DNA of 64,000 nt. Origin: Dehalobacterium formicoaceticum. GTDB taxonomy: Bacteria; Bacillota; Dehalobacteriia; Dehalobacteriales; Dehalobacteriaceae. The number at the start of each line of letters is the position of its first letter. Positions within the stretch are counted from its first letter, which is position 1. Below the pieces are notes generated by a model, which was given only the letters and a program-made list of their open reading frames with translations, made no database searches and had not been told where the DNA came from. Location: positions 2,610,501 to 2,674,500 of the forward strand of contig NZ_CP022121.1 of the NCBI RefSeq assembly GCF_002224645.1. Direction: 5' to 3'. This document shows positions 1-64,000 of this stretch, piece by piece. The position numbers were made by a program, and so were the translations under genes.

Positions 1-1
1 C

Positions 2-88
2 CGTGACCATGCGGCAAGCGGGGGAAAAATTACGACCCAGGCAATTAAATATCTTTTAAAGAGGGATGGTGAATCAGGTGACGCTTAA
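2..88 (+). CDS. C-terminal tail of an upstream gene (partial, possibly SpoVAE-type)
   Basis: An open frame enters from the left edge and gives 28 codons ending at TAA 86-88. It overlaps the start of the next gene by 23 bases, as in a translationally coupled operon. The tail carries SGGKITTQ, a hydrophilic stretch that is not diagnostic. Genes before spoVAF in sporulating Firmicutes are usually spoVAE/spoVAEa, so that identity is a context guess only. Confidence 0.45.
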   Translation, partial: RDHAASGGKITTQAIKYLLKRDGESGDA

Positions 89-1637
89 GAAAGAAAAGGA
101 ACTTCCCCAGGACTTGTCCCATAACTATCAAAAAAACTTAGATGATTTAAAGACACAATTAGGTGTAGGGGCCAATTATGATGTGATTTGTCATGAAGTA
201 TTAGTAGGAGGAAAAAGAGGGGCATTTTTTTGCATTCAGGGTTTTATTGATTCGGAAGTTCTTTCCCATATTTTGCAGAGTTTAACATGTTTGACCAGGG
301 AAGAGATCATTCCCAATACCATTGATAAATTTAAAAAGCAATATCTGGCTCATTTCCAATTGGATTCATCAGAAAAGATATCAAAAATTATCGATGGAGT
401 CTTAATGGGACAAGTTGCTTTTATTATCGAAGGAGAAGCTGAAGGAATTCTCATTGATTTACGAAAATTTGCCGCCCGAGGCCCGGAAGAACCGGATCTG
501 GAAAAGGTAGTGCGGGGATCTCGTGATGGTTTTACGGAAACCCTGGTTTTTAACACGACCTTATTAAGACGGCGCGTCAGGGACAAAAGCTTGCGCATGG
601 AAGTGATGCAGGTGGGCCGCAGATCTCGGTCTGATATTTGTATCAGCTATCTTGCAGATGTGGCTAATCTGCACCTGGTAGAAGAAATTAAAAAAATGCT
701 TCGTTCCATTGATATTGACGGCTTACCTATGGCAGAAAAATCAGTGGAAGAACTGATCACCCCCGGCAGCTATTGGAATCCTCTGCCCAAGGTACGCTAT
801 ACGGAAAGACCGGATGTAGCAGCTCAGCATCTTTTTGAAGGACATATCCTGGTGATGGTTGATACATCCCCCAGTATTATTATTTTGCCTGCTACTTATT
901 TTCATCATCTGCAGCATGCCGAGGAATTCCGGCAAGGTCCTACCGTCGGCATCTATTTAAGATGGGTCCGGTTTTTTGCCGTCTTTACATCCATTTTTCT
1001 CTTGCCCGCTTATTTTCTGGTTTCCGTTGAACCATCCTTGTTACCGGAATCTTTAAAATATATCGGACCTAAGGATGTGGGCAAGGTACCACTGATGTTT
1101 CAGTTTGTTTTAGCGGAAATTGCTGTGGATGTGCTGCGCATTGCCGCTGTACATACCCCATCACCACTTACCACCTCGTTAGGATTAATTGCTGCATTGA
1201 TGGTGGGGGATTTAGCTATCTCCGTGGGCCTATTTACCCCAGAGGTGGTCATGTATACGGCGGTCGCAGCTACCACCGTCTTTGCCACTCCTAGTTATGA
1301 GCTGGGTATGGCCAATCGTTTGGCGCGTTACTTTTTGCTCTTTGCCGTTTATATTTTTAGACTGCCGGGATTGATTATTGGGTCCATTGCTTTGCTTGTT
1401 TACGCCGGATTTACAAAATCCTTCGGCATTCCTTATTTGTGGCCTTTAATCCCCTTTGATGGCAAGGCCTTAAAATCAGTACTGGTGCGTACACCAATAC
1501 CGGCTCAGAATCAAAGGCCCAGCATCCTGCAAACCCAGGATATTACGAAGCAAAAGGTACAGCCCTCACCATCATTTAAACCTATGCCTAAAAAGAAAAA
1601 ATGGGCACGCACCGTGGAAAGGAAAAAAGATGAATAA
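66..1637 (+). CDS. spoVAF: Stage V sporulation protein AF (GerA-family membrane protein)
   Basis: The 523-residue protein belongs to the GerA/SpoVAF family, which works in spore germination at the inner spore membrane together with the SpoVA dipicolinate channel. The first ~290 residues are soluble and contain the family signature VGRRSRSDICISYL near residue 185. A block FHHLQHAEEFRQ, which I associate with SpoVAF rather than GerAA, precedes about five hydrophobic segments at residues ~300-465. The C-terminus is basic. A purine-rich stretch abuts ATG 66, so GTG 69 or GTG 78 are possible alternative starts. It overlaps the upstream frame and the downstream gene (by 8 bases), suggesting one transcript. 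Confidence 0.9.
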   Translation: MVNQVTLKKEKELPQDLSHNYQKNLDDLKTQLGVGANYDVICHEVLVGGKRGAFFCIQGFIDSEVLSHILQSLTCLTREEIIPNTIDKFKKQYLAHFQLDSSEKISKIIDGVLMGQVAFIIEGEAEGILIDLRKFAARGPEEPDLEKVVRGSRDGFTETLVFNTTLLRRRVRDKSLRMEVMQVGRRSRSDICISYLADVANLHLVEEIKKMLRSIDIDGLPMAEKSVEELITPGSYWNPLPKVRYTERPDVAAQHLFEGHILVMVDTSPSIIILPATYFHHLQHAEEFRQGPTVGIYLRWVRFFAVFTSIFLLPAYFLVSVEPSLLPESLKYIGPKDVGKVPLMFQFVLAEIAVDVLRIAAVHTPSPLTTSLGLIAALMVGDLAISVGLFTPEVVMYTAVAATTVFATPSYELGMANRLARYFLLFAVYIFRLPGLIIGSIALLVYAGFTKSFGIPYLWPLIPFDGKALKSVLVRTPIPAQNQRPSILQTQDITKQKVQPSPSFKPMPKKKKWARTVERKKDE

Positions 1638-2607
1638 AATATTAATTCCGAAAACAGTTCCCAATAAAATTCCGAAAACCATCGGCATACCGAAAGGAAT
1701 GCTTTATTACGACTATCATATTTTATGGGAAAATTTTTTTCAAAACCTGGGTTTTGAAGTGAAGGTATCATCCGATACCAATAAAAAGATGATCAATGAA
1801 GGGATCATGGCTGCTGTAGATGAAGCCTGTTTACCGGTAAAGGTATTCTATGGCCATGTTTTAGATCTGGCATCTCAGGTAGATTATCTTTTTATTCCCC
1901 GGATCGTGAGCATGGTTAAAAAAGAATATATGTGTCCAAAAATATTAGGACTGCCGGATATGCTGCGGGTGTCATTGGTGAATCCGCCCCCTGTGATTGA
2001 GACCACGGTCAACTTAAGAATTAAAAATAACCAAATTGAACAAGCCATCAAAGAAATTTGTTCTATCCTTCAAGTACCGGATTATGAAGGGTTAAAATCC
2101 TGGCAAGCAGCTTTGCAAAAGCAGGAACAACATGAAAGATATCTGCAATCAGGCCATCTGCCGGAGGGATTTCCCAGGGTAAAAGATGGATTCAAGATTG
2201 CCGTCTTAGGCCATGCCTATAACCTTTATGATGCTTATATTAATATGAATTTGCTTAAGAAACTCCATGTTTTAGGCGCTCAGGTGTGCACAAAGGAAAT
2301 GGTTATCCCGGAGGAGATCGAGAAATTTGCCGGAAAGCTCCCTAAAAAAATCTTTTGGACTTTCGGCAAGCAATTATTAGGGAGCGGCCTGTATTATCTT
2401 GATGATCCGGAGATCAAAGGGATGATTTTTCTCGCATCCTTTGGCTGCGGTCCGGACTCAATGGTGGGAGATCTGTTGGAAAGATATGCCCGCCGAGGCA
2501 ACCAAAAACCCTTTATGTTTATTACCATTGACGAACATAGCGGTGAAGCGGGTTTAGTGACCAGATTAGAAGCATTTATGGATCTGATTCAAAGGAGGGT
2601 AAGCTAA
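1630..2607 (+). CDS. Acyl-CoA dehydratase activase-related protein (DUF2229)
   Basis: The 325-residue protein matches the DUF2229 region found at the C-terminal side of very large 2-hydroxyacyl-CoA dehydratase activase fusions. Visible signatures are IGIPKGMLYYDYH near the N-terminus, DEACLPVK with a conserved cysteine near residue 62, and a C-terminal SGEAGLVTRLEAF. That last motif is repeated almost exactly in the next gene, so the two are paralogous parts of one system. It overlaps spoVAF by 8 bases and meets the next start at base 2607. The biochemical substrate cannot be deduced; members are usually annotated as CoA-substrate activases without an assay. Confidence 0.75.
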   Translation: MNKILIPKTVPNKIPKTIGIPKGMLYYDYHILWENFFQNLGFEVKVSSDTNKKMINEGIMAAVDEACLPVKVFYGHVLDLASQVDYLFIPRIVSMVKKEYMCPKILGLPDMLRVSLVNPPPVIETTVNLRIKNNQIEQAIKEICSILQVPDYEGLKSWQAALQKQEQHERYLQSGHLPEGFPRVKDGFKIAVLGHAYNLYDAYINMNLLKKLHVLGAQVCTKEMVIPEEIEKFAGKLPKKIFWTFGKQLLGSGLYYLDDPEIKGMIFLASFGCGPDSMVGDLLERYARRGNQKPFMFITIDEHSGEAGLVTRLEAFMDLIQRRVS

Positions 2608-3725
2608 TGAAGGTAACCTTTCCTCATATGGGTCATTTATCAATCGTAGGCAAAGGATTATTTGACCAGTTGGGGGTAGAGGTAGTGGTACCCCCGCCGA
2701 TTACCAAGAAAACATTAAAGCTGGGCATTGAGCATGCCCAGGAATTCTCTTGTCTGCCTTTAAAAATTATTTTGGGGAATTTTATCGAAGCTGCCGAACT
2801 TGGTGCGGATACCATTGTCACGTCCGGAGGGGTGGGACCCTGCCGTTTTGGGTATTATGCCCAGGTGCATCGGGAAATCCTGCAGGATCTGGGGTATCAT
2901 TATGAAATCATTGTCGTGGAACCTCCTGATACCCATTTTTCAGAATTAATACAAAAGATCTCCTACCTGTCCAACGGAAAATCATTGTTTCAGGTAGCCC
3001 GGGCGCTGCGCATGGGATGGGCAAAAGCACGAGCCATTGATGTTATCGAGCAAAAGGTACAGCAGGTGCGGCCAAGAGAGGTGCGAACCGGCACAGCTGA
3101 TGATGTATTTCAGTGGTCCTTAAAAAAAATAGATGCTGAAAATGAAATAAAAAAGATTTGGGAAATTCAAAGAAAAACCCTGCATGAATTGGATGGTGTC
3201 CCCAAGGACATGGAAAAAACCGTGCTCAAGATCGCTGTCATCGGTGAAATCTATACGATTCTGGAACCATTCGTTACCTTTGATATTGAAAAGCATCTGG
3301 GCCGCTTAGGTGTGGAGGTGAGCAGATCAATTTATCTCAGTGAGTGGATCAATGATCATCTCTTTATGGGCTTGATGCGTGTCAGAAGCACCAAAGAGGC
3401 CGCGCAAATGGCCTCCCCATATTTACGTCATTTTGTGGGCGGACATGGCCGAGAAACGGTGGGCAGTGCTGTTCGGTATGCCCGGGAGGGATATCATGGC
3501 GCCATTCAGTTGGCTCCCCTGACCTGTATGCCGGAAATAGTGGCCCAAACAATCCTGCCTGTGGTAAGTGCAGAGGAAGAGATGCCGGTTATGACCATCT
3601 ATTTTGATGAACAATCGGGAGAAGCAGGACTTGTGACCAGATTAGAAGCTTTTATTGAAATGCTGTACCGAAAAAATGATTTTGGAAAAAGGAGAGTTCA
3701 GAGTGAACGCTTATTTAGGAATTGA
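2607..3725 (+). CDS. CoA activase-like protein, second DUF2229-type subunit
   Basis: The 372-residue protein starts MKVTFPHMGHLS and has conserved cysteines in EFSCLPLK (about residue 50) and GVGPCRFGYY (about residue 80), typical of proteins related to the 2-hydroxyglutaryl-CoA dehydratase component or activase. Its C-terminal FDEQSGEAGLVTRLEAF mirrors the preceding gene. The start shares one base with the previous stop, and the following activase starts inside its 3' end. This looks like a tightly coupled three-gene unit corresponding to the domains of one large fused activase seen in other anaerobes. Confidence 0.72.
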   Translation: MKVTFPHMGHLSIVGKGLFDQLGVEVVVPPPITKKTLKLGIEHAQEFSCLPLKIILGNFIEAAELGADTIVTSGGVGPCRFGYYAQVHREILQDLGYHYEIIVVEPPDTHFSELIQKISYLSNGKSLFQVARALRMGWAKARAIDVIEQKVQQVRPREVRTGTADDVFQWSLKKIDAENEIKKIWEIQRKTLHELDGVPKDMEKTVLKIAVIGEIYTILEPFVTFDIEKHLGRLGVEVSRSIYLSEWINDHLFMGLMRVRSTKEAAQMASPYLRHFVGGHGRETVGSAVRYAREGYHGAIQLAPLTCMPEIVAQTILPVVSAEEEMPVMTIYFDEQSGEAGLVTRLEAFIEMLYRKNDFGKRRVQSERLFRN

Positions 3726-4710
3726 TGTGGGATCTGTCAGTACCAATCTGGTGCTGACGGATCAATCGAATAAGGTTTTGCAGGCTATTTATATCAGAAC
3801 CCAGGGTCAGCCTATTGTCAGCATCAAAAAGTGTCTGGGGATGGTGTTAAAAAAACATCCGGATGTGAACATCAAGGGCGTAGGCGCTACCGGCAGTGCC
3901 CGGCAGCTGGCCGGTGTCATCACAGGAGCCGATGCCATAAAAAATGAAATCACCGCCCATGCCGTTGCCGCATCCACTTTGGTACCGGGAGTGCAAACGG
4001 TGCTGGAAATCGGCGGACAAGATTCAAAGCTGATCATTATCCGGGAAGGTGTGGCCACTGATTTTGCCATGAATACTGTGTGTGCTGCCGGTACAGGCTC
4101 TTTTCTTGATCAGCAGGCAGCACGCTTAGGATTACCCATCGCAGAATTTGGGCAATTAGCCCAAAAAGCCACTTTGCCGGTACGCATTGCCGGAAGGTGT
4201 GCCGTATTTGCCGAGTCTGATATGATCCACAAACAACAATCCGGTTATGCCTTAGCGGATATTGTGGCCGGACTTTGTGAAGCTCTGGTGCGTAATTATT
4301 TGAATAATTTAGGCAAAGGAAAAAGGATCCTGGGACCGGTGGTGTTTCAGGGCGGAGTGGCGGCGAACCCTGGCATGAGAGATGCTTTCTCTCGAGCCTT
4401 AGATCGGGAAATCATTGTGCCGGAATATTTCCATGTTATGGGGGCTTTCGGAGCGGCGATTATCGGCAAAGAAGAAGCCGGGAGACAAGGAGGTACAAAA
4501 TTCCGCGGTTTTGCGGCCAAGAACCTGGATGTTGCCGCTGAGAGTAAAGAATGTCTGGGATGCCCCAATCACTGCGAAATTGTTTCCATTGTGAATGGAG
4601 AGCAGATCTTAGCCCGCTGGGGTGATCGCTGCGGCAAATGGTCCGCCCTTAATAATGCCCCCATGACCAGTGAAGAGGAACCATTAGCACATGATTTAAA
4701 ACATGCTTAA
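3703..4710 (+). CDS. BadF/BadG/BcrA/BcrD-family acyl-CoA dehydratase activase
   Basis: The ASKHA-fold ATPase family of 2-hydroxyacyl-CoA dehydratase activases couples ATP hydrolysis to electron transfer from a bridging [4Fe-4S] cluster. The sequence shows GIDVGSVSTNLVL (phosphate 1), LEIGGQDSK, and CAAGTGSFLDQQ with the cluster-ligand cysteine. A C-terminal extension has four further cysteines (CLGCPNHC ... RCGKW), resembling the linker of the large fused activases. I chose GTG 3703 because AAAGGAGAG lies about 7 bases upstream. The frame is open further upstream to 3655, but that part has no family similarity. It overlaps the preceding gene by 23 bases. About 335 residues. Confidence 0.82.
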   Translation: MNAYLGIDVGSVSTNLVLTDQSNKVLQAIYIRTQGQPIVSIKKCLGMVLKKHPDVNIKGVGATGSARQLAGVITGADAIKNEITAHAVAASTLVPGVQTVLEIGGQDSKLIIIREGVATDFAMNTVCAAGTGSFLDQQAARLGLPIAEFGQLAQKATLPVRIAGRCAVFAESDMIHKQQSGYALADIVAGLCEALVRNYLNNLGKGKRILGPVVFQGGVAANPGMRDAFSRALDREIIVPEYFHVMGAFGAAIIGKEEAGRQGGTKFRGFAAKNLDVAAESKECLGCPNHCEIVSIVNGEQILARWGDRCGKWSALNNAPMTSEEEPLAHDLKHA

Positions 4711-4756
4711 CGACGATAATGCTGTTGATGACACTGAGCTAAAAATGAAGATGGAG

Positions 4757-4803
4757 AGAGAAGTGCTGAAAGAAACTGCAACCTTGGGCACTTCTCTTTT
4801 TCT
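4757..4803 (+). terminator. Rho-independent terminator after the activase operon
   Basis: A perfect 10-bp stem (AGAGAAGTGC / GCACTTCTCT) with a 21-base loop is followed by a T-rich run. It lies 46 bases beyond the activase stop. Confidence 0.8.
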
Positions 4804-4849
4804 GCTCTCTGGGAATCCTTTCTTTTTCATGGACTGAAAGATTGACATT

Positions 4850-4858
4850 TGTTATAAT
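4850..4858 (+). promoter_or_regulatory. Extended -10 promoter candidate for the DHH-CBS gene
   Basis: TGTTATAAT is a good extended -10 element. No good -35 sits 17 bases upstream. A TTGACA at 4842-4847 is only 5 bases away, so it cannot pair with this -10. Confidence 0.45.
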
Positions 4859-4891
4859 AAAGCAGTATGTGGATTAATTGCATTTGGTTGG

Positions 4892-4922
4892 TTAGTTGGT
4901 CAGTTAGCCGACCGGCAACTAA
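4892..4922 (+). promoter_or_regulatory. Leader inverted repeat upstream of the DHH-CBS gene
   Basis: TTAGTTG and CAACTAA form a 7-bp stem around an inner GTC/GAC pairing. It would lie in the mRNA leader if the 4850 promoter is used. There is no T-run, so it is not a terminator. Function unknown. Confidence 0.35.
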
Positions 4923-4985
4923 TGGGCTTGATATTATATTTTTAAATCCGCTGCTCATAGGCTGAGTTTTTAGGAGATTGAAAAA

Positions 4986-7604
4986 ATGGAATTGATTGTA
5001 TCTCATAATAATATCGATTTTGACGGGTTGGCATCCATGGTGGCAGCCCAAAAGTTATTTCCCGAGGCCTTGATGGTCTTTGCCGGCAAGCTTCAGGGCA
5101 GCGTTCAGGAATTTATGGCTCTTTACAGGGATTCCATTGATGTGAAAAATCCCCGTATCTTTGATATCAAAAAGGTTAATAAATTGATCATTGTGGATAC
5201 CAGGAATATTAAACGCATTGGAAATTTTCGCAAAATTATTGATCAGGGGGAGGCGGAGCTGGTTATTTTTGATCACCATCCCGCCGGTGAGGATGATTTA
5301 ACCTCTCCATTTCTCGTTTTTGATAAAGTAGGCGCCACCACCACCCTGTTAATGGAACGCATCATTGCGGCTAAGATAAAAATAACCCCCTTTGAAGCAA
5401 CTTTATTTGCCCTGGGTATTTATGAAGATACCGGTTCCTTAAGCTTTTCCACCACCACGGTCCGGGATGTGAAAGCTGTGGCCTGGTTGTTAGACCAGGG
5501 AGCGGATTTAAAGATTATCCGAAATTATATGGAACGGCCCTTAACGGATGAACAGCAAGAACTGCTGAATCTGCTGATGGAAGATATGGAATCTGTTGTG
5601 CATCAGGGCATCAACATCATCATTGCCAAGGCTTCTATACCGGAATATATTGCCGGATTGGATTTGTTAATTCATAAGATTGTGGAATTTACTGCAGCTC
5701 AAGTTGTTTTTACGGTGGCCCAAATGGATGACCGCATCATCATGGTGGCCAGGAGTGCCACCGATGGAGTGGATGTGGGTGCCATTTTGCGCCAATTTGG
5801 CGGCGGCGGTCACAATTCGGCAGCTTCCGCAACCATTAAAGCCATGAATCTGGATTGGGTCATGGATAATTTGCATAAGATCTTAAAGAAGAGCATCTCT
5901 CCGGAAGTAACAGCAAGAAATATTATGTCCTCTCCCGTGAAAACCGTTTCTCAGAACTTAAGCATCGATGAAACCGAGAAGATTATGATTCGCTATGGTC
6001 ATACCGGGTTTCCGGTTATTGACGGGGAAAAGGTAATCGGCATCATTTCCCGCCGGGATATTGAAAAGGCCAGATACCATGGCTTAGGTCATGCTCCGGT
6101 GAAAGGCTTTATGTCTCATCATATTGCCACTATCAATAGTGATACCTCTCTGTCCGAAATTAAGCAAATCATGATCGAAAAGGATATTGGCCGTCTGCCG
6201 GTAATGGAAAATGATACCCTGGTGGGTATTATCTCACGATCGGATGTGTTACGGGTGCTTCACGGGGGGGATATTTTTCCTGTCTATGGTTCTGATTTTC
6301 CCCATGCCTGTTCCTTTACGGGAGAAAACTTTGCCTCTCGGATGAAGGCCCTCTTACCTGCCCATGTTTTTAAAATGATTGAAGACATCGGTGCCATTGC
6401 CGATAGTGAAAAGGTCGCCGTTTATTTGGTAGGAGGGATGGTGCGGGATCTGCTTCTGGGACTGCCCAATGTCGACCTGGACCTGGTCGTAGAAGGCAAT
6501 GGCATTGCCTTTGGCACAAAATTGGCAAAAGAACTGACCGGAAGAATTTATTGTCATGAAAAGTTTGGCACAGCCAACCTGTTTCTGAACAACGGTCTCA
6601 AAATCGATATTGCCACGGCCAGAACAGAGTATTATGAATTTCCGGCGGCTTTGCCCACGGTGGAAAACGGTTCTTTAAAGCAGGATTTGTATCGCCGGGA
6701 TTTTACCATCAACGCCATGGCCATCGGTTTAAATCACCACAATTGGGGACAATTAATTGACTTTTTTTGTGGTTGCTCGGATTTGCGCCGGAAGCTGATC
6801 CGGATTTTATATAATTTAAGCTTTGTGGAAGACCCTACCCGCATCATTCGCTCCATTCGTTTTGAAAAAAGGTATGATTTTACCATTGAGGAGGATACCT
6901 TGCGCTTTGCCCAGAAAGCCATTGAACAGAATTTTTTGGAAAGAGTTTCTGCCAATCGTTTAAAAGAAGAATTTGTTTTAATCTTAAAAGAAAAAAATAT
7001 GATTGCCATTTTTAAAAGGTTAAAAGAAATGGATATTTGGAGCCGCATTTTACCCGAGCTGGAATTAACCCCGGGGATACTCCATTTTTTGGAGCATGTG
7101 ACGGAAGACAGCAGTCAATTGACATCCTTACTTGGCCCCGTTGATCCGGGACTCCTGACCTTGCTCCTCCTTTGTCATCAGGCGGATGAAAAGCGGGTTG
7201 CCGCTAATATCGAAAGATTTCAATGGTCTAAGAAATATAATCTGGTTTTAATGAAAACAGCCCATGAAAAGAAAAAAATTCATGCTATGCTGCAAGGGAA
7301 AGATGTCCCGATCAGCAAAATTGACCTTCTTTTCCGTGACTTATCCAATGAAACCATCCTGTATTTTTATATTGTTTCCCCTGATCCTGAGCAAAAAAAG
7401 ATTATCAATTATCTGCGCTTACGGAAAGAACGGATACCGGTTGTATCAGGCAAGGATCTGAAAATGTTGGGCATAAAGCCGGGACCTGTTTATCGGGAGA
7501 TCTTAGAGATGCTGCGCACCGCCAGGCTTGATGGCATCGTGCAATCCCGTGCCGAAGAGATATCATTGATCAAAAATTATCTGACGAAAGAGGAGATGTT
7601 ATGA
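4986..7604 (+). CDS. DHH phosphoesterase - CBS - tRNA nucleotidyltransferase fusion
   Basis: The 872-residue multidomain protein has four parts in order. Residues ~1-150 are a DHH phosphoesterase domain (NNIDFDGLAS, FDHHPAG). Residues ~200-305 are a DHHA1-type domain ending in GGGGHNSAAS. Residues ~310-430 hold two CBS domains. From ~470 comes a class II poly(A)-polymerase/CCA-adding head with GGMVRDLLLG and the catalytic carboxylate motif VDLDLVVEG, followed by RNA-binding helices. This architecture is known in clostridia and Aquifex; some members are A-adding tRNA nucleotidyltransferases that work with a separate CC-adding enzyme. The CBS pair suggests adenine-nucleotide sensing, which is inference. 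It overlaps the next gene by 4 bases (ATGA). Confidence 0.9.
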   Translation: MELIVSHNNIDFDGLASMVAAQKLFPEALMVFAGKLQGSVQEFMALYRDSIDVKNPRIFDIKKVNKLIIVDTRNIKRIGNFRKIIDQGEAELVIFDHHPAGEDDLTSPFLVFDKVGATTTLLMERIIAAKIKITPFEATLFALGIYEDTGSLSFSTTTVRDVKAVAWLLDQGADLKIIRNYMERPLTDEQQELLNLLMEDMESVVHQGINIIIAKASIPEYIAGLDLLIHKIVEFTAAQVVFTVAQMDDRIIMVARSATDGVDVGAILRQFGGGGHNSAASATIKAMNLDWVMDNLHKILKKSISPEVTARNIMSSPVKTVSQNLSIDETEKIMIRYGHTGFPVIDGEKVIGIISRRDIEKARYHGLGHAPVKGFMSHHIATINSDTSLSEIKQIMIEKDIGRLPVMENDTLVGIISRSDVLRVLHGGDIFPVYGSDFPHACSFTGENFASRMKALLPAHVFKMIEDIGAIADSEKVAVYLVGGMVRDLLLGLPNVDLDLVVEGNGIAFGTKLAKELTGRIYCHEKFGTANLFLNNGLKIDIATARTEYYEFPAALPTVENGSLKQDLYRRDFTINAMAIGLNHHNWGQLIDFFCGCSDLRRKLIRILYNLSFVEDPTRIIRSIRFEKRYDFTIEEDTLRFAQKAIEQNFLERVSANRLKEEFVLILKEKNMIAIFKRLKEMDIWSRILPELELTPGILHFLEHVTEDSSQLTSLLGPVDPGLLTLLLLCHQADEKRVAANIERFQWSKKYNLVLMKTAHEKKKIHAMLQGKDVPISKIDLLFRDLSNETILYFYIVSPDPEQKKIINYLRLRKERIPVVSGKDLKMLGIKPGPVYREILEMLRTARLDGIVQSRAEEISLIKNYLTKEEML

Positions 7605-8230
7605 ATCTAAGTAATATCTGGGAATTAATTTTTTATATACCGGCCATATTATTAGCCCTCAGCGTGCATGAGTTTTCCCATGGATTTGTGGCGTACAGGC
7701 TGGGAGACCCTACGCCCAAGCTGCAAGGCCGCCTGACCTTAAATCCATTGAAACACCTTGATCCCATGGGCACCTTGTTATTGATTGTGGCCCATTTTGG
7801 CTGGGCGAAGCCGGTTCAGGTCAATCCCTATTATTTTCAAGGAGACAAAAAGCGGGGGATGATGACGGTTGCCCTGGCCGGTCCTTTTTCCAACATCCTT
7901 TTCGCTTATTTAAGCGCACTTCTTTTGTCTTTGATGTTGAGAGAAATATTGCCTTTTAATAATTTATTTGCTCTGTTTTTGCAGAACTTAGTACAAATCA
8001 ATCTTATCTTAGCCGCCTTCAATCTCATTCCGGTGCCTCCCTTAGACGGGTCAAAAATTTTGGCAGGAATTCTCCCTGGGCAAGCCGGTGAATTTTTTTA
8101 CAGTCTAGAACAATATGGACCAATCATCTTGTTGATTTTAATTGTATCGGGTATGATCCAAAGAATTTTTCTGCCCATTGTTAGTTTTTTATACAAGATC
8201 GTTTTTATGGCAACGGGAATTCCCATCTAA
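7601..8230 (+). CDS. Site-2 protease family membrane metallopeptidase (M50)
   Basis: The 209-residue integral membrane protein carries the zinc-binding HEFSHGF near residue 24 in the first hydrophobic segment. A second ligand motif, NLIPVPPLDGSKIL, lies near residue 140, as in rhomboid-independent YwhC/YdjN-type M50 peptidases. About five hydrophobic segments are visible. Its start overlaps the preceding stop by 4 bases, so it is co-translated with the DHH-CBS gene. The substrate is unknown. The short form without a PDZ domain argues against RseP-type stress signalling. Confidence 0.88.
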   Translation: MNLSNIWELIFYIPAILLALSVHEFSHGFVAYRLGDPTPKLQGRLTLNPLKHLDPMGTLLLIVAHFGWAKPVQVNPYYFQGDKKRGMMTVALAGPFSNILFAYLSALLLSLMLREILPFNNLFALFLQNLVQINLILAAFNLIPVPPLDGSKILAGILPGQAGEFFYSLEQYGPIILLILIVSGMIQRIFLPIVSFLYKIVFMATGIPI

Positions 8231-8291
8231 GATTATCTCATATTAAATCATAGCATCAATATTTTTGTGACAAGCAGAAGGAGAGAAGATC

Positions 8292-9278
8292 ATGAAAAAG
8301 GGTATCATTTTTAGCGGCATGCGGCCGACAGGAAAACTTCATTTAGGTCATTTAAGTGTTTTGGAAAATTGGGTCAAGCTTCAAAAAGAATACGAGTGTT
8401 TCTATGGCATTGTCGATTGGCATGCTTTAACCACCGGTTTTGAAGATACCGACAATATTAAAGAAAATATCAAAGAAATGGCTTTGGATTGGTTAAGCGT
8501 CGGTCTTGACCCGGAAGAAAGCGCCATTTTCGTCCAATCCCATGTTAAAGAACATGGGGAATTATTTTTGCTTTTAGGTATGACCACCCCCTTATCCTGG
8601 TTGGAAAGAGTGCCTACCTACAAAGAACAAATTCATCAATTCGGTCAAGTCGGTAAGGATATTTCTACCTATGGCTTCCTGGGTTATCCTGTTTTAATGG
8701 CAGCGGATATTCTGGTTTATCGTGCCACTTCCGTACCTGTGGGAGAAGATCAGCTGCCCCACTTGGAATTAACACGGGAAATTGCCCGCCGCTTTAATCA
8801 TATGTTTCAAACTGAGGTGATGTCGGAGCCTCAAGCCATTCTGGCTAAAGTAAAACTTTTGCCCGGTATCGACAATCGTAAAATGAGTAAAAGCTATGGC
8901 AATGATATTGCCCTAAATGCAAGCACGGAAGAAATTAATGATAAGGTTTCCCAGATGGTGACTGACCCGGCTCGTATCAGGAAAACCGATTTGGGCCATC
9001 CTGAAGTTTGCACCGTGCATACTTATCACACCTTTTATAATGAAGCGGAGGTCAAAGAGATCGGAGCAGAGTGCCGTACCGGCAAAATCGGTTGTGTGGC
9101 ATGTAAAAAACGTCTGGCCCAAAAGCTAGACCTGTTTATTGCCCCCATCCGGGAAAAACGGGCCCAACTGGCCGCCCAGCCCAATATTTTAGATCAAATC
9201 CTGGAAGAGGGCGCCAATAAAGCGCGGGAGAAAGCTTCCCATACATTAGAAGCCGTTAGGGAAGCTATGAAGATTTAA
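8292..9278 (+). CDS. trpS: Tryptophanyl-tRNA synthetase
   Basis: A class I aminoacyl-tRNA synthetase that charges tRNA-Trp. The 328-residue length is typical of the bacterial enzyme. The ATP-binding HLGH (residues 17-20) and the KMSKS loop (about residue 195) are both intact. AAGGAGAGA precedes ATG 8292. The TAA shares its last base with the scpA start, giving a tight trpS-scpA-scpB unit. The short upstream gap has no T-box features. Confidence 0.97.
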   Translation: MKKGIIFSGMRPTGKLHLGHLSVLENWVKLQKEYECFYGIVDWHALTTGFEDTDNIKENIKEMALDWLSVGLDPEESAIFVQSHVKEHGELFLLLGMTTPLSWLERVPTYKEQIHQFGQVGKDISTYGFLGYPVLMAADILVYRATSVPVGEDQLPHLELTREIARRFNHMFQTEVMSEPQAILAKVKLLPGIDNRKMSKSYGNDIALNASTEEINDKVSQMVTDPARIRKTDLGHPEVCTVHTYHTFYNEAEVKEIGAECRTGKIGCVACKKRLAQKLDLFIAPIREKRAQLAAQPNILDQILEEGANKAREKASHTLEAVREAMKI

Positions 9279-10006
9279 TGAAATATCAAATTAAATTAGA
9301 GGTATTCCAAGGACCCTTTGATTTATTATTCCATTTAATCGAAAAAAACGAAGTAGATATCTATAACATTCCCATTGCAGAAATTACCCGGCAATATCTG
9401 GACTATTTGACAGAAATGGAAAAGATGGATCTGGATATTGCCAGCGAATTTTTAGTAATGGCCTCAACCCTCCTGGCGATTAAAGCAAAAATGCTGCTGC
9501 CTAAACCACCGAAGCCGGAAGAGGAAGCAGCAGAGGAAGATGAGGATCCAAGAGATCAACTGGTGGAGCAATTATTAGAATATAAAAAGTATAAGCTGGT
9601 TGCTGAATTTCTACAGCAACAGGAGGAAGAGCAAGGAAAAATTTTTGTTCGCCCCAATGACGAAGCTTTTTATCTGGCTTTGTTTGATGATCCCAGCCCC
9701 TTGGAAGGAGTAAAGCTGGAGGATCTAAGGGCCGCCCTGCAAAGTGTATTAACCAGAATCCCGGTCGTAGATCCGGTGCAGGAAATTTTTAGAGAAGAAA
9801 TCACGATCAAACAAAAAATTGAAGATATCCAAAAGGTTGTTTCGGAGCATGAGGAAGGAATATCCTTTTTCGCTTTATTTTCTCCAGAAGTGGGTCGGGT
9901 GGAAGTGGTGATCCAATTTTTGGCCTTGCTGGAATTAATGCGCCTCCATGAGATCAAAGTCAGCCAGGTTTCTCCCCATGGAGATATCATAATTTTTAAA
10001 GGTTGA
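9278..10006 (+). CDS. scpA: Segregation and condensation protein A (kleisin)
   Basis: ScpA is the kleisin subunit that bridges SMC heads in the bacterial condensin. The 242-residue protein begins with the family signature VFQGPFDLLFHLIEKNEVDIYNIPI. An acidic linker follows (EEEAAEEDED, about residues 85-95), and the C-terminal half is a winged helix. Its start overlaps the trpS stop by one base, and scpB follows after a 92-base gap. Confidence 0.95.
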   Translation: MKYQIKLEVFQGPFDLLFHLIEKNEVDIYNIPIAEITRQYLDYLTEMEKMDLDIASEFLVMASTLLAIKAKMLLPKPPKPEEEAAEEDEDPRDQLVEQLLEYKKYKLVAEFLQQQEEEQGKIFVRPNDEAFYLALFDDPSPLEGVKLEDLRAALQSVLTRIPVVDPVQEIFREEITIKQKIEDIQKVVSEHEEGISFFALFSPEVGRVEVVIQFLALLELMRLHEIKVSQVSPHGDIIIFKG

Positions 10007-10098
10007 TCCCTTCTGTAAAACCGCAAATAGAGCAAAAACCTTATATACCTTGATAAAAGAGGTGCTTCATTAAAACTGCACCGGGGAAAGGGGATGAA

Positions 10099-10653
10099 TT
10101 GATTTCGATGGGGATGCTTTTTAGTGAAGATATTCGAAACAACATAGAGTGCTTGCTCTTTGTCGCCTGTGAGCCCTTATCTGTGGAAAAACTCATGGAA
10201 ATCACCGGTGCGGCAAGGGAAACTGTTATGGTTTTACTTGATGAATTAGCAGAGCACTATCAGGAAAGAGGATTTCAACTGATGGAAGTGGCCGGGGGCT
10301 GGCAATTTGCCACCAGACCTGCTTGCGCAGATATGATTGAAAAATATTATCGTCCCAAGATTCATTCCCTTTCCAAAGCAGCGCTGGAAACCTTAGCTAT
10401 TATTGCCTACCGGCAGCCGGTTACCAGGACTGATATTGAGACTATCCGCGGGGTCAAGGTGGATGGGGTTGTCAGTACCTTGTTGGAAAAAAATTTGATC
10501 CAGGATGTGGGGAGGAAAAACGGCCCGGGCAGACCCGTTCTTTATGGAACCACCATGGAATTTCTGAAGTTTTTCGGTTTAAAATCATTGCAGGAACTGC
10601 CTGATCCGGATCAGCTGTCCCAGGATCCACCCAACCCAGAAAAGGAAAAATAA
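10099..10653 (+). CDS. scpB: Segregation and condensation protein B
   Basis: ScpB is the winged-helix partner of the SMC-ScpA complex. The 184-residue protein contains the family core ALETLAIIAYRQPVTRTDIE and the RGVKVDG loop, and ends in a short charged proline-containing tail. Three starts are possible in frame: TTG 10099, ATG 10108 and ATG 10114. AAAGGGGA at 10088-10094 favours TTG 10099, with ATG 10108 as runner-up. Confidence 0.93.
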   Translation: MISMGMLFSEDIRNNIECLLFVACEPLSVEKLMEITGAARETVMVLLDELAEHYQERGFQLMEVAGGWQFATRPACADMIEKYYRPKIHSLSKAALETLAIIAYRQPVTRTDIETIRGVKVDGVVSTLLEKNLIQDVGRKNGPGRPVLYGTTMEFLKFFGLKSLQELPDPDQLSQDPPNPEKEK

Positions 10654-10727
10654 GCGAACCTTTCAGTTTTCACCTTATGATCCTGTTGTTCATATATTGA
10701 TAGCACATGGTCAGGGGGAGGATGAGG

Positions 10728-11273
10728 ATGGAAAAAGAAAGGGCTAATATCTTTAAAGTAAACCAAGGGAAACGCAACAGAGGGTACAACAGACAAGCTG
10801 CCGTGGCATATGCCCATCGTTGGTGGAACAGTTATAATCCTGATTTTCGTTATTTCCCGGTGGATTGTACCAATTATGTTTCTCAGGTTCTCTATGCCGG
10901 GGGCCTGCCCATGCAATACACCGGAAAACAAGATGCGGGATGGTGGTACGCCGCTAACGGAGCAAGAGAGGATCAGTGGAGCTTCAGCTGGGCTGTGGCT
11001 CATAGCTTGCGCTGGTATTTGGCCTCCCAACAAGGCGTGCTCACAGCTAAGGTAGCCGCGGCAAATGAATTAAGGCCGGGAGATATCATCTGTTATGATT
11101 GGGATGGAGACGGAGTCTGGCAGCACAATACCGTGGTGGTGGGTTTTAATGGGGATGGGCGGCCTTTAGTCAATGCCCATACCAATAACAGTCAAAACCG
11201 TCTTTGGGATTATCGGAATTCTGTGGCTTGGACAGAGAAAACATCATATCTTTTTTGGAACATTATATATTAA
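10728..11273 (+). CDS. Amidase-domain (Amidase_6) protein
   Basis: A protein of about 181 residues matching the putative amidase domain found in sporulating Firmicutes, an NlpC/P60-like cysteine-peptidase fold. The motif VDCTNYVSQVLYAGG supplies the probable catalytic cysteine. A later WQHNTVVVGF supplies the histidine. Tryptophans are abundant, and no signal peptide is visible. I prefer ATG 10728 (ATG 10722 also possible) because the run AGGGGGAGG lies just upstream, although the frame is open from 10707. A strong terminator follows, so it is the last gene of its unit. Confidence 0.85.
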   Translation: MEKERANIFKVNQGKRNRGYNRQAAVAYAHRWWNSYNPDFRYFPVDCTNYVSQVLYAGGLPMQYTGKQDAGWWYAANGAREDQWSFSWAVAHSLRWYLASQQGVLTAKVAAANELRPGDIICYDWDGDGVWQHNTVVVGFNGDGRPLVNAHTNNSQNRLWDYRNSVAWTEKTSYLFWNIIY

Positions 11274-11312
11274 CAGGTGAAAGCTGTTTTTTTGCTATGA
11301 AAGTATAAGTTT

Positions 11313-11339
11313 AGGGAACCGGACAGGTTCCCTTTTTTT
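11313..11339 (+). terminator. Rho-independent terminator
   Basis: An 8-bp stem AGGGAACC/GGTTCCCT with a 5-base loop is followed by seven Ts. Confidence 0.92.
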
Positions 11340-11505
11340 GTACTATCAGCAAATATAAATTTAAAAAGGTTAGACCAATCATCAGTTCTCGATTAAATGC
11401 TAAAGGATGTAAATATAAGTGCACGAGAGGCATACTAAGACGGATTACAAGGAAGAATATAGTAATAGTGTTTTAACTTTTTGCATTTGATTCGAGGTGT
11501 GACCG

Positions 11506-12174
11506 TTGAAATTTGGTACCATCCTGTTATTAGTCTTTATCCTGCTATTATTGATTGGGCTTTTTTTACCCCTGCGTTTTCGGTTTTATTACCTAAAAAA
11601 AGAAAAGGATGATTTTATCAGCATCACCTGGCAAGTGATTCCAGGTATATGGGGCATTAAATTAGAAATCCCCTTTATCAAAATTTCAACCGCAGCCTTA
11701 TGGCCGATGATAAAAATGGTGACTAAAATAGCAGGAGAAAAGGGCCGGCCATGGATGGAAAAAGAACAGCAAGAAATTTTAGGCAAGGTACAATTGAAAA
11801 GACTGGGCAGAAGCATAATTTTGCTTTTGAAAAATTCAAAAAAAATGAAAAAAATTGGGGACTGGTTTTTAAGTAAAATTTCATTAAGAGATTTTTTCTG
11901 GTGCACAGAAATCGGTACCAGGGATGCTGCCCAAACAGGAATTTTAACGGGGATTTTCTGGTCGATCAAGACCTTCCTCTATGGTTACTTGCAGCATCAG
12001 GTGAAGCATGTGGGCTGCCGACCGCAAATCTCTGTGCTTCCTGATTTTCAGCAGGAGAAAGCTTTTTTCCAATTGAACTGCATATTTGAGATCCGTTTAG
12101 GTCATATTATGATTGGCGGCTTAAAAATGCTTCCCTTATTATGGATCTTAAAAAAAGGCGGTGATTATAGATGA
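11506..12174 (+). CDS. DUF2953 domain membrane-anchored protein
   Basis: The 222-residue protein has one N-terminal membrane segment (LLLVFILLLLIGLFLPL) followed by a basic soluble region. This layout and the placement directly before ytfJ match the DUF2953 protein (YtfI type) of Bacillus and clostridia. I accept TTG 11506 because GAGGTG lies 6 bases upstream and no later ATG precedes the membrane segment. It overlaps ytfJ by 4 bases. The molecular function is not known; the pairing with ytfJ suggests a spore role. Confidence 0.82.
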   Translation: MKFGTILLLVFILLLLIGLFLPLRFRFYYLKKEKDDFISITWQVIPGIWGIKLEIPFIKISTAALWPMIKMVTKIAGEKGRPWMEKEQQEILGKVQLKRLGRSIILLLKNSKKMKKIGDWFLSKISLRDFFWCTEIGTRDAAQTGILTGIFWSIKTFLYGYLQHQVKHVGCRPQISVLPDFQQEKAFFQLNCIFEIRLGHIMIGGLKMLPLLWILKKGGDYR

Positions 12175-12587
12175 GTGACCATCCGATTGAAGCTTTGATG
12201 AAAACAGCGATGGAAAGTATCAAAGAAATGGTTGATGTTAATACCGTTGTCGGCGACCCCGTAGAAACGAAAGATGGCATGGTAATAATTCCTATCTCCC
12301 GGGTATCATGTGGTTTTGCCGCCGGAGGCGGAGAATACAGCACGAGCCCGGAAGAAAAAACTCAAACAGGAAAAACCCCCTTTGGAGGGGGTAGCGGCGC
12401 AGGTGTTTCAGTCCAACCCATGGGATTTTTGGTCGTCGGACAAAATCAAATCCGCTTGATTCCTGTGGAAGGGAATTTAGTAGCGGACCGGCTCCTGGAT
12501 CTGGCACCCCAAGTATTAAATCAAATGCAATCGCTGATTAACAAAAATAAAAATCACTCTGTGATCAATCAAAATTGTCCCATGTAA
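12171..12587 (+). CDS. ytfJ: Spore protein YtfJ (GerW family)
   Basis: The 138-residue protein contains the GerW/YtfJ core: PIEALMKTAMESIKEMVD, then VSCGFAAGGGEY, then GGGSGAGVSVQPMGFLVV. Members are needed for proper spore lysozyme handling and germination in Bacillus; that role is family knowledge. The start sits inside the DUF2953 stop (ATGA). The terminator hairpin begins in its stop codon. Confidence 0.93.
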   Translation: MSDHPIEALMKTAMESIKEMVDVNTVVGDPVETKDGMVIIPISRVSCGFAAGGGEYSTSPEEKTQTGKTPFGGGSGAGVSVQPMGFLVVGQNQIRLIPVEGNLVADRLLDLAPQVLNQMQSLINKNKNHSVINQNCPM

Positions 12588-12606
12588 AAACCCGCAAGGG
12601 TTTTTT
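12586..12606 (+). terminator. Terminator overlapping the ytfJ stop codon
   Basis: AAAAACCC-GCAA-GGGTTTTTT forms a compact hairpin that uses the last A bases of the TAA stop. Confidence 0.8.
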
Positions 12607-12819
12607 GCTTTTACATTTTGTATTTTGTATTTTTTAAATTTTTATTATTTGGGGGGAGGATTTTTGAAAATGATCTAGAATCATAGAGATTGGCGAAAAT
12701 TTTCACGAATTTTCAAATATTATCACCTATCGACAAATCCGTAAAACCAACACTGATGGAAGTTTTACTTGATCATATTAAGGCAAAATAAATGGAAGAT
12801 AAAAGTAGGAGGCTGAAAA

Positions 12820-13941
12820 TTGAAACGAAGTTTATTTAACATATTTATGATTATCGTCATGACCTTTGGAGTTGTTTCAGGAACTGCTTATGCAAGCCCG
12901 GAGGTAACGGCGAAATCAGCAATCTTAATTGATGCATCATCCGGCAGAATCCTCTTTGAAAAGAATGCCCATGAAAGGCTGCCCCAAGCCAGTACCACTA
13001 AAATAACCACTGCCCTTTTGGCTTTGGAAAATGCTGATTTGTCAAAACAGGTACAAGTACCGGCAGATTTTGTGAATCCCGGTGAATCCAATATTTACCT
13101 GGGGCCCGGTGAAGTCCATCCCATGGAAGATCTTCTTTACGCTCTGCTCTTAAAATCGGCTAATGATGCGGCAGAGGTCATCGCCATTGATATCGGCGGT
13201 TCCGTGGAGCAATTTGCTGAAATGATGAACAAACGGGTCAAAGAGATGGGTTTAAAAGATACCCATTATGTTAATCCCCATGGTTTAAATGATGAGAGAC
13301 ATTACACCTCAGCTTATGATTTGGCCATGATTGCCCGTGAAGCACTTAAAAATGAAAAATTCCGGGAGATTGTAAACACCAATAAATATGAGATTCCCTG
13401 GGAAGGAAACGAATATAATCGGGTTGCTTATAATACCAATCGCCTCCTCAAAACCTACGAAGGAGCAGACGGAGTGAAAACAGGTTTTACCCGACAAGCA
13501 GGAAGCTGTCTGGTAGGTTCTGCGACCCGCAATGGCATGCAATTAATTGCCGTGACCCTAAATTGCAATGGCATGTATCAGGAAATGACTGCCTTATTTG
13601 ATTACGGATTCCAAAACTATCAAAAGAAAGAGATTTTTGAAGAGAATCAGACAGCCGGGCAGATTCCTGTGAAAGGCGGCACCTCAAAAACGGTGCATGC
13701 AGTAGCAAAAGCACCCTTGGGAGTTGCTTTTAATATAAAAGATAAGGACCTCCTGGAACCAAGCATCTATCTGCCTGAGAAAATTAAAGCCCCAGTTAAA
13801 GAAGGGCAGCGCTTAGGATCGGCAGTAGTTAAAATTGATGAGAACACCTTTGTCACCACTGAGTTGGTTGCTGCCAATGATGTAGGGAAAAGCTCTTTTT
13901 TTGCTTATCTCTGGGATACCTTTATCAGCGCCATAATTTAG
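12820..13941 (+). CDS. D-alanyl-D-alanine carboxypeptidase, DacB/DacF type
   Basis: A penicillin-binding peptidase (S11) that trims peptidoglycan stem peptides. The N-terminus is a signal peptide with a likely cut after AYA (about residue 25). The catalytic triad motifs are present: STTK at residues 58-61, SAND near residue 115 and KTG near residue 214. A C-terminal beta domain and a hydrophobic anchor end the 373-residue protein. TTG 12820 is the start, with TAGGAGG 7 bases upstream. In Bacillus dacB is followed directly by spmA-spmB. Here those genes appear 3.3 kb later, so a sporulation (cortex) role is plausible. dacB versus dacF cannot be settled. Confidence 0.92.
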   Translation: MKRSLFNIFMIIVMTFGVVSGTAYASPEVTAKSAILIDASSGRILFEKNAHERLPQASTTKITTALLALENADLSKQVQVPADFVNPGESNIYLGPGEVHPMEDLLYALLLKSANDAAEVIAIDIGGSVEQFAEMMNKRVKEMGLKDTHYVNPHGLNDERHYTSAYDLAMIAREALKNEKFREIVNTNKYEIPWEGNEYNRVAYNTNRLLKTYEGADGVKTGFTRQAGSCLVGSATRNGMQLIAVTLNCNGMYQEMTALFDYGFQNYQKKEIFEENQTAGQIPVKGGTSKTVHAVAKAPLGVAFNIKDKDLLEPSIYLPEKIKAPVKEGQRLGSAVVKIDENTFVTTELVAANDVGKSSFFAYLWDTFISAII

Positions 13942-13962
13942 CACCCCTTGGGGTGCTTTTTT
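13941..13962 (+). terminator. Terminator after the carboxypeptidase gene
   Basis: GCACCCC-TT-GGGGTGC stem followed by six Ts, starting at the last base of the stop codon. Confidence 0.9.
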
Positions 13963-14027
13963 AAATAAATAATTAAGCAGAACGATGACCGCAATAATAA
14001 GAATACTTATAAGATGGGAGCATTGCT

Positions 14028-14756
14028 GTGAAAGAAAATAAACAGTTGAACCCAGTGAAGTCTATTATAGTCATATACTTAATATGTTTTGTTTTGAGAG
14101 CCATTGAATACATGGTTATCCGTACAGATCAAAGCTTTTTTGGCGAGGCGTTTATACATAAACTGGCAGGTATACTCGTACTCATGTTGGCAATACGGTA
14201 CTTTTCATTAAAATTGCCGGAAATCGGGTTTGCATTAAAGTCGGCAGGCAAATATGTGCTTTATGGTCTGCTGCTTGGCGCAGTTGTGTTTATTATCGCT
14301 TATGGAACCGAGTTTCTTATCCAACTGTCACGAGGAGGCAGCCCTTCCTTTCAAGTCTATGTGACCAGATATTCGTTGGATGGTAACCTGGGCCGTCAAA
14401 CTGGGTTATTGTTTTTTGTTTTCTGTATTGTGGGCAATCTTATCAATGTGGTTATGGAGGAAGGCGTTTTTCGCGGCTTATTTATCAAACTTGCTGAAAC
14501 GAGGTTTTCTTTTATTAAAGCGGTGCTTCTTTCCTCTATGTTTTTTGGGATCTGGCATATTGCGGCCCCGGTACGCAGCCTGTGGGATGGAGATTTGAGC
14601 GTAACTGGAGCGGTCATGTCTGCCTTGATGCTTATTTTGACCACAGGAATTACGGGAGTAAAATTCTGTTTACTTACTAAAATTACGGGTTCGCTTTGGA
14701 TGCCGATGGCTGACCATTTTTTAACAACACTATCATCAATCTTTTGCATGTCATAA
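14028..14756 (+). CDS. CPBP-family intramembrane protease, frameshifted near its end
   Basis: The protein has about six hydrophobic segments and the CPBP (Abi) glutamate-protease motifs: EEGVFRGLF near residue 145 and FFGIWH near residue 172. These motifs fall in the membrane core, and family members include CAAX-type proteases and bacteriocin self-immunity proteins. The open frame ends at 242 residues. The last ~14 residues after PMADHF are out of the family frame. Restoring one T in the T6 run at 14717-14722 continues the protein for 53 codons to TAA 14879-14881 with another membrane segment. GTG 14028 is the start. It lies in the accessory block between the carboxypeptidase and spmA. Confidence 0.8.
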
Positions 14757-14881
14757 CGATCTCAGGCGCAGATGAATTACAGGTAATACGCATTTCGATT
14801 GCTCAATCGGTATCATTCCTGATTGTCCTTTTTGTCTATTGGAAAAGCGGAGCACAGCAAAAACAGACATTCCGCTCATAA
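14723..14881 (+). pseudogene. Displaced C-terminal segment of the CPBP protease
   Basis: Read in the +1 frame, this stretch continues the protein from PMADHF as [15 protein letters not shown] and then a hydrophobic helix (SIAQSVSFLIVLFVYW), ending at TAA 14879-14881. The sequence is clearly protein-like and supplies the expected last membrane segment. It is separated from its start only by the single-base shift in the T6 run. Confidence 0.75.
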
Positions 14882-14939
14882 TAGATGAAAAATATGCGTA
14901 ACATCAGCAATATGGAGAGATCTTGTGTTTATCAGCGGG

Positions 14940-14989
14940 ATGCTTGTTCTTTAAATTAAACAAAAAGTTCAATAAGAACGCGCAAGCAT
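14940..14989 (+). other. Imperfect hairpin downstream of the CPBP gene
   Basis: ATGCTTG pairs with CAAGCAT and TTCTT with AAGAA across a 22-base loop, with a bulged GCG. An A/T-rich run follows. It is a possible weak terminator. Confidence 0.3.
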
Positions 14990-15030
14990 AAGAATTATTT
15001 TATTATGCAGCGATAAAACGGAATTGGGAG

Positions 15031-15408
15031 ATGAGTGCTTTGAATCTTAAAGAAAGAGCAAGACAATTAAAAATAGATATTCCAGCAGTGTTTTTAAGTT
15101 TGAAAAGCAAGGAAACGCCGCTGCCAGCTAAAATTTTTGCAGGGATCACGATTGGCTATGCCCTTTCACCCATTGATTTAATTCCGGACTTTGTTCCTGT
15201 ACTTGGCTACCTTGATGATGTTATTATCTTACCCGCGTTAATCGCACTGACAATTCGCCTGATTCCCCAAGATATTTTTGAACAATTCCGAAAAGAAGCC
15301 GAGGGAATGTGGCAGAATGGGAAGCCAAAGAAGTGGTACTATGCAATTCCCATCGCCCTGATTTGGCTGTTTGTAATCTGTTTGATTGTCAAAGCTGTCG
15401 TTATCTGA
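15031..15408 (+). CDS. YkvA/DUF1232 family membrane protein
   Basis: The 125-residue protein has the DUF1232 signature YALSPIDLIPDFVPVLGYLDDVIILP in the middle and a second hydrophobic segment at the C-terminus (IPIALIWLFVICLIVKAVV). ATG 15031 follows GGGAGATG closely. Function unknown in the family. It stands alone between the CPBP gene and a convergent phosphoesterase gene. Confidence 0.85.
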   Translation: MSALNLKERARQLKIDIPAVFLSLKSKETPLPAKIFAGITIGYALSPIDLIPDFVPVLGYLDDVIILPALIALTIRLIPQDIFEQFRKEAEGMWQNGKPKKWYYAIPIALIWLFVICLIVKAVVI

Positions 15409-15446
15409 ACCACATACCGCCAGCGTTGTCGATTTTGGGTTTTTTT

Positions 15447-15484
15447 GTACCCAATTGTTATCTATTGGTCTAACAATTGGGTAC
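15447..15484. repeat. Perfect 14-bp inverted repeat between convergent genes
   Basis: GTACCCAATTGTTA and its exact complement flank a 10-base loop. On the plus strand seven Ts precede rather than follow the stem, so it is not a standard terminator in that direction. It may be a bidirectional end signal between the DUF1232 gene and the phosphoesterase. Confidence 0.6.
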
Positions 15485-15531
15485 ATTTCAATGCAGATAA
15501 TCTATTCAGTTTGTGATTGGGAGTTAATGTA

Positions 15532-16962
15532 TTATTTTGCTATTGTAAAGCTATCAAATACTTGGCCTTTGTTTGGCCCGCTTGCCGCTATGCCTTTGGC
15601 ATTAAGTCCATTTTCGTCTCGTGTTATGATCATAAAAGAGCGTATGGAATTTTCTTCAAAGATAGGTTTATTTCCTGATGGGTGATATGGATCATCCTGA
15701 CCACGATAGTTATTGCCAATAGATGCCGCTTCAATATAATTTACATCATTAATTAAATATCTCTCATAAACGTGGGAATGTCCAAAATTAACACCGTTTA
15801 CGCCATATTTTTCATATAAAGGTCTTAATACATTCCAAGCGTAGTCTCCATGAGGATATTTTACGCTGCCGTCCTTTTTGACTAATGGTTCAGAATATGG
15901 ATACCAGCCGTCATCTCCTCTGTTAACCATATGCCAGTGCATGTTCACCCATTTGTATTGAGCATCAGATTCTTTTAGGTCATCACGAAGCCATTTCACT
16001 TGGGGGCTTCCTTGGGAAATGTCATCAAACATCATCCAACCAGGGGATTCCAGACCGCTCCACGCTTGCCATCTGAAAGCCGAGATGCTGGAGATATGCA
16101 AATCGCCATAGTCTGCACTGTACCAATGTCTTCCGTTAGGATAATACTCCTGTTCCGGATATAAAGGTCTGAATATCTGCATGTAAATGGAGAGTGACCA
16201 GTCATCAACATTATTTACTGTCATTTCTTTTGATGACATGATTCGTTGATCATCTACTTCGTGATTACCGGGAGTGACAAAAATAGGAGTATATTGCAGT
16301 AATTCAGATCCATCTTCTTCCTGTTGCATAATTTCAAACCAGGTTTTACCAAGTTCATTAGGTGCAATAAAACAGTCCTCTACAAAAAACCATTCTCCGG
16401 CTTTCCATGGTGTGTTTTGAAGATCGCCCCCGTAAATGATGAAATCAGGTTTTTGTTGGCCTATTTGTTTTACTGTTGCTGGGCTTTCTGCCTTTAATTG
16501 AAGATCTGACAATAATGCAAACGTAAAGTCTTCACCGTTTACAGGTGCAGTTTTGAAACTGTATATTGTAGATTTTTCAATTTTGTCGTCAACTTTGGTA
16601 GTTGTTTGGTAATAGTAAGTCGTGTTCGGTTCAAGATCTTTTAATGTGCCAATTTGTTGGAACACATTTAATTCAGGGTTGTTTGCAGGATCCGAATCAT
16701 ATCCGGTTGGTGTATTTGATGTTTTAAGCCCATCAATTTTGTATTCCTCTGTAGTAATGGTTTGTCCGAGTTCTTTCGTAAGTCCATATTCTACAACTCC
16801 TTCACTGCTTACCTTACTCAACCAAAGAACGTTCATTTCGTTAGAGGGACTCAAGGTTAGCAGATAAGGTTTTGTGTAGGTAACTGTACCTTGTGCAAAT
16901 GCTGAATTTGCAAACAATAACAATATCAGCAATGCAAAAATAATTGAAATTCTTTTCTTCAT
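15532..16962 (-). CDS. Secreted metallophosphoesterase (purple acid phosphatase-like)
   Basis: The 476-residue exported protein starts with a signal peptide (KKRISIIFALLILLLF, then NSAFA-Q). An N-terminal Fn3-like purple acid phosphatase domain follows (residues ~25-150), then a calcineurin-like phosphoesterase domain with the metal ligands LSDLQ, GGDLQN, GNHEVD, HWHM and GHSHVYER. It probably hydrolyses phosphate esters outside the cell; the substrate is unknown. The frame is open upstream, but ATG 16962 has AAAGGGGG 9 bases before it and begins the signal peptide. It is the only minus-strand gene in the first 31 kb, which fits insertion as accessory DNA. Confidence 0.88.
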   Translation of the reverse strand: MKKRISIIFALLILLLFANSAFAQGTVTYTKPYLLTLSPSNEMNVLWLSKVSSEGVVEYGLTKELGQTITTEEYKIDGLKTSNTPTGYDSDPANNPELNVFQQIGTLKDLEPNTTYYYQTTTKVDDKIEKSTIYSFKTAPVNGEDFTFALLSDLQLKAESPATVKQIGQQKPDFIIYGGDLQNTPWKAGEWFFVEDCFIAPNELGKTWFEIMQQEEDGSELLQYTPIFVTPGNHEVDDQRIMSSKEMTVNNVDDWSLSIYMQIFRPLYPEQEYYPNGRHWYSADYGDLHISSISAFRWQAWSGLESPGWMMFDDISQGSPQVKWLRDDLKESDAQYKWVNMHWHMVNRGDDGWYPYSEPLVKKDGSVKYPHGDYAWNVLRPLYEKYGVNGVNFGHSHVYERYLINDVNYIEAASIGNNYRGQDDPYHPSGNKPIFEENSIRSFMIITRDENGLNAKGIAASGPNKGQVFDSFTIAK

Positions 16963-17152
16963 TAATATTACCCCCTTTTTAAAAGTTGATTTTACATTTG
17001 CCGTAAGGATTAGCTTCTTCTCATACTCCTTTCTCTTAAAATATTTTCTTATACTTAAAACTATCATATTTTGTTTAACAATAAATTATGGATTAGTAAA
17101 ATATGGGTTAATTTATTTAACGATATCTCTGAGAAAACCCCTAAACCGAAAG

Positions 17153-17179
17153 AACCGCCCTCGTGGTCGGTTTTTTTTT
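17153..17179 (+). terminator. Orphan rho-independent terminator upstream of spmA
   Basis: AACCG-C-CC / GG-T-CGGTT with a TCGT loop is followed by nine Ts. No plus-strand gene lies within 1.7 kb upstream, so it is either a spmA leader attenuator or a remnant left when the accessory block inserted. Confidence 0.65.
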
Positions 17180-17251
17180 CGCATATTTTACGATTTGTCC
17201 TCATATGAATTCATGAGCGGGATACATGCTAATAGGGAAGGGATGAAAAAC

Positions 17252-17839
17252 GTGGTCAATTTGATTTGGTTGGTGCTTTTGTTGTCCGGTATTATTACAG
17301 CGGGACTGAATGGCAATATTGAGGTGGTGACAGAGAGCGCTTTCCAGGCTGCCCAGACCGGAGTAAAAATATCCTTTGAAATCATCGGTGTGATGACACT
17401 TTGGTTAGGGTTATTAAAATTGGCGGAACAATCCGGCCTGGTGCAAGCTATCTCCAGACTGGTGCGTCCTGTTGCTCTTTTGCTTTTTCCCAGTATTCCT
17501 AAAGACAGCCCCGCTTTAGGATCCATCATTATGAATTTAAGTGCCAATATTTTAGGTTTAGGTAATGCTGCCACCCCTTTTGGGTTAAAAGCCATGGCGC
17601 AATTACAGGAGCTTAATCAGAATAAAAACGTTGCTTCCGATGCCATGATTACTTTTTTAGCCCTTAATACATCATGTATCACTTTAATTCCCGCCATGGT
17701 TATCAGCCTCCGGGTGCAGGAGGGTTCAGCAAATCCAGTAGAAATTGTAGGTACAACCATTATAGCTACTGCCTGTGCAACGATTTGCGCAATCTGTGCC
17801 GATATTATTCTGCGTAAAAAGTATCGGAATAAAACTTAA
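17252..17839 (+). CDS. spmA: Spore maturation protein A
   Basis: SpmA and SpmB are membrane proteins needed for dehydration of the spore core in Bacillus. The ~195-residue protein has several hydrophobic helices and the nucleoside-recognition/gate fold, with NATPFGLKAM and NTSCITLIPA. GTG 17252 gives an N-terminus MVNLIW like Bacillus SpmA (MVNIIW) and has GGGAAGGG 9 bases upstream. ATG 17243 sits too close to that site, and the frame is open from TTG 17195. spmB follows after 66 bases. Confidence 0.92.
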   Translation: MVNLIWLVLLLSGIITAGLNGNIEVVTESAFQAAQTGVKISFEIIGVMTLWLGLLKLAEQSGLVQAISRLVRPVALLLFPSIPKDSPALGSIIMNLSANILGLGNAATPFGLKAMAQLQELNQNKNVASDAMITFLALNTSCITLIPAMVISLRVQEGSANPVEIVGTTIIATACATICAICADIILRKKYRNKT

Positions 17840-17905
17840 TATCAGATCGACAAGCAAAAGAAATTCAATACGAAAGATGATCCATGAAAGGAGCGAGCTG
17901 TTTTG

Positions 17906-18439
17906 ATGGATTTATTGACCCAAATCTCCCGCTGGGCCATTCCCGTCCTGTTATTTATCATTCCCTTATATGCGTATATCAAGAAAGTTAATGTCTATGA
18001 AGTCTTTGTCGAAGGGGCAGGAGAAGGGATTAAGATTGCTTTTCGGATTCTGCCTTTTTTAGTGGGTATGCTGGTAGCGATCAGCGTCTTTCGTGCTTCC
18101 GGTGCTATGGCAGCCCTGATCAATTTTTTATCTCCTCTGACCAATCTTTTGGGGATCCCGGGAGAAGTTCTGCCTTTGGCGGTAATGAGACCTTTATCGG
18201 GGAGCGGCGCTTTGGGCATCACAGCGGAATTAATCAATCAGTACGGCCCGGATTCTTTTATCGGCCGATTGGCATCCACCATGCAGGGCAGCACGGATAC
18301 CACTTTTTATGTCCTGACGGTTTATTTCGGTTCTGTCGGAGTAATTAAATACCGCTATGCCGTCCAGGTAGGCTTAATTGCAGATATTACCAGTTTTATC
18401 GCTTCGGTAATCATCTGTCATCTTTATTTTGGAACCTAA
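17906..18439 (+). CDS. spmB: Spore maturation protein B
   Basis: The partner of SpmA, a nucleoside-recognition (gate) domain membrane protein of ~177 residues. Conserved parts are LPFLVGMLVAISVFRASG, AVMRPLSGSGALGI and the glycine/threonine-rich STMQGSTDTTFYVL. ATG 17906 is preceded by AAGGAGCG; the TTG three bases earlier is equally well spaced. rluB follows in the same order as in Bacillus. Confidence 0.93.
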   Translation: MDLLTQISRWAIPVLLFIIPLYAYIKKVNVYEVFVEGAGEGIKIAFRILPFLVGMLVAISVFRASGAMAALINFLSPLTNLLGIPGEVLPLAVMRPLSGSGALGITAELINQYGPDSFIGRLASTMQGSTDTTFYVLTVYFGSVGVIKYRYAVQVGLIADITSFIASVIICHLYFGT

Positions 18440-18483
18440 AAGAAAATATTCCTGGGATATGGTTTGCTTGTTCCCATCTTTAT

Positions 18484-18492
18484 TGCTATAAT
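18484..18492 (+). promoter_or_regulatory. Extended -10 promoter candidate for rluB
   Basis: TGCTATAAT is an extended -10 element 31 bases before the rluB ATG. The -35 is not recognisable. Confidence 0.45.
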
Positions 18493-18522
18493 TCTCTCAG
18501 AATTTATTAACTGAGGTGTGTT

Positions 18523-19266
18523 ATGGAAGAGAGATTACAAAAGGTTCTGGCTCATGCAGGAGTTGCTTCCCGCCGGGCTTGTGAAGAGTTGATTTTAGCC
18601 GGTAAAGTAAAGGTAGACGGAAAACCCGTTACGGAACTTGGCGTGAAAGTAGACCCCCAAAAAAATATGATTGAAGTTTCCGGTGTCATGATATCCGGAG
18701 CAGAAAAGAAAAAATATCTTTTATTATATAAACCGGTGGGTTACCTTAGCACGGTGCATGATCCTCGCAAAAGACGTACAATTATGGATTTAATCAGTGA
18801 AGTGCCGGAGAGGGTCTATCCCGTAGGCCGTTTGGATTATGATACCTCCGGTCTTCTGATCCTGACTAATGACGGCGCTTTAACCCATTGTTTAATCCAT
18901 CCCAGCCATGAAGTGCGAAAGACCTATCGTACCTTGGTCAAAGGTGTGCCTTTAGGGAGAAGTTTAGGACAATTGGCGGCAGGGATTATGTTGGAAGATG
19001 GGAAAACAGCACCGTCAGAAATCAAATTAAAAAAAATAGAAAATGGTAATGCCTTACTGGATATTTCCATTCATGAAGGGAAAAAACGTCAGGTGCGCAG
19101 AATGTTTGAAGCCATTGGCCACCCGGTGCTGAAGCTGAAACGCATCGCTTTCGGTCCTTTAAAATTGGACAAGATGAAACCAGGAGAATGGCGCTATTTA
19201 ACCAACCAGGAAGTAGCAGCTTTAAAAAAATTAAAAGGAACTAAGGGGATAGTAGCGAATAGATAA
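18523..19266 (+). CDS. rluB: 23S rRNA pseudouridine synthase, RluB type
   Basis: The 247-residue protein has an N-terminal S4 RNA-binding domain (RLQKVLAHAGVASRRACEELI) and an RsuA/RluB catalytic domain with GRLDYDTSGLLILTNDG containing the catalytic aspartate, and KKRQVRRMFEAIGHPV. It isomerises a uridine in 23S rRNA near the peptidyl-transferase centre (E. coli position 2605, by family). It follows spmB with a short gap. Confidence 0.93.
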   Translation: MEERLQKVLAHAGVASRRACEELILAGKVKVDGKPVTELGVKVDPQKNMIEVSGVMISGAEKKKYLLLYKPVGYLSTVHDPRKRRTIMDLISEVPERVYPVGRLDYDTSGLLILTNDGALTHCLIHPSHEVRKTYRTLVKGVPLGRSLGQLAAGIMLEDGKTAPSEIKLKKIENGNALLDISIHEGKKRQVRRMFEAIGHPVLKLKRIAFGPLKLDKMKPGEWRYLTNQEVAALKKLKGTKGIVANR

Positions 19267-19322
19267 GTTTAATGATAAAATTTTTATAAAGGAGCTCAAA
19301 GCTTATCTATCTGCATCGTTTT

Positions 19323-19468
19323 GTACTTTCAGAAAATAAAAATTTTAAAGGTTGAAAGTATATGTGCAACTAAGGCTTCCCCTAAAGGACTGGAATTTCT
19401 AAGCATTGCAAAAAACCCAATGCAAGAAATTCTAGCGCGCCTAAGCCTACGGCTTGGCGTATGCCAAG
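19323..19468. other. Hairpin-rich region upstream of cobO
   Basis: Three inverted repeats lie in a row. TACTTTCA...TGAAAGTA has arms about 20 bases apart. GAATTTCT(N2)GCATT at 19393-19407 pairs with AATGC(N)AGAAATTC at 19419-19432. CTTGGC-GTAT-GCCAAG at 19453-19468 is followed by TTTTCT. I see no cobalamin box, so this is not a recognisable B12 riboswitch. Short pieces recur inverted at 22772-22823. Confidence 0.45.
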
Positions 19469-19510
19469 TTTTCTAATGCCTTGAGCTCAGAGAAAGGGAT
19501 GGCTCTTAAC

Positions 19511-20053
19511 ATGACTCAAAAAGAGAAACTGGAAAAAGGTTTGATTCAGATTTACACCGGTAATGCGAAAGGTAAAAGTACGGCATCATTCGGTTTGGCC
19601 GTACGGGCAGCCGGGCATGGCTTTAAGGTGGTCATCATTCAGTTTATGAAAACCGGTACTTATTATGGTGAAATTAGCGGTTTAAAACGGCTGGCTCCGG
19701 AAGTAGAGCTTCATTCTTACGGCAGGAACGGTTTTGTTCATCGAAGAGGTGTCTTGAAAGAAGACATTGATTTGGCTCATCAAGCCCTGGAACATGCTGA
19801 AAAGGCGTTGCTGGACCCGGAGACGGATCTGTTAATCCTGGACGAAATCAATAATGCCCTTTACTTTGAATTACTTACTGTGGAAGAAGTATTGAATTTG
19901 CTGGATAAAAAACCGGAGCATGTGGAATTGGTATTAACGGGACGCAATGCCCCACCGGAATTAATCGAAAGAGCTCATTTAGTGACGGAGATGAAAGAGA
20001 TCAAGCATCCTTATCAAATGGGTATCAAAAGCAGAAAAGGAATTGAATATTAA
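19511..20053 (+). CDS. cobO: Cob(I)yrinic acid a,c-diamide adenosyltransferase
   Basis: CobO/BtuR transfers the adenosyl group of ATP to the cobalt of corrinoids. The protein shows the P-loop YTGNAKGKSTASFGLAVRA (residues ~15-33), VVIIQFMKTG and the Walker B LLILDEINNAL. ATG 19511 is chosen because the AAAGGG stretch would touch ATG 19499; both are in frame. Length ~180 residues is usual. No other cobalamin genes are adjacent, so it may serve salvage or repair of B12 cofactors. Confidence 0.88.
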   Translation: MTQKEKLEKGLIQIYTGNAKGKSTASFGLAVRAAGHGFKVVIIQFMKTGTYYGEISGLKRLAPEVELHSYGRNGFVHRRGVLKEDIDLAHQALEHAEKALLDPETDLLILDEINNALYFELLTVEEVLNLLDKKPEHVELVLTGRNAPPELIERAHLVTEMKEIKHPYQMGIKSRKGIEY

Positions 20054-20071
20054 AGGCAGGGGGAAAATAAG

Positions 20072-20836
20072 GTGAAATTGATCCGTTTTCAAAAAGATAA
20101 TACAGTTTTCCAGGGAGTCTTACAAGATGAGCAGGTCTTTCCCCTGGAGGGTTCTTATTTTGGCGATTTTCATATCAAGGAGAAGGGCTGGCCCCGGCAT
20201 GAGGTCAAACTGCTGGCTCCTTGCGAACCCAGCAAGATTATTTGTGTGGGATTAAATTACGCTGATCATGCCCAAGAGATGAATTTAGTCATTCCCGAAT
20301 GGCCGGTTATATTTATGAAACCCTTTACCACGGTGATCGGGCCTGAGGAAGAGATTATTTATCCCGATCATTTTGTCAAGCGGCTGGATTATGAAGGAGA
20401 ACTGGCTGTGGTCATAAAGAAAACCGGGAAAAATATTCCGGAAGCAGAATCTTTGGATTATGTATTAGGCTATACCTGCTCCAACGATGTCACGGCACGT
20501 AACATTCAGCCAAAAGACGGCCAATGGACCGTTTCCAAATCCTTTGATACCTTTTGCCCATTAGGACCTGTGATCGTAACGGACCTACCCTGGAATGAAC
20601 TGGATATTTCCAGCAGGCTCAACGGTGTGCTCAAACAGCAATCAAATACGAAGAATTTAATTTTTGGCATACCTTATTTAATCCATTATTTAAGTCAAGT
20701 CATGACCTTATTACCGGGGGATGTGATTATTACCGGCACTCCTTCAGGTATTGGCGCCATGGAAATCGGAGACGAGGTTTCCGTAACCATTGAAGGAATC
20801 GGCACTTTAACCAATCTTGTGGGAAAGGCCGGATGA
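20072..20836 (+). CDS. Fumarylacetoacetate hydrolase family protein
   Basis: The 254-residue FAH-fold enzyme has the substrate and metal-binding motifs GLNYADHAQEM, FMKPFTTVIG, LDYEGELAVVI and GDVIITGTPSGIG. The metal ligands are the Glu of YEGELA and an Asp in the NDVTARN region. Members act as acylpyruvases, oxaloacetate decarboxylases or ring-fission hydrolases; the exact substrate cannot be called. The start is GTG 20072 after AGGGGG. It lies between cobO and a flavoprotein in one direction. Confidence 0.88.
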   Translation: MKLIRFQKDNTVFQGVLQDEQVFPLEGSYFGDFHIKEKGWPRHEVKLLAPCEPSKIICVGLNYADHAQEMNLVIPEWPVIFMKPFTTVIGPEEEIIYPDHFVKRLDYEGELAVVIKKTGKNIPEAESLDYVLGYTCSNDVTARNIQPKDGQWTVSKSFDTFCPLGPVIVTDLPWNELDISSRLNGVLKQQSNTKNLIFGIPYLIHYLSQVMTLLPGDVIITGTPSGIGAMEIGDEVSVTIEGIGTLTNLVGKAG

Positions 20837-20840
20837 GTCT

Positions 20841-22082
20841 GTGCACAAAATTGTCGTAATCGGTGGCGGAGCAGCGGGTATCTTGGCAGCAATTGCCGCC
20901 CAAGAACGAGGCGCTCGCGTCACCCTATTAGAAAAAAACAAGCAAATCGGCAAAAAAATGCTCATTACCGGGAAGGGACGCTGTAACATCACCAACGCCG
21001 GTACCAGGGAGGATATTATTGAAAATATCCCGGGGAATGGTACATTTCTATATTCTGCCCTCAACCAATTCTCCAATTTTGATGTCATTGATTTTTTCCG
21101 GCGCATTGGTGTTGCCACCAAGGTCGAAAGGGGGGACCGGGTCTTTCCTGTTTCCGACCGGGCTCAGGATGTGGTGGAAGCCCTAAAGAGATATCTCTTA
21201 AAGCTGGGTGTCGAGATCAAATATGAACAGGTAGGAGCAGAGCTGGTGATCAATCAGGGCAAAGTTTTGGGAGTCAGGGTGAAGGGAGATCGATTCTTTC
21301 CCGGGGATCGAGTCATTGTCGCCACCGGGGGATCCTCTTATCCCGGTACCGGATCAACGGGAGACGGGTATCGTATGGCCGCATCAATCGGCCATCAAAT
21401 CACTCCTTTAAAGCCCTCCCTGGTACCCTTGGAAACACGGGAGCCATGGGTTAAAGAACTGCAAGGATTAAGCTTAAAAAATGTCCGTGCTGCTGTAGTA
21501 TCCGGAGGTAAAATCATAGCCTCCGATTTCGGTGAAATGCTCTTTACCCACTTTGGCCTGTCCGGGCCGATTATTCTATCATTAAGCAACGTTGTAGCCG
21601 CCGCTTTAAAATCTGACGCCAAGCAGCCCATCACAGTGGTGATCGATTTAAAGCCGGCATTATCAATTGAACAACTGGATCAGCGCATCCAAAGAGATTT
21701 TCAAAAATTCGCCCGGAAAATTCTTGCCAATGCTTTAGGTGATCTTTTGCCCAAATCTTTGATCCCGGTGTTTCTCAAGAACTTGTCCGTATCCCAGGAA
21801 AAGTTTGTTCATCAGATCACCAAAGAGGAACGGGAGGAAATTGTTCATTTATTAAAGCATTTTACGGTAACCATAACCAAAACCCGCCCATTGGCGGAAG
21901 CCATTGTTACCGCAGGCGGGGTTCACGTGAAGGAAGTGAATCCCAAAACAATGGAATCAAAAATTGTTGAGGGACTATACTTTGCAGGAGAAGTCCTGGA
22001 TATTGACGGTTACACCGGAGGCTATAATCTTCAGGCTGCCTTTTCTACCGGCTGGGTCGCAGGATCGTCTGCTGCCGAATAA
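20841..22082 (+). CDS. HI0933/YhiN-type flavoprotein oxidoreductase
   Basis: The ~413-residue FAD-dependent protein of the aminoacetone oxidase/HI0933 family shows the dinucleotide-binding VVIGGGAAGILAAIAAQERG at the N-terminus, the family motif KKMLITGKGRCNITNAG and a C-terminal FAGEVLDIDGYTGGYNLQAAFSTG. GTG 20841 starts right before the Rossmann strand; the open frame to 20817 runs inside the previous gene. The physiological substrate is unknown. Confidence 0.88.
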   Translation: MHKIVVIGGGAAGILAAIAAQERGARVTLLEKNKQIGKKMLITGKGRCNITNAGTREDIIENIPGNGTFLYSALNQFSNFDVIDFFRRIGVATKVERGDRVFPVSDRAQDVVEALKRYLLKLGVEIKYEQVGAELVINQGKVLGVRVKGDRFFPGDRVIVATGGSSYPGTGSTGDGYRMAASIGHQITPLKPSLVPLETREPWVKELQGLSLKNVRAAVVSGGKIIASDFGEMLFTHFGLSGPIILSLSNVVAAALKSDAKQPITVVIDLKPALSIEQLDQRIQRDFQKFARKILANALGDLLPKSLIPVFLKNLSVSQEKFVHQITKEEREEIVHLLKHFTVTITKTRPLAEAIVTAGGVHVKEVNPKTMESKIVEGLYFAGEVLDIDGYTGGYNLQAAFSTGWVAGSSAAE

Positions 22083-22147
22083 AAATTCCTTGCCCCGCAT
22101 ATCTTATATAGATAATACAACCTTGATAAGATAGGCGGTGCAAAGAT

Positions 22148-22654
22148 ATGACCAAAAGAAAAATAAACTGGGATCAAAACCTTTGGCAGTTGCTTACCCG
22201 GAGTGAAAAGATCCTGGTCCGAATGATCATCATAAGTTTGGTATTATTGGTCGCGGCCCAATCCCTCCTTACATCCGATCCTCTGCGCTTTTATTTAAGC
22301 TGGTCTGAAAGATTGGAGGGACAGCCTTTTCAAGAGTGGTCCCAGCCTTCAGCCAGGGTGCTTGATACGGAATCCCCTCTTTTTGCCCATCTTACCATCG
22401 AGTTGCAGGATTTCTCATCCTTGGCCAAGGCGAAGCTTTTTATCAATGGAAAAGAAGTGGCTGATTTCCGGAATAAAAAGATCACCGTAAAGGTTTCATC
22501 CAATGACGTTGTTTCCGTAGACGGTTCTTTTTACCATCGGCCCTTGACTTTTCGCATTACGGAAAGCTCCTCTAATATCGCTGCACCTGTTCTTTATCAG
22601 CAAATCGAAACCAATCGCTCTCTGGAATCCTTTCCCCAGGTTCAATTTAAATAA
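22148..22654 (+). CDS. Membrane-anchored protein of unknown function
   Basis: I do not recognise this 168-residue protein. It has a short basic N-terminus and one membrane segment (VRMIIISLVLLVAAQSLL, residues ~25-42). The remaining exterior or soluble part contains KAKLFINGKEVADF and KKITVKVSSNDVVSVDGS, which resemble a small all-beta (Ig-like) domain. No cysteines are present. A strong promoter for the next gene starts immediately after its stop. Confidence 0.7.
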   Translation: MTKRKINWDQNLWQLLTRSEKILVRMIIISLVLLVAAQSLLTSDPLRFYLSWSERLEGQPFQEWSQPSARVLDTESPLFAHLTIELQDFSSLAKAKLFINGKEVADFRNKKITVKVSSNDVVSVDGSFYHRPLTFRITESSSNIAAPVLYQQIETNRSLESFPQVQFK

Positions 22655-22657
22655 CAG

Positions 22658-22686
22658 TTGCTATTTCTTGCCCTGCTTTCTATAAT
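22658..22686 (+). promoter_or_regulatory. Sigma-A promoter for the hutP-like gene
   Basis: TTGCTA - 17 bases - TATAAT. The predicted start is near 22693, giving a leader of about 180 bases before the ATG. Confidence 0.7.
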
Positions 22687-22726
22687 AGTTAATGTAGGAT
22701 GGAAGGGTTGATATGCTAAAATTGTT

Positions 22727-22752
22727 GCACTCCTATCCGGGAGTGCTGTTTT
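22727..22752 (+). terminator. Leader terminator/attenuator before the hutP-like gene
   Basis: GCACTCC/GGAGTGC with a 6-base loop is followed by TGTTTT. It lies between the promoter and the coding region, so it would stop transcription unless relieved. Confidence 0.6.
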
Positions 22753-22802
22753 GAGTTGATGATAATGAGTTCTGGCTTACGCCAAGCCGAAGGTGAGCGA
22801 AG

Positions 22803-22823
22803 TTATACTTTCTGAAAGTATAA
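22803..22823. repeat. Near-continuous palindrome
   Basis: TTATACTTTC-T-GAAAGTATAA is a 10-bp perfect dyad with a single central base, in the leader of the hutP-like gene. It suits a protein-binding site better than an RNA hairpin. Confidence 0.5.
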
Positions 22824-22876
22824 AATACGGCGCAGAAAAAGCGGCCAAAAGCTCTGATTACAAGGAGGAATTTTCT

Positions 22877-23302
22877 ATGGTTCCGATTGGAAGTAAGAAA
22901 GTCGCCGGCATCGCCATTAAATTAGCACTTTCAGAAAGCCGTGAGGAAGAAAAAGAACTAAAAAAACTTTATCAAGCAGAGGGCATTACCACGGCCGCGG
23001 TGGATTACGGAGGAGAATTTTTGTCCTCGGTGGCAAAAATTATTGAACGGGCAGTGGTCGCAGCGAAGAGAGAAGGGGTCATCAAGGATACCCATGCCGG
23101 TGAAGGAGCAGTGGCCGGAGCTACCCACGATGCCTTAACCCAGATTATGCCCAAATCCATCGGATTGAATATTGGAGGGAAAATCGGCATTGCCCGATAC
23201 TGTGACCATGTTAGCGTGGCCGTATTCTTTGGCATCGGTATGATCCATTTAGACGAGATTGCCGTTGGACTAGCCCATCGGGCGGTAACCCAGGAATCTT
23301 AA
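22877..23302 (+). CDS. HutP-family RNA-binding antiterminator-like protein
   Basis: The 141-residue protein resembles HutP, the Mg2+/histidine-dependent RNA-binding antiterminator of the Bacillus hut operon. Visible parts are KVAGIAIKLALS, GEGAVAGATHDALTQI and the C-terminal VAVFFGIGMIHLDEIAVGLAHRAV. ATG 22877 has AAGGAGG 8 bases upstream; the open frame further up has no similarity. No histidine-utilisation genes are nearby, so the target may be its own leader or the aromatic genes downstream. That is inference. Confidence 0.8.
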   Translation: MVPIGSKKVAGIAIKLALSESREEEKELKKLYQAEGITTAAVDYGGEFLSSVAKIIERAVVAAKREGVIKDTHAGEGAVAGATHDALTQIMPKSIGLNIGGKIGIARYCDHVSVAVFFGIGMIHLDEIAVGLAHRAVTQES

Positions 23303-23392
23303 AGGCAGTGCTCTACTTAGTGAAGTGACTCGGTAGCTTAGATGCCTTAAGGATGATACAGCCGTTACATAGCAGAAAGGGATGAAAAGTAA

Positions 23393-23752
23393 ATGGCGGT
23401 AAGAGGGATAAGAGGAGCGATATCAGTAGAAAATAATGCTCAGGAAGCAATCAGCCAGGCGACTCGGGAACTGATTGGTGAAATCATGGAAAAGAATCAT
23501 CTTGATTCCAAAGATATCGCCAGTGTATTGTTTTCGGTAACAAGTGATTTGGATGCCCAGTTTCCGGCTCGTGCCGCCCGGGAAATGGGTTGGGAAAATG
23601 TACCCATGATGTGTACCTGGGAAATGGACGTACCCGGTAGTATCAGGGGTATTATTCGCGTCATGATTCATTGGAATACAGAGTCGGCTCAAGACGAAAT
23701 TAAACATATTTACCTGAAAAGGGCCGCCGCCCTTCGTCCGGATTTAGTATAG
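23393..23752 (+). CDS. aroH: Chorismate mutase, AroH class
   Basis: The monofunctional AroH-type chorismate mutase (trimeric, Bacillus-like) converts chorismate to prephenate. The 119-residue protein starts VRGIRGAISVENN, with the active-site arginine in the RGIRGA motif. It continues with LFSVTSDLDAQFPARAAREMGW and ends near IHWNTE. It opens a phenylalanine/tyrosine gene group continuing through aroF, tyrA and aroA. Confidence 0.95.
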   Translation: MAVRGIRGAISVENNAQEAISQATRELIGEIMEKNHLDSKDIASVLFSVTSDLDAQFPARAAREMGWENVPMMCTWEMDVPGSIRGIIRVMIHWNTESAQDEIKHIYLKRAAALRPDLV

Positions 23753-23771
23753 CAGGTAAGCAGGTGATAAA

Positions 23772-24329
23772 ATGAAGGTTTATATGACAGGAATTCAAAC
23801 AAAAGAGGATGCCCGAAGGGCAGTGAACTTGGGTGCAGCTGCGGTGGGAATCAAAATAGGCTATTCAAAAGAAAAGGAAGAGGTGCATCCGGAGCTGGCG
23901 CGGGAAATATTCTTTTCTTTGCCGGTGTTTGTTACCCGGGCAGGTATTTTTGCCGATGAAAAAAGACATGTTATCCAGGAATTGGTGACCTTTTGCCATC
24001 TTGATACCTTGCACTTTACAGGACAAGAACAACCGGAGGATCTTGAAAGATATCCGGAGCATATGTTAAAAACCTTTAATCAAGACAATTTGCCGCATCT
24101 GCAGGATTATTGTCAGCCGGATCTCCTCTCGGGCATTGTGCTCTCGTTAGATCAAAAAACAGTTATGAAAATACCTCCCCAATCACTAGAAGAAAGAATC
24201 TTGATACTGGATGGTTCCTTCAGCCGGGTAGAATGGGTGGCTAAAATTTTAGAATATGCACCTTTCGCGGTTCAATTTGATGTGGCCAAGAATAAATGGG
24301 AAGATGCCGAATTTTTAGCTGCTTTTTAG
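23772..24329 (+). CDS. TrpF-like (phosphoribosylanthranilate isomerase-related) protein
   Basis: The 185-residue protein resembles a shortened TrpF barrel. It starts KVYMTGIQTKEDARRAVNLGAAAVGI where true TrpF has KxCGIT...EDA...GADALGF, and continues HPELAREIFFSLPVFVTRAGIFADE. The catalytic cysteine of the KxCG motif is replaced by threonine. The C-terminal half is short and I cannot find the catalytic aspartate with confidence. It is probably not a working isomerase. Its place between aroH and aroF suggests a regulatory or recruited role in aromatic synthesis. Confidence 0.65.
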   Translation: MKVYMTGIQTKEDARRAVNLGAAAVGIKIGYSKEKEEVHPELAREIFFSLPVFVTRAGIFADEKRHVIQELVTFCHLDTLHFTGQEQPEDLERYPEHMLKTFNQDNLPHLQDYCQPDLLSGIVLSLDQKTVMKIPPQSLEERILILDGSFSRVEWVAKILEYAPFAVQFDVAKNKWEDAEFLAAF

Positions 24330-24353
24330 AAATAGCTGCGGGGAGGGATGGAT

Positions 24354-25229
24354 ATGATTGAAATCATGAACGATGGTGCGACCCCTATGCACCTTCCTTA
24401 TAAATTAGCAGGCAGGGAATTTAAACCGGAAAGAACCGTGATTAAGGTGCGGGGAATAGAAATCGGCGGGGACAAAACCGTGATTATTGCCGGTCCCTGT
24501 GCGGTGGAAAGCCGGGACCAACTGCTGCAAACTGCTCGTAGTGTGAAAAAGGCGGGGGCGGTGCTGCTCAGGGGCGGCGCCTATAAGCCCCGGACCTCAC
24601 CCTACTCCTTTCATGGCATGGAAGAAGAAGCATTGGAGATTCTGGCCCAGGCTCGGGAAGTCACCGGGATGCCCTTTGTGACTGAGGTTATGGATACGAA
24701 AAATGTGGATCTGGTAGCACAATATGCGGATATTTTACAAATTGGCGCTCGGAACATGCAAAATTTTTTCCTGCTCAGAGAGGCAGCCGCCACCGGCAAA
24801 CCCATCCTCCTGAAGCGAGGTCCGGCAGCAACCATTGAAGAGTGGATTCTGGCCGCAGAACATATCATGGCCGCCGGCAATCATCAGGTGATCTTTTGTG
24901 AACGGGGCATTCGCACCTTTGAAACCGGAACGAGATATACTTTGGATCTAAGCGCCGTGCCCATGCTGAAACAGCTATCCCATCTGCCGGTCATTGTGGA
25001 TCCAAGCCACGGCACCGGAAAATGGCCCTTAGTCACCCCCATGTCAAAAGCTGCCATCGCCTGCGGAGCCGACGGCTTGATGATTGAAGTGCATCCTTGC
25101 CCTTCCAAGGCCTTATCTGACGGACAACAATCTTTGACGGAAGAAAATTTTCAAAAGCTTGTTGAGGAAGTGGCTGCCATTGCCCAGGCGGTTAAGAGAC
25201 CTTTGTCCAGGGTAGACGAGCATGAGTAA
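24354..25229 (+). CDS. aroF: 3-deoxy-7-phosphoheptulonate (DAHP) synthase
   Basis: The first enzyme of the shikimate pathway, of the KDO8P-synthase-like (type I-beta) class. The protein shows IIAGPCAVESRDQL, LLRGGAYKPRTSPYSF, LQIGARNMQNFFLL, LLKRGPAATIEEW and VDPSHGTGKWPLV. Residues ~1-40 form a short extension before the barrel, without an ACT or ferredoxin-like regulatory domain. ATG 24354 has GGGGAGGG at proper spacing; ATG 24348 is too close. It overlaps tyrA by 8 bases. Confidence 0.93.
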   Translation: MIEIMNDGATPMHLPYKLAGREFKPERTVIKVRGIEIGGDKTVIIAGPCAVESRDQLLQTARSVKKAGAVLLRGGAYKPRTSPYSFHGMEEEALEILAQAREVTGMPFVTEVMDTKNVDLVAQYADILQIGARNMQNFFLLREAAATGKPILLKRGPAATIEEWILAAEHIMAAGNHQVIFCERGIRTFETGTRYTLDLSAVPMLKQLSHLPVIVDPSHGTGKWPLVTPMSKAAIACGADGLMIEVHPCPSKALSDGQQSLTEENFQKLVEEVAAIAQAVKRPLSRVDEHE

Positions 25230-26340
25230 AATGAATGCACTCAATAAAATTACTATCATCGGCCTGGGACTCATTGGCGGTTCTTTAGGTCTGGCTTTAA
25301 ACAAAAAGGGACAGATTCCCGCCCTGGTCGGATATGATCTGAATCTTACCTCCGTCCAACAGGCTGTTGCCATGAGAGCAGTTCATTGGGGCACCATGAG
25401 CTTGAAATTAGCCGTAGAAGATGCGGATCTGGTGATCCTGGCTGTTCCCGTGGGCCAAATCAAAAATACGGTTCTCAGCATCCTGCCATTTTTAAAAGAT
25501 GGCTGTGTTTTTTTTGATGTGGGCAGCACCAAGGAAAGTATCATCAAAGAAATGAGCCGGATCCTGCCTGCTCATATCGCTTTCATCGGAGGTCATCCCA
25601 TGGCCGGTTCCGAAAAGGCTGGAATCTCAGGCGCCAAAGATTATCTTTTTGAAAATGCAATTTATGTTATCACCCCAAAAGCAGAAGAAAGCCCGGAAAA
25701 TCTGCATAAAGTGCTTCAGGTTATTGAATGGCTTGGTGCCAAGCCCAAAATCATGTCACCTGAGGTTCATGATCAGGCCGTGGCCGGGGTGAGCCACCTG
25801 CCTTATTTAGCGGCAGTCAGCCTGGTGCAGACGGTGGGAGAACTTGGGCACAAAATTCCTGACGCACCCTTGCTGGCAGCGGGAGGTTTTCGGGATACCA
25901 CCCGTATCGCCGGGGGAGATGCCGTCATGTGGCGGGATATTGTTTTATCAAATCAGGAAAATCTGATTGAAATGATCGATGCCTTTCAAAAACAGCTGGA
26001 TCAGGTGAAAGAATACCTTATTAAAGGGGACGGGGAGCGGCTGGAAGAACTTTTCTTGTCATCCAAAAACCTGCGGGAAGGGATTCCCGTTTCATATCGG
26101 GGCGGTTTGCCCCAGATTTATGAATTATTGATTTCCATACCGGATCAACCGGGCATGTTATCCCTGATCACAGGAAGCTTAGGAGCAGCAGAGGTTAATA
26201 TTGCGGAAATCGAGGTGCTGCGTGTACGGGAAAATCATGAAGGAGCCATCCGTCTTGCTTTTCAGCATCAATCTGATTTGGACAAAGCATTGATTATCTT
26301 AAGAGAAAAAGGACTTTCTGTATCATTACCCACGGCTTAA
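25222..26340 (+). CDS. tyrA: Prephenate dehydrogenase with C-terminal ACT domain
   Basis: The enzyme oxidises prephenate to 4-hydroxyphenylpyruvate in tyrosine synthesis. The 372-residue protein has a Rossmann motif (IIGLGLIGGSLGLAL), VGSTKESI, GGHPMAGSEKAG and the helical dimer domain with GGFRDTTRIAGGD. From about residue 300 a C-terminal ACT domain (ISIPDQPGMLSLITGSLG) probably mediates tyrosine feedback. It overlaps aroF by 8 bases and is probably translationally coupled. Confidence 0.94.
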   Translation: MSKMNALNKITIIGLGLIGGSLGLALNKKGQIPALVGYDLNLTSVQQAVAMRAVHWGTMSLKLAVEDADLVILAVPVGQIKNTVLSILPFLKDGCVFFDVGSTKESIIKEMSRILPAHIAFIGGHPMAGSEKAGISGAKDYLFENAIYVITPKAEESPENLHKVLQVIEWLGAKPKIMSPEVHDQAVAGVSHLPYLAAVSLVQTVGELGHKIPDAPLLAAGGFRDTTRIAGGDAVMWRDIVLSNQENLIEMIDAFQKQLDQVKEYLIKGDGERLEELFLSSKNLREGIPVSYRGGLPQIYELLISIPDQPGMLSLITGSLGAAEVNIAEIEVLRVRENHEGAIRLAFQHQSDLDKALIILREKGLSVSLPTA

Positions 26341-26425
26341 CAGCAACAGGGGTGTAGGTGAAAGTTAGAAATCTGGGGAAACAAAGTAAGCAGGTGATGC
26401 ACCGGCAGAATAAGGGGCGTGCAGT

Positions 26426-27715
26426 ATGGAAGAAATTATTAAAGGTACGAACAGAAAAATTCAAGGTAACATCAAGGTGCCGGGAGATAAGTCCATTTCC
26501 CATCGCAGTGTACTTCTAGGCAGCATTGCAGAAGGTATTACAGAAGTAGAGGGCTTTCTCATGGGGGAGGATTGTCTGAGCACGGTGGATTGTGTGCGTA
26601 AACTAGGGATCGATGTCACGGTTCGGCCATCCGGTCAGCTGACCATTCACGGCAAAGGACTCTTGGGATGGAAAGAACCTTTGGAGGTATTGGATGCGGG
26701 GAATTCCGGAACTACTTTACGTCTGATCCTTGGTCTTTTGGCAGGGCAGCCCTTTCATAGTATTATTAAAGGGGATGCTTCTTTAAGCAGCCGTCCTATG
26801 GGACGTGTGGTCAAACCTCTCAGTTTGATGGGTGCGGTCAGTGATGGGCGGGAAAACGGGAACAAGGCACCCTTGGGGATCCGGGGAGGAAATTTACATC
26901 CAATCAGCTACTCATCGCCGGTGGCCAGCGCACAAATAAAGTCTGCCCTTTTGTTAGCCGGTTTATATGCAGAGGGGACCACAACGGTGGAGGAACCGGA
27001 AAAATCCCGAGATCATACGGAACGCATGTTAAGTTCCTTTGGAGCGAAAATTTTGTCTCAAGATAAAAAATCCTCTGTCCAGGGATTTCCTGAACTCCGG
27101 GGACAAAAAATCATCGTACCGGGGGATATTTCTTCTGCCGCATTTTTTATGGTGGCCGCAGCCATAACCCCCGGTTCGGAACTTATCCTGGAGCATGTGG
27201 GGATTAATCCTACACGCAAAGGCATCATTGATGTGCTGCAAAAAATGGGAGGAAAAATAAACTTAGAAAATCAAAGAATAGAGGCAGGGGAACCGGTGGC
27301 AGATGTAGTAGTACAATACAGTCCCCTCCATGGCGTAACGGTAGCAGGGGAGGAGATTCCCCGTCTGATTGACGAGATTCCCATTTTAGCAGTAGCAGCA
27401 GGTTTTGCCGAAGGTGAAACTATCATTAAAGACGCCGGGGAGTTAAAGGTCAAAGAAACGGATCGCATTGATGCGATCACATCACAACTGGCTTTATTAG
27501 GGATGGACATCAAACCCCAAGAAGATGGAATGATCATCCAGGGGGGGCGTCCATTAAAGGGCGCCCCGGTGAACAGCTTTTTTGATCACCGCATAGCCAT
27601 GGCTTTGGCAGTGGCAGGAACCCGGGCAAAAGGGGAGACGGTGATTCAGCAGGGAGAATGTGTCAATATCTCTTTTCCTGATTTCTACCAGCTTTTGAGA
27701 AAACTGACCCTTTAA
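26426..27715 (+). CDS. aroA: 3-phosphoshikimate 1-carboxyvinyltransferase (EPSP synthase)
   Basis: The enzyme adds enolpyruvate from PEP to shikimate-3-phosphate. The 429-residue protein carries PGDKSISHRSVLLG, LDAGNSGTTLRLILGLLA, DASLSSRPMGRVV and DEIPILAVAAGFAEG, all standard. Residue spacing agrees with the class II (Bacillus-like) enzymes, but class cannot be fixed by eye. It precedes cmk by 26 bases, a common clostridial order. Confidence 0.96.
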   Translation: MEEIIKGTNRKIQGNIKVPGDKSISHRSVLLGSIAEGITEVEGFLMGEDCLSTVDCVRKLGIDVTVRPSGQLTIHGKGLLGWKEPLEVLDAGNSGTTLRLILGLLAGQPFHSIIKGDASLSSRPMGRVVKPLSLMGAVSDGRENGNKAPLGIRGGNLHPISYSSPVASAQIKSALLLAGLYAEGTTTVEEPEKSRDHTERMLSSFGAKILSQDKKSSVQGFPELRGQKIIVPGDISSAAFFMVAAAITPGSELILEHVGINPTRKGIIDVLQKMGGKINLENQRIEAGEPVADVVVQYSPLHGVTVAGEEIPRLIDEIPILAVAAGFAEGETIIKDAGELKVKETDRIDAITSQLALLGMDIKPQEDGMIIQGGRPLKGAPVNSFFDHRIAMALAVAGTRAKGETVIQQGECVNISFPDFYQLLRKLTL

Positions 27716-27741
27716 TCTTAATAAAGGCACAGGAGGTTATC

Positions 27742-28410
27742 ATGCCTAAAAAGGTGATTGCCATTGACGGACCGGCAGGGGCGGGAAAAAGCACGGTGGC
27801 GCGTATAGTGGCAGAGAGATTAAATTATCTGTATATTGATACCGGAGCCATGTATCGGGCGCTCACATATAAAGCCATGATTAAGAATATTCCTTTGGAG
27901 AATGAAGCTTCCCTGACCGAATTAGCAGAAAATACAGAGATTACCTTATTCAGCCAAGAAGGTCAGTTGAAAGTATTGTGTGATGGAACAGATGTTACCC
28001 AGGAAATCAGGGATCCCAAAGTATCCAAAAATGTTTCCCTCGTAGCCCTCGTACCCGGTGTACGCAAAAAGATGGTCCGAATGCAGCAGCAGCTGGCACA
28101 AAAAGGCGGCGTAGTTATGGACGGACGAGATATTACGACCATTGTTTTACCCCAGGCTGATTGCAAAATTTTTTTAACGGCCTCTGTGGAAGAACGGGGT
28201 AAAAGACGCTGCCTGGAATTAGCTCAAAAGGGCTATCACGTTTCCCCTAAAAAGGTGCAGGAGGATATTGATCAGAGGGATCTATTGGACACGTTGCGCA
28301 AGGTCGGTCCTTTAATGCAAACGCCGGATGCTTTTTTAATTGATTCTACCGGACTTTCCATCGAAACCATCGTCGGAAAAATTCTTGATCGATGTGAGAA
28401 AGGAGAGTGA
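27742..28410 (+). CDS. cmk: Cytidylate kinase
   Basis: Phosphorylates CMP/dCMP. The 222-residue protein has the P-loop IDGPAGAGKSTVARIVA, YIDTGAMYRALTYKA and DGRDITTIVLPQAD. AGGAGG precedes the ATG. It ends 4 bases before the plsC TTG start. Confidence 0.96.
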   Translation: MPKKVIAIDGPAGAGKSTVARIVAERLNYLYIDTGAMYRALTYKAMIKNIPLENEASLTELAENTEITLFSQEGQLKVLCDGTDVTQEIRDPKVSKNVSLVALVPGVRKKMVRMQQQLAQKGGVVMDGRDITTIVLPQADCKIFLTASVEERGKRRCLELAQKGYHVSPKKVQEDIDQRDLLDTLRKVGPLMQTPDAFLIDSTGLSIETIVGKILDRCEKGE

Positions 28411-28414
28411 GGGT

Positions 28415-29008
28415 TTGTATTCATTTGCTAAAAGAATTTGCCTTATTATACTGGTCCTCTTGGGTCGGTGGAAGGTTGAAGGGCTGGAGCATGTCCCGAA
28501 AAATGGCCCTTTTATTGCCGTCTGCAATCATATCAGTTATTGGGATCCGGTTTTGGTTGGCTGTGCCCTGCCCCGGCAAGTACATTTTATGGCCAAAGCT
28601 GAACTTTTTTCATATCCTATTTTTAAGAATATCCTTCATAAGTTAGGGGCATTTCCTATTAAAAGGGGGGTGTCGGATCGAAACGCTTTAAAAACAGCCA
28701 TTAAACTCTTGCAGGATAATGAGCTCATTGGGGTCTTTCCGGAGGGAACGAGAGCTAAGCCCGGAACCCTTCTTCCTTTTAAATCAGGGATCAATATGAT
28801 CGCTTATAAAGCCGGCAGCCCCATTCTTCCCATGGCCGTAATTAATTCCCGCAAGGTGCTTTTGGGCTGGCGTTATCCGGTACGGGTTATCATCGGGAAG
28901 CCGATCCCTTATCCAGAATCCGAGGATCGACCTTCCAAGGAAGAGCTGGAAGCTTTAAACCAAAAAATTTGGCATTCGGTTTATGATTTACTTTCGAAAA
29001 ATCAATAA
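28415..29008 (+). CDS. plsC: 1-acyl-sn-glycerol-3-phosphate acyltransferase
   Basis: A membrane-associated lysophosphatidate acyltransferase. The motif NHISYWDPVLVG holds the HX4D-like block (family NHxSxxD), and FPEGTRAKPGTLLPFKSG is the substrate motif. The frame is open upstream through the end of cmk. I choose TTG 28415, which lies 8-9 bases after AAAGGAGAG, giving ~197 residues with a hydrophobic N-terminus (ICLIILVLLG). Confidence 0.92.
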   Translation: MYSFAKRICLIILVLLGRWKVEGLEHVPKNGPFIAVCNHISYWDPVLVGCALPRQVHFMAKAELFSYPIFKNILHKLGAFPIKRGVSDRNALKTAIKLLQDNELIGVFPEGTRAKPGTLLPFKSGINMIAYKAGSPILPMAVINSRKVLLGWRYPVRVIIGKPIPYPESEDRPSKEELEALNQKIWHSVYDLLSKNQ

Positions 29009-29061
29009 TTCTTGCAGGAATATTACTTTTTTTAACGAAACTTATCTTGATTGCGAAAATT

Positions 29062-29070
29062 TGATATAAT
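29062..29070 (+). promoter_or_regulatory. Extended -10 promoter for ispH-rpsA
   Basis: TGATATAAT, an extended -10 element, lies 28 bases upstream of the start. The -35 region (near TTATCT) is weak. Confidence 0.5.
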
Positions 29071-29098
29071 AATAGAAAAGCTAATGGGGTGGAAATGA

Positions 29099-31258
29099 TT
29101 GCGTGTGGTGATGGCCAAAAATGCCGGTTTTTGTTTTGGCGTAAAAAGAGCACTGCAGTTCGCGGAAGAAGCTGTGGAATCCTATGGCATGGTTTGTTCT
29201 CTTGGACCTTTGATACATAATCCCCAAGAGGTGGAACGGCTGAAACAAAAGGGCATTGTTGCCGTTGATGACTTAAATCTGGTGACAGGGTCAAGAGCCA
29301 TTATCAGATCCCATGGGGTAAGTCCGGAGATTTTTTCACAGGCAGAAAAACTGAATATTTCACTGATTGATGCGACTTGCCCTTTTGTAAAACGGGCACA
29401 GCTTTATGCAAAAGACTTGGCGGAGAATGGCTATCGGGTGGTGGTAGTTGGTGACAGAAACCATCCCGAAGTTGAAGGCATTGTAGGCTGGTCAAACCAA
29501 AAAGCCTGCGTCGTAGAAAATGCTGAAGAAGCTGGTAAAATCCTTTTGGGAGATAAAGTTGGCGTGATTGCGCAAACTACTCAACAAGTTCACAATTTTC
29601 AACAGGTGGCGGAGGTTTTAAAGAATAAAAATCCCCATCTGGTGATACATAATACAATCTGCCTTGCTACTGCCGAAAGACAAAAAGCAACAGAAAAATT
29701 AGCCCAAGAAGTTGATCTTGTTTTAGTAGTAGGCGGATTAAATAGTGCTAATACGCAAAAATTAGCACGAATAGCAAGAGAAACCGGAACACCTGCCTTC
29801 CTTGTCGAAAAAGCACAGGATATCGATTTTGAATGGCTTAAAGGTAAAGATCAGGTGGGTATTACGGCTGGGGCATCCACCCCCGACTGGATTATTAAGG
29901 AGGTATTACAGAGGATGATGGAATTTACTGATCAGGAAGAACAAAGAACGGAAGAAAATGCAACGGAGAATCTTGAAGAAACTGTTAAAGAAAGTAACGA
30001 AGAGGTAACCGAAGAAAATGTTTCGGTCCAAACAGAGGAAGAAACCCCTGCTCCGGAGGCACCAAGCGGTGACGCCTCTTTTGCCGATTCCTTTGACACA
30101 GGGATCAAGCAGGTACGCAGAGGCGAAAGAGTCAGTGGTGTGATTGTCCAGGTACGTGATTCTGAGGTGCTGGTCGATGTGGGCGGAAAATCTGAGGGTG
30201 TGATCCCCAGATCGGAACTGACTGCCTTCGAAGCAGAAAACATACATGAAGCCCTGAAAGTGGGTGATCAGATAGAAGTTGTCGTTTTGAAAAAGGAAAA
30301 TGACGAAGGACATCCCGTATTGTCAAAACGCCGGGTAGACCAGGAAAAGAACTGGGAAAAACTGATAGACGCTATGGAGTCCGGTGAGTATGTTACCGGT
30401 AAGATCACAGAAGTGGTAAAAGGCGGCTTATTGGCCGATGTAGGTGTACGGGGATTCATCCCGGCATCATTGGTTGAATTGGGTTATGTGGAGGATCTGA
30501 AACCATATGTGGGCAGAGAACTTACCCTAAAGGTTTTGGAATGTGATCGCAATACCAATAAGCTGGTTCTTTCCGCCAAAGCTGTTCTTCAGGAAGAATC
30601 AGCCAAAAAGAAAGCAGAAACATGGGAAAAGATCAGCGAAGGGCAAACAGTGCACGGTATTGTACGCCGCTTAACAAGCTTCGGAGCTTTTATTGATATC
30701 GGGGGCATTGACGGTTTGCTACATGTTTCAGAAATGGCTTGGTACCGAGTCAGTCATCCTTCCGATGTCTTAAAGGAAAATGACGAATTGGATGTGCTGA
30801 TTCTGGGCATAGACCGGGAAAATGAAAAAGTCTCCTTAGGCTTAAAACAGCTCCTTGCTAATCCCTGGGATCAGGTAGATGTTAACTATCCCGTAGGAAC
30901 GATTGTGGATGCCAAGGTAGTGCGTACCGCTCCCTTCGGTGCTTTTGTTCAGGTGGAACCCGGGGTAGAGGGCTTGGTGCATATTTCTCAATTGGCTCAT
31001 CATCGGGTCGGGAAGACCGAGGATGTGGTATCCCCCGGCGATGAAGTTCAGGTAAAAGTTTTAAGTGTCGATAAAGAAGGAAAAAGAATCAGCCTAAGTA
31101 TCAAAGAAGCTCTTGATCTTCCTGTTGAAGAAACAAAACCGGTGGAAGAAGTCCCGGAAGAGACTGAAATGGATACCCATCAGGATGCATCCGAGGAAAG
31201 ATTTGGCGTAACCATTGGAGATCTGATCGGTAAGGATCTGACCAAGGATCAAGAATAA
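29099..31258 (+). CDS. IspH reductase - ribosomal protein S1 fusion
   Basis: The 719-residue bifunctional protein is known in Clostridia. Residues ~1-280 are IspH (HMBPP reductase, last step of the MEP isoprenoid pathway). Its three [4Fe-4S] cysteines sit in GFCFGVKRAL, DATCPFVKRA and NTICLATAERQ. An acidic Glu/Thr-rich linker (residues ~282-335) follows. Four S1 RNA-binding repeats run from about residue 340 to 680, with the typical GAFIDIGGIDGLLHVSEM. The start TTG 29099 has GGGGTGG upstream. A ~110-bp repeat begins 14 bases after the stop. Confidence 0.94.
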   Translation: MRVVMAKNAGFCFGVKRALQFAEEAVESYGMVCSLGPLIHNPQEVERLKQKGIVAVDDLNLVTGSRAIIRSHGVSPEIFSQAEKLNISLIDATCPFVKRAQLYAKDLAENGYRVVVVGDRNHPEVEGIVGWSNQKACVVENAEEAGKILLGDKVGVIAQTTQQVHNFQQVAEVLKNKNPHLVIHNTICLATAERQKATEKLAQEVDLVLVVGGLNSANTQKLARIARETGTPAFLVEKAQDIDFEWLKGKDQVGITAGASTPDWIIKEVLQRMMEFTDQEEQRTEENATENLEETVKESNEEVTEENVSVQTEEETPAPEAPSGDASFADSFDTGIKQVRRGERVSGVIVQVRDSEVLVDVGGKSEGVIPRSELTAFEAENIHEALKVGDQIEVVVLKKENDEGHPVLSKRRVDQEKNWEKLIDAMESGEYVTGKITEVVKGGLLADVGVRGFIPASLVELGYVEDLKPYVGRELTLKVLECDRNTNKLVLSAKAVLQEESAKKKAETWEKISEGQTVHGIVRRLTSFGAFIDIGGIDGLLHVSEMAWYRVSHPSDVLKENDELDVLILGIDRENEKVSLGLKQLLANPWDQVDVNYPVGTIVDAKVVRTAPFGAFVQVEPGVEGLVHISQLAHHRVGKTEDVVSPGDEVQVKVLSVDKEGKRISLSIKEALDLPVEETKPVEEVPEETEMDTHQDASEERFGVTIGDLIGKDLTKDQE

Positions 31259-31272
31259 AATCAGGTCAATGA

Positions 31273-31378
31273 AGTGAACTCGTTCAGCTAAAGCTGAACA
31301 TCGGGGCTTCAGATGGGGAATCTACCCCACCTGAAGTGGAAATAGGAGTTCCCACTTATAGAAGTGGAATTTGATAAA
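31273..31378. repeat. Hairpin-rich dispersed repeat, copy 1 (IS200/IS605-end-like)
   Basis: This stretch is nearly identical to 44381-44494. It contains three stems: GTTCAGCT-AA-AGCTGAAC, then CTTCAG...GGGG...CCCC...CTGAAG, then CCACTT-ATAG-AAGTGG. The last stem is shortened relative to copy 2. Both copies end in GGAATTTGATAAA. No transposase is adjacent. Confidence 0.75.
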
Positions 31379-31396
31379 AAAAGCGCAGACTTAGGC

Positions 31397-31426
31397 ACGG
31401 TTCAATAGGGAAACTTACTGAACCGT
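31397..31426. other. 8-bp inverted repeat
   Basis: ACGGTTCA / TGAACCGT with a 14-base spacer, between the repeat and the terminator. There is no T-run. Confidence 0.4.
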
Positions 31427-31448
31427 ACCCAAAACCGATTCGGAAAAG

Positions 31449-31479
31449 ACGGAAACCATAAAACAAATATGGTTTCCGT
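31449..31479. terminator. Terminator hairpin split from its T-run by the insertion sequence
   Basis: ACGGAAACCATA / TATGGTTTCCGT is a perfect 12-bp stem with a 7-base loop. The base run that should follow (TTCTTTTT) is found at 33003-33010, on the other side of the insertion element. Before insertion this would have been the shared terminator of the convergent rpsA and agrB transcripts. Confidence 0.7.
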
Positions 31480-31480
31480 T

Positions 31481-32996
31481 GGGAGTGTTTCATATTTCGT
31501 GTAATTGGCTATTCCCAACAAGGTTTAATACCTTGCAATAATGGGTAAAATTTTAGTACAGTCAGAAAGACAAGGCTCTGCCGGAGGGCAACCTGAGGGT
31601 CTGACTGGGGAACTCAAGCAATTGAAAAGGCGGTCTCAAATGGGGCTGCTTTTTCATTTTCTATTGCTTAGATTCCCAACCCGGAAAACTCCGGGAGTTC
31701 GGGGGCAGAGCCCCCGAGAAGTTATGCACCTTTGCTGTCCGTCAGACGTTCCTCAAAGAAGATAGACATCTGCCCCATTATTATTCCCCAATCGCGAATT
31801 GGTAAACTCCACTTTCTCTCAATTTCCATAATGGACAAGTAGATTGATTTTTTTAGTGATTCATCGCCGGGAAAGGTGGTTTTGGTTTTTGTAAATTTCC
31901 GTAACATCCGATGAAATCCTTCTACTGAATTTGTCGTGTAAATTAGCCTTCTAACATTCTCTGGATACTTGAAATATACCGAAAGCTCGCTCCAGTTATC
32001 TCGCCATGACTTTGCTATCTGTGGGTATTTTTTACTCCATTTCTCCCCAAATTCTTCAAGATGATAAAGTGCGTCATCCTCACATGGAGCCTGATAGATC
32101 ATTTTTAAATCCGCCATAATAGTTTTTAAATCTTTGTATGAAACATATTTTGTTGAGTTTCTGATTTGGTGGATGATGCAAAGCTGCTGCTCTGTTTTCG
32201 GGAAAACGCTGTTTATCGCTGTCGATAATCCGCTTAAATTGTCGTGGCATGCAATTAAAATGTCGTTTATGCCCCGATTTTTCATCTCATTGACTACAGT
32301 TGCCCAAAAGCTTGCACTTTCATTTTCGCTGATCCAAATACCTAATATCTCTTTTCTGCCTTCCATATTAATCCCTAATACTGTATAGGCACATTTGTTG
32401 ATGATCTTGGCATCCTTTCTCACTTTGAAGACTATTCCGTCAAAGAAGACTACAGGATATATGCTCTCCAATGGTCTTGATTGCCACTCCATTAGCTGCG
32501 GCATGATTTTGTCTGTAATTCGACTGATCAGAGCCGGTGATGCATCTACTCCATAGATATCACGCAGGTGGTCTTCTATATCACGGGTAGACATTCCTTT
32601 TTGATACATGGCTATCACTTGGTGCTCTAAATTATTTGATTTTGTTTGATATTTCTCAATCAATTGCGGTTCAAATTCACCATTTCGATCTCGTGGAACT
32701 TTTATTTCCGTCTTTCCCATTTGCGTTTGTAACGTTTTTTTGTTGTAGCCATTCCGGCTATTTCCGCTCAGATCCCCTGCTGGGCTATGCTTATCATATC
32801 CCAAATGCTCATCCATTTCTGCTTCCAGCATCTCTTCAATTGTTCCGCTGAACAGGTTTTTCAGCATGGAATGGATGTCCTCCATGCTACTGCATTCCTG
32901 TGCCAATAGTTTTACTAATTCATTTGCTCTTTCGTTCATTGATAACATCTCCTTTATGGTTATTGTTACCAATTACACGAAATTTTAAGCGTTCTC
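31481..32996 (-). mobile_element. IS256-family insertion sequence with target duplication
   Basis: The 1516-bp element is bounded by 28-bp imperfect terminal repeats (22/28 identical) that share ATTTCGTGTAATTGG exactly (31494-31508 and the complement at 32969-32983). The direct repeat TTTCCGTT occurs on both sides (31473-31480 and 32997-33004) as an 8-bp target duplication. It holds one transposase gene on the minus strand and about 210 bp of noncoding DNA with G/C-rich hairpins at the left end. The intact gene, matching ends and exact duplication point to a fairly recent insertion. Confidence 0.92.
31722..32939 (-). CDS. IS256-family (Mutator) transposase
   Basis: The 405-residue DDE transposase starts MNERANELVKLLAQ and has the Mutator layout: a Zn/DNA-binding N-terminal part with NSRNGYNKKTLQTQMG, and catalytic residues in VFFDGIVFKV (D), ACHDNLSGL (D) and TTNSVEGFHRMLRK (E). 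The frame looks intact. ATG 32939 has AAAGGAG 9 bases upstream; the in-frame ATG 32948 overlaps that site. Confidence 0.93.
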   Translation of the reverse strand: MNERANELVKLLAQECSSMEDIHSMLKNLFSGTIEEMLEAEMDEHLGYDKHSPAGDLSGNSRNGYNKKTLQTQMGKTEIKVPRDRNGEFEPQLIEKYQTKSNNLEHQVIAMYQKGMSTRDIEDHLRDIYGVDASPALISRITDKIMPQLMEWQSRPLESIYPVVFFDGIVFKVRKDAKIINKCAYTVLGINMEGRKEILGIWISENESASFWATVVNEMKNRGINDILIACHDNLSGLSTAINSVFPKTEQQLCIIHQIRNSTKYVSYKDLKTIMADLKMIYQAPCEDDALYHLEEFGEKWSKKYPQIAKSWRDNWSELSVYFKYPENVRRLIYTTNSVEGFHRMLRKFTKTKTTFPGDESLKKSIYLSIMEIERKWSLPIRDWGIIMGQMSIFFEERLTDSKGA

Positions 32997-33008
32997 TTTC
33001 CGTTCTTT

Positions 33009-33575
33009 TTACGCCATATTTAGTTTCCCTAATAAGAGCATACTGCCCATGGCTAAAAAGGATACAGAGATGCAAATTGAAATTTGATTAGCATCAAGAA
33101 CTAACATTACCAACAACATACAAAACTCTGCACCCAAGATGATCCTTGTTCGTTTTTTATATACTGCTCTCTCTATGTCGTCTAAGGGCTTGTTGCTATC
33201 CTCCAAGGGTGCCAAAATAAAGATTATTATTCCTGCAACAAATGCTAAACTAAAGCAAACTAAACTTGTCCATGAGATAAATTTAATTGCAAAAAGGACT
33301 GCAAAAATAAGTACTATGGAAAACAGATAGCATTGGATCTGAGTTTTGGCATGATAGCCTCCTGCATATGAGCGTAAGGGGAGATATGCCACAATAAAAA
33401 CAATGCTTTGCCAAACCATTCCGAAGATAAGCCCAATCATGAGAATTGTGATGACATTAGCTAACATAATCAGACCTTGTTCTAGACCATAGAAATATAA
33501 TTCTTTGTCATCTCTATTTATAATATTTACCTCAACAAGTTGATCTATGGCCTTGTTCAAAAAATTAGCCGACAT
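33009..33575 (-). CDS. agrB: AgrB-family peptide-processing membrane endopeptidase
   Basis: AgrB cleaves and cyclises the AgrD precursor to make an autoinducing peptide. The 188-residue protein has about five hydrophobic segments and the catalytic signature RSYAGGYHAKTQIQCYLFS, holding the essential His and Cys seven residues apart. Its ATG overlaps the stop of a 10-codon agrD remnant (TAATG), so it keeps the coupling of a normal agrD-agrB pair. The stop lies 5 bases beyond the target duplication of the IS256 element. It is the only full agrB here and would have to process the AgrD encoded 2.5 kb upstream. Confidence 0.92.
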   Translation of the reverse strand: MSANFLNKAIDQLVEVNIINRDDKELYFYGLEQGLIMLANVITILMIGLIFGMVWQSIVFIVAYLPLRSYAGGYHAKTQIQCYLFSIVLIFAVLFAIKFISWTSLVCFSLAFVAGIIIFILAPLEDSNKPLDDIERAVYKKRTRIILGAEFCMLLVMLVLDANQISICISVSFLAMGSMLLLGKLNMA

Positions 33576-33607
33576 TAAAATTTACGAAGGCTCTCCTTCA
33601 GAGCCAT
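33575..33607 (-). pseudogene. agrD remnant: 10-codon mini-ORF in front of agrB
   Basis: With a strong GGAAGGGGGG site, this frame reads MALKESLRKF then TAA. The first four residues match the start (MALK) and the last four the end (LRKF) of the intact AgrD at 36101-36250. The core with the cysteine ring is missing. The stop overlaps the agrB ATG. It is too short to make a signal but may still drive translation of agrB. Confidence 0.75.
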
Positions 33608-33653
33608 TACCCCCCTTCCAAAAATTTTTTTATTATTTTGACAAACCTATCCT

Positions 33654-33714
33654 ATCATAAAATAAGTTTTTGTACGGTAATTTGGTAAAATTGATATGTC
33701 TTTTTGGAAAAACT
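33654..33714 (-). promoter_or_regulatory. Promoter and LytTR-type operator of the agrB module
   Basis: On the minus strand two direct repeats, AGTTTTTCCA (33705-33714) and AATTTTACCA (33683-33692), are spaced 22 bp apart start to start. They are followed 24 bases later by a TATGAT -10 (33654-33659) with no good -35. This matches the operator before the intact agrD in sequence, period and distance. Confidence 0.72.
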
Positions 33715-33727
33715 TAAAAATAATTTT

Positions 33728-33758
33728 AAAAAAACCACGGTATGAAACCCGCGGCTTT
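33728..33758 (-). terminator. Terminator after the lipoprotein gene
   Basis: On the minus strand CCGCGG pairs with CCGTGG (one G-U pair) across an 8-base loop and is followed by seven Ts. Confidence 0.7.
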
Positions 33759-33920
33759 TGCTTAGTTAGAAATATAGGGCGTTCATATAATTTATAGTTC
33801 GTTAAATTAGCGCTTATATTTTACACTAACTCGGAAGTTTACACATAATCAAGGATAGACTCAGTCTGGAGCTCAGGGAAAATAAAATTTATAGGGCAGT
33901 TCCTTTGCCTTTCACATGTT

Positions 33921-35096
33921 TCATTCTACGGGTAAAATATGCAGATGTTGTTCGTGATTAATGCCAGCTTCACGTGTAATGTCATGTGTAATTACAGCCA
34001 AACGCTTACCATCGGGTGATAACGCTCCCGCGCTGAAGGATTCTCCATCCCTGTGGAAAACCATATCTTTCCGGGGGGACTCGCCATAAGATACTACGCC
34101 GGATACGCCGAAGGAATCTTCCTTGGATGGTTTTTTGCCCTCGGCAAAGACCCTGCCATCGCTTTCACCAATGATAAAAAGGCTGGGTGGTGTTTCATCC
34201 ACTGCCCATTCCATCAGTTCATAATTATCCTCCAGCACAGCCTGGGCATAACCGGAAGAGTGTAGTGCGGTGATCAATAGTTTGCTGGAAGGTGTAAAGG
34301 ATAAACTGAAAAATTCATGAATTTCAATATCTCTGTTACCCCTCAGTTCCTCCAGGGTTATCCTTTTACTCTCCCCGGAGGCAACATTATAAATCAGCAG
34401 ATGGTTATAATCGATCAGGTAGGCTAAAGTAGCACTGTCAAACGACCAATAACACTCCGTCGCCACAACGCCCCCGCCTACTACGATAAGCGAACGGTCT
34501 AATTCAATTACTTCCCCCGTTTTAAGATTATGCAATAATAACATCGCACCGTTCTGAAGATCATTCCCGGAATCCGGACCAAAGTTACCCACTTCAGCCA
34601 TGTAGGAGAGATCCGGAGAGAATACACGAAGATTATCATCCTCTTTTATAATCATATTTATTTTGGTCGGATCATCAAGATCAAAAGTAACGGCGCTTCC
34701 TTCGCCAAAGCCAATTACCTCCTCATTCCTGATGGGGATATACCGATTCCAATCCCAATGTGAACTAAAGGGATAATCACAAGGCAGCAAGGTCGCCTGC
34801 TGTTTATTGATATCATAGAGGTAAATATCCGTTTCACCCAGGTTTGACTGATGGGTTTCCAGGTTTATCTCTTCCTTTTTTTGACTGGCTAAAATCAAAG
34901 TATTCTCATCAAACCACAGACAGCCTTTGATAAAATTCCCTTCCCCCTCTTTAAAGAGAGGAGAAATATTCAACTCTACCAGTCCATCAACCTCTGAGAC
35001 GGGTGCGTCCACATCATTTGATGATTGGCAGCCAGACAACACTAGCATCAAAGCCAACATCCCTGCAAAAAAAGCAATAATACCTAGAGCTTTCAC
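33921..35096 (-). CDS. Lipoprotein with beta-propeller-like repeats
   Basis: The 391-residue exported lipoprotein has a signal peptide ending in the lipobox LSGC (Cys about residue 23). The body has recurring beta motifs such as WFDENTLILAS, DIYLYDINKQ, MLLLHNLKTGEV, LAYLIDYNHLLIYNVASGE and SPDGKRLAVITHD, resembling WD40/TolB-type propeller blades. I do not recognise a specific function. It starts at GTG 35096. It lies between the two agr modules and is a candidate target or passenger of the quorum-sensing system. Confidence 0.75.
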   Translation of the reverse strand: MKALGIIAFFAGMLALMLVLSGCQSSNDVDAPVSEVDGLVELNISPLFKEGEGNFIKGCLWFDENTLILASQKKEEINLETHQSNLGETDIYLYDINKQQATLLPCDYPFSSHWDWNRYIPIRNEEVIGFGEGSAVTFDLDDPTKINMIIKEDDNLRVFSPDLSYMAEVGNFGPDSGNDLQNGAMLLLHNLKTGEVIELDRSLIVVGGGVVATECYWSFDSATLAYLIDYNHLLIYNVASGESKRITLEELRGNRDIEIHEFFSLSFTPSSKLLITALHSSGYAQAVLEDNYELMEWAVDETPPSLFIIGESDGRVFAEGKKPSKEDSFGVSGVVSYGESPRKDMVFHRDGESFSAGALSPDGKRLAVITHDITREAGINHEQHLHILPVE

Positions 35097-35132
35097 TGAG
35101 ACACCACAACCCTTCCTTTACATAAATGTATA

Positions 35133-35532
35133 TTAATCAATATAAGTATACGGAGGGATACACTCCAGAACGATCTCTGGGTCTCGTCCAGTATGAATCT
35201 CAGTACAGTTTGCTCCTCTATCCGTACAAACTCCAAGATGGATATGGTATGCGTTGTAGATTACCGGATATGGGTGCATATACATTGCGTCCATTTGCCC
35301 CGGTATAATTAAGATCCACCCCTTCATGAGCCCAGTGAGGATAAGCAGCACTCTGATCTTCTCCAAATAAATGATAATCAAAATCCAGGTAGGTACTGCT
35401 GGTCAGATTAAATATATTAAAACCGGCTAGCTTAGACCGATAACAGGCAGTATTTATATTACTTTGAGTGAGTTGACTATCCTCATGAAAGCAGCCATCA
35501 CCATTATAGCCTGCGGTAGCTGTGATATGAGT
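35133..35532 (-). pseudogene. Broken C-terminal M23-type peptidase domain
   Basis: Directly after the TGA of the 35533-36024 gene, the same frame continues as THITATAGYNGDG, then HWAHEGVDLNY with the M23 metal motif HxGxD-like, then VYAPISG, before a TAG. From about 35290 a second frame continues plausibly (YHIHLGVCTDRGANC...EIHTGRDPE) to 35133. So one nonsense codon and one frameshift break what was probably a secreted M23 endopeptidase. The later catalytic HxH motif is not recognisable. Confidence 0.65.
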
Positions 35533-36024
35533 TCAGTTAACCAAATTAGAATGAGAATAGCCGCAAATGCTGCAATAAACCAATCCTCTTGCTAACCCCT
35601 GCTCAGAGAAATATCCTTCCGGGAACCTGTCCACATATTCATTAAAAGGTCTCGGAGCAACATGAGTATAATACATAAGTTTTTCATCGTCACCTAAACC
35701 CTCAGTCAATATATCATCAACTTTATCCAAGTCCATAGCGTATATTTCTTCTTCGGTGTAACCCTTGCCCAAAAGCCCGGTTACCTGATTTCTATGAAAG
35801 CCGGTTTTTTTTGCTATTTCCTGAACTTTTAACTCACCTTCATCAAAGTCATAGATGTTTACTCCTTCACTTTCTTTCATCATATCATCCATCAGTTTTT
35901 TGTTGATCTCTTTCTTTGTCAGCCCATCGAAACTGCCTCCAGCTAATACGGATGTTGCTCCAAGCAACAAGCAAATAGTTAACATGATACTAACATACCC
36001 TGTAAACTTTGTTATCTTTTTCAT
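35533..36024 (-). CDS. Secreted protein, N-terminal part of a broken M23-peptidase gene
   Basis: The 163-residue product has a signal peptide (YVSIMLTICLLLGATSVLA-G) and a charged helical region with EIAKKTGFHRNQVTGLLGKGY. The C-terminus is cysteine-containing (VYCSICGYSHSNLVN) and runs into TGA 35533-35535. The frame beyond the TGA encodes M23-like sequence, so the gene was probably longer. The first part may still be made and exported. It occupies the place where agrB would follow agrD. Confidence 0.65.
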   Translation of the reverse strand: MKKITKFTGYVSIMLTICLLLGATSVLAGGSFDGLTKKEINKKLMDDMMKESEGVNIYDFDEGELKVQEIAKKTGFHRNQVTGLLGKGYTEEEIYAMDLDKVDDILTEGLGDDEKLMYYTHVAPRPFNEYVDRFPEGYFSEQGLARGLVYCSICGYSHSNLVN

Positions 36025-36065
36025 TATTATATCATCCTTTCACTTTTTTTATTTTGCTTCAAAAA

Positions 36066-36101
36066 CTATTCCCTTCTCTTGACCAAAAAATTAGCTACCA
36101 C
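36066..36101 (-). pseudogene. agrB remnant (11 codons) after the intact agrD
   Basis: A GTG overlapping the agrD stop (TAGTG) reads VVANFLVKRRE then TAG. It aligns with the start of the full AgrB, MSANFLNKA, and the nucleotide context after the stop is also alike. The rest of agrB is missing, replaced by the secreted-protein gene. Confidence 0.65.
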
Positions 36102-36250
36102 TAAAATTTTCGAAGCTTATTCATATCTTTTGGCGGTTTGGGTTGATGAATAAAGCAGATGCAAGTTGTGTTGGCATTCATTGATGTTACCAGTAAAGCT
36201 AGACTCGCGACTACCCCGCCGAATCTCATAAGAAGATTCTTCAAAGCCAT
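36101..36250 (-). CDS. agrD: AgrD-like cyclic lactone autoinducer peptide precursor
   Basis: A 49-codon gene with GAAAGGAGG just before ATG. The N-terminal part is an amphipathic/hydrophobic leader (MALKNLLMRFGGVVASLALL). The core is NTTCICFI, followed by the recognition tail HQPKPPKDMNKLRKF. The layout matches clostridial AgrD (C. perfringens core ACLWFT followed by HQPEEPK). The predicted signal is a thiolactone ring C-I-C-F-I with a short tail (NTT or shorter); ring limits are by analogy. It follows the LytTR/GHKL pair by about 100 bases, in the same direction. Only remnants of agrB follow, so AgrB must come from 33009-33575. Confidence 0.85.
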   Translation of the reverse strand: MALKNLLMRFGGVVASLALLVTSMNANTTCICFIHQPKPPKDMNKLRKF

Positions 36251-36292
36251 TACCTCCTTTCAACACATGATTGCTTTTGGCAATCTAAATCT

Positions 36293-36353
36293 ATCATAAA
36301 AATTGCCTTTGTGCAGAAAGGTGGTAAAACTAATATATTTTTTTGGTAAAACT
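36293..36353 (-). promoter_or_regulatory. Promoter and LytTR-type operator of agrD
   Basis: On the minus strand AGTTTTACCA occurs twice, at 36344-36353 and 36322-36331, exactly 22 bp apart. A -10 TATGAT (36293-36298) follows 24 bases after the second repeat, with no -35 consensus. Two helical turns between direct repeats is typical of LytTR-domain regulators such as AgrA and ComE. The distal repeat touches the sensor-kinase stop codon. Confidence 0.78.
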
Positions 36354-37657
36354 TAAACTTTTTCTTCCGCACTAAAATTACGGTTATAGATTAGCACATC
36401 AACACGAAAAGTATTGTCCGTATGCTTGATATTCATAGTACCGTTATATTTTTCAATAGCCTTCTTCACGCTTTCTAACCCAAAACCATGATTTTCTGCA
36501 TCTCTATGAGTAGTTTTCAATTTATTAAATCCATAATGTAATTTCTCTTGAAAAGGATTCGTTATATTAACATAAAGTACGTTTCTGTTTAATTCAACAA
36601 AAATCCCTATCCTTTTTTCTCCTGTGTATATAGATGTTGCTTCTATTGCATTATCAAGTAGGTTTCCTAAAATAGCTACCAAATCAAATGATTGAATACT
36701 CAGTTTTTCAGGAATTTTTAAATTTACTATTACATCTATGTCTTTTCTTTTTGCCTCGTATATTTTATAGTTTAGAATACTATCGACTTCCGCATTACCG
36801 GATTTAACGTATTCGTTGACATTGTTTATAAGATTAAAAGCATTTTGAAGATACTGCAATGACAAATCATTATTACCTTTTTCAATTAAAGTTTGTAATG
36901 CCAACATATGTTTTTTAATATCATGACGGAGTATCTTAATATTCTTAAGTGATTGATTTATGATTTTTAGCTGCTTAATATAGGCATTATTTTGTTGTCT
37001 CAATAGATTTTTCTCAGTTTTTTCCTGATAAGACTGTAGCAGAATATCATATAAATAAAAAACAAATACATTTATTATAAATAATATTGCAATACTAATG
37101 AAAATTTGAGGAAAATTTTCAGGATTGCTTTCTTTCATTAATATAAAAGTAGAAAATAGCGTTCCAAGCGGAATAATAAAAACTGCAATCCAATGCAATA
37201 ATGGGATATGGTATTCCGCTTTAATCATTTTAAGGTTTGAAATTACTAGAACAACAATGTAAGATAAAATCTTACTAATTATTTGAGCAAGAATTAATTG
37301 TAAATCAACACCTTTAATAAGTGCGTTCAAATTTAGTATGTTCAATATGATTATAGTAATTGTTTCAACAGAAATTAATATTGCATAAACATAAACAACC
37401 GCGGTCAATTTCATCTTCCAATTAGAGTAATAATTTAGCGTTAGCAGAAAAAACATGATTAAGTTACAGATGAGATTAACAATAGGGGTATTATGGGATA
37501 TATATATTATCCCAATCGCCAAAAAATAGAGTATGTATGATATCAATTCCACTTTTTTGTTTTTTGAACGTCGTTCAAAAAAAATATACATAAATCTATA
37601 AATGATATAGGTCCCAAAAATATTGGATAAAAAATAAATGATGTCATAATTATCCAT
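36353..37657 (-). CDS. AgrC-like GHKL sensor histidine kinase
   Basis: The ~434-residue kinase has six or seven N-terminal membrane segments (residues ~5-210). A coiled-coil region, the phospho-acceptor box LRHDIKKHMLAL and the HATPase N-box NLLDNAIEA follow. The C-terminus has the G-box-like HGFGLESVKKAIEKY. This is the AgrC/GHKL type that detects peptide pheromones. ATG 37657 is chosen, with GGAGG and AAAGG just upstream; it overlaps the regulator gene by 8 bases. A+T content is visibly higher than in the flanking core genes. Confidence 0.88.
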   Translation of the reverse strand: MDNYDIIYFLSNIFGTYIIYRFMYIFFERRSKNKKVELISYILYFLAIGIIYISHNTPIVNLICNLIMFFLLTLNYYSNWKMKLTAVVYVYAILISVETITIIILNILNLNALIKGVDLQLILAQIISKILSYIVVLVISNLKMIKAEYHIPLLHWIAVFIIPLGTLFSTFILMKESNPENFPQIFISIAILFIINVFVFYLYDILLQSYQEKTEKNLLRQQNNAYIKQLKIINQSLKNIKILRHDIKKHMLALQTLIEKGNNDLSLQYLQNAFNLINNVNEYVKSGNAEVDSILNYKIYEAKRKDIDVIVNLKIPEKLSIQSFDLVAILGNLLDNAIEATSIYTGEKRIGIFVELNRNVLYVNITNPFQEKLHYGFNKLKTTHRDAENHGFGLESVKKAIEKYNGTMNIKHTDNTFRVDVLIYNRNFSAEEKV

Positions 37658-38372
37658 TTCCTTTATCCTCCTGCCAGCGTTGCAATAGTCTGTCACTTAC
37701 TGATTTTCTATGCTGCTGGCTAATTGATAACACTGTATAATCAGATAATTTTACATTTTCATATTGATATTTAATCACATGGAAATAATTTACTAAATAA
37801 GATTTGTGAATTTGTATGAAGTCTTTGTTAATGAGCTGTCGTTCAATAACCGAAAGCTTTCCATAAAATTCATGAACTACGTCTTGGGTAAATATCTTTA
37901 CTTTTTTGCCGGAACTTTCGAAATATAAAATATCCTTTAAAGGTATTTTAGTTTGTGTGCGGCCAATTTTATATTCAAAAAAATGATTGCTTTTTGCCGC
38001 TAACTCAATAACTTTTTTTATGACTTTTTCTATTTCCTCTTCTTTAAGCGGCTTAATTAAAAAATTCAAAGGTCTTGTTTCAAAAAGCTCCATAGCATAA
38101 CTGTCTTTACAAGAAATAAATACAATTTGTGTATTTTCATTATGCATCTCATCCCTAATTTTTTTCCCTACCTCTACGCCATTTAGGATCTGAAGTTCAA
38201 TATCTAAAAAGATAAGATCAAAATATACTCCATTTGATATATATTGGAGTAGTGATTCCCCTGAATAAAATATTTCGATTTCCATTTTTCCTGTGCTGGG
38301 CTTGGACAATATATTTTCAATTTGAGAGCAAATTGTGTTATCGTCATCGCAAATAGCAACACGCAACATCAT
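37650..38372 (-). CDS. LytTR-family response regulator (AgrA-like)
   Basis: The 240-residue regulator has a receiver domain (VAICDDD, phospho-acceptor Asp57 in LIFLDIEL, and K in the LIKPL motif) followed by a LytTR DNA-binding domain (residues ~135-235: ILYFESSGKKVKIF ... FIQIHKSYLVNYFHV). It forms an AgrA/AgrC-type pair with the kinase immediately downstream and probably binds the paired repeats before both agr modules. A dyad ATATCC...GGATAT (38403-38421) lies between its -10 (38427-38432) and its ATG. Confidence 0.9.
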   Translation of the reverse strand: MMLRVAICDDDNTICSQIENILSKPSTGKMEIEIFYSGESLLQYISNGVYFDLIFLDIELQILNGVEVGKKIRDEMHNENTQIVFISCKDSYAMELFETRPLNFLIKPLKEEEIEKVIKKVIELAAKSNHFFEYKIGRTQTKIPLKDILYFESSGKKVKIFTQDVVHEFYGKLSVIERQLINKDFIQIHKSYLVNYFHVIKYQYENVKLSDYTVLSISQQHRKSVSDRLLQRWQEDKGNG

Positions 38373-38707
38373 ATCTTATCACCTGCCTATATATTTGTAA
38401 TCATATCCTATTTAGGGATATAAAGGATTATATTCTAGGTGTTTTTCCTTGAAAATTTGTTTATTACCTAATTAGACGTAAAACTACTTTATTTGTTCTG
38501 TAGAAGTTCCGTTTTGATTAATAATTTATGGTGTTTAACGGTAAAGGAAGATAGCTATATCTGTTGTTGTCCGCTTACCTTAAAATACCGTAATCGAAAT
38601 TTTATCCCTATGAACACGGGAATTTAGGTCGCGCTTTTTTTGTATATTCCGGCGGCATTTAGCAAATCATAGATCATGAGATTGATATTATGAAAGGAGT
38701 TAAAAAA
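38373..38707. other. AT-rich intergenic region between the regulator and DUF1614 genes
   Basis: About 335 bp without a gene. It holds the minus-strand regulator promoter (-10 at 38427-38432, with a downstream ATATCC/GGATAT dyad). On the plus side there is a T7 run at 38635-38641 after a G/C-rich patch, without a clear stem. It marks the right border of the accessory island. Confidence 0.4.
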
Positions 38708-39451
38708 ATGCCGCAAGTACCTATAGGAATGATCATTCTTGTTATATTATCGGTAATAATTTATTTTGGGTTGGCCCAACGGGTTTTAGACCGCATGAAA
38801 TTAACAGACCGGGGAGCATTGGCTTTCATCGCTGCGATCATTATCGGGAGTTTTATTGAAATCCCCATCGTCACGGGAAGGACGGCCATGAGTGTTAATC
38901 TAGGCGGTGCTTTGATTCCTTTAATCTTTGTCCTTTACCTTTTGTTCACTGCCGGGACGGCCAAAGAATGGGGCAGAACGGTGGCGGGAACGGTTGTTGC
39001 CACTTTTTTATTGGTAACCGTCAACCGATTCATTTCCGCCGATCCGGAAACCATGATGATTGATCCCTTGTGGGTGACCCCCATTATTGCCGGTGTAACT
39101 GCCTATGTAATCAGCCATTCCAGAAGAGGCGCTTTTATTACTGCCGTTTTAAGTGTAATCCTGGCTGATGTGGTTAATTATTTTTGGCTGCTGCGCACTG
39201 GGACTCCCGGAAGAGTGGCTTTTGGGGGGGCAGGTGCCCTGGATGCCGTTATCCTTTCGGGTATCATTGCCGTTTTGCTGGCGGAATTTATCGGTGAACT
39301 GAGAGAAAGGCTCCAGGGTGGTCCTGCCCTGGCAGGAAGACCAAAAAAATTATTGGAAGGTCTTAAAAATCCATCTCACTCTCTTGATGGTAAAGGTGAA
39401 GAAACAAATCAAAAAGAGTCAAAAGAAGGAGGCGACGGTAATGAAAAATAG
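38708..39451 (+). CDS. DUF1614 family membrane protein
   Basis: The 247-residue protein has at least six hydrophobic segments and opens with PIGMIILVILSVIIYFGLAQRVLDRMKLTDRGAL, which I recognise as the DUF1614 pattern. It ends in a hydrophilic Lys/Glu-rich tail. ATG 38708 has AAGGAG 9 bases upstream, better than ATG 38690. Its stop overlaps the spoIIP start by 11 bases. The family function is unknown; the link to spoIIP suggests use in sporulation. Confidence 0.75.
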   Translation: MPQVPIGMIILVILSVIIYFGLAQRVLDRMKLTDRGALAFIAAIIIGSFIEIPIVTGRTAMSVNLGGALIPLIFVLYLLFTAGTAKEWGRTVAGTVVATFLLVTVNRFISADPETMMIDPLWVTPIIAGVTAYVISHSRRGAFITAVLSVILADVVNYFWLLRTGTPGRVAFGGAGALDAVILSGIIAVLLAEFIGELRERLQGGPALAGRPKKLLEGLKNPSHSLDGKGEETNQKESKEGGDGNEK

Positions 39452-40616
39452 GCGATTCCTGAGCATAATTCTCCTGGCAGCCATTTTGATTTTAGGAAGC
39501 TCCCTTTACATCCAACATAATTCCTCGGTCGTTGCTTCCAACTGGTCTGATTTCCTGGGGATTAGTTATGAAACGGAAGCTGGGGAAGGGAAGTATTTTC
39601 AGTTGCTTGATGAATCTAACCAGGTGATCACAAGCACTGCGCTTCCCGTCCATGTAGGAGATGAATTTTGGGCGGCTGATAATAAGCATTATCGGGTCAC
39701 CAAGGTGAACAGGTATACGGCCACTTGCAAATATCTGGGCACAGATAAGATTGCCTGGCTGGATGAATGGGATCTGATTCCTGCCTCTGCCGATATCACT
39801 GTCCAAGCAAAAAACAATCAAAACAATGTGGTCGGTGTTTATCACACTCATGCAGATGAGTCCTATGTACCGACAGACGGAAAATCCAGTGAGCGGGGTA
39901 ACGGCGGCATTTTAAAGGTAGGGGATGCCTTTACCAATAGCTTAGAAAAAAATGGGCTTACGGTATATCATGATAAAACACCTCATGATCCTCATGATGC
40001 CGGTGCTTATCAAAGGTCCCGAAGAACAGCAGTGCGCTTACTAAAAAATCAGCCGGCCATCATGTTTGATGTGCATCGGGATGCCGTACCGGCGGATGTT
40101 TATAAAAATGAAATTAATGGACAACCGGTAACAAAAATTAAGTTGGTGGTCGGGCGTCAAAATCAAACTAAACAAGCCAACCTGGAATTCGCGAAAACCA
40201 TGAAAGCAGCCATGGATAAAACCCATCCCGGTTTATTTGAAGGAATTTTTTTGGCGAAAGGTAATTACAACCAGGATTTAGGTCCCCGGATGATGCTGAT
40301 TGAAGCCGGTTCTCATGAAAACAGCAGGAAGGATGCGGAAAGAGGGGTCGCTTTATTGGCCGATACCGTACCCAAGGTGTTAGGAATTTATCAAAATAAA
40401 GGAGCACAGCCTCAGGGAGAACAGATTGCTGCTCCGGGAACAACCAGGAATAAGTCCGGATCCTGGCCGGCCATTTGGTGGTTATTAGGAATTGTTGTTG
40501 TGGGCGGAGGCTTATATTTGGTCATTAGTACCGGATCTTTCGGCGGAGGAGTAAAAAAGCTGAAAGAATTTACAGGCAGTGAATTTAAAGATGTCTTTAA
40601 AAGAAAGGATAAATAA
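39441..40616 (+). CDS. spoIIP: Stage II sporulation protein P
   Basis: SpoIIP is the amidase/endopeptidase of the engulfment machinery. The ~391-residue protein has an N-terminal membrane segment and the SpoIIP zinc motifs VVGVYHTHADESY, FDVHRDAVP and LIEAGSHENS, with a C-terminal hydrophobic segment (IWWLLGIVVVGGGLYLV) before a basic tail. ATG 39441 follows AAGGAGG and begins the hydrophobic segment; the frame is open further upstream in the preceding gene. The unusual C-terminal second membrane anchor is visible directly. Confidence 0.92.
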   Translation: MKNRRFLSIILLAAILILGSSLYIQHNSSVVASNWSDFLGISYETEAGEGKYFQLLDESNQVITSTALPVHVGDEFWAADNKHYRVTKVNRYTATCKYLGTDKIAWLDEWDLIPASADITVQAKNNQNNVVGVYHTHADESYVPTDGKSSERGNGGILKVGDAFTNSLEKNGLTVYHDKTPHDPHDAGAYQRSRRTAVRLLKNQPAIMFDVHRDAVPADVYKNEINGQPVTKIKLVVGRQNQTKQANLEFAKTMKAAMDKTHPGLFEGIFLAKGNYNQDLGPRMMLIEAGSHENSRKDAERGVALLADTVPKVLGIYQNKGAQPQGEQIAAPGTTRNKSGSWPAIWWLLGIVVVGGGLYLVISTGSFGGGVKKLKEFTGSEFKDVFKRKDK

Positions 40617-40628
40617 AACCGAAGAAAA

Positions 40629-41087
40629 ATGATTTTTATTTATTGTTGTTACGGTGGTAGTCATTCCTCGGTCACAGCAGCCGCCGCTCATCTGAAGCTC
40701 CTTTCGGAAGGGGGGAAACCCGCCCCGGAGGAATTGATGAAGGTCCCTTATTATGATATCCAAACTAATCAGGACCACGGATATTTTAGATACATGGGGG
40801 AAGATGCCCAGGGGAATCAAGTTTATATTATCGGGATGCACAATTCCAGAAAAAGGTTCCAGGTGATCCTCAGTCAAATCATTGATTTGTTAAACTTAGA
40901 CCGGAAACAATTTGTTTTTGTTGACACCATGCCTGCTGTCAATTGGATGATGATGGTGGGTGGGTTTACTTCCAGACGGTTGGGCTGGGTGAAGTTGGGC
41001 CGACCCCTTGTTATTCGGGGTACACAAAATGCCTACCAAAAAATATCCAAGTTGGTGCATAGAGTAAAAAAGAATCGCATCAGATAA
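40629..41087 (+). CDS. DUF3189 family protein, first copy
   Basis: The 152-residue protein begins IFIYCCYGGSHSSVTAAAAHLKLL and has a GNQVYIIG block, as in DUF3189 proteins of sporulating clostridia. The early CYGGSHSS stretch looks like a small nucleotide or phosphate-binding loop, but no function is known. A paralogue follows after 21 bases. Confidence 0.75.
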   Translation: MIFIYCCYGGSHSSVTAAAAHLKLLSEGGKPAPEELMKVPYYDIQTNQDHGYFRYMGEDAQGNQVYIIGMHNSRKRFQVILSQIIDLLNLDRKQFVFVDTMPAVNWMMMVGGFTSRRLGWVKLGRPLVIRGTQNAYQKISKLVHRVKKNRIR

Positions 41088-41108
41088 AGCTACTACGGGA
41101 GTAATTAA

Positions 41109-41555
41109 ATGAAAATTATCTTTTATAGCTATAGTGGAGTTCATTCCGCTGTATTAGCCGGGGCAGTTTATTTGGGCAAGTTTTCTTCCCAAGAGGCAGT
41201 CCCTCTTTTATTTCAGGATCTTCCTTTTTATGGGCATCCGGATCGAGGGAGTAAAATCAGATATCTGGGGGACGATGAAAGAGGCAATCAAGTTTATACT
41301 TTGGGCGTGGGAGGGGAGCCGGCACTGATAGCAAGAGGAATCGAGGATTTTTTGCGCATCGCCCTTGTTTCCTCCGCAGATCTTAAGCTGATCAATACCG
41401 CTGATGGATTAAATAACTGGACTAAATGGGGCGAAAAGTTAGCAACCAAGGGTCTGCAACATGCGGGAAATTTTTTAGCCACACAGGGGCTGAAAAGAAA
41501 CCTCCCTTCCTTAATCAAGAAAGTTAGTCCCAAACAGGAAGATCCCTGGTATTGA
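41109..41555 (+). CDS. DUF3189 family protein, second copy
   Basis: The 148-residue paralogue of the previous gene has the same layout: IIFYSYSGVHSAVLAGAVYLG at the start and RGNQVYTLGVG in the middle. The cysteine of the first copy is replaced (SYSG instead of CYGG). The two probably form a heteromer or reflect a tandem duplication. They sit between spoIIP and a radical-SAM gene, a recurrent clostridial neighbourhood. Confidence 0.75.
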   Translation: MKIIFYSYSGVHSAVLAGAVYLGKFSSQEAVPLLFQDLPFYGHPDRGSKIRYLGDDERGNQVYTLGVGGEPALIARGIEDFLRIALVSSADLKLINTADGLNNWTKWGEKLATKGLQHAGNFLATQGLKRNLPSLIKKVSPKQEDPWY

Positions 41556-41612
41556 CATCATTCAGGGGATGAAGGATAATAATGGTGAAATTATTGAAAG
41601 CGGTGAATCCCT

Positions 41613-42923
41613 ATGAAGGCAGAAATAACCGGTGTCATCCCGGGAAGTATCGGAGCAGAACTGGGCTTGGAAAAAGGAGATTTTCTGATTTCCATGAACG
41701 GCGTGGAACCACAGGATTTTATTGATTATCGATTTCTGTTGGCAGATGAAGATCTTGATGTTGAAATTGAAAAGGCTGATGGAGAACGGATGATAATTGA
41801 GATTGAAAAAGGTGAGGATGAAGACCTGGGCTTGACTTTTGCCCATAATACATTTGACGGAGTAAAAAGATGCAAAAATAAATGCATCTTTTGTTTCGTA
41901 GACCAAATGCCTCCTAATTTGAGGGATTCCTTATATGTCAAGGATGATGATTATCGCCTGTCCTTGCTTTATGGCAATTTTATCACCATGACGAACCTCA
42001 AGGATGAGGATCTCCAGCGTATCATTCAGTTCCATATCAGCCCGCTTTACATTTCCGTACATACCCTAGATCCGGCTTTGCGTCAAAGGATGTTAAATAA
42101 TCCTCAGGCGGGAGAGATCATCGATAAAATTTCCCGTTTGGCTGCCGCCGGCATTGAGATGCATACCCAGATCGTGCTTTGTCCGGGGGTGAATGATGGA
42201 AAGCCTTTGGCCGATACCATCACAAATCTTAAGAAATATTGGCCTCAGGTGCAAAGCGCAGCGGTGGTTCCGGTGGGTATTACCAAATATCAAAAGAACG
42301 AACATATGCGCCCCTTTACAAAAGAAGAAGCAGCGGAAATTGTCCGGGATATTTCCCGCCGGCAGCAAGGGTTTAAAAATGAGATTGATAGCAATTTTGT
42401 CTTTTTGGCCGATGAATTTTATTTCCTGGCCGAACAGGAAATTCCCTCTTACGATCATTATGAAGAGTTTGCCCAGATTGAAAACGGCGTGGGCTTGGTG
42501 CGCTATCTATGGGAGGACTTTGAAAGAGAGGCAGTATCATTGCCCCAAAGGATCAAGGAGCCGCGCAAGATTTATTTTGTCACCGGCGTATCAGGAGAAA
42601 GGGCTTTGGCTCCAATTGTGCAGAGATTGAATGAGATTGAAAATTTAACCGTGGAAGTCATACCACTGCAAAATGAATTTTTTGGCCATACCGTCACTGT
42701 CTCAGGTCTTTTGACCGGCTCGGATCTGATGCTGGGACTTAAAGATTGGCGGCAAAAAATCGATCATCTGCCGGAGATTTTTATTACCTCTGCCATGTTA
42801 AAGGATGAGGAAAATTTATTTTTGGACGATCTGACTGTGCCCCAGGTAGAGGAGCAATTGCATTGCCGCATCAGGGTCGTTGAACCCCAGGGGAAAAGTA
42901 TTGTTCAAGCCATTGGAAATTAA
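41613..42923 (+). CDS. DUF512 radical-SAM protein
   Basis: The 436-residue protein starts with a PDZ-like region (GVIPGSIGAELGLEKGDFLISMNG). The radical-SAM cluster motif follows in CKNKCIFCFVDQMP (CxxxCxxC). Then comes a DUF512 C-terminal region (GVSGERALAPIVQRL ... ITSAMLKDEENLFLDD). This is the TIGR03279-type family, widely conserved in Firmicutes and cyanobacteria with no established reaction. A stop lies immediately upstream in frame, so ATG 41613 is the first possible start; GGTGA is its only ribosome-site-like sequence. Confidence 0.88.
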   Translation: MKAEITGVIPGSIGAELGLEKGDFLISMNGVEPQDFIDYRFLLADEDLDVEIEKADGERMIIEIEKGEDEDLGLTFAHNTFDGVKRCKNKCIFCFVDQMPPNLRDSLYVKDDDYRLSLLYGNFITMTNLKDEDLQRIIQFHISPLYISVHTLDPALRQRMLNNPQAGEIIDKISRLAAAGIEMHTQIVLCPGVNDGKPLADTITNLKKYWPQVQSAAVVPVGITKYQKNEHMRPFTKEEAAEIVRDISRRQQGFKNEIDSNFVFLADEFYFLAEQEIPSYDHYEEFAQIENGVGLVRYLWEDFEREAVSLPQRIKEPRKIYFVTGVSGERALAPIVQRLNEIENLTVEVIPLQNEFFGHTVTVSGLLTGSDLMLGLKDWRQKIDHLPEIFITSAMLKDEENLFLDDLTVPQVEEQLHCRIRVVEPQGKSIVQAIGN

Positions 42924-43065
42924 TAAATGCTTTTTGCTATGTGTATCTATAGGATAGGATTTTTGTGATGTTCGCGATGTATGATAATGTATGATGATAT
43001 TTGATAAAACAAAACATATGGATATAAATAGGGGATAAGCGGGGAGAAAGGCTGGCTAGAAAGTT

Positions 43066-44385
43066 ATGAAACCGATCGTAGCAATTGTAGGACGCGCAAA
43101 TGTAGGAAAATCCACTTTATTCAATCGTTTTACGGGAAGTCGTGAGGCCATTGTGGAGGATTATCCCGGAGTAACCAGGGATCGTCTGTACCGGGATGCG
43201 GATTGGATCAACCGGGATTTTACCGTGGTTGATACCGGGGGCATTGAATTTTATGGCAAAGACGGCAGTATTGAATCGAAAGTGAGACAGCAAGCAGAAC
43301 TGGCCATTGAAGAGGCGGATGTGATTCTCTTTGTGGTGGACGGAAAATCAGGCATCACACCTGATGATGAAAGTGTAGCTCAATTACTCAGAAAAAGCAA
43401 GAAACCCGTTGTCTTAGCGGTGAATAAAATCGAAAATTTTGATAAACAGGATGCGGTATACGACTTTTATCAATTGGGCTTAGGGGAACCTATTCCCATA
43501 TCAGCTATCCACGGTATGAATACTGGGGATTTATTAGATGCGGTGGTAGAACAATTCCCTTCCGATGCAGGAGAGAATCTGCCGCCGGAAACAATTAAAT
43601 TGGCTTTGATCGGCCGGCCTAATGTGGGCAAGTCATCATTAGCCAATCAGCTTTTGAAGGTAGAACGATCCATCGTATCCGACATCGCCGGTACGACGCG
43701 AGATGCCATCGACAGCTTGTTGGAGGAAGAGGGCAAGCATTATCTGATTATTGATACGGCAGGAATGCGGCGCAAATCCCGGATCAATGAGCCCACCGAA
43801 AGATACAGCGTGATGCGTTCACTTCGAGCCATTGATCGCAGTGATGTGGTTTTAATGCTCATTGATGGTGTGGATGGGGTTACGGAACAGGATAAAAAAA
43901 TTGCCGGCTACGCCCACGAGGCGGGTAAAGGAATGATCCTGATCGTGAACAAATGGGATCTGGTGGTCAAAGATGATAAGACGATGCATCAATTCGATCA
44001 AAAGATCAGGGAAGAAATGGGTTTTCTGAATTATGCCCCTATCCTTTACATCTCTGCCCTGAGTGGTCAAAGGGTGCATAAGATCCTGGAACTAGTAGAT
44101 TTTGTTGCTGAACAGCAGAACATGAGAGTACCAACCGCCCGATTGAACGAGGTGATCACCGAGGCCTTGGCCATGACACCCCCTCCTACGGACAAAGGGA
44201 AAAGATTAAAGGTCTTTTATGTGACCCAGGTGGGGGTTAAACCGCCTAAATTTGTTTTATTTGTCAACGAACCGGAATTAATGCATTTTTCTTATCAGCG
44301 CTACCTGGAAAATCAGCTGAGGAAGAATTTTGGCTTTGAAGGTACGACTATCTGGTTGATGATACGTAAAAGAGAAAAAGAGTGA
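43066..44385 (+). CDS. der: Ribosome biogenesis GTPase Der (EngA)
   Basis: Der has two tandem GTPase domains and assists 50S assembly. The 439-residue protein shows GRANVGKSTLFN near residue 8 and GRPNVGKSSLAN near residue 181. Each has DTGG/DTAG and NKxE/NKWD motifs, then a C-terminal KH-like domain (residues ~350-435). The start ATG 43066 has only a weak ribosome site. The stop codon lies inside the first bases of repeat copy 2. Confidence 0.95.
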   Translation: MKPIVAIVGRANVGKSTLFNRFTGSREAIVEDYPGVTRDRLYRDADWINRDFTVVDTGGIEFYGKDGSIESKVRQQAELAIEEADVILFVVDGKSGITPDDESVAQLLRKSKKPVVLAVNKIENFDKQDAVYDFYQLGLGEPIPISAIHGMNTGDLLDAVVEQFPSDAGENLPPETIKLALIGRPNVGKSSLANQLLKVERSIVSDIAGTTRDAIDSLLEEEGKHYLIIDTAGMRRKSRINEPTERYSVMRSLRAIDRSDVVLMLIDGVDGVTEQDKKIAGYAHEAGKGMILIVNKWDLVVKDDKTMHQFDQKIREEMGFLNYAPILYISALSGQRVHKILELVDFVAEQQNMRVPTARLNEVITEALAMTPPPTDKGKRLKVFYVTQVGVKPPKFVLFVNEPELMHFSYQRYLENQLRKNFGFEGTTIWLMIRKREKE

Positions 44386-44494
44386 ACTCGTTCAGCTAAA
44401 GCTGAACATCGGGGCTTCAGATGGGGAATCTACCCCACCTGAAGTGAAAATAGGAGCTCCCACTATAAAAGTGGGAGTCTTGGAATTTGATAAA
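44381..44494. repeat. Hairpin-rich dispersed repeat, copy 2 (IS200/IS605-end-like)
   Basis: The second copy of the 31273-31378 repeat. It has GTTCAGCT-AA-AGCTGAAC, a CTTCAG/CTGAAG stem enclosing GGGG/CCCC, and a complete last stem CTCCCACT-ATAA-AAGTGGGAG. The first bases include the der stop codon. The copy ends 10-25 bases before the plsY ribosome site. Confidence 0.78.
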
Positions 44495-44518
44495 GATACT
44501 GCTGAGGGGAGAGGAATG

Positions 44519-45100
44519 ATGAAATCCATATTGTGTCTGGTCATCGCTTATTTTTTAGGTGCGATTCCCTGGGCATATATCGTGACAAAAGCCGTAAAAG
44601 GAATTGATATTCGGCAGGTGGGCAGCGGCAATGTAGGTTTTACCAATGCTTTACGTACCATCGGTAAAGGACCGGCGCTCTTGGTGCTCGCAGGGGATAT
44701 TGGTAAAGGCGCCGCAGCCGTTTTATTGGCCAAATACTTAGCAACACCCACCATCGCAGCTTTAGCAGGTATAATGGTGTTATTGGGACATAATTATCCC
44801 ATATATTTAGGTTTTAAAGGAGGCAAAGGGGCTGCGGCCGGTTTTGGGGTCATGCTGGCATTGCTTCCCCTGGAAGCACTTATAGCCGTGGTCGTGTGGC
44901 TGGCAGTTATTTTTCTGACACGCTATGTGTCATTGGGAACAATTGTGGGGGCATTAACCGTTCCCATCTCCACGATCATCTTTAATCAGGAATTGCCTTA
45001 TCTTTTATTTAGTATTGTGGCGGCAGCTTTTGTAATTGTCAAGCATCACTCTAATATCCGGAGATTAATCGAGGGTACGGAAAGTAAGATCGGAAAATAA
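44519..45100 (+). CDS. plsY: Glycerol-3-phosphate acyltransferase PlsY
   Basis: The integral membrane acyl-phosphate:glycerol-3-phosphate acyltransferase starts phospholipid synthesis. The ~193-residue protein has five hydrophobic segments and the three loop motifs GSGNVGFTNALRT, LGHNYPIYLGFKGGKGAAAGFG and VIVKHHSNIRRLIEGTE. ATG 44519 (or ATG 44516) follows GAGGGGAGAGG; the upstream open frame lies inside the repeat. It pairs with gpsA, the gene providing its substrate. Confidence 0.93.
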   Translation: MKSILCLVIAYFLGAIPWAYIVTKAVKGIDIRQVGSGNVGFTNALRTIGKGPALLVLAGDIGKGAAAVLLAKYLATPTIAALAGIMVLLGHNYPIYLGFKGGKGAAAGFGVMLALLPLEALIAVVVWLAVIFLTRYVSLGTIVGALTVPISTIIFNQELPYLLFSIVAAAFVIVKHHSNIRRLIEGTESKIGK

Positions 45101-45130
45101 TATAAAAAATCTAATAAGGGTGAATTGAAG

Positions 45131-46171
45131 ATGAAAAATCCCATTGCTGTTTTAGGGGCAGGAAGTTGGGGGACCGCATTAGCGGTACTTTTGGCTCATA
45201 ACGGTCATGAGGTTAACTTATGGGCTCGAAATCAGGAACAATGCGCAACAATTTCTGCCGACAAAGAAAACAAAAAATATTTGCCGGGAGTGATAATTCC
45301 TGATCAGGTTTCGCTTTGTAATAATATCCAGGAAGCTCTTTCGGACACAGAATTTATTGTCTCAGCGGTTCCCTCCCATAGCGTACGGGAAATCGCTCAA
45401 AGCATATGTCCTTATGTTCATGAAGGGACGATCATAATTAACACGGCCAAGGGTTTTGAACCAAAAACTCATCTTCGGCTCTCTCAGGTTCTGAAGGAGG
45501 AGTTGCCGGACTATTGCCATGATCACATCGCTCTGTTATCGGGACCCAGTCATGCCGAGGAAGTTGGAAAAAATCTACCCACAGCCTTGGTGGTAGCTGG
45601 CGACTGTCAGAGCAGCGCAGAAAAAGTTCAGGATATTTTTATGAACCGATTTTTCCGCGTCTATATCAATTTGGATTTAATTGGCGTGGAACTGGCCGGC
45701 GCACTTAAAAATGTCATTGCTTTAGGCACGGGTATTTCCGACGGGTTAGGCTATGGAGATAATACCAAAGCAGCTTTGATCACCCGGGGTTTGGCAGAAA
45801 TAACCCGCTTAGGTGTGAGTTTTGGCGCTGACGACAAAACCTTTTCCGGATTGGCCGGTCTGGGGGATTTAGTTGTCACCTGTACCAGTATGCACAGCAG
45901 AAATCGCCGGGCAGGCATCCAAATCGGTCAGGGAAAGCCATTAAAACAAGTTTTATCAAATATGGGCATGGTGGTGGAGGGTGTCAATACCACTGAGGCT
46001 GCCCATCATTTGGCTCGTCAGGCAGGGGTGATTATGCCCATTACAGAGCAAATGTTCCAGGTGCTCTTTCACGGGAAGGATCCTGAAAACGCGGTCATCA
46101 GCTTAATGACCCGCTCCAAAACCCATGAGGGAGAAGGTGAAATGTTATCATCTGGTAATGACCCCCTCTAA
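45131..46171 (+). CDS. gpsA: NAD(P)-dependent glycerol-3-phosphate dehydrogenase
   Basis: Reduces dihydroxyacetone phosphate to sn-glycerol 3-phosphate. The ~346-residue protein shows AVLGAGSWGTALAVLLA, INTAKGFE, LLSGPSHAEEV, ELAGALKNVIALG and GLAGLGDLVVTC, all standard. ATG 45131 is preferred; the in-frame TTG 45125 is too near the AAGGG. A terminator follows. Confidence 0.95.
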   Translation: MKNPIAVLGAGSWGTALAVLLAHNGHEVNLWARNQEQCATISADKENKKYLPGVIIPDQVSLCNNIQEALSDTEFIVSAVPSHSVREIAQSICPYVHEGTIIINTAKGFEPKTHLRLSQVLKEELPDYCHDHIALLSGPSHAEEVGKNLPTALVVAGDCQSSAEKVQDIFMNRFFRVYINLDLIGVELAGALKNVIALGTGISDGLGYGDNTKAALITRGLAEITRLGVSFGADDKTFSGLAGLGDLVVTCTSMHSRNRRAGIQIGQGKPLKQVLSNMGMVVEGVNTTEAAHHLARQAGVIMPITEQMFQVLFHGKDPENAVISLMTRSKTHEGEGEMLSSGNDPL

Positions 46172-46250
46172 AGCAATATTATTCTTAGAACCATATTGCC
46201 ATCAGCGATTTAAAATTTAACATACATAATATTAATAAAATGAGCATAAA

Positions 46251-46279
46251 AAGTATGGAAAAACTTCCGTACTTTTTTT
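46251..46279 (+). terminator. Terminator after gpsA
   Basis: AAGTATGGAA pairs with TTCCGTACTT (one U-G pair) around an AAAC loop, followed by a T-run. Confidence 0.85.
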
Positions 46280-46429
46280 GTTGGTCATAATTACCAGAAG
46301 GAATCATATATATAGGATTAAGTATGTCATGAACGTTGGGACATTCCGCCTTCCTTAGAAGGATAAAGGGATATTTCCGGAAAGGATTCATCTGGTAATC
46401 AATGTTATTAAAAGGGAGGGAAAAGGTTA

Positions 46430-47908
46430 ATGGAAAAGTTTGATATTATGCGTGACATTGCGGAACGTACTGGAGGTGACATTTATTTAGGGGTAGTTGG
46501 ACCTGTGCGTACAGGAAAATCTACTTTTATCAAGAGGTTCATGGAATTACTTGTCCTTCCCAATATTGTCGAATTCCATGAACGAGAAAGAGCTCAGGAT
46601 GAACTGCCTCAAAGCGGCGGCGGCCGCACCATCATGACCACTGAACCGAAATTTATACCTTCGGAGGCGGTGGAGATATCCATTCGGGAAGGCCTTGACA
46701 TGAGGGTGAGGTTAGTCGATTGTGTGGGTTATGCCGTTCCGGGAGCGGTTGGCTTTGAAGAAGAAGAAGGTCCGCGTATGGTGCATACACCTTGGTTTGA
46801 CGATGAAATACCCTTTCAGGAAGCAGCGGAAATCGGCACAAGAAAGGTGATCACAGATCATTCCACCATCGGCATTGTCGTCTTAACTGACGGCAGTGTG
46901 ACAGAAATTCCCCGGGAAAATTATCTGGAGGCAGAAGAACGGGTCATTTTAGAGTTAAAGGAATTAAACAAACCTTTTGTTATTGTCTTAAACTCAATTC
47001 ATCCTTATGCTCCCGAAACAATCGAATTGGCGGAATCACTCAGTGAGCGCTATAATGTTTCCGTGATTCCAGTGAATGCTTATTCCATGGAGCATGAGGA
47101 TATCATGCAGGTTTTACAGCAATCTTTGTATGAATTTCCCGTCACTGAAGTAAATATTAATCTGCCACTGTGGATTGAAGAATTGGATTCGGCTCATTGG
47201 TTAAGAAGTCAATGTGAAGACAGCGTAAAAAATGCTGTCTCAAATGTGCGCAAACTCCGTGATATTGATCTGGCTTTAGAAGAGTTATCACAACCGGAAA
47301 TTATTGATACTGTACAACTCAGCCTGATGGATTTGGGCACAGGGGTAGCCAACATAGAAATTACAATGCAGGACGGACTTTTCCATCGCATCCTGGAAGA
47401 AGTAAGCGGCACCTCCATTGAAGGAGATCATACCTTATTAAGATTACTAAGGGAATACAGCCATGCCAACAGAGAATGGAAAAAAGTGTCCTATGCCGTT
47501 GAAGAAGCGCGTATGGGCGGTTATGGGGTGGTGACGCCCAGCTTAGCAGAAATGACCCTGGAAGAGCCGGAATTAATTAAGCAGGGCGGACGCTTTGGGG
47601 TGAAATTAAAGGCCAGTGCGCCCAGTTTTCACTTAATTCGAGCCAATATTTATACGGAGATCACCCCACTCATCGGCTCAGAGAAACAATGTGAAGAGTT
47701 AATGCGTTATATCCTGGAAGAATTCGAAGATAATCCGCAAAAAATATGGGAAACCAATATTTTCGGCAAATCACTCCATGAGCTGGTCCAGGAAGGGATT
47801 CAAGGTAAATTATATCGGATGCCGGAAAATGCCCAGGTGAAATTCCAGGAAACCCTGCAACGCATTGCCAACGAAGGAGGCGGCGGACTTATCTGTATTA
47901 TTCTTTAA
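46430..47908 (+). CDS. spoIVA: Stage IV sporulation protein A
   Basis: The ATPase SpoIVA polymerises on the forespore surface as the basement layer of the coat. The 492-residue length is typical. The P-loop GPVRTGKSTFIKRFM lies near residue 24, and DCVGYAVPGAVGFEEEEGPRMV is the switch region. The protein ends in the conserved GGGGLICIIL that anchors via SpoVM in Bacillus. AAGGGAGGG precedes the ATG. It is monocistronic, between two terminators. Confidence 0.97.
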   Translation: MEKFDIMRDIAERTGGDIYLGVVGPVRTGKSTFIKRFMELLVLPNIVEFHERERAQDELPQSGGGRTIMTTEPKFIPSEAVEISIREGLDMRVRLVDCVGYAVPGAVGFEEEEGPRMVHTPWFDDEIPFQEAAEIGTRKVITDHSTIGIVVLTDGSVTEIPRENYLEAEERVILELKELNKPFVIVLNSIHPYAPETIELAESLSERYNVSVIPVNAYSMEHEDIMQVLQQSLYEFPVTEVNINLPLWIEELDSAHWLRSQCEDSVKNAVSNVRKLRDIDLALEELSQPEIIDTVQLSLMDLGTGVANIEITMQDGLFHRILEEVSGTSIEGDHTLLRLLREYSHANREWKKVSYAVEEARMGGYGVVTPSLAEMTLEEPELIKQGGRFGVKLKASAPSFHLIRANIYTEITPLIGSEKQCEELMRYILEEFEDNPQKIWETNIFGKSLHELVQEGIQGKLYRMPENAQVKFQETLQRIANEGGGGLICIIL

Positions 47909-47971
47909 AATTAATTTTAATTTATATAAAAGTATAAACGGGTTAGCCTTAAAAAAATCATAAAAATCTGG

Positions 47972-48002
47972 AAGGCGGTTGCTGTCAGCAACTGCCTTTT
48001 TT
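47972..48002 (+). terminator. Terminator after spoIVA
   Basis: AAGGCGGTTGCT / AGCAACTGCCTT (one G-U pair), loop GTC, then a run of Ts. The remaining ~220 bp up to the next gene show nothing I can identify. Confidence 0.9.
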
Positions 48003-48229
48003 GTCTTTGTATACCCCAGATAAAGGGGTAAAATGAGGCTATTCTCGTGCTTCCTCACTTTTTATCTGGTATCTGGTATAATAAACGTAAATATATTAGT
48101 GTAGGTAATCAGGTAATCATATGTCCCGATATGTCAGGCAAAAAAGCAAATTGGAAAATATCATATCATGATAAGAGTTGCTCACTCCTATAACAAACGT
48201 GCCAAAATAAATAATTCAGGATGGTTATT

Positions 48230-48634
48230 ATGGATGCAACAAACATTATGGTTGATTTCTGCATTATTGGAGAAGATTTTAATCCAGAAATTGTAACAAA
48301 GACATTGCAAATTAATCCAAGTCAGGGTTGGATTAAAGGTGAAAATACTTTGAGTGAAAATAGAAAAATGATCGATACCTGTTGGTTAATAAGCACTGGA
48401 TATGAAGAGTCCCTTGATATTAATGAGCAACTTTCAAAAGTACTATTATTAGTTAAACACAAAAAAGACTCGTTATTGGAGTTAAAAAATAATTATTGTA
48501 TTAAATTTTTGTTTTCTATAGTGATCAATATTGAAAACAATCAAACGCCTGCTATTTACTTTGACACTGAGCTAATCGAATTTGCTAATTCTATAAAGGC
48601 AGAGTTCTCTATTGATTTGTATGTTTTCTCATAA
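48230..48634 (+). CDS. DUF4279 domain protein
   Basis: The ~134-residue protein opens with IMVDFCIIGEDFNPEIVTKTLQINPSQGW and has the DTCWLISTGYEESLDINEQL block typical of DUF4279, a family often found in accessory DNA and toxin-immunity contexts. ATG 48230 has an AGGA-type site at usual distance; ATG 48221 is also in frame. The gene is AT-rich compared with the core genes nearby and stands alone. Confidence 0.72.
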   Translation: MDATNIMVDFCIIGEDFNPEIVTKTLQINPSQGWIKGENTLSENRKMIDTCWLISTGYEESLDINEQLSKVLLLVKHKKDSLLELKNNYCIKFLFSIVINIENNQTPAIYFDTELIEFANSIKAEFSIDLYVFS

Positions 48635-48694
48635 CCATTGGAAAGACCGCAATTACAGACTTTCACCATCAGTAACGTGCCACGCCCGGCATGC

Positions 48695-48730
48695 AAAAAG
48701 TTAGGGCAAAACCCACTTTTGCCCTAACTT
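48695..48730 (-). terminator. Terminator after the ABC-F gene (minus strand)
   Basis: A perfect 14-bp stem AAGTTAGGGCAAAA / TTTTGCCCTAACTT with a 5-base loop; on the minus strand the T-run continues to TTTTTGC. Confidence 0.88.
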
Positions 48731-48748
48731 AAATAACTTAAATAACTT

Positions 48749-50401
48749 CTATAACACCAGCATTCCTTTGAGCCGCTTTAATTCAGTCAAAATAGCACAA
48801 TATTCTTTATCAAGCTCTTCAACATTATCTTTTTTAGCAGGCATGGAAATTCTGCCAATCACTTCCGTCAGGCGATTCTGAAGAACGAAGATTTCTTCCT
48901 CGATTTCTTCTTTAACCCTGTTGCCCCCTTTATTTTGCTGTGCCAGATAGTCTTCATAGCTATCTTTGAATACTTTGATCTTGTTCTTTTCAATGTTCAT
49001 GATCTGATTGGCTACGGAGCTAATGAAGCGACGATCGTGGGAAACAAACAGCAGGGAGTTCTCGTAGTTTTTCAGAACCTCCTCAATGACCTCCATAGCG
49101 TTGATATCAAGGTAATTGGTCGGTTCATCTAGAATCAACAAATTAAGGTCCTGACAGAGAATCTTGGCAAAGGAAGCCTTTACCCGCTCCCCTCCGCTCA
49201 GCACATTCACTTTCTTATAGACTGCATCTCCTTTAAAGAGCAGCCGAGCCAGCAATAATCTTGCATAGCTCTCCTCATGGATGCTTTCTTTTATCACATT
49301 GGTTAAGATACTGGCGTCTTCCTCTAAGATCCTTAAGTCTTGACTAAAGTAGCCGATTTTGGCGCTGGGAGTAATCTTGATAGACTCTTCCCGATTGACG
49401 ATCATTTTGAGCAGGGTACTCTTTCCGCACCCATTAGGTCCGATCAAAGCCACTCTGGCCTTATTTTCAATACGGAACTCCGCATTTTGGAAGATCACTT
49501 TATCTTCAAAGGCTTTGTTGAGCTGCTTACCTTCGATAATAACCTTACTGTGAAGTTTCTTGGCATCAGTGATATCCAGCTTGATCCTCTCGTCTTTTTT
49601 AGGTTTTTCCTTAACTTCCAGCTGCTCGATTCTCGTCTCCACGCTTTTTTGGGCTCGGTTAAGGTTAGCTTTAGCTTTTTGATTCCCCATCTTATGGAGC
49701 CTGGACTCAGAATCCCCCATGCGCCGGGGAGTTTTGCGGATCGATTTTGATTTTTCACTAGTCTCGATTACGACTCTCTCCAGCCGCTTTTTCTCTGAAA
49801 CGTATTGATCATATTCGATCCGGACTTTTTTTTTCTCTCTCGCCTTCTGTTCACAAAAGCTGCTATAATTGCCCGGATAAAATTTAATCCGGCCATCTTC
49901 TAATTCCAAGATCTTATTGCATAGACCATCCAGGAGGGTACGGTCGTGGGAAACGAGGAATAATCCGCCGAAATACCCCGCAAAGTAGCGCTCAATCAGT
50001 TCAATTCCTGCCATATCCAAATTACTGGTGGGTTCATCGGCAAAGATCATGGCGCTGTTTTGGCTAAAGCAAGATGCCAGCTTAAAGCGTGTTTTTTCCC
50101 CGCCGCTCATGCTCTCGCTATAGATCATAGGAATGTTAAATTTCGATGCCCTTTCCTCGCTGATCAGTTCAAGTTCAGGTGGTTCCAGCTGGGAAACTGT
50201 GGAAGGTTGGCCATAGACTTTCACCCATCCTTCGTCAGGTGCAAGCTTCTGACTGAGAAGGTTGAGCAAGGTGGTTTTACCCACTCCATTAATACCAACA
50301 ATACCGATTCTGTCTTCGGAGTAAATGCTAAATTTCTTGATATCCAGGATCAGCCGGTCTCCGAAATATTTTTTTACATTGCCGCATTCAACTAATAAAA
50401 T
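48749..50401 (-). CDS. ABC-F protein (probable ribosomal protection factor), ATT start
   Basis: The ~550-residue protein has two ABC cassettes and no membrane domain: Walker A GINGVGKTTLL and GPNGCGKSTLL, signatures MSGGEKTRF and LSGGERVKASF, Walker B IFADEPTSNLD and LILDEPTNYLD. An inter-domain linker of ~100 charged residues is visible, as in antibiotic-resistance ABC-F factors. The first in-frame ATG (50284) falls inside the first Walker A. The family N-terminus (VKKYFGDRLILDIKKFSIY) is encoded upstream and begins at ATT 50399-50401, 6 bases after GGAGGGG. ATT as start is inference; no ATG, GTG or TTG fits in frame. Confidence 0.85.
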   Translation of the reverse strand: MLLVECGNVKKYFGDRLILDIKKFSIYSEDRIGIVGINGVGKTTLLNLLSQKLAPDEGWVKVYGQPSTVSQLEPPELELISEERASKFNIPMIYSESMSGGEKTRFKLASCFSQNSAMIFADEPTSNLDMAGIELIERYFAGYFGGLFLVSHDRTLLDGLCNKILELEDGRIKFYPGNYSSFCEQKAREKKKVRIEYDQYVSEKKRLERVVIETSEKSKSIRKTPRRMGDSESRLHKMGNQKAKANLNRAQKSVETRIEQLEVKEKPKKDERIKLDITDAKKLHSKVIIEGKQLNKAFEDKVIFQNAEFRIENKARVALIGPNGCGKSTLLKMIVNREESIKITPSAKIGYFSQDLRILEEDASILTNVIKESIHEESYARLLLARLLFKGDAVYKKVNVLSGGERVKASFAKILCQDLNLLILDEPTNYLDINAMEVIEEVLKNYENSLLFVSHDRRFISSVANQIMNIEKNKIKVFKDSYEDYLAQQNKGGNRVKEEIEEEIFVLQNRLTEVIGRISMPAKKDNVEELDKEYCAILTELKRLKGMLVL

Positions 50402-50431
50402 AAAAAACCCCTCCTAGCGATACCGGAGAGG
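50402..50431 (-). promoter_or_regulatory. Terminator/SD-sequestering attenuator before the ABC-F gene
   Basis: On the minus strand CCTCTCC (50425-50431) pairs with the ribosome site GGAGGGG (50408-50414), followed by six Ts and then the ATT start. The same hairpin would therefore terminate the RNA and hide the ribosome site. Confidence 0.72.
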
Positions 50432-50571
50432 ATAGTGTCATTTCAGATTACAACACAATAAACTGTAATTCTACTTATGTTTCGAGACACATTTCGGTCA
50501 TAAGCATTTTAGAATATACAGTAAGGTGCAGTTGTATGAAAAGCTATCCACAGAGAATAATCACTATCCAC

Positions 50572-50682
50572 TCACAGATAAAAATGCATAGATTGCAAAG
50601 CCGTTACCACGGCTTTCTTAAAAGCATATTTCCTTGTTAAGTGAATTAACCAATCATTTTCTGCAGATACCTTACCTTTCAT
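50572..50682 (-). CDS. Candidate 36-residue leader peptide in the ABC-F leader
   Basis: An ATG frame starting MKGKVSAEN and ending HFYL then TGA lies inside the leader. The hairpin AAAGCCGT-GGTA-ACGGCTTT (50597-50616) falls within it. There is no clear Shine-Dalgarno site, so translation is uncertain. If translated, ribosome stalling here could change folding of the downstream terminator. Confidence 0.35.
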   Translation of the reverse strand: MKGKVSAENDWLIHLTRKYAFKKAVVTALQSMHFYL

Positions 50683-50714
50683 CAAATTGGGTTAGTCGAA
50701 GACTTCTCTTTAAT

Positions 50715-50743
50715 ATTATAAAGTCGTTACCACCCGTTGTCAA
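50715..50743 (-). promoter_or_regulatory. Consensus sigma-A promoter of the ABC-F gene
   Basis: On the minus strand TTGACA - 17 bases - TATAAT, a perfect match. The start would be near 50708, giving a leader of about 305 bases. Confidence 0.82.
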
Positions 50744-50825
50744 TTCAGCGCATTTCTGTGACATATTCTATTGAATATCAGAATGTCATCCTTGGATGCA
50801 ATAATCGGACGACAAACTCTCTCCT

Positions 50826-51590
50826 TTACTCATTCATCCCCGTATAGATAAAGACTGCATCTCTAAGGAATTCCGCGGCTCCCGGCTGTCTTTCATCATA
50901 ATAGGCTGTAAATCTCGGATCATCCACATACATCTGAGCCAGCCCGCCATGATTCTCCTTAGAGTAACTTGGCCAGGAGTATGCGAGCCATTGGCGATGG
51001 AGATCGGCCGTTTTTTGAGCCAGCTCCCCGGCAGGATCTCCGGTCTTGAAGGCTTCACAAAGGGTGTCCAGCACTTCTTCACCAAGCCTGGTGAACTCAT
51101 CGTACTGCTCCTTGGTCATGTTCATAAGTTTCCGGTTGGATTCCTCGACGGTCTTTTCTCCATACCTTTCCCGAATTTCCTCACCGTATTTGGCTTCATT
51201 TTCCTCAATTAACTTACGTTTAAATCCTTCAAATTTTTCTTTGTCGGACATAGTGATTCTCCCTTCTTTTTGAGCAATGGTTTTTTCAACATTTTCAATG
51301 AGTTGCTCCAATTGCGCTCTTTTTTCCAGAAGCTTAACACGGTGTTCCCTTAGTGCCTTGGCTCCATCAAAATCAGGAGAGGTTACAATATCTTTAATTC
51401 CCTCCAAACTCATGCCCAACTCCCTGTAAAATAAAATTTGCTGCAGACGGTCAACTTCTTGTTGTCCATAGATCAGATATCCTGAAGAAGAAATTCTAGC
51501 CGGTTTAAGAATCCCGATCTCATCATAGTATCTAAGAGTTCGCGAGCTGACTCCTGCCAAATGAGCCAATTTTTGCACTGTGTATTCCAT
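50826..51590 (-). CDS. MerR-family regulator with TipAS antibiotic-recognition domain
   Basis: The ~254-residue regulator has an N-terminal MerR winged helix (YTVQKLAHLAGVSSRTLRYYDEIGILKPARISSSGY), a coiled coil (residues ~75-115) and a C-terminal TipAS domain (YSKENHGGLAQMYVDDPRF ... GAAEFLRDAVFIYTG), which binds thiopeptides and other drugs in relatives. ATG 51590 has a near-perfect AGGAGGTGATC. It lies just upstream of, and co-oriented with, the ABC-F gene. It could sense an antibiotic, though the ABC-F gene has its own promoter. Confidence 0.9.
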   Translation of the reverse strand: MEYTVQKLAHLAGVSSRTLRYYDEIGILKPARISSSGYLIYGQQEVDRLQQILFYRELGMSLEGIKDIVTSPDFDGAKALREHRVKLLEKRAQLEQLIENVEKTIAQKEGRITMSDKEKFEGFKRKLIEENEAKYGEEIRERYGEKTVEESNRKLMNMTKEQYDEFTRLGEEVLDTLCEAFKTGDPAGELAQKTADLHRQWLAYSWPSYSKENHGGLAQMYVDDPRFTAYYDERQPGAAEFLRDAVFIYTGMNE

Positions 51591-51607
51591 GTGATCACCT
51601 CCTGACA

Positions 51608-51638
51608 AGATTAAGAATACACCTTAACGCCACGTCAA
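51608..51638 (-). promoter_or_regulatory. MerR-type promoter with 19-bp spacer
   Basis: On the minus strand TTGACG (51633-51638) - 19 bases - TAATCT (51608-51613). The spacer contains GGCGTTAAGGTG as part of an imperfect dyad. The long spacer is the hallmark of promoters activated by MerR proteins through DNA twisting. Confidence 0.6.
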
Positions 51639-51771
51639 TGTAAAGAGGAAAAATAAAAATAGTTTAATTCTCTGGCATAAAAATTATCCTTGCCAGGCAT
51701 AGAGGGCATTTGGTATAATGTTCGCATTGAAGAGATAAAAGTATTCACAGGGGACACATTGGGGGAATATC

Positions 51772-52218
51772 ATGAAAACAAGCCGTCAATTTTACATTGT
51801 TTCAGCAGATATTCTACCGGAAGCGATGGTTAAAACCGCTCAGGCAAAAGAATTATTAGCAAAAGGAGAAGCGGAAACCATTAATCAGGCTGTGGATCGT
51901 GTTGAACTGAGCAGAAGTGCTTTCTATAAATACCGGGACGGGATTTTTCCTTTTTATCAGGAACGACGAGAACAGATTGTGACCTTAAACATGATTCTGG
52001 ATCACCGCTTGGGCGTCCTTTCAGGAGTAATCAACACCATTGCCACTGTTCAGGGAAACATTCTTACGATTAATCAGAGCATTCCTTTGCAAAACATGGC
52101 GAATGTCACCTTATCCTTGGAAACAGCACAAATGCAGGTGACGGTTCCTGAGCTGCTGGAATGTTTTTTAGCGATACCCGGCGTTTTAAAGGTTGAATTG
52201 GTAGGACAAAGTATTTGA
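51772..52218 (+). CDS. ACT-domain regulator, PheB/ThrR type
   Basis: The 148-residue protein has an N-terminal helix-turn-helix-like region (KAKELLAKGEAETINQAVDRVELSRSAFYKYRDGIFPF) and a C-terminal ACT domain (residues ~70-145). Relatives such as Bacillus ThrR (formerly PheB) repress threonine genes. Its location directly before hom supports a role in control of the threonine branch. It overlaps the open frame before hom by 4 bases, but the hom start lies further on. Confidence 0.85.
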   Translation: MKTSRQFYIVSADILPEAMVKTAQAKELLAKGEAETINQAVDRVELSRSAFYKYRDGIFPFYQERREQIVTLNMILDHRLGVLSGVINTIATVQGNILTINQSIPLQNMANVTLSLETAQMQVTVPELLECFLAIPGVLKVELVGQSI

Positions 52219-52247
52219 TCAAAAACTTAGCTGCTGGAGGTTTTGAA

Positions 52248-53585
52248 ATGGAAAAAGAACTAGAAATGGATAAAGAGTTAGATCAGGTGATTTATATCGG
52301 CCTCATGGGTGCCGGTACGGTTGGCACCGGTGTGCTTAAGGTTTTATTAAAAAACGAAACAAGCATCGCCAAAAAGGTGGGGGCCAGGCTGGAAGTAAAA
52401 AGAATTTTAGATAAAGATGTGGAGGGGATTTCCGCTAAAGTCGCGGCACTGGGCATGGATGGGTCGATTGTGACCTCAGATATCAATGATTTGGTGCTGG
52501 ATCCGGAGATTGACATCATCGTTGAAGTCATGGGCGGGATTCAAACGGCGGAAAAGTTTATTATAAAAGCTTTGGAAAACGGGAAAAGTGTTGTTACCGC
52601 GAATAAGGACTTGATAGCTGCCCGGGGCAAAGAACTTTTTGACGTCGCCGCCGCTCATCAGGTTTATTTATTATTTGAGGCCAGTGTGGCCGGTGGTGTG
52701 CCCATCATCCAGTCGCTGAAAGAAAGCCTGGCCGGGAATGTGATTCATAGTATTATGGGTATCGTTAACGGAACCACCAATTTCATTCTGACAAAAATGA
52801 CTCAGGAGAAAAAGAGCTTTGATGAGGTCTTAGCGCTGGCGCAAAAATTGGGTTATGCGGAAGCCGATCCAGCCTCTGACGTAGAAGGGTATGATGCGGC
52901 GCGCAAGGTAGCGATCTTGGCATCCATTGCTTTTAACACCCGGGTTACCGATACCAATGTCTATGTGGAGGGAATAACCAATATCACTGACCGGGATATT
53001 GCTTTTGCCCAGGAGTTAGGCTATGGAATTAAACTTTTAGGTATTGCCAAAGAAGAAAATAACGAAATTGAGGTGCGGGTGCATCCAGCCATGATTCCCT
53101 TAAATCATCCCTTGAGCTCCGTAAACGATGCATTTAATGCCGTCTTTGTTGAAGGGGATGCGATAGGTAAAACCATGTTTTATGGTGCAGGGGCGGGAGA
53201 ATTGCCAACAGCCAGTGCGATCGTGGGCGATTTGATCGCGGCGGCCCGAAATATTCAGTTTTCGTCTCGGGGCCGTCTGGGCTGTACTTGCTTTGAACAT
53301 AAAAGGATCAAATCCATCGGTGAGATCAGGACCAAATATTTTTTAAGAATGTTGGTTAAAGATCAGCCGGGCGTACTGGCCAGTATTGCAGCAGTATTAG
53401 GCAATCAGGATGTTAGTATTGAAACCGTGATTCAAAAAAGGCAGAAGGACAAGTTTAGTACAGAGCTGGTTCTTATTACCCATCAGGTGGAGGAACATCA
53501 CATCAGGGATGCTATTGCTATCATTCGAAGTTTATCCAGCGTAGAAAAAATGGAAAACATCATCAGAGTTGAAGAATCGGATTAA
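52248..53585 (+). CDS. hom: Homoserine dehydrogenase
   Basis: Reduces aspartate semialdehyde to homoserine. The ~445-residue protein shows IGLMGAGTVGTGVLKVL, TANKDLIA, GIVNGTTNFILTKM and GAGAGELPTASAIVGDL, then a C-terminal ACT domain (residues ~355-440, KDQPGVLASIAAVLG) for threonine feedback. ATG 52248 follows CTGGAGG. thrB starts 55 bases after its stop. Confidence 0.95.
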   Translation: MEKELEMDKELDQVIYIGLMGAGTVGTGVLKVLLKNETSIAKKVGARLEVKRILDKDVEGISAKVAALGMDGSIVTSDINDLVLDPEIDIIVEVMGGIQTAEKFIIKALENGKSVVTANKDLIAARGKELFDVAAAHQVYLLFEASVAGGVPIIQSLKESLAGNVIHSIMGIVNGTTNFILTKMTQEKKSFDEVLALAQKLGYAEADPASDVEGYDAARKVAILASIAFNTRVTDTNVYVEGITNITDRDIAFAQELGYGIKLLGIAKEENNEIEVRVHPAMIPLNHPLSSVNDAFNAVFVEGDAIGKTMFYGAGAGELPTASAIVGDLIAAARNIQFSSRGRLGCTCFEHKRIKSIGEIRTKYFLRMLVKDQPGVLASIAAVLGNQDVSIETVIQKRQKDKFSTELVLITHQVEEHHIRDAIAIIRSLSSVEKMENIIRVEESD

Positions 53586-53640
53586 AAACAAAAACGGGCG
53601 AAAATACAAAACATCATGCATAGGAGAGAGCAGTCAAAAA

Positions 53641-54540
53641 ATGATTAAAATACGCGTTCCCGGGACATCTGGCAATTTGGGTCCCGGTTTTGATACCGTG
53701 GGGATGGCCTTTCAGCTTTATAATTATCTTACTTTTGATATTTTGTCTTCCGGACTGCAAATTGAAATTTCCGGCGAAGGGGAAGATGAGCTTTCCCGGG
53801 TAGAAGACAACATTGTTTATCAGGCAGCCCTGCAGGTCTTTAATCGGGTCAATTTCCAACCGCAAGGCCTGAAAATTATTCAGGATAACAGCATCCCCAT
53901 GTCCCGCGGATTAGGGAGCTCAGCATCCAGTATCGTCGGCGGAATGGTCGGGGCAAATTTGATCTCCGGCGGTCATCTGACAAAAGAAGAAATTTTAAAA
54001 ATGGCCGTAGATATGGAAGGGCATCCGGATAATGTTACCCCTGCTTTAATGGGCGGCGTGACTGCCTCGGTAAAGGGAGTCCAAGAGGTGGATTATATCA
54101 AGATCCTTCCTCCCGGAGAGTTGCATGCCATTGTCGCCATCCCGGATTTTCATTTATCCACCAATGTAGCAAGACAGGTCATTCCTGCCAGAGTAGATCG
54201 GGGTGATGCTGTTTTTAATATTGGACGCACCTCAGTGATGATCGGGGCCTTGATGGAAGGAAATTTGCCTTTATTTGGCAAGATGATGGAGGACAGGCTG
54301 CATCAACCATACCGCATGTCTTTGATCCCTGGGATCAAAAAGGTTTTTTCCGGAGCAAAAGAAGCCGGGGCTTTGTCTGTAGCCATTAGTGGAGCCGGTC
54401 CCACGATTATTGCTTTTGTGGTGGATCATGAAGAAAAAGTGGCATTGGCGATGCAAGACGCATTTTTATCGGAAGGGATTCCATGTCGTACTTTAGACTT
54501 ATATCCTGATGCAGAAGGGACAGTATTGATCAGAGATTAA
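53641..54540 (+). CDS. thrB: Homoserine kinase
   Basis: A GHMP kinase that makes O-phosphohomoserine. The ~299-residue protein shows VPGTSGNLGPGFDTVGMAF, the phosphate-binding PMSRGLGSSASSIVGG and SGAGPTIIAFV. ATG 53641 gives the family length; AGGAGAGAG is upstream at slightly long spacing. No threonine synthase gene is visible in the cluster. Confidence 0.94.
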   Translation: MIKIRVPGTSGNLGPGFDTVGMAFQLYNYLTFDILSSGLQIEISGEGEDELSRVEDNIVYQAALQVFNRVNFQPQGLKIIQDNSIPMSRGLGSSASSIVGGMVGANLISGGHLTKEEILKMAVDMEGHPDNVTPALMGGVTASVKGVQEVDYIKILPPGELHAIVAIPDFHLSTNVARQVIPARVDRGDAVFNIGRTSVMIGALMEGNLPLFGKMMEDRLHQPYRMSLIPGIKKVFSGAKEAGALSVAISGAGPTIIAFVVDHEEKVALAMQDAFLSEGIPCRTLDLYPDAEGTVLIRD

Positions 54541-54630
54541 TTCAGAAAATAGCTTGAAAAGATTTCGATGAACTTTATAAATTAAACTATAAAAAGGTTC
54601 CCATTATTGGGCGGGGAGGAAATTTGATAA

Positions 54631-55860
54631 ATGGCGATTGTGGTGCAAAAATTCGGCGGAAGTTCTGTTGCCGATTCAGAAAGTATTAAAAGGGTTGCCA
54701 AAAGAGTTGGTGCTGCATTTGATCAGGGAAATCAGGTCGTTGTTGTCGTTTCCGCGATGGGAGACACGACGGACCATTTAATCGATTTGGCCAAACAAGT
54801 GACCAAAAATCCACCAAAAAGAGAGATGGATATGCTGCTCTCCACAGGGGAACAGCAATCCATGGCTTTATTGGCCATGGCACTTCAGCATATCGGCTAT
54901 CCATCTGTATCTCTAACCGGGCAGCAAGCGGGGATTCACACCGACATGGTTTATGCCAAATCTAAAATATTAAGTATTGACACTTCCAGATTAGAAAAAG
55001 AATTGAAACAAAATCACATTGTGATCGTCGCCGGCTTTCAAGGTGTGACACAAGATAATGAAATCACTACCTTGGGAAGGGGCGGTTCAGATACCAGTGC
55101 TGTTGCCCTGGCTGCTTCATTAGGCGCAGATGTATGTGAGATCTTTACCGATGTGGAGGGGGTTTATACCACAGATCCCAGGCTGGTACCAAAGGCACGC
55201 AAGCTAACCAGTATTACCTATGACGAAATGCTGGAATTGGCAAGCCTGGGCGCTGCCGTGCTGCATCCCAGAAGCGTAGAGGTGGCCAAACAGTTTAATG
55301 TAAAAATTCATGTTCGGTCCAGTTTTAATGAAAACGAAGGAACTATTGTGCAGGAGGTTGAGAGTGTGGACAAGATTTTGGAAAAAGATATGGTGGTACA
55401 GGGTGTTGCCTATGATTTGAACACGGCGAAGGTTACCGTCTTTGATATTCCGGATCAACCGGGTTCAGCGAGCAAACTTTTTGGTGCGTTAGCCGAGGAA
55501 AAAATAAATGTGGATATGATTATTCAAAGTCAGCAAAGAGAAGGCGTGACCGATATCTCTTTTACCGTGACCAGAGATGATGTGGAGCGAGCCAATGAAA
55601 TCATCGGTCAGGTTACCAAGGAAATTGGGGCAGGAGATTTTTCTTTTGATTCCGGGGTAGCCAAAATCTCCATCGTGGGTGCCGGAATGATTACCAATCC
55701 CGGGGTAGCCGCACGCATGTTCAAAACCTTAGCGGATCAGAGTATTAACATTGAAATGATTTCCACATCAGAAATTAAAGTTTCCTGCGTAATCAGGGCA
55801 GAGCTGGCCAAAAAGGCAGTCATCAGCCTTCATGACGCCTTTGAACTTGAGCATGAATAA
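54631..55860 (+). CDS. lysC: Aspartate kinase
   Basis: The first enzyme of the aspartate family. The 409-residue protein starts VVQKFGGSSVADSESI and contains GRGGSDTSAVALAASLGA and FTDVEGVYTTDPRLVP. It has two ACT domains at residues ~270-400 (FDIPDQPGSASKLFGALAEE; ISIVGAGMITNPGVAARMF). No lysine riboswitch is visible in the 90-bp upstream gap. The number of isozymes in the genome is unknown, so the symbol is by family. Confidence 0.93.
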   Translation: MAIVVQKFGGSSVADSESIKRVAKRVGAAFDQGNQVVVVVSAMGDTTDHLIDLAKQVTKNPPKREMDMLLSTGEQQSMALLAMALQHIGYPSVSLTGQQAGIHTDMVYAKSKILSIDTSRLEKELKQNHIVIVAGFQGVTQDNEITTLGRGGSDTSAVALAASLGADVCEIFTDVEGVYTTDPRLVPKARKLTSITYDEMLELASLGAAVLHPRSVEVAKQFNVKIHVRSSFNENEGTIVQEVESVDKILEKDMVVQGVAYDLNTAKVTVFDIPDQPGSASKLFGALAEEKINVDMIIQSQQREGVTDISFTVTRDDVERANEIIGQVTKEIGAGDFSFDSGVAKISIVGAGMITNPGVAARMFKTLADQSINIEMISTSEIKVSCVIRAELAKKAVISLHDAFELEHE

Positions 55861-55941
55861 ATAGCATATAAAGCTAAATGAACAGCTAATTGAAAGCATG
55901 AAAATACTTTAATACGATCTGATTTTATTGTAAATTTATCC

Positions 55942-55970
55942 TTGACAGTTGATATATTTTATTATAATAT
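55942..55970 (+). promoter_or_regulatory. Sigma-A promoter of tRNA-Pro
   Basis: TTGACA - 17 bases - TAATAT, ending 14 bases before the tRNA. Confidence 0.8.
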
Positions 55971-55984
55971 AGGTATTGTCGTTT

Positions 55985-56062
55985 CGGGGCGTAGCTCAGT
56001 TTGGCTAGAGCGCTACCTTGGGGTGGTAGAGGCCGCACGTTCAAGTCGTGTCGCTCCGACCA
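55985..56062 (+). tRNA. tRNA-Pro (GGG anticodon)
   Basis: The acceptor stem CGGGGCG/CGCTCCG (one G-U pair) is complete. The anticodon stem CTACC/GGTAG encloses TTGGGGT, giving anticodon GGG for CCC/CCU codons. The T-loop GTTCAAGTC and an encoded CCA end are present. It is a single-gene unit with its own promoter and terminator. Confidence 0.95.
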
Positions 56063-56071
56063 GGAAATTCT

Positions 56072-56104
56072 AGAGTCGCAATTAATTGCGGCTCTTTGTT
56101 TTTT
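56072..56104 (+). terminator. Terminator after tRNA-Pro
   Basis: AGAGTCGCAA / TTGCGGCTCT (one U-G pair) followed by TTGTTTTTT. Confidence 0.85.
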
Positions 56105-56140
56105 AATTTATCTATGATTTTCCGGGTTTTGCTGAAAGCC

Positions 56141-56169
56141 TTGCCATTTATTAGAGCATATGGTATACT
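56141..56169 (+). promoter_or_regulatory. Sigma-A promoter of the rimP-nusA-infB operon
   Basis: TTGCCA - 17 bases - TATACT. It gives a leader of about 180 bases before rimP. Confidence 0.7.
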
Positions 56170-56198
56170 ATCAAATGGTATAAAGTTCAAAAAATTCT

Positions 56199-56228
56199 GG
56201 AAAGAGTGGGTCTAAACCCACTCTTTCC
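56199..56228 (+). terminator. 13-bp perfect hairpin in the rimP leader
   Basis: GGAAAGAGTGGGT / ACCCACTCTTTCC with a CTAA loop is followed by only a short T run (TTTA). It lies after the promoter, so it may act as an attenuator or stability hairpin for the operon. Confidence 0.5.
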
Positions 56229-56353
56229 TTTAGTATAGCAAAATCATTTTAAGATCAGATCGGATCAGAGAGGATTTTTTAGCAGAAGTATTTCCACCCC
56301 AGACATGGGAAACATATCCTTTAGAAAATATTTCAAGCATGGAGGAAGGATAT

Positions 56354-56821
56354 ATGCAGAAAAACAGCAGTGTCAAAGAGACGGTAGAAAATATTTTACG
56401 GCCGTTGGTTGAATCCGCCGGATATGACCTGGTGGATCTTGAGTACAAAAAGGAAGGCGGTAATTGGTATTTGCGCCTGTTTATCGACCATGACAACGGC
56501 ATCGATCATACTGCCTGTGAGCAGGTAAGCAATTTGGTGGGGGATGAGTTAGATCAAAGGGATCCGATTCCCCATTCCTATATTTTAGAGGTTTCTTCTC
56601 CAGGTATTGAGCGTCCTCTAAAAACAGCCAAGGATTTTGTACGCTTTAGCGGAGAAAAAGTACATATTAAATTATTTGCTGCTAAGAATAAACAAAAAGA
56701 ATTTATTGGAATTCTCTTGGGCATGGAAGATCATCAAGTTGCCCTAGCTACGGACAGTAGCAAAATTTTATTTGATTTAGATGAAATTGCCAGTGCCCAA
56801 TTAATTGTGGATTTTAATTAA
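56354..56821 (+). CDS. rimP: Ribosome maturation factor RimP
   Basis: RimP helps 30S assembly. The ~155-residue protein has VKETVENILRPLVESAGYDLVDLEYKKEG, LRLFIDHDNGIDHTACEQVS and LEVSSPGIERPLKTAKDF. ATG 56354 has GGAGG 8 bases upstream; ATG 56339 overlaps that site. First gene of the conserved rimP-nusA-infB cluster. Confidence 0.95.
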   Translation: MQKNSSVKETVENILRPLVESAGYDLVDLEYKKEGGNWYLRLFIDHDNGIDHTACEQVSNLVGDELDQRDPIPHSYILEVSSPGIERPLKTAKDFVRFSGEKVHIKLFAAKNKQKEFIGILLGMEDHQVALATDSSKILFDLDEIASAQLIVDFN

Positions 56822-56873
56822 AGCGCTTGGTGCATGGTATTTTGTATTACAAAAAACTTAATAAGGAGAGGTC

Positions 56874-57938
56874 ATGATGAATGCTGAGTTTATTGAAGCA
56901 CTCAAAGAATTAGAAAAGGAAAAAAATATTTCAATTGATATCTTATTAGAAGCCATCGAAGCTGCTTTAATATCCGCATATAAAAAGAATTTTGGTTCTT
57001 CACAGAATGTCAGGGTTGAAGTGAATCGAGACACCGGTGAAATTCATGTCTATAACAGACGTGATATCGTTTCTGAGGTGGAAGATCCTCGCTTGGAGGT
57101 TTCTCTTGAAGAGGCGAGAATTATAAGACCGGATTATGAAGCAGGGGATATTTTGGAAACAGAGGTCACCCCCAGAACCTTTGGCAGAATCGCAGCGCAA
57201 ACTGCAAAACAGGTTGTGGTGCAACGGATTAGAGAAGCAGAAAGATCAAATATTTACGAAGAATTTGTCAACCGGGAAAGCGATATTGTGACAGGCATTG
57301 TACAGCGACATGAAATGAAAAATGTTTTTATCGATTTGGGAAAGGCAGAAGCAGTATTAATGCCCACCGAACAAATTGCCAAGGAACAATATAATCAAGG
57401 TGATCGCATCAAAGCATATATTGTAGAAGTTAAAAAGACCACCAAGGGTCCTCAAATTCTGCTCTCCCGTACACACCCTGGACTGTTAAAACGATTGTTT
57501 GAACTGGAAGTACCTGAGATTCATGATGGCACCGTTGAATTAAAATCTGTCGCTCGGGAAGCCGGTGCCCGCTCAAAAATTGCCGTATACAGCAAACATG
57601 AAAATGTTGATCCCGTGGGTGCCTGTGTGGGACCAAAAGGAATGAGAGTGCAAGCCATCGTCAATGAACTGCGGGGAGAAAAAATTGACATTGTAAAATG
57701 GAGTTCCGACCCGGCCGTTTTTGTAGAAAACGCATTAAGTCCAGCTAAGGTTGTTTCCGTAGAGATTGATTTGAACGAAAAGGTGGCTCGGGTAGTGGTA
57801 CCGGATTATCAATTATCCTTAGCGATCGGTAAAGAAGGTCAAAATGCCCGGCTGGCGGCTAAGCTTACCAGTTGGAAGATTGATATCAAAAGTGAATCTC
57901 AGGCCATGGGATCAGCAGAAAATATGGAAATGGAATAA
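56874..57938 (+). CDS. nusA: Transcription termination/antitermination factor NusA
   Basis: The 354-residue Gram-positive-length NusA has an N-terminal RNA polymerase-binding domain (to ~residue 125), an S1 domain (~135-200, IVTGIVQRHEMKNVFIDLGKAEAVLM) and two KH domains (GPKGMRVQAIVNELRGEKIDIVKWS; IGKEGQNARLAAKLTSWKIDI). It lacks the acidic repeats of enteric NusA, as expected for Firmicutes. ATG 56874 or 56877 after AAGGAGAGG. Confidence 0.96.
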   Translation: MMNAEFIEALKELEKEKNISIDILLEAIEAALISAYKKNFGSSQNVRVEVNRDTGEIHVYNRRDIVSEVEDPRLEVSLEEARIIRPDYEAGDILETEVTPRTFGRIAAQTAKQVVVQRIREAERSNIYEEFVNRESDIVTGIVQRHEMKNVFIDLGKAEAVLMPTEQIAKEQYNQGDRIKAYIVEVKKTTKGPQILLSRTHPGLLKRLFELEVPEIHDGTVELKSVAREAGARSKIAVYSKHENVDPVGACVGPKGMRVQAIVNELRGEKIDIVKWSSDPAVFVENALSPAKVVSVEIDLNEKVARVVVPDYQLSLAIGKEGQNARLAAKLTSWKIDIKSESQAMGSAENMEME

Positions 57939-57950
57939 GGAGGTTTTTTT

Positions 57951-58226
57951 ATGCGCGTCAAAAAAATTCCTCAAAGAATGTGTGTGGGCTGCAAAGAAAT
58001 GAAGGCGAAGAAAAGTTTGATCAGAGTTGTCAAAACGCCGGAGGACTTAATTTTAATTGATATCACAGGCAAAAAATCCGGGCGGGGAGCCTATGTTTGT
58101 CCGGATGAATCCTGCTTACAATTGGCCATCAAATCTAAAGGATTGGAAAGGTCATTGCAAACGAGAATTTCTCCGGAAGTATATGAGGTTTTAAAAGGAC
58201 AGATGCCGAAGGAGCCACAAAGCTAA
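57951..58226 (+). CDS. ylxR: RNase P modulator RnpM (YlxR)
   Basis: The 91-residue basic protein carries PQRMCVGCKEMKAKKSLIRVVK, GRGAYVCPDESCL and the four cysteines of the YlxR fold. It binds RNase P RNA in Bacillus (RnpM), by family knowledge. AGGAGG precedes the ATG, and the gene ends 1 base before ylxQ. Confidence 0.93.
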   Translation: MRVKKIPQRMCVGCKEMKAKKSLIRVVKTPEDLILIDITGKKSGRGAYVCPDESCLQLAIKSKGLERSLQTRISPEVYEVLKGQMPKEPQS

Positions 58227-58227
58227 G

Positions 58228-58536
58228 ATGAATCATCAGGTATTTACTCTATTGGGATTTGCTCAAAAAGCAGGGAAGATTGTTTCCGGTGAAACAGGCT
58301 GTACTGCTGCCATTAAACATAAAAAAGCCTTATTGGTTATTTTTTCAGCAGATGCTGCGGAAAGTACAAAAACACAAATTAAATTCCTTTGCCGGCAAAA
58401 TAAGATCGAGTGTCGGGAATGGGGTTCAAAAATAGATTTAGGAAACAGTATTGGTAAGTCTCCCCGGGCCGTGCTTGCGGTCACGGAAAAGGGATTTGCC
58501 AGTGCCATACTTAAAATTTTGATGTCAAGTGTATGA
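58228..58536 (+). CDS. ylxQ: L7Ae-family RNA-binding protein YlxQ
   Basis: The 102-residue protein has the L7Ae/L30e fold: [37 protein letters not shown] and [14 protein letters not shown]. Members bind kink-turn RNA. It sits between ylxR and infB as in most Firmicutes. Its stop overlaps an ATG that is in frame with infB but has no ribosome site. Confidence 0.92.
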
Positions 58537-58559
58537 TTTTCAACGATGGGGGTGGATTC

Positions 58560-61076
58560 ATGGGAAAACTAAGAGTATATGAGTTGGCAAAAGAACTATC
58601 CATGGAGAGCAAAGAAGTTATTCGGCGTCTTTCCAAAATGGGCATGGAAGCAAAAAACCATATGAGTACTGTTGATGATAAATTTGCGGATGAATTAAGG
58701 CAAATGGTGAAGCCTAATCCTAAAAGGACAGAAAAAGCAGAGGAAGAAAAAGCCCGTCCTTCCGGAAACAAGGTTGATGAGGTTAAAAATGAGGTTAAAA
58801 AGGGACAACATTTTGATCAGCAGAAAAAAAATGCCGAGAGACGGACTGATATGTCCCGTCGCCCTCAAAACCAGAAAAATGATCATGAAGGCAGAACAAG
58901 TTCCGCTCCAAACAACGGCAATCATGCCGGTCCTCAAAATAAAGGGCCTTACAAACCAAATGATCAAAACAGAAACTCCGGTTTTAAAAGAAATCAAGGT
59001 AAACAGGAGGATGGGGGCAAACCCGCTTTCGTTGGTAAATCCGGGGCACAAAAACCAGCTGATGGGAAGGGAAACCAAACCACATCATCGGCTTTTTCAA
59101 AACCAGGTTCTCAAAAAAATATCCAGAAACAAACAGAACAAAATAAAGGCAAAGGTGCGCCTCCGCGCACAAATGAATCGGGAGATAATTTCGGCAATAA
59201 AGCTAAATTTTCTTCCCAAAAACCAGGACAAAAGAACTTTCGCACCGGTGGTAAGAAAAATCAGCAGAATAGGAGAATGAAAAAAGGTCATTACCAGAAA
59301 GCAGAAATCGCCCCTGCCATTCCTAAAAAGGTTGTAATCGGCGAATCGGTAACGGTACAAGAATTGGCGAAGAGCATGAGTAAAACCGCTGCTGAGCTGA
59401 TCAAGCTGCTCATGGGCATGGGCGTTATGGTAACTATCAACGACGAGATCGATTCGGATACAGCCGTATTAATCGGTTCCGAGGTAGGCATTCCGGTTGA
59501 AGTACGCGTGGATAAAACCATGGAAATTATGGAAGACCAGGATGATGAGGATGATGAGGGTCTTTTAGTGGAGCGTGCGCCTGTGGTAACGGTCATGGGC
59601 CATGTGGATCATGGTAAAACATCTCTCCTTGATGCCATCAGAAAAGCGAAGGTTACCGCAACAGAAGCAGGCGGGATTACCCAGCATATTGGTGCTTATC
59701 AGGTAGAGATAAATAATAAAAAGATCACCTTCTTAGACACCCCCGGCCATGAGGCCTTTACAGCGATGCGGGCTAGAGGGGCACAGGTAACGGATGTATC
59801 CATTATTGTTGTCGCGGCAGATGACGGAGTGATGCCTCAAACCATCGAAGCTATTAATCACTCCAAGGCAGCCAAAGTGCCTATTATTGTTGCCATTAAT
59901 AAAATAGATAAACCGGATGCCAATCCGGATCGGGTAAAACAGGAACTGACAGAACACGGCTTGGTGTCTGAAGAGTGGGGCGGGGATACGGTCATGGTTC
60001 CGGTCTCAGCGAAAACTCATGAAGGCATTGACCATCTATTGGAAATGATTCTCCTGGTTGCAGAAGTTGCAGAATTAAAGGCCAATCCTGACCGGGAAGC
60101 CAGAGGAACGGTGATTGAGGCCGAACTGGATAAAGGCAGAGGTCCTGTAGCCACCGTTTTAGTGCAAAAAGGCACGATGACCATCGGAGAAAATATTGTG
60201 GCGGGGACGACCTTTGGTAAGGTAAGAGCTATGATTGATGATAAAGGCCGCCGGGTGAAAAGTGCCGGACCTTCCACTCCAGTGGTAGTATTGGGCTTTT
60301 CTGATGTTCCTCCTGTGGGAGAGCAATTTGTCGGCATCAAAGAAGAGAAAGACGCCCGGTATATTGCAGAAAAGTATCAGTTGAAGAAACGGGAAGAAGA
60401 ATTAAATAAATCATCACGAGTCAGCTTGGATGACCTTTTTAATCAAATTTCTAAAGGCGTTGTCAAAGACTTAAATCTGATCATAAAAGCTGATGTTCAG
60501 GGATCCATTGAGGCCTTGGCCCAGTCTTTGAATAACCTTTCTACAGATGAAGTGCGGGTTAACATTGTGCATAGCGGGGTAGGTACCATTACAGAAACAG
60601 ATGTGATGCTGGCTACCACAGCAAATGCAGTCATCATTGGATTTAACGTACGGCCGGACATGAACATCAGAAGAATTGCTGATCAGGAAAAAGTAGATAT
60701 CAAACTTTATCGGGTGATCTATGAAGCGATCGACGATGTTAAAGCGGCTATGAGCGGTTTGCTGGATCCCACCTTCAAAGAGGTTATCATCGGGCATGCA
60801 GAAGTACGCCAGGTCTTTAAGGTGCCTAAGGTTGGTATGGTAGCCGGATGTAAAGTGCTGGACGGTAAGATCACCCGCCAATCCGAAGTACGGATAATTC
60901 GAGACGGCATCGTGGTGCACGAAGGTCATGTGGAATCCTTGAGAAGAGTAAAAGATGATGTCAAAGAGGTCCTGAGCGGTTTTGAATGTGGAATTGGCAT
61001 TGAAAACTTCCATGATATTAAAGAGGGAGATGTCATTGAAAGCTTCGTCATGGAAGAAACGAAAAGAGAACTATAA
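58560..61076 (+). CDS. infB: Translation initiation factor IF-2
   Basis: A GTPase that recruits fMet-tRNA to the 30S subunit. The ~838-residue protein has an IF2_N domain ([21 protein letters not shown]) and an unusually long Asn/Gln/Lys/Gly-rich disordered linker (residues ~55-245). A second IF2_N comes at ~255-305, then the G domain with [12 protein letters not shown] near residue 347, DTPGHEAF and NKID, then the C-terminal beta barrels. ATG 58560 (MGKLRVYEL) fits the family and has GGGGGTGG upstream; the frame opens at 58533. Confidence 0.96.
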
Positions 61077-61090
61077 GGAAGGTAGAAAAT

Positions 61091-61465
61091 ATGGTGCAAT
61101 ATCGGTCCGGTCGCTTATCGGAGGAATTCAAAAAAGAGATTGCTGATATTATTAAAAATGATGTGAAAGATCCCCGGGTGGGATTTGTTTCTGTTGTTTT
61201 TGTCGAAGTGTCAGGTGATATAAGGCATGCCAAGGTTTTTGTCAGTGTTTTAGGAGGTGAAAAAGCCGTGCAGGATTCCATGGCTGCCTTAAAAAGTGCC
61301 TCAGGCTTTATCCGCCGCGAAATCTCCAAACGCATTCAACTGCGATATACACCTGAAATCACCTTTGTTTATGATGATTCCATCGCGCACGGTGTCAAAA
61401 TATCTAAAATCCTCGCCGATGTCCTGCCGGAAGAGGAAAAACCAGACGAGGAAAAAAATGAATAA
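61091..61465 (+). CDS. rbfA: Ribosome-binding factor A
   Basis: A 30S maturation factor with a KH-like fold. The 124-residue protein shows RLSEEFKKEIADIIKNDVKDPRVGFVSV and LKSASGFIRREISKRIQLRYTPEITFVYDDSI. It ends with an acidic tail (EEEKPDEEKNE). Overlaps nrnA by 8 bases. Confidence 0.95.
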   Translation: MVQYRSGRLSEEFKKEIADIIKNDVKDPRVGFVSVVFVEVSGDIRHAKVFVSVLGGEKAVQDSMAALKSASGFIRREISKRIQLRYTPEITFVYDDSIAHGVKISKILADVLPEEEKPDEEKNE

Positions 61466-62435
61466 TCAACTTTCGGAAATCTTGGGCTTGATCAGGAGCC
61501 ATGATTCTATCTTGATCACAGCCCATGTTTTACCTGACGGAGACAGTATCGGATCTTTGACAGGCTTTGGACTGGCTTTGGAAGCTGCAGGAAAAAAGGT
61601 TGAGATGGTGATGCAAGACCCGGTTCCCGCCATGTATCGTTTTTTAAGGGGTACCGAAAAAATTTCCTTGCCTCATCAACTTGGCTCAATACCTAAGCTC
61701 GTCATTTTTCTTGATTGCACCGACAGATCTCGGGCCGGGGTCGATTGGTCAGAACCTTACCTGCAGGATGTGCCCAGCATCAACATTGATCATCATGTGA
61801 GCAATAGCTTTTTTGCCTCCTATAATTTGGTGGATCCTCAAGCGGCAGCAACGGCAGAGATCGTTTACACCCTGGTTCGGGAACTGAGTATCGCCATCTC
61901 GGCAGATATTGCCTCTGCTTTATACACAGGTATTGTGATGGACACCGGATCCTTTCAATATGAAAGCACAACGCCCCATACTTTAAAAACAGCTGCTGCT
62001 TTATTAGAGCAAGGGGTACAGCTCTCATGTATCAAGGAGCATCTTTATGAGCAAAAATCCCTGAAAAATTATCATTTACTGGCGGAGGCTATTGGTAATA
62101 TAAGCTTTGCTGCAGACGGTAAAATTGCCTGGACCTATCTGGATCAGGCTGTCATGAAAAGGCTGCAAGCCAAAGCAGAAGATTGTGAAGGTATTGTCAG
62201 TTATCCCATTTCCCTGGCAAATGTAAAAATCGGGTTATTTTTTCGCGAGTTAACAAACGGGGAAGTCAAAGTGGGATTGAGATGTCGTACCGGTTTTGAT
62301 GTGAACAAGATTGCCCGTTCTTTTGGCGGCGGAGGACACCAATTAGCAGCCGGCTGTACTGTAGAAGGTCCTCTTCAGTCCGCCATTTTGCGTGTAATTA
62401 CTGTGACAAATGAGATGATGGAGGCAAGATCATAG
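61458..62435 (+). CDS. nrnA: DHH-family nanoRNase/pAp phosphatase NrnA
   Basis: NrnA degrades short oligoribonucleotides and dephosphorylates pAp. The ~325-residue protein shows the DHH motifs AHVLPDGDSIGSLTG, LDCTD, INIDHHVSN and D in YTGIVMDTGSF. A DHHA1 domain ends in FGGGGHQLAAGC. ATG 61458 fits the family start; the upstream open frame overlaps rbfA. truB begins directly after its TAG. Confidence 0.92.
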   Translation: MNNQLSEILGLIRSHDSILITAHVLPDGDSIGSLTGFGLALEAAGKKVEMVMQDPVPAMYRFLRGTEKISLPHQLGSIPKLVIFLDCTDRSRAGVDWSEPYLQDVPSINIDHHVSNSFFASYNLVDPQAAATAEIVYTLVRELSIAISADIASALYTGIVMDTGSFQYESTTPHTLKTAAALLEQGVQLSCIKEHLYEQKSLKNYHLLAEAIGNISFAADGKIAWTYLDQAVMKRLQAKAEDCEGIVSYPISLANVKIGLFFRELTNGEVKVGLRCRTGFDVNKIARSFGGGGHQLAAGCTVEGPLQSAILRVITVTNEMMEARS

Positions 62436-63338
62436 GTGGACGGTTTTATTAATGTATTGAAACCGCCGGGCATGACTTCTCACGATGTGGTTGGTTTTGT
62501 ACGTAAAAAAATTCAGCAAAAGAAGGCAGGACATACCGGGACCCTGGATCCGGGAGTTGCCGGTGTACTTCCTGTTTGTGTGGGCAAGGCAACCCGTTTG
62601 TCGGAATATATCACAGATCAAACAAAAGGTTACCGGGGTGAAATCACCTTTGGCCGTGCCACCGACAGTCAGGATGCTTATGGCAGCGTTTTATGGGAAA
62701 AAGAATGTACCCATCTTCAATATGAAGACTTTTTGACCGTCCTTCCATCTTTTATCGGGCAAATTCAACAGCTGCCGCCGATGACATCTGCCGTTCGGGT
62801 AGAAGGGCAGCGGCTTTATGATTTGGCCCGTAAAGGGATTGAGGTGGAGAGGAAGCAGAAGAGTGTGATCATCCATTCCATTGATATCATCCATAAAGAT
62901 TGGTCTTTGCCCCATCCAAAAGTAATTTTTGATGTTTCCTGTTCCAAAGGGACCTATATTCGTACCCTTTGCCATGACATTGGTATGAAGTTGGGTGTCG
63001 GCGCTTGTTTATCATTTCTGATCAGAACTAAAACAGCCGGATTTCAGATTCAAAATGCTTATACCCTGGAGGAAATATCATCTTTAGCGGCAGCCCGGGA
63101 TGAAAGTTTCCTCTTGCCTATGGAAGCTGGCATTTCTTTTATTTCGGCCCTTGCCGTGGGACGAGAACAGGAAAAAGAGCTCCTGCACGGGAAATCTATT
63201 CTCTTGCCAAAGGATCATTATCAAATGGACCGAATCTATCAGGCACAAGGACCTGATCATAAGTTGATTGCCTTAGGCAGGATCATCATGGACGGGGCAG
63301 ATGCTTTTATTTTTAAGCCCTTAAAGGTTTTGGGATAA
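62436..63338 (+). CDS. truB: tRNA pseudouridine-55 synthase
   Basis: TruB makes pseudouridine 55 in tRNA. The 300-residue protein has GFINVLKPPGMTSHDVV, GHTGTLDPGVAGVLPVCVGKATRL with the catalytic aspartate, and SCSKGTYIRTLCHDIG. It starts at GTG 62436, next to the nrnA stop, with GGAGG upstream. It continues into a short PUA-like C-terminal region. Confidence 0.95.
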   Translation: MDGFINVLKPPGMTSHDVVGFVRKKIQQKKAGHTGTLDPGVAGVLPVCVGKATRLSEYITDQTKGYRGEITFGRATDSQDAYGSVLWEKECTHLQYEDFLTVLPSFIGQIQQLPPMTSAVRVEGQRLYDLARKGIEVERKQKSVIIHSIDIIHKDWSLPHPKVIFDVSCSKGTYIRTLCHDIGMKLGVGACLSFLIRTKTAGFQIQNAYTLEEISSLAAARDESFLLPMEAGISFISALAVGREQEKELLHGKSILLPKDHYQMDRIYQAQGPDHKLIALGRIIMDGADAFIFKPLKVLG

Positions 63339-63466
63339 ACAAGACAGGCATCAGACAGAGTAAAAGCTCCACCGGACGCCAAAAACTCTGATTATGCCCA
63401 CCGATGCTTGAAAATCGAAATACTTTAATAATACTGAATAAGTTTGACATAAGGGAGAGATTCTGA

Positions 63467-64000
63467 GTGAAAGTCATAAATAATTTAGCGGATTTTCCCA
63501 GAGAATCAAATTTTGTTGCCGTCGCCATGGGAAACTTTGATGGTGTCCACCGGGGTCATCAAAAATTAATTCAACAGATGGTCGCAAAAGCACATCAGGA
63601 AAACGGACTAGCAGTAGTTTTTACTTTTCACCCCCATCCATTGCTGGTTCTGAAAAAGAAAAACAATTTATTATTTTTGAACACTCAGGAAGAGAAGGAA
63701 TGGCTTATCCGCAGTCTGGGTACGGATATTTATTTTCCTTTCCCTTTTGATCAAAAAATTGCCGAGATGATGCCGGAGAATTTTGTCAAAGATATCCTCA
63801 TGGATGGCTTGGGAGCGAAAGCAATTTTTATCGGCTACAATTTTACTTTCGGACGCAAGGCAATGGGCGATCCTGAGTTATTAAAATCCCTATGCCCCTC
63901 TTATGGCTGTGAGGTAAACGTTGTCCCGGAAATAAAGATTGATGATATCCATGTCAGCAGTTCAAAGATCAGAAATTTTCTAAAAAAAGGAAACATTATT
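63467..64000 (+). CDS. ribF: Bifunctional riboflavin kinase/FAD synthetase (partial)
   Basis: 178 codons are present before the window ends. GTG 63467 follows AAGGGAGAG 8 bases upstream. The N-terminal FAD synthetase domain is visible: VAVAMGNFDGVHRGHQKLI, FTFHPHPLLVL, FIGYNFTFGRKAMGD and SSSKIRNFL. The riboflavin kinase domain lies beyond the end. The position after truB is the usual one. Confidence 0.93.
   Translation, partial: MKVINNLADFPRESNFVAVAMGNFDGVHRGHQKLIQQMVAKAHQENGLAVVFTFHPHPLLVLKKKNNLLFLNTQEEKEWLIRSLGTDIYFPFPFDQKIAEMMPENFVKDILMDGLGAKAIFIGYNFTFGRKAMGDPELLKSLCPSYGCEVNVVPEIKIDDIHVSSSKIRNFLKKGNII

Follow-up and report, generated by a model that had tools for sequence, protein, structure and literature searches.

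Organization of the locus

The genome is a single contig of 3,766,545 bases, and the stretch analysed here, referred to as the window, covers 64,000 nucleotides of it. On the minus strand of the window, agrA and agrC genes are followed by an operator-promoter region, a full agrD (agrD1), an agrB stub (agrB1), an exported-protein gene and a lipoprotein gene, and then by a terminator-like hairpin, a second operator-promoter region, an agrD remnant (agrD2) and a full agrB (agrB2) (Table 1). All coordinates in the first-pass annotation of this DNA agreed with the sequence. The agrC stop codon adjoins operator 1. Because agrD1 and agrB2 are separated by 2.5 kb and the terminator-like hairpin, they do not form a contiguous agrD-agrB pair within one operon; such contiguity is a usual feature of agr systems, rather than a mechanistic one. 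No known RNA families were found between 31 and 39 kb of the window.

Table 1. Features of the divided agr locus, in window coordinates.
Feature	Position	Strand	Evidence and remarks
agrA, response regulator with LytTR DNA-binding domain	37650..38372	-	Response_reg 58.5 bits, LytTR 58.7 bits
agrC, GHKL-type sensor histidine kinase	36353..37672	-	HATPase_c_5 78.3 bits; H-box LRHDIKKH
Operator 1, VirR/LytTR type	36322..36353	-	two perfect direct repeats AGTTTTACCA, period 22
Promoter 1 -10, TAGATT	36288..36293	-	28 bp past operator 1, as in relatives
agrD1, full signal-peptide precursor, 49 aa	36101..36250	-	TIGR04223
agrB1 stub, 11 codons	36066..36101	-	matches agrB2 up to codon 8
Exported-protein gene, probably broken	35533..36024	-	TGA, open frame continuing to 35218
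Lipoprotein gene, 391 aa	33921..35096	-	lipobox LSGC
Terminator-like hairpin and T run	33730..33759	-	11 bp stem, -15.8 kcal/mol; a short way upstream of operator 2
Operator 2, period 22	33683..33714	-	direct repeats AGTTTTTCCA / AATTTTACCA
Promoter 2 -10, TAGGAT	33649..33654	-	28 bp past operator 2
agrD2 remnant, MALKESLRKF, 10 codons	33575..33607	-	39 codons deleted in frame
agrB2, full AgrB processing protease, 188 aa	33009..33575	-	PF04647 148.7 bits

A secreted-protein gene and a lipoprotein gene had been described as filling the space between the two agr halves. The lipoprotein gene stands; no family matched it, and its relatives were sought in its own genome. The secreted-protein gene does not stand as described. 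It consists of 163 codons, a TGA and then about 100 open codons (35218-36024 in all, minus strand), and is probably a pseudogene. It gave no Pfam or PDB match and had no relatives in 61 genomes, and the exported proteins that adjoin agr loci showed no homology to one another past their signal peptides. Beyond the TGA, one stretch (HEGVDLNYTGANGRNVYAPISG) resembles peptidase M23 by eye. An IS256-type transposase element (31600-32996, minus strand) lies 13 bp past the agrB2 stop codon. A copy at genome position 2391582 matches this element over 1,397 bp with 100% identity, and the element is therefore recent.

Two homologous copies with complementary losses

The first-pass annotation proposed that the locus holds two copies of an operator-promoter-agrD-agrB module with complementary losses, copy 1 keeping a full agrD and an agrB stub and copy 2 the reverse. 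Our analysis bears this out. Local alignment of the whole modules scored 82.5, compared to 49.5 for the highest of 500 dinucleotide shuffles. The operator-promoter block alone, without ribosome site or start codon, scored 64.5, with shuffles reaching at most 43.5, and the block that runs from the 3' end of agrD into the 5' end of agrB scored 41.0, with shuffles reaching at most 31.0. The duplication had been set in advance to stand or fall on alignment outside the ribosome sites, and none of 1,000 shuffles reached the score of either block. The two blocks are collinear between the copies. A genome-wide blastn search recovered these two copies (72% identity over ~119 bp, E 5e-11, and 82% over 38 bp) and no third. 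With deletions excluded, the copies are ~75% identical (93/124), which indicates that the duplication is old, in line with the initial view that it was not recent.

The junctions of the lost segments can still be read. The agrB1 stub (GTG GTA GCT AAT TTT TTG GTC AAG AGA AGG GAA TAG) shows homology to agrB2 as far as roughly codon 8 (ANFL.K), beyond which the stub has sequence of its own and a stop. The agrD2 remnant consists of codons 1-4 of agrD joined to its tail (LRKF-stop). The stop/start overlaps noted earlier are present in both copies, as TAGTG in copy 1 and as TAATG between the agrD2 remnant and agrB2. Two further candidate remnants were rejected: an agrB1 3' end behind the stub (score 17.5, matched by 272 of 1,000 shuffles) and a piece of agrC upstream of operator 2 (score 21.5, matched by 172 of 1,000).

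Relatives with an unsplit module

AgrB2 matches PF04647 at 148.7 bits, and in the AgrB alignment it carries the invariant H75 and C82 among 12 invariant columns. The unsplit agrD-agrB arrangement that the first pass had suggested seeking in related genomes is present at eight loci, all with the order agrA-agrC-agrD-agrB. At six of these, which lie on genome contigs (L048-L053), agrC is followed by agrD and then agrB in every case, with a TAATG or TGATG overlap between agrD and agrB in four and a few bases between them in L051 and L052. In the other two, L025 (genome G008, same class) and L066 (genome G250, same phylum), agrB lies directly behind agrD. A tree of 31 AgrB proteins placed the eight unsplit relatives, the window and genome G331 in one clade of agrD-before-agrB (D-to-B) systems with 98/97 support, within which the window pairs with G250 (95/81). 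The G250 operator (AGTTTTACCA-12-AGTTTTACCC) is nearly that of the window, as is its AgrD core (NSTCICLIHQP compared to NTTCICFIHQP).

Because the unsplit relatives share the AgrB clade, and the G250 operator and AgrD core nearly match those of the window, comparison of these sequences points clearly to the unsplit module as the ancestral state. The eight clostridial agrACDB loci also have in common with the window an AgrD that ends in KLRKF or similar, and most have a similar operator geometry. Within the stretch examined, none of them showed an additional operator, a remnant of agrD or a stub of agrB. Together, the two homologous blocks and the unsplit relatives support duplication followed by complementary loss of agrD and agrB.

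D-to-B systems have a patchy distribution in the phylum, where 5 of 399 genomes carry one, and no family member of the source organism carries the locus. Viral, phage and plasmid collections held only distant AgrBs (24-40% identity), and none of four plasmid agr loci inspected had the D-to-B order.

The signal precursor and translation of agrB2

AgrD1 scored 45 bits against TIGR04223 (E 8e-12; cut-off 19), and its core (NTTCICFIHQPKPP...KLRKF) aligns with nine relatives. It has an amphipathic leader, a Cys-containing core (CICFI) and a proline-containing tail (HQPKPP), as expected of a signal precursor, and at its extreme C-terminus it ends, like the AgrDs of the relatives, in a basic stretch (KLRKF). 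The genome encodes three other intact AgrBs, all of the B-to-D type and outside the D-to-B clade, each adjoining its own AgrD, which is unlike AgrD1. Given these differences in clade and in adjoining AgrDs, AgrB2 is the expected processor of AgrD1 and, judged by phylogeny, the only matched one in the genome.

The AAGGAG upstream of agrB2 lies ~17 nt from the start codon, too distant by usual spacing, and is partly within a small hairpin; the well-placed ribosome site is that of the agrD2 remnant. agrB2 would thus be translated by coupling through the overlap with the agrD2 mini-ORF. The proposed coupling would explain why a 10-codon relic persists with start, frame and stop intact in front of a gene lacking a suitably spaced ribosome site.

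Operators and promoters

Operators of the LytTR/VirR type carry the consensus AGTTNTNC in each repeat. It occurs in both repeats of copy 1 and in one of the two repeats of copy 2, and operator 1 is the sole AGTTNTNC pair with a period of 20-22 in the window. Both operators consist of period-22 direct repeats directly upstream of the promoter, within the LytTR/VirR geometry (period 21-22), and the distance from operator to -10 is 28 bp in both copies and four relatives, and 29 in a fifth. No third operator was found in the genome with a search pattern derived from these two sites, which is informative for uniqueness only.

The claim that the two promoters are identically regulated was not supported: the operators are alike but not identical. 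The second half-site of operator 2 reads AATTTTAC rather than AGTTTTAC, having lost a G that is conserved in copy 1 and G250; several relatives also have no G in their operator repeats. Paired direct repeats close upstream of the promoter are likewise found in the VirR/RgaR-type operators (PMC2838878, PMC10602386); copy 1 has AGTTNTNC twice, whereas the predicted operator of copy 2 deviates in one half-site. C. perfringens requires both VirR boxes (PMC2838878), and in C. difficile a change of the G in both repeats lowered RgaR-dependent expression ~5-fold (PMC10602386). By analogy with these findings, the loss of the half-site G suggests that promoter 2 may be weaker or less inducible.

A probable quorum circuit on two promoters

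We consider it likely that the locus encodes a single agrACDB-type quorum circuit in which duplication and complementary decay have left signal and processor on two promoters. The agrD-agrB half, with its operator and promoter, would have been duplicated long ago and each copy would then have lost what the other kept. Copy 1 would supply AgrD, cotranscribed with the genes behind it, and copy 2 would supply AgrB from a second transcript beginning past the terminator-like hairpin. AgrB2 would cleave AgrD1, the cyclic peptide would be exported and sensed by AgrC, and phosphorylated AgrA would activate promoters 1 and 2. The domains of AgrA, AgrC, AgrD1 and AgrB2 are intact, and AgrC and AgrA are adjacent in the gene order A-C-D. 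That AgrD1 and AgrB2 form one working system, as the first-pass annotation had it, is plausible because none of the catalytic or phosphotransfer motifs is disrupted and AgrB2 is the genome's only AgrB of the D-to-B clade. The in-frame deletion in agrD2, with start, stop and overlap kept, also counts in favour of this circuit. Against it we counted the G lost from operator 2, the one-in-three chance that a deletion falls in frame by itself, and the broken exported-protein gene, which raises the possibility that the locus is decaying.

Decay of the whole system, with both copies as relics and agrD1 and agrB2 as mere survivors so far, would account for the interrupted exported-protein gene, the degraded operator 2 and the arrival of the IS256-type element beside agrB2. 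However, the copies have diverged by ~25%, yet the frames of agrA, agrC, agrD1 and agrB2 and their active-site and domain motifs are intact, and a single-copy gene would more often have been hit by now; we therefore regard decay as unlikely. That both genes are expressed but respond to different signals, with agrB2 low and constitutive and agrD1 alone autoinduced, seems possible without being the favoured reading. The missing G in operator 2 and the C. difficile mutation results speak for such a difference, but operator 2 has kept the exact spacing and -10 position, and repeats without the G occur in several relatives.

The second module could also have been acquired from a related bacterium instead of arising by duplication within this genome. 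The patchy distribution of D-to-B systems and the absence of the locus from family members suggest transfer. On the other hand, both copies sit in one locus behind one agrAC, and they resemble each other (93/124) about as closely as either resembles its best relative (90/117), a likeness that makes the data weakly decisive between the two origins; acquisition appears somewhat doubtful to us. Least probable by far is that AgrD1 is processed by another AgrB and that agrB2 has some other role: three more intact AgrBs are available in the genome, but all lie outside the D-to-B clade and beside different AgrDs of their own.

Comparison with known agr systems

The agr2 locus of Clostridioides difficile R20291 is an agrACDB cluster reported to form a single transcript (PMC3754575). 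Like the window, it has the A-C-D-B order, a LytTR regulator and a short AgrD before AgrB. There D and B are adjacent, whereas in the window 2.5 kb separates them, and each gene is preceded by a separate copy of the operator and accompanied by complementary remnants. The system in the window is made of agr parts and, by analogy, would be expected to work in an agr-like manner. What sets it apart is that precursor and protease are separated while the relics of both remain legible. Our literature search, with coverage mostly outside subscription journals, found no published case in which agrD and agrB occupy separate units. The locus is a clear example from nature of duplication, degeneration and complementation within a single operon, and both relics can still be read. 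It makes two questions testable: whether an agr circuit needs precursor and protease to be produced jointly, and whether starting translation of the next gene is the sole reason for which a ten-codon relic persists.

A second split in genome G331

Splitting of agrD from agrB is not unique to the window, since it has also occurred, by a different route, in G331, a single-contig genome of the same phylum. At its agr locus (L065), an agrB of the D-to-B clade lies directly after agrC with no agrD between them. One agrD (MKKLLIRIGTSLASLALMVTALNVNTACMLFVHQPKLPDNAGKLRKF) is divergent in orientation and ~2.3 kb away, with an exported-protein gene ~60 bp further on; a second agrD has a damaged start and another exported-protein gene behind it. 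The two agrD copies (L065:9442-9585 and 11072-11203, plus strand) diverge from agrA-agrC-agrB. As in the window, agrD and agrB are in separate transcription units and an exported-protein gene directly follows agrD. Unlike the window, G331 has no duplicated operator or mini-ORF, and its agrD is in two divergent copies. The agrC frame of G331 is broken, which may reflect either a sequencing error or decay. This AgrB type was absent from the 21 other genomes searched in the order of G331, and no further splits of this kind were found there.

It is rather unlikely, though worth stating, that separation of signal and processor has been repeated and selected in this agr clade, with the window and G331 as independent cases. 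If so, agrD would join the transcript of an exported protein, AgrB dosage would be freed from signal dosage, and the 10-codon agrD relic would be kept to start the translation of agrB.

Other AgrB loci

An AgrB gene on a Eubacterium eligens plasmid (L077:3498-4061, plus strand) has ABC-transporter genes and LytTR/kinase genes as neighbours, and its vicinity shows neither an annotated nor an obvious AgrD. The genome of the window contains a second agrB duplication (L036:3555-4187 and 10840-11472, plus strand), in which the two AgrBs are nearly identical and have an IS66-type unit and ABC genes between them. L036 (~13156-13290, plus strand) and L074 (4694-4831, plus strand) encode AgrD-like peptides whose ring position holds Ser instead of Cys (TNSTWFLYEPDVP; SATSMWIFYEPDIP), and this residue suggests lactone, rather than thiolactone, signals.

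Follow-up and report, generated by a model that had tools for sequence, protein, structure and literature searches.

The agr locus and its short leading frame

The window, the whole 64,000-nucleotide stretch of the Dehalobacterium formicoaceticum genome that was analysed, contains an agr locus with the gene order agrA, agrC, agrD, agrB on the minus strand. This is the agrACDB type of arrangement, with two other genes separating agrD from agrB. Its features are given below, where copy 1 and copy 2 are the two related segments compared in the next section.

31722-32972, minus strand: IS256-type transposase gene, starting 36 bases after agrB
33009-33575, minus strand: agrB, 188 codons, intact open reading frame (Pfam AgrB, 148.7 bits)
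33575-33607, minus strand: agrD stub of ten codons, MALKESLRKF (from sequence, ribosome-site pairing and alignment with copy 1)
33610-33619, minus strand: ribosome site of the stub, GGAAGGGGGG (-12.1 kcal/mol to the 16S tail)
33654-33659, minus strand: putative promoter element of copy 2, a -10-like TATGAT aligned with its copy 1 counterpart
33683-33714, minus strand: AgrA-type direct-repeat box of copy 2, AGTTTTTCCAAAAAGACATATCAATTTTACCA (repeat comparison, genome search)
33921-35096, minus strand: open reading frame between the two copies, 391 codons, putative lipoprotein as judged by eye; no family match
35533-36024, minus strand: open reading frame after the agrD/agrB-stub junction, 163 codons, apparent signal peptide as judged by eye; no family match
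36066-36101, minus strand: mirror-image agrB stub, 11 codons (VVANFLVKRRE) and a stop, overlapping agrD as TAGTG (sequence, 3' block alignment)
36101-36250, minus strand: intact agrD of copy 1, 49 codons, MALKNLLMRF...TTCICFIHQPKPPKDMNKLRKF (TIGR04223, 45 bits against a cut-off of 19)
36322-36353, minus strand: AgrA-type direct-repeat box of copy 1 (repeat comparison, genome search)
36353-37696, minus strand: agrC-like GHKL sensor kinase gene (family match)
37650-38372, minus strand: agrA-like LytTR response regulator gene (family match)

The AgrB protein belongs to its family (PF04647) by its score of 148.7 bits and by H75 and C82, which are invariant in an eight-row alignment and which we take, from the Staphylococcus aureus protein, to be the catalytic residues. 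Its best full-length match within the class has 36% identity (L006), and its best named relative comes from an Anaerocolumna metagenome-assembled genome (59% over the best segment, 50% over the full alignment). The 3.77 Mb genome has four AgrB genes, of which the other three are at most 31% identical to that in the window. No other member of the genus Dehalobacterium was present among the genomes searched. Strains DMC and EZ94 of D. formicoaceticum share 98.6% ANI (PMC10344839). The agrB gene has no ribosome site of its own, the pairing there (-2.7 kcal/mol) lying at about the background median.

Immediately before agrB is a ten-codon frame, MALKESLRKF, whose TAA overlaps the agrB ATG as TAATG. 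On the minus strand it reads GGAAGGGGGGTA-ATG GCT CTG AAG GAG AGC CTT CGT AAA TTT TAA-TG, ending at 33573; the stub begins with the ATG at 33607 and agrB with that at 33575. Its length, coordinates, strong ribosome site and stop-start overlap had all been reported in an earlier, sequence-only reading of the stretch, and were confirmed. The pairing of its ribosome site (-12.1 kcal/mol) is equalled by 0.1% of 1200 random 20-mers; set against -2.7 kcal/mol for agrB and a background mean of -2.6, this gives the pattern of a strong site followed by none that is looked for in a leader. The site stands just 2 bases before the ATG, with the same spacing in the intact agrD, and for this reason the actual start may lie at codon three, which is TTG in the intact gene and a poor CTG in the stub.

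The stub is not an AgrD, because it lacks the cyclic-peptide core: it has neither the Cys nor the P-rich stretch following it that characterise AgrD (TIGR04223). A structural RNA switch was considered and dropped. Despite a 6-base inverted repeat within the stub (GGCTCT-GAAGG-AGAGCC), the leader RNA folds no better than its shuffles (z 0.06 over 106 nt, z -0.81 over 56 nt), so no such switch is claimed; Rfam gave no match in the window at gathering scores.

Two copies of one unit

The sequence-only reading had taken the frame to be an agrD relic of which the first four and last four codons remain. At the residue level these do match the intact paralogue (36101-36250, minus strand; MALKNLLMRF...MNKLRKF), with synonymous differences (TTG/CTG, CGA/CGT) and with TAG and TAA, respectively, as stops. 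Identities counted from the alignments of copy 1 with copy 2 are 20/23 in a 5' block comprising the ribosome site and first codons, 31/38 in a 3' block running from the last agrD codons into the agrB start, and 62/83 in a promoter block; each of the three scores was reached in 0/5000 dinucleotide shuffles. When the window was scanned in 15-base steps, these two sites alone gave the 3' block at a score of at least 30. A separate comparison of agrD with the stub alone gave weaker values, the score being reached by 5/2000 shuffles, or 21/2000 for the downstream half alone, because there the junction was split at the stop codon. The three aligned blocks establish descent of the stub from an agrD gene beyond chance, and the relic claim is well supported by them.

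The same junction can be recognised in copy 1. The intact agrD stop is followed by TAGTGGTAGCTAATTTTTTGGTCAAG, close to the agrB start TAATGTCGGCTAATTTTTTGAACAAG, and the encoded VVANFLVKRRE resembles the MSANFLNK of AgrB. This agrD therefore once had an agrB of its own, joined to it by the same stop-start overlap, so that both copies, copy 2 with its stub (-1) and copy 1 with its remnant junction, have an agrD stop at or near an agrB start. Upstream of each copy is a box of two direct repeats, AGTTTTWCCA and TTTTACCA, with a spacing of 22 bases, which at up to three mismatches occurs in exactly two places in the 3.77 Mb genome (reversed control, none). Its form and place make it a candidate target of the AgrA protein.

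Taken together, the promoter, ribosome-site and first- and last-codon matches and the agrB-like codons after agrD point to duplication of a promoter-agrD-agrB unit. In the simplest history agrD would have survived in copy 1, where agrB was lost but for its first codons, and agrB in copy 2, where agrD lost its middle; between them the split copies would still make up one complete agrD and agrB pair. Judged from its sequence, the locus is a degenerate, duplicated form of the agrA-C-D-B kind. The earlier reading had missed the duplication, with the full agrD 2.5 kb upstream of the stub and agrB, the mirror-image agrB stub and the shared promoter box. It had envisaged as a counterexample that the same strain might have a full agrD directly preceding agrB; this genome has no such arrangement.

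That reading had also proposed a single internal deletion and had seen selection in the preserved frame. The middle of agrD is indeed lost and the frame kept. One clean deletion may have caused this, but the two middle stub codons (Glu-Ser) match neither flank in the paralogue well. The copies differ in length by 117 bases, a multiple of three; this has a one-in-three chance without selection, so frame preservation by itself is a weak sign of the selection drawn from it.

Junctions and ribosome sites in relatives

Upstream regions were inspected at 40 AgrB loci outside this genome, among them 9 (L037-L045) from one set of 30 loci. An intact agrD stands just before agrB in 12, a broken agrD precedes a broken agrB in one (L100), and in the remaining 27 agrD follows agrB, lies elsewhere or was not seen. 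In 12/12 of the intact agrD-agrB loci the stronger ribosome site is that of agrD. Mean pairing to the 16S tail is -11.3 kcal/mol for agrD and -2.4 kcal/mol for agrB, against -2.6 (sd 2.8) for random 20-mers. Among the in-frame starts of each agrD the one that pairs best was used, a choice that favours agrD somewhat. The three strongest agrB sites among these relatives reach -6.0, -5.7 and -5.6 kcal/mol. In 10/12 of these loci the agrB start falls between -1 and +3 relative to the agrD stop, with a one-base overlap at five junctions, direct contact at one and a gap of 2 or 3 bases at four; the two others have gaps of 8 and 16 bases (+8 and +16). Genes for AgrB in the D-before-B arrangement thus generally have no strong ribosome site. 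In this subfamily agrB would be translated by ribosomes that complete agrD and begin again at the agrB start, which overlaps the agrD stop or lies near it.

The sequence-only reading had held that relatives whose agrB starts without such a mini-frame would count against it. They exist, but 12 carry a full agrD instead, and the one with neither agrD nor mini-frame (G330, at L037) has a strong site of its own before agrB (-12.0 kcal/mol) and therefore fits the leader idea. A detached agrB thus has a ribosome site either of its own, as in G330, or in the kept head and tail of agrD, as in the window, with one case of each. The split G330 locus (L067:7569-12203) has agrA-agrC-agrB on one strand; divergent from them, elsewhere in the locus, are two agrD genes that are almost identical, end in KLRKF and stand before different secreted-protein genes. 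It resembles the window in having agrB apart from agrD, in the KLRKF ending and in the secreted-protein gene after each agrD, and differs in the strong ribosome site that the G330 agrB carries itself, with no stub kept.

The same ten-codon stub was found at none of the 40 inspected loci. On the minus strand before a truncated agrB in a member of the same family (L008 in G002) there is a short frame MLMIVLRK (SD-ATGCTTATGATTGTGCTTAGAAAATAA, spelled SD-ATG CTT ATG ATT GTG CTT AGA AAA TAA), which may be another hollowed agrD; this locus is too decayed to be counted as a second case. The AgrD matches of that genome are two, one after an agrB and one standing alone.

The agrD tail reads RKF, RRF or SKF in 9/12 divergent relatives, which suggests either that this AgrB subfamily recognises the tail or that the junction constrains it.

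Comparison with known systems

Leader mini-ORFs for translational coupling overlap, stop on start, a downstream gene that lacks its own ribosome site. The stub shares with them the strong site, the short frame, the TAATG overlap and the weak downstream site. It differs from free-standing examples in being the recognisable remnant of a gene that was itself probably coupled.

As described in PMC3754575 and PMC8534292, Clostridioides difficile agr2 has the gene order agrA, agrC, agrD, agrB, and the likeness of the window to it is one of described gene order alone. In the same accounts agr2 is one complete four-gene locus, whereas the agrD-agrB pair of the window is divided between two degenerate copies that lie 2.5 kb from each other; of the two loci, that of the window alone has a ten-codon stub before agrB. 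The S. aureus system (agrBDCA) encodes the same four kinds of proteins in the reverse order, with agrB before agrD (PMC3754575), and therefore has no agrD-to-agrB coupling. In the portions covered of the literature on agrD/agrB coupling, gene order, remnants, duplication and reinitiation leaders, an agrD stub acting as a leader was not found, and a whole-word term search of PMC10327494 returned neither quorum, agr nor accessory gene regulator.

Why the stub may have been kept

We consider it likely that the stub is a hollowed agrD which, once a duplicated pair had undergone reciprocal loss, was kept as the ribosome entry for agrB. It reads as a coupling leader because the agrB site is at background, agrD has the stronger site in 12/12 relatives and the detached agrB of G330 has a site of its own; comparison with relatives thus lends good support to the proposal, made in the earlier reading, of a translation leader for agrB. 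Ribosomes would load at the strong stub site, make ten residues, stop at the TAA and restart on the overlapping agrB ATG. From these comparisons we infer that the stub is translated, that restart is the route to AgrB and that this role is the reason for its being kept; most likely it has survived because agrB itself lacks a ribosome site.

Alternatively, the whole of copy 2 may be decaying neutrally, the stub being a functionless passing stage and agrB due to follow. Signs of decay are at hand in the IS256-type transposase gene beginning 36 bases after agrB, in agrD-agrB units that are broken elsewhere (L100 of G440, where both genes contain stops) and in a third agrD relic in this genome. We nevertheless regard neutral decay as unlikely, given an agrB that is full length with all invariant residues, a promoter box and ribosome site that have been kept, and a genome with no other agrB of this type.

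A different possibility is that the peptide MALKESLRKF is itself active, for example by occupying AgrB through its agrD-like start and basic tail. The stub does unite both ends of AgrD, and since the basic tail is kept in 9/12 full-agrD relatives, AgrB may recognise it. With ten residues, however, it is missing the signal core along with most of the N-terminal helix, and no other case appeared in these searches, so an active peptide seems very improbable. No more credence can be given to the form of this idea in which the peptide, made together with AgrB, additionally sits on it and tunes its handling of the full AgrD from the other copy.

Six-frame lists are rich in short frames, but a chance frame unrelated to agrD is ruled out by the alignments with copy 1, where the score of every block (5', 3', promoter) was reached by 0/5000 shuffles, and by relatives that share the junction architecture; we attach a negligible probability to it.

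On the leader reading, two coupled genes would have split duplicate copies between them, with a short stub left at each shared stop-start junction. The locus would exemplify a gene hollowed yet kept since its translation feeds the next gene, and a duplicated two-gene unit dividing its parts. AgrB and AgrD would no longer come from one coupled message here, and the balance of enzyme and substrate could shift. Because agrB genes of the D-before-B type generally lack a strong site, annotators should not discard the short frames that precede them. The example is a clean one of modest general weight, in what is otherwise an ordinary quorum-sensing locus.

Other agr genes observed

The third agrD relic of this genome (L035:13765-13857; G000:C1 about 2271764-2271856) reads ...LIHQPKQRKGSEKLRKFW, with TGG at the stop position of the other copies, and is followed by a short, broken-looking signal-peptide frame; the agrB gene near it is a different one. 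Another agrB is present twice, at L035:4230-6187 and 12840-13472, in almost identical copies separated by about 7 kb; the second is preceded by a truncated kinase, and the genes between them resemble what is presumably an IS66-type element. G440 has three agrD-agrB units (L026, L097 and L100), the last with stops in both genes. Finally, agrD precedes agrB behind a kinase-sized gene in two fecal scaffolds labelled Bacteriophage sp. (L073 and L074), and in L074 the genes overlap as TAGTG with a GTG start.

Follow-up and report, generated by a model that had tools for sequence, protein, structure and literature searches.

How is a gene expressed when its reading frame opens at ATT and its ribosome-binding site is built into a terminator-like hairpin that runs directly into this codon? 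This question is raised by an ABC-F gene in the window, i.e., the whole stretch of 64,000 nucleotides of Dehalobacterium formicoaceticum DNA (contig NZ_CP022121.1) that was analysed. We consider it very probable that the explanation, taken as a whole and with a restraining role of the AUU included, is a cplR/vmlR-like attenuator, worked by ribosome stalling and placed before an ABC-F ribosomal-protection gene. The features of the locus are collected in Table 1.

Table 1. Features of the ABC-F gene and its leader (positions in the window).
Feature	Position	Strand	Basis
Sigma-A type promoter, TTGACA-17-TATAAT	50715..50743	(-)	12/12 consensus match
5' leader RNA, ~306 nt	50402..50708	(-)	Fold z-score; motifs conserved across 46 aligned leaders
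Putative anti-antiterminator outer helix P1, 5' arm GGTATCTGCAG	50661..50671	(-)	Pairing in aligned leaders
Leader ORF (uORF), three codons, ATG ATT GGT TAA (Met-Ile-Gly-stop)	50646..50657	(-)	Position conserved
Putative anti-antiterminator inner helix P2, 5' arm ATTCACT	50640..50646	(-)	Pairing in 46 leaders
P2 3' arm AGTGGAT, overlaps antiterminator	50566..50572	(-)	Aligned leaders
Putative antiterminator, 5' element GGATAGTG	50562..50569	(-)	Pairs with CACTATCC
P1 3' arm CTGTGGATAGC	50543..50553	(-)	Pairing in aligned leaders
Putative antiterminator, 3' element CACTATCC, continuing into terminator 5' arm	50430..50437	(-)	Aligned leaders
Terminator/SD-sequestering hairpin CCTCTCC...GGAGGGG	50408..50431	(-)	Folding; SD pairing conserved
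Shine-Dalgarno (SD) AGGAGG of the ABC-F gene, within hairpin 3' arm	50410..50415	(-)	Sequence; homologue pairing
T6 tract of terminator	50402..50407	(-)	Sequence
ATT start codon	50399..50401	(-)	No alternative start; N-terminus alignment
ABC-F ATPase, 550 aa, ribosomal-protection-like, CplR/Vga relative	48749..50401	(-)	Profile scores

The ABC-F gene and its ATT start codon

The protein scores 516.7 bits against the NCBIfam model for ribosomal-protection-like ABC-F proteins (NF000355, cut-off 380). Its best-scoring model is that of CplR (NF043038), yet the 618.6 bits obtained lie below the cut-off of 780, so that it is a relative of CplR and not CplR proper. The closest solved relative is VgaA (7nhl), with query residues 3-544 placed on chain residues 4-520. 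The frame is intact and includes the signature and DEPT motifs as well as both Walker motifs, and relatives at 76-84% identity are intact as well and also begin with ATT. The gene is likely an antibiotic resistance gene. A search of plasmids returned Vga relatives at about 40% and, besides these, just one record, from Acetoanaerobium, at 55% and with an ATG start. The entry NZ_CP154629.1, labelled as a non-mobilizable Acetoanaerobium plasmid, has 2.6 Mb and four listed features and looks like a mislabelled chromosome.

AUU is a very rare start codon, and the initial annotation had left room for an in-frame start further upstream. This is excluded, since an in-frame TAG lies five codons 5' of the ATT, with no ATG, GTG or TTG in between. 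No canonical in-frame codon follows the ATT until codon 40, a GTG that lies within Walker A; gene finders limited to ATG/GTG/TTG would cut the protein there, so that such resistance genes can be overlooked or taken for truncated. In about 100 homologues, the conserved N-terminus M/I-LLVEC is aligned with the ATT, and the differences in codons 2-13 after it are distributed over the three codon positions as 43/13/77, an excess at the third position which indicates that this stretch is translated. Of 100 homologues whose start region is intact, 63 have ATG at the aligned start, 20 have TTG and 17 have ATT, and none has ATA, ATC, CTG or GUG. In a maximum-likelihood tree, 16 of the 17 ATT genes fall within one clade of 21 (support 99) that includes several Bacillota lineages, and the conservation of ATT in homologues, a point raised by the initial annotation, is borne out. 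The simplest history has ATT gained once and lost to ATG three times, with a second, independent gain in Peptostreptococcus (L123/L035). Judged by these alignments, ATT is conserved as the only possible start of the gene. The infC gene of the same genome (L111, G000 2831279-2831779) also has an apparent ATT start, behind GGAGGTG, as have the infC genes of several relatives, which makes AUU initiation plausible in this host; IF3 genes elsewhere are known for an ATT start behind a strong SD.

Directly upstream of the ABC-F gene lies a gene for a MerR-type regulator with a TipAS drug-binding domain (50826-51608, (-)), which is also found upstream of the ABC-F gene at three other loci (L085, L086 and L170) with a DNA identity of 81-91%. 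The segment holding both genes is 83-91% DNA-identical to that of genomes of another family (G415/G377), compared with just 71-72% for infC, which suggests a horizontal transfer of the pair, possibly as a two-gene cassette. At two of the loci (L085:511-1197 (-) and L086:532-1087 (-)), the TipAS gene and the ABC-F leader are separated by an additional gene with coiled-coil-like repeats in tandem (DVGSMKGDISALQK), whose reading frame differs between these genomes. Directly 3' of the ABC-F stop codon there is a strong hairpin with a T run (48690-48735, (-), TTAGGGCAAAAGTGGGTTTTGCCCTAACTTTTT), so that the ABC-F gene is probably transcribed alone.

The leader and its alternative pairings

The consensus promoter and the leader of about 305 bases described initially are both present. 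Transcription is expected to start at about 50708, and most close homologues also have a 12/12 promoter at a comparable distance. The whole leader folds at -97.9 kcal/mol (z -4.6), a value equalled by none of 100 shuffles, and its terminal 71 nt at -16.8 kcal/mol (z -2.1). The hairpin pairs CCTCTCC (50431-50425) with GGAGGGG (50414-50408) on the minus strand, and AGGAGG lies 8 nt from the ATT, which confirms the earlier description of an SD in the 3' arm and of a T-tract running into the start codon. Of 99 homologues, 95 have the SD paired inside the hairpin, whether the start is ATG, TTG or ATT; hence, the overlap is a family rule and not special to the D. formicoaceticum locus. In eight homologues, a TTG start directly continues the T-tract (TTTTTG), giving a tighter overlap of start and U-tract. 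The leader hairpin escaped a generic terminator scan, probably because of the scan's loop limit of 8, and so the proof of the hairpin rests on conservation. The genome holds no second copy of the hairpin, and no Rfam family reached its gathering threshold within the window; a weak full-length match to ncr1575 whose end coincides with the start codon (24 bits against a cut-off of 60, E 0.2) was treated as chance.

Nearly all homologues have a three-codon ORF, M-x-x-stop, in the corresponding position, which encodes MIG in the window and MRN, MRK, MKI, MRI and others in relatives. Two further leader-peptide candidates, a 36-aa ORF from 50682 and MLLRKPW-stop, were dropped because the conserved ORF uses another frame. 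Across 46 aligned leaders, the order of conserved elements is GAAAGG..AAGG, the M-x-x-stop ORF, ATTCACT (50646-50640), GAGTGGATAGTG (50573-50562), CTGTGGATAGC (50553-50543), CACTATCCTCTCC, the hairpin and the start. Alignment and folding support three mutually exclusive structures for this leader, namely a predicted anti-antiterminator (P1 and P2), a predicted antiterminator and the terminator. In the 46 leaders, P1 has 79% standard pairs, versus 22-52% when slid, and nine pairs with double changes, and P2 has 95%, versus 30-65% when slid. The antiterminator GGATAGTG/CACTATCC reaches 95%, with 27 double-change cells, and the terminator 90%, both above their slid controls. The antiterminator can be extended across the terminator arm as GAG/CTC, and its closing pair flips between A-T and G-C in step (about six of seven independent comparisons agree and none contradict this, p about 0.03).

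The P1 5' arm takes in the end of the uORF SD region (AAGG, 50673-50670), and the P2 5' arm is one that a ribosome stalled on the uORF would cover. When the uORF region was made unpairable in silico, the antiterminator probability in the window rose from 0.00 to 0.44 in equilibrium folds, and in seven homologues it exceeded 0.9, reaching 0.99. Three of the tested leaders (L017, L018 and L003) do not switch in this way at equilibrium, and the SD is often still partly paired in the simulated stalled state.

Proposed mechanism and possible role of the AUU codon

In the absence of a drug, ribosomes would complete the three-codon uORF, and the anti-antiterminator would form and occupy GGATAGTG, leaving the terminal hairpin free to form. 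This hairpin would end the transcript at the start codon, and in any read-through RNA it would cover the SD. A drug that stalls the ribosome at or just after uORF initiation would keep ATTCACT and the P1 5' arm covered, whereupon GAGTGGATAGTG would be released and pair with CACTATCCTCTC, breaking the terminator and freeing the SD. Translation would then begin at the AUU, a weak codon aided by a strong SD, with the yield held down. Since the leader has the same parts as that of C. difficile cplR, we infer that it works in the same way; termination, stalling and the probable drug class (pleuromutilin, lincosamide, streptogramin A) are assigned by this homology.

As to why the codon should be AUU, infC, on which IF3 acts, provides a model for an AUU that is sensitive to initiation factors. 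We weakly favour the view that the AUU might be a third brake on expression. As a regulatory element within the U-tract it could respond to initiation factors, so that the yield would depend jointly on stalling by the drug, on termination and on proofreading of the start codon, a proposal that we put forward tentatively. In C. difficile cplR, opening the stem led to constitutive expression at more than ten times the induced level (PMC10201436), and so tight control seems to matter. It is also conceivable, if doubtful, that AUU is kept for the sake of transcription, as the start lies inside the terminator U-tract and AUU leaves this tract free of G (UUUUUUAUUUUAUUA). This would fit with non-AUG starts being always ATT (or TTG) and never ATA, ATC or CTG, with ATT and TTG starts lying at most 6 nt past the last stem G while ATG mostly lies at least 7 nt away (about nine of 12 independent AUG/non-AUG pairs agree and none oppose, p about 0.004), and with the greater number of Ts in the 12 nt that follow the stem (9.9 for ATT versus 8.5 for ATG). 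However, the TTG relatives have a G at about tract position 8, so that a G is tolerated there, and their short spacer follows partly from the two Ts of TTG itself; the comparison of ATT with ATG alone comprises five independent pairs (p 0.125). Termination is, moreover, dispensable for drug control in C. difficile, where this control persists through SD sequestration alone once the poly-U tract is broken (PMC10201436). A neutral origin, with a strong SD that suffices, a low yield that is tolerated and a codon that drifts, is possible to a similar, limited degree: AUG has been regained at least three times inside the ATT clade (L087, L145 and L093/L094/L098), but drift should also yield AUA, AUC, CUG or GUG, which the 100 homologues lack, and the ATT persists to about 60% protein identity.

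Two further explanations would do away with the attenuator or with the gene itself. The hairpin could be a plain terminator of transcription from the upstream TipAS gene, with the ABC-F gene controlled by the TipAS regulator, as the TipAS gene upstream on the same strand here, and the one upstream at three other loci, might indicate. This is very unlikely, given that a 12/12 promoter whose 17-bp spacer is normal lies between the two genes and that the other homologues keep the same leader with no TipAS gene in the flanks examined. Still less probable is a decaying gene that has lost its ATG: the first 39 codons have no canonical start, but the frame and its motifs are intact, the close relatives are intact with ATT and the leader is conserved. 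The start position, the ATT clade and the third-position pattern together exclude both decay and an assembly error for practical purposes. We retain the ribosome-stalling attenuator, with the AUU as its tentative third brake.

Comparison with known attenuators and AUU-initiated genes

Initiation at AUU is known for infC, pcnB and the cvfC1 gene of S. aureus (PMC9410913, PMC13009471). In S. aureus, AUU gave about 10% of the yield of AUG (PMC13009471), which fits the reading of AUU as a translation brake. The ABC-F gene shares the AUU start with these genes and the strong SD with cvfC1, and its yield would likewise be reduced. In the literature searched, mostly outside subscription journals, we found no AUU-started resistance gene, no ABC-F gene with AUU and no AUU inside a terminator U-tract. 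The locus would add a phylogenetically conserved AUU start beyond the few known genes, and what a weak start codon does can be tested directly on the natural changes between AUU and AUG inside one clade. The locus would also extend the range of the cplR-type switch far outside the clostridia where it was studied, with the terminator, ribosome site and start codon fused as a family rule.

The initial annotation had likened the locus to vmlR and msr-type genes. The outline of a leader opened by drug-stalled ribosomes holds, whereas the much closer cplR went unnamed and the uORF, anti-antiterminator and antiterminator were missed. The vmlR leader of B. subtilis (Takada et al. 2022, PMC9226507) likewise has a uORF in an anti-antiterminator, an antiterminator, a terminator and SD sequestration, but uses separate hairpins for termination (SL-3) and for covering the SD (SL-4), while in the window one hairpin would serve for both. 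With the C. difficile cplR leader, the window shares the three-codon uORF, the terminator stem that sequesters the SD and the poly-U tract, and the structural features of a cplR-type leader are found, with the three-codon uORF, an SD-containing terminator hairpin directly before the start codon and a mutually exclusive anti-antiterminator/antiterminator pair. The proteins are about 45% identical. The uORF peptide MIG does not fit the cplR-type consensus MR[I/M], to which the C. difficile MRI belongs (Obana et al. 2023, PMC10201436), and the presumed Clostridioides relatives have an ATG start, a leader of ~212 nt and the uORF MRI, in contrast to ATT, ~306 nt and MIG here. In C. difficile, mutation of the uORF start abolished induction (PMC10201436), the transcript ends at the start codon, and transcription and translation attenuation act together. 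The same architecture is present here, and sequence, conservation and the cplR experiments (PMC10201436) point to a single structure controlling both transcription and translation, as had been proposed. In summary, the attenuator logic is already known from C. difficile cplR, and the part that looks new is the conserved AUU start inside the attenuator.
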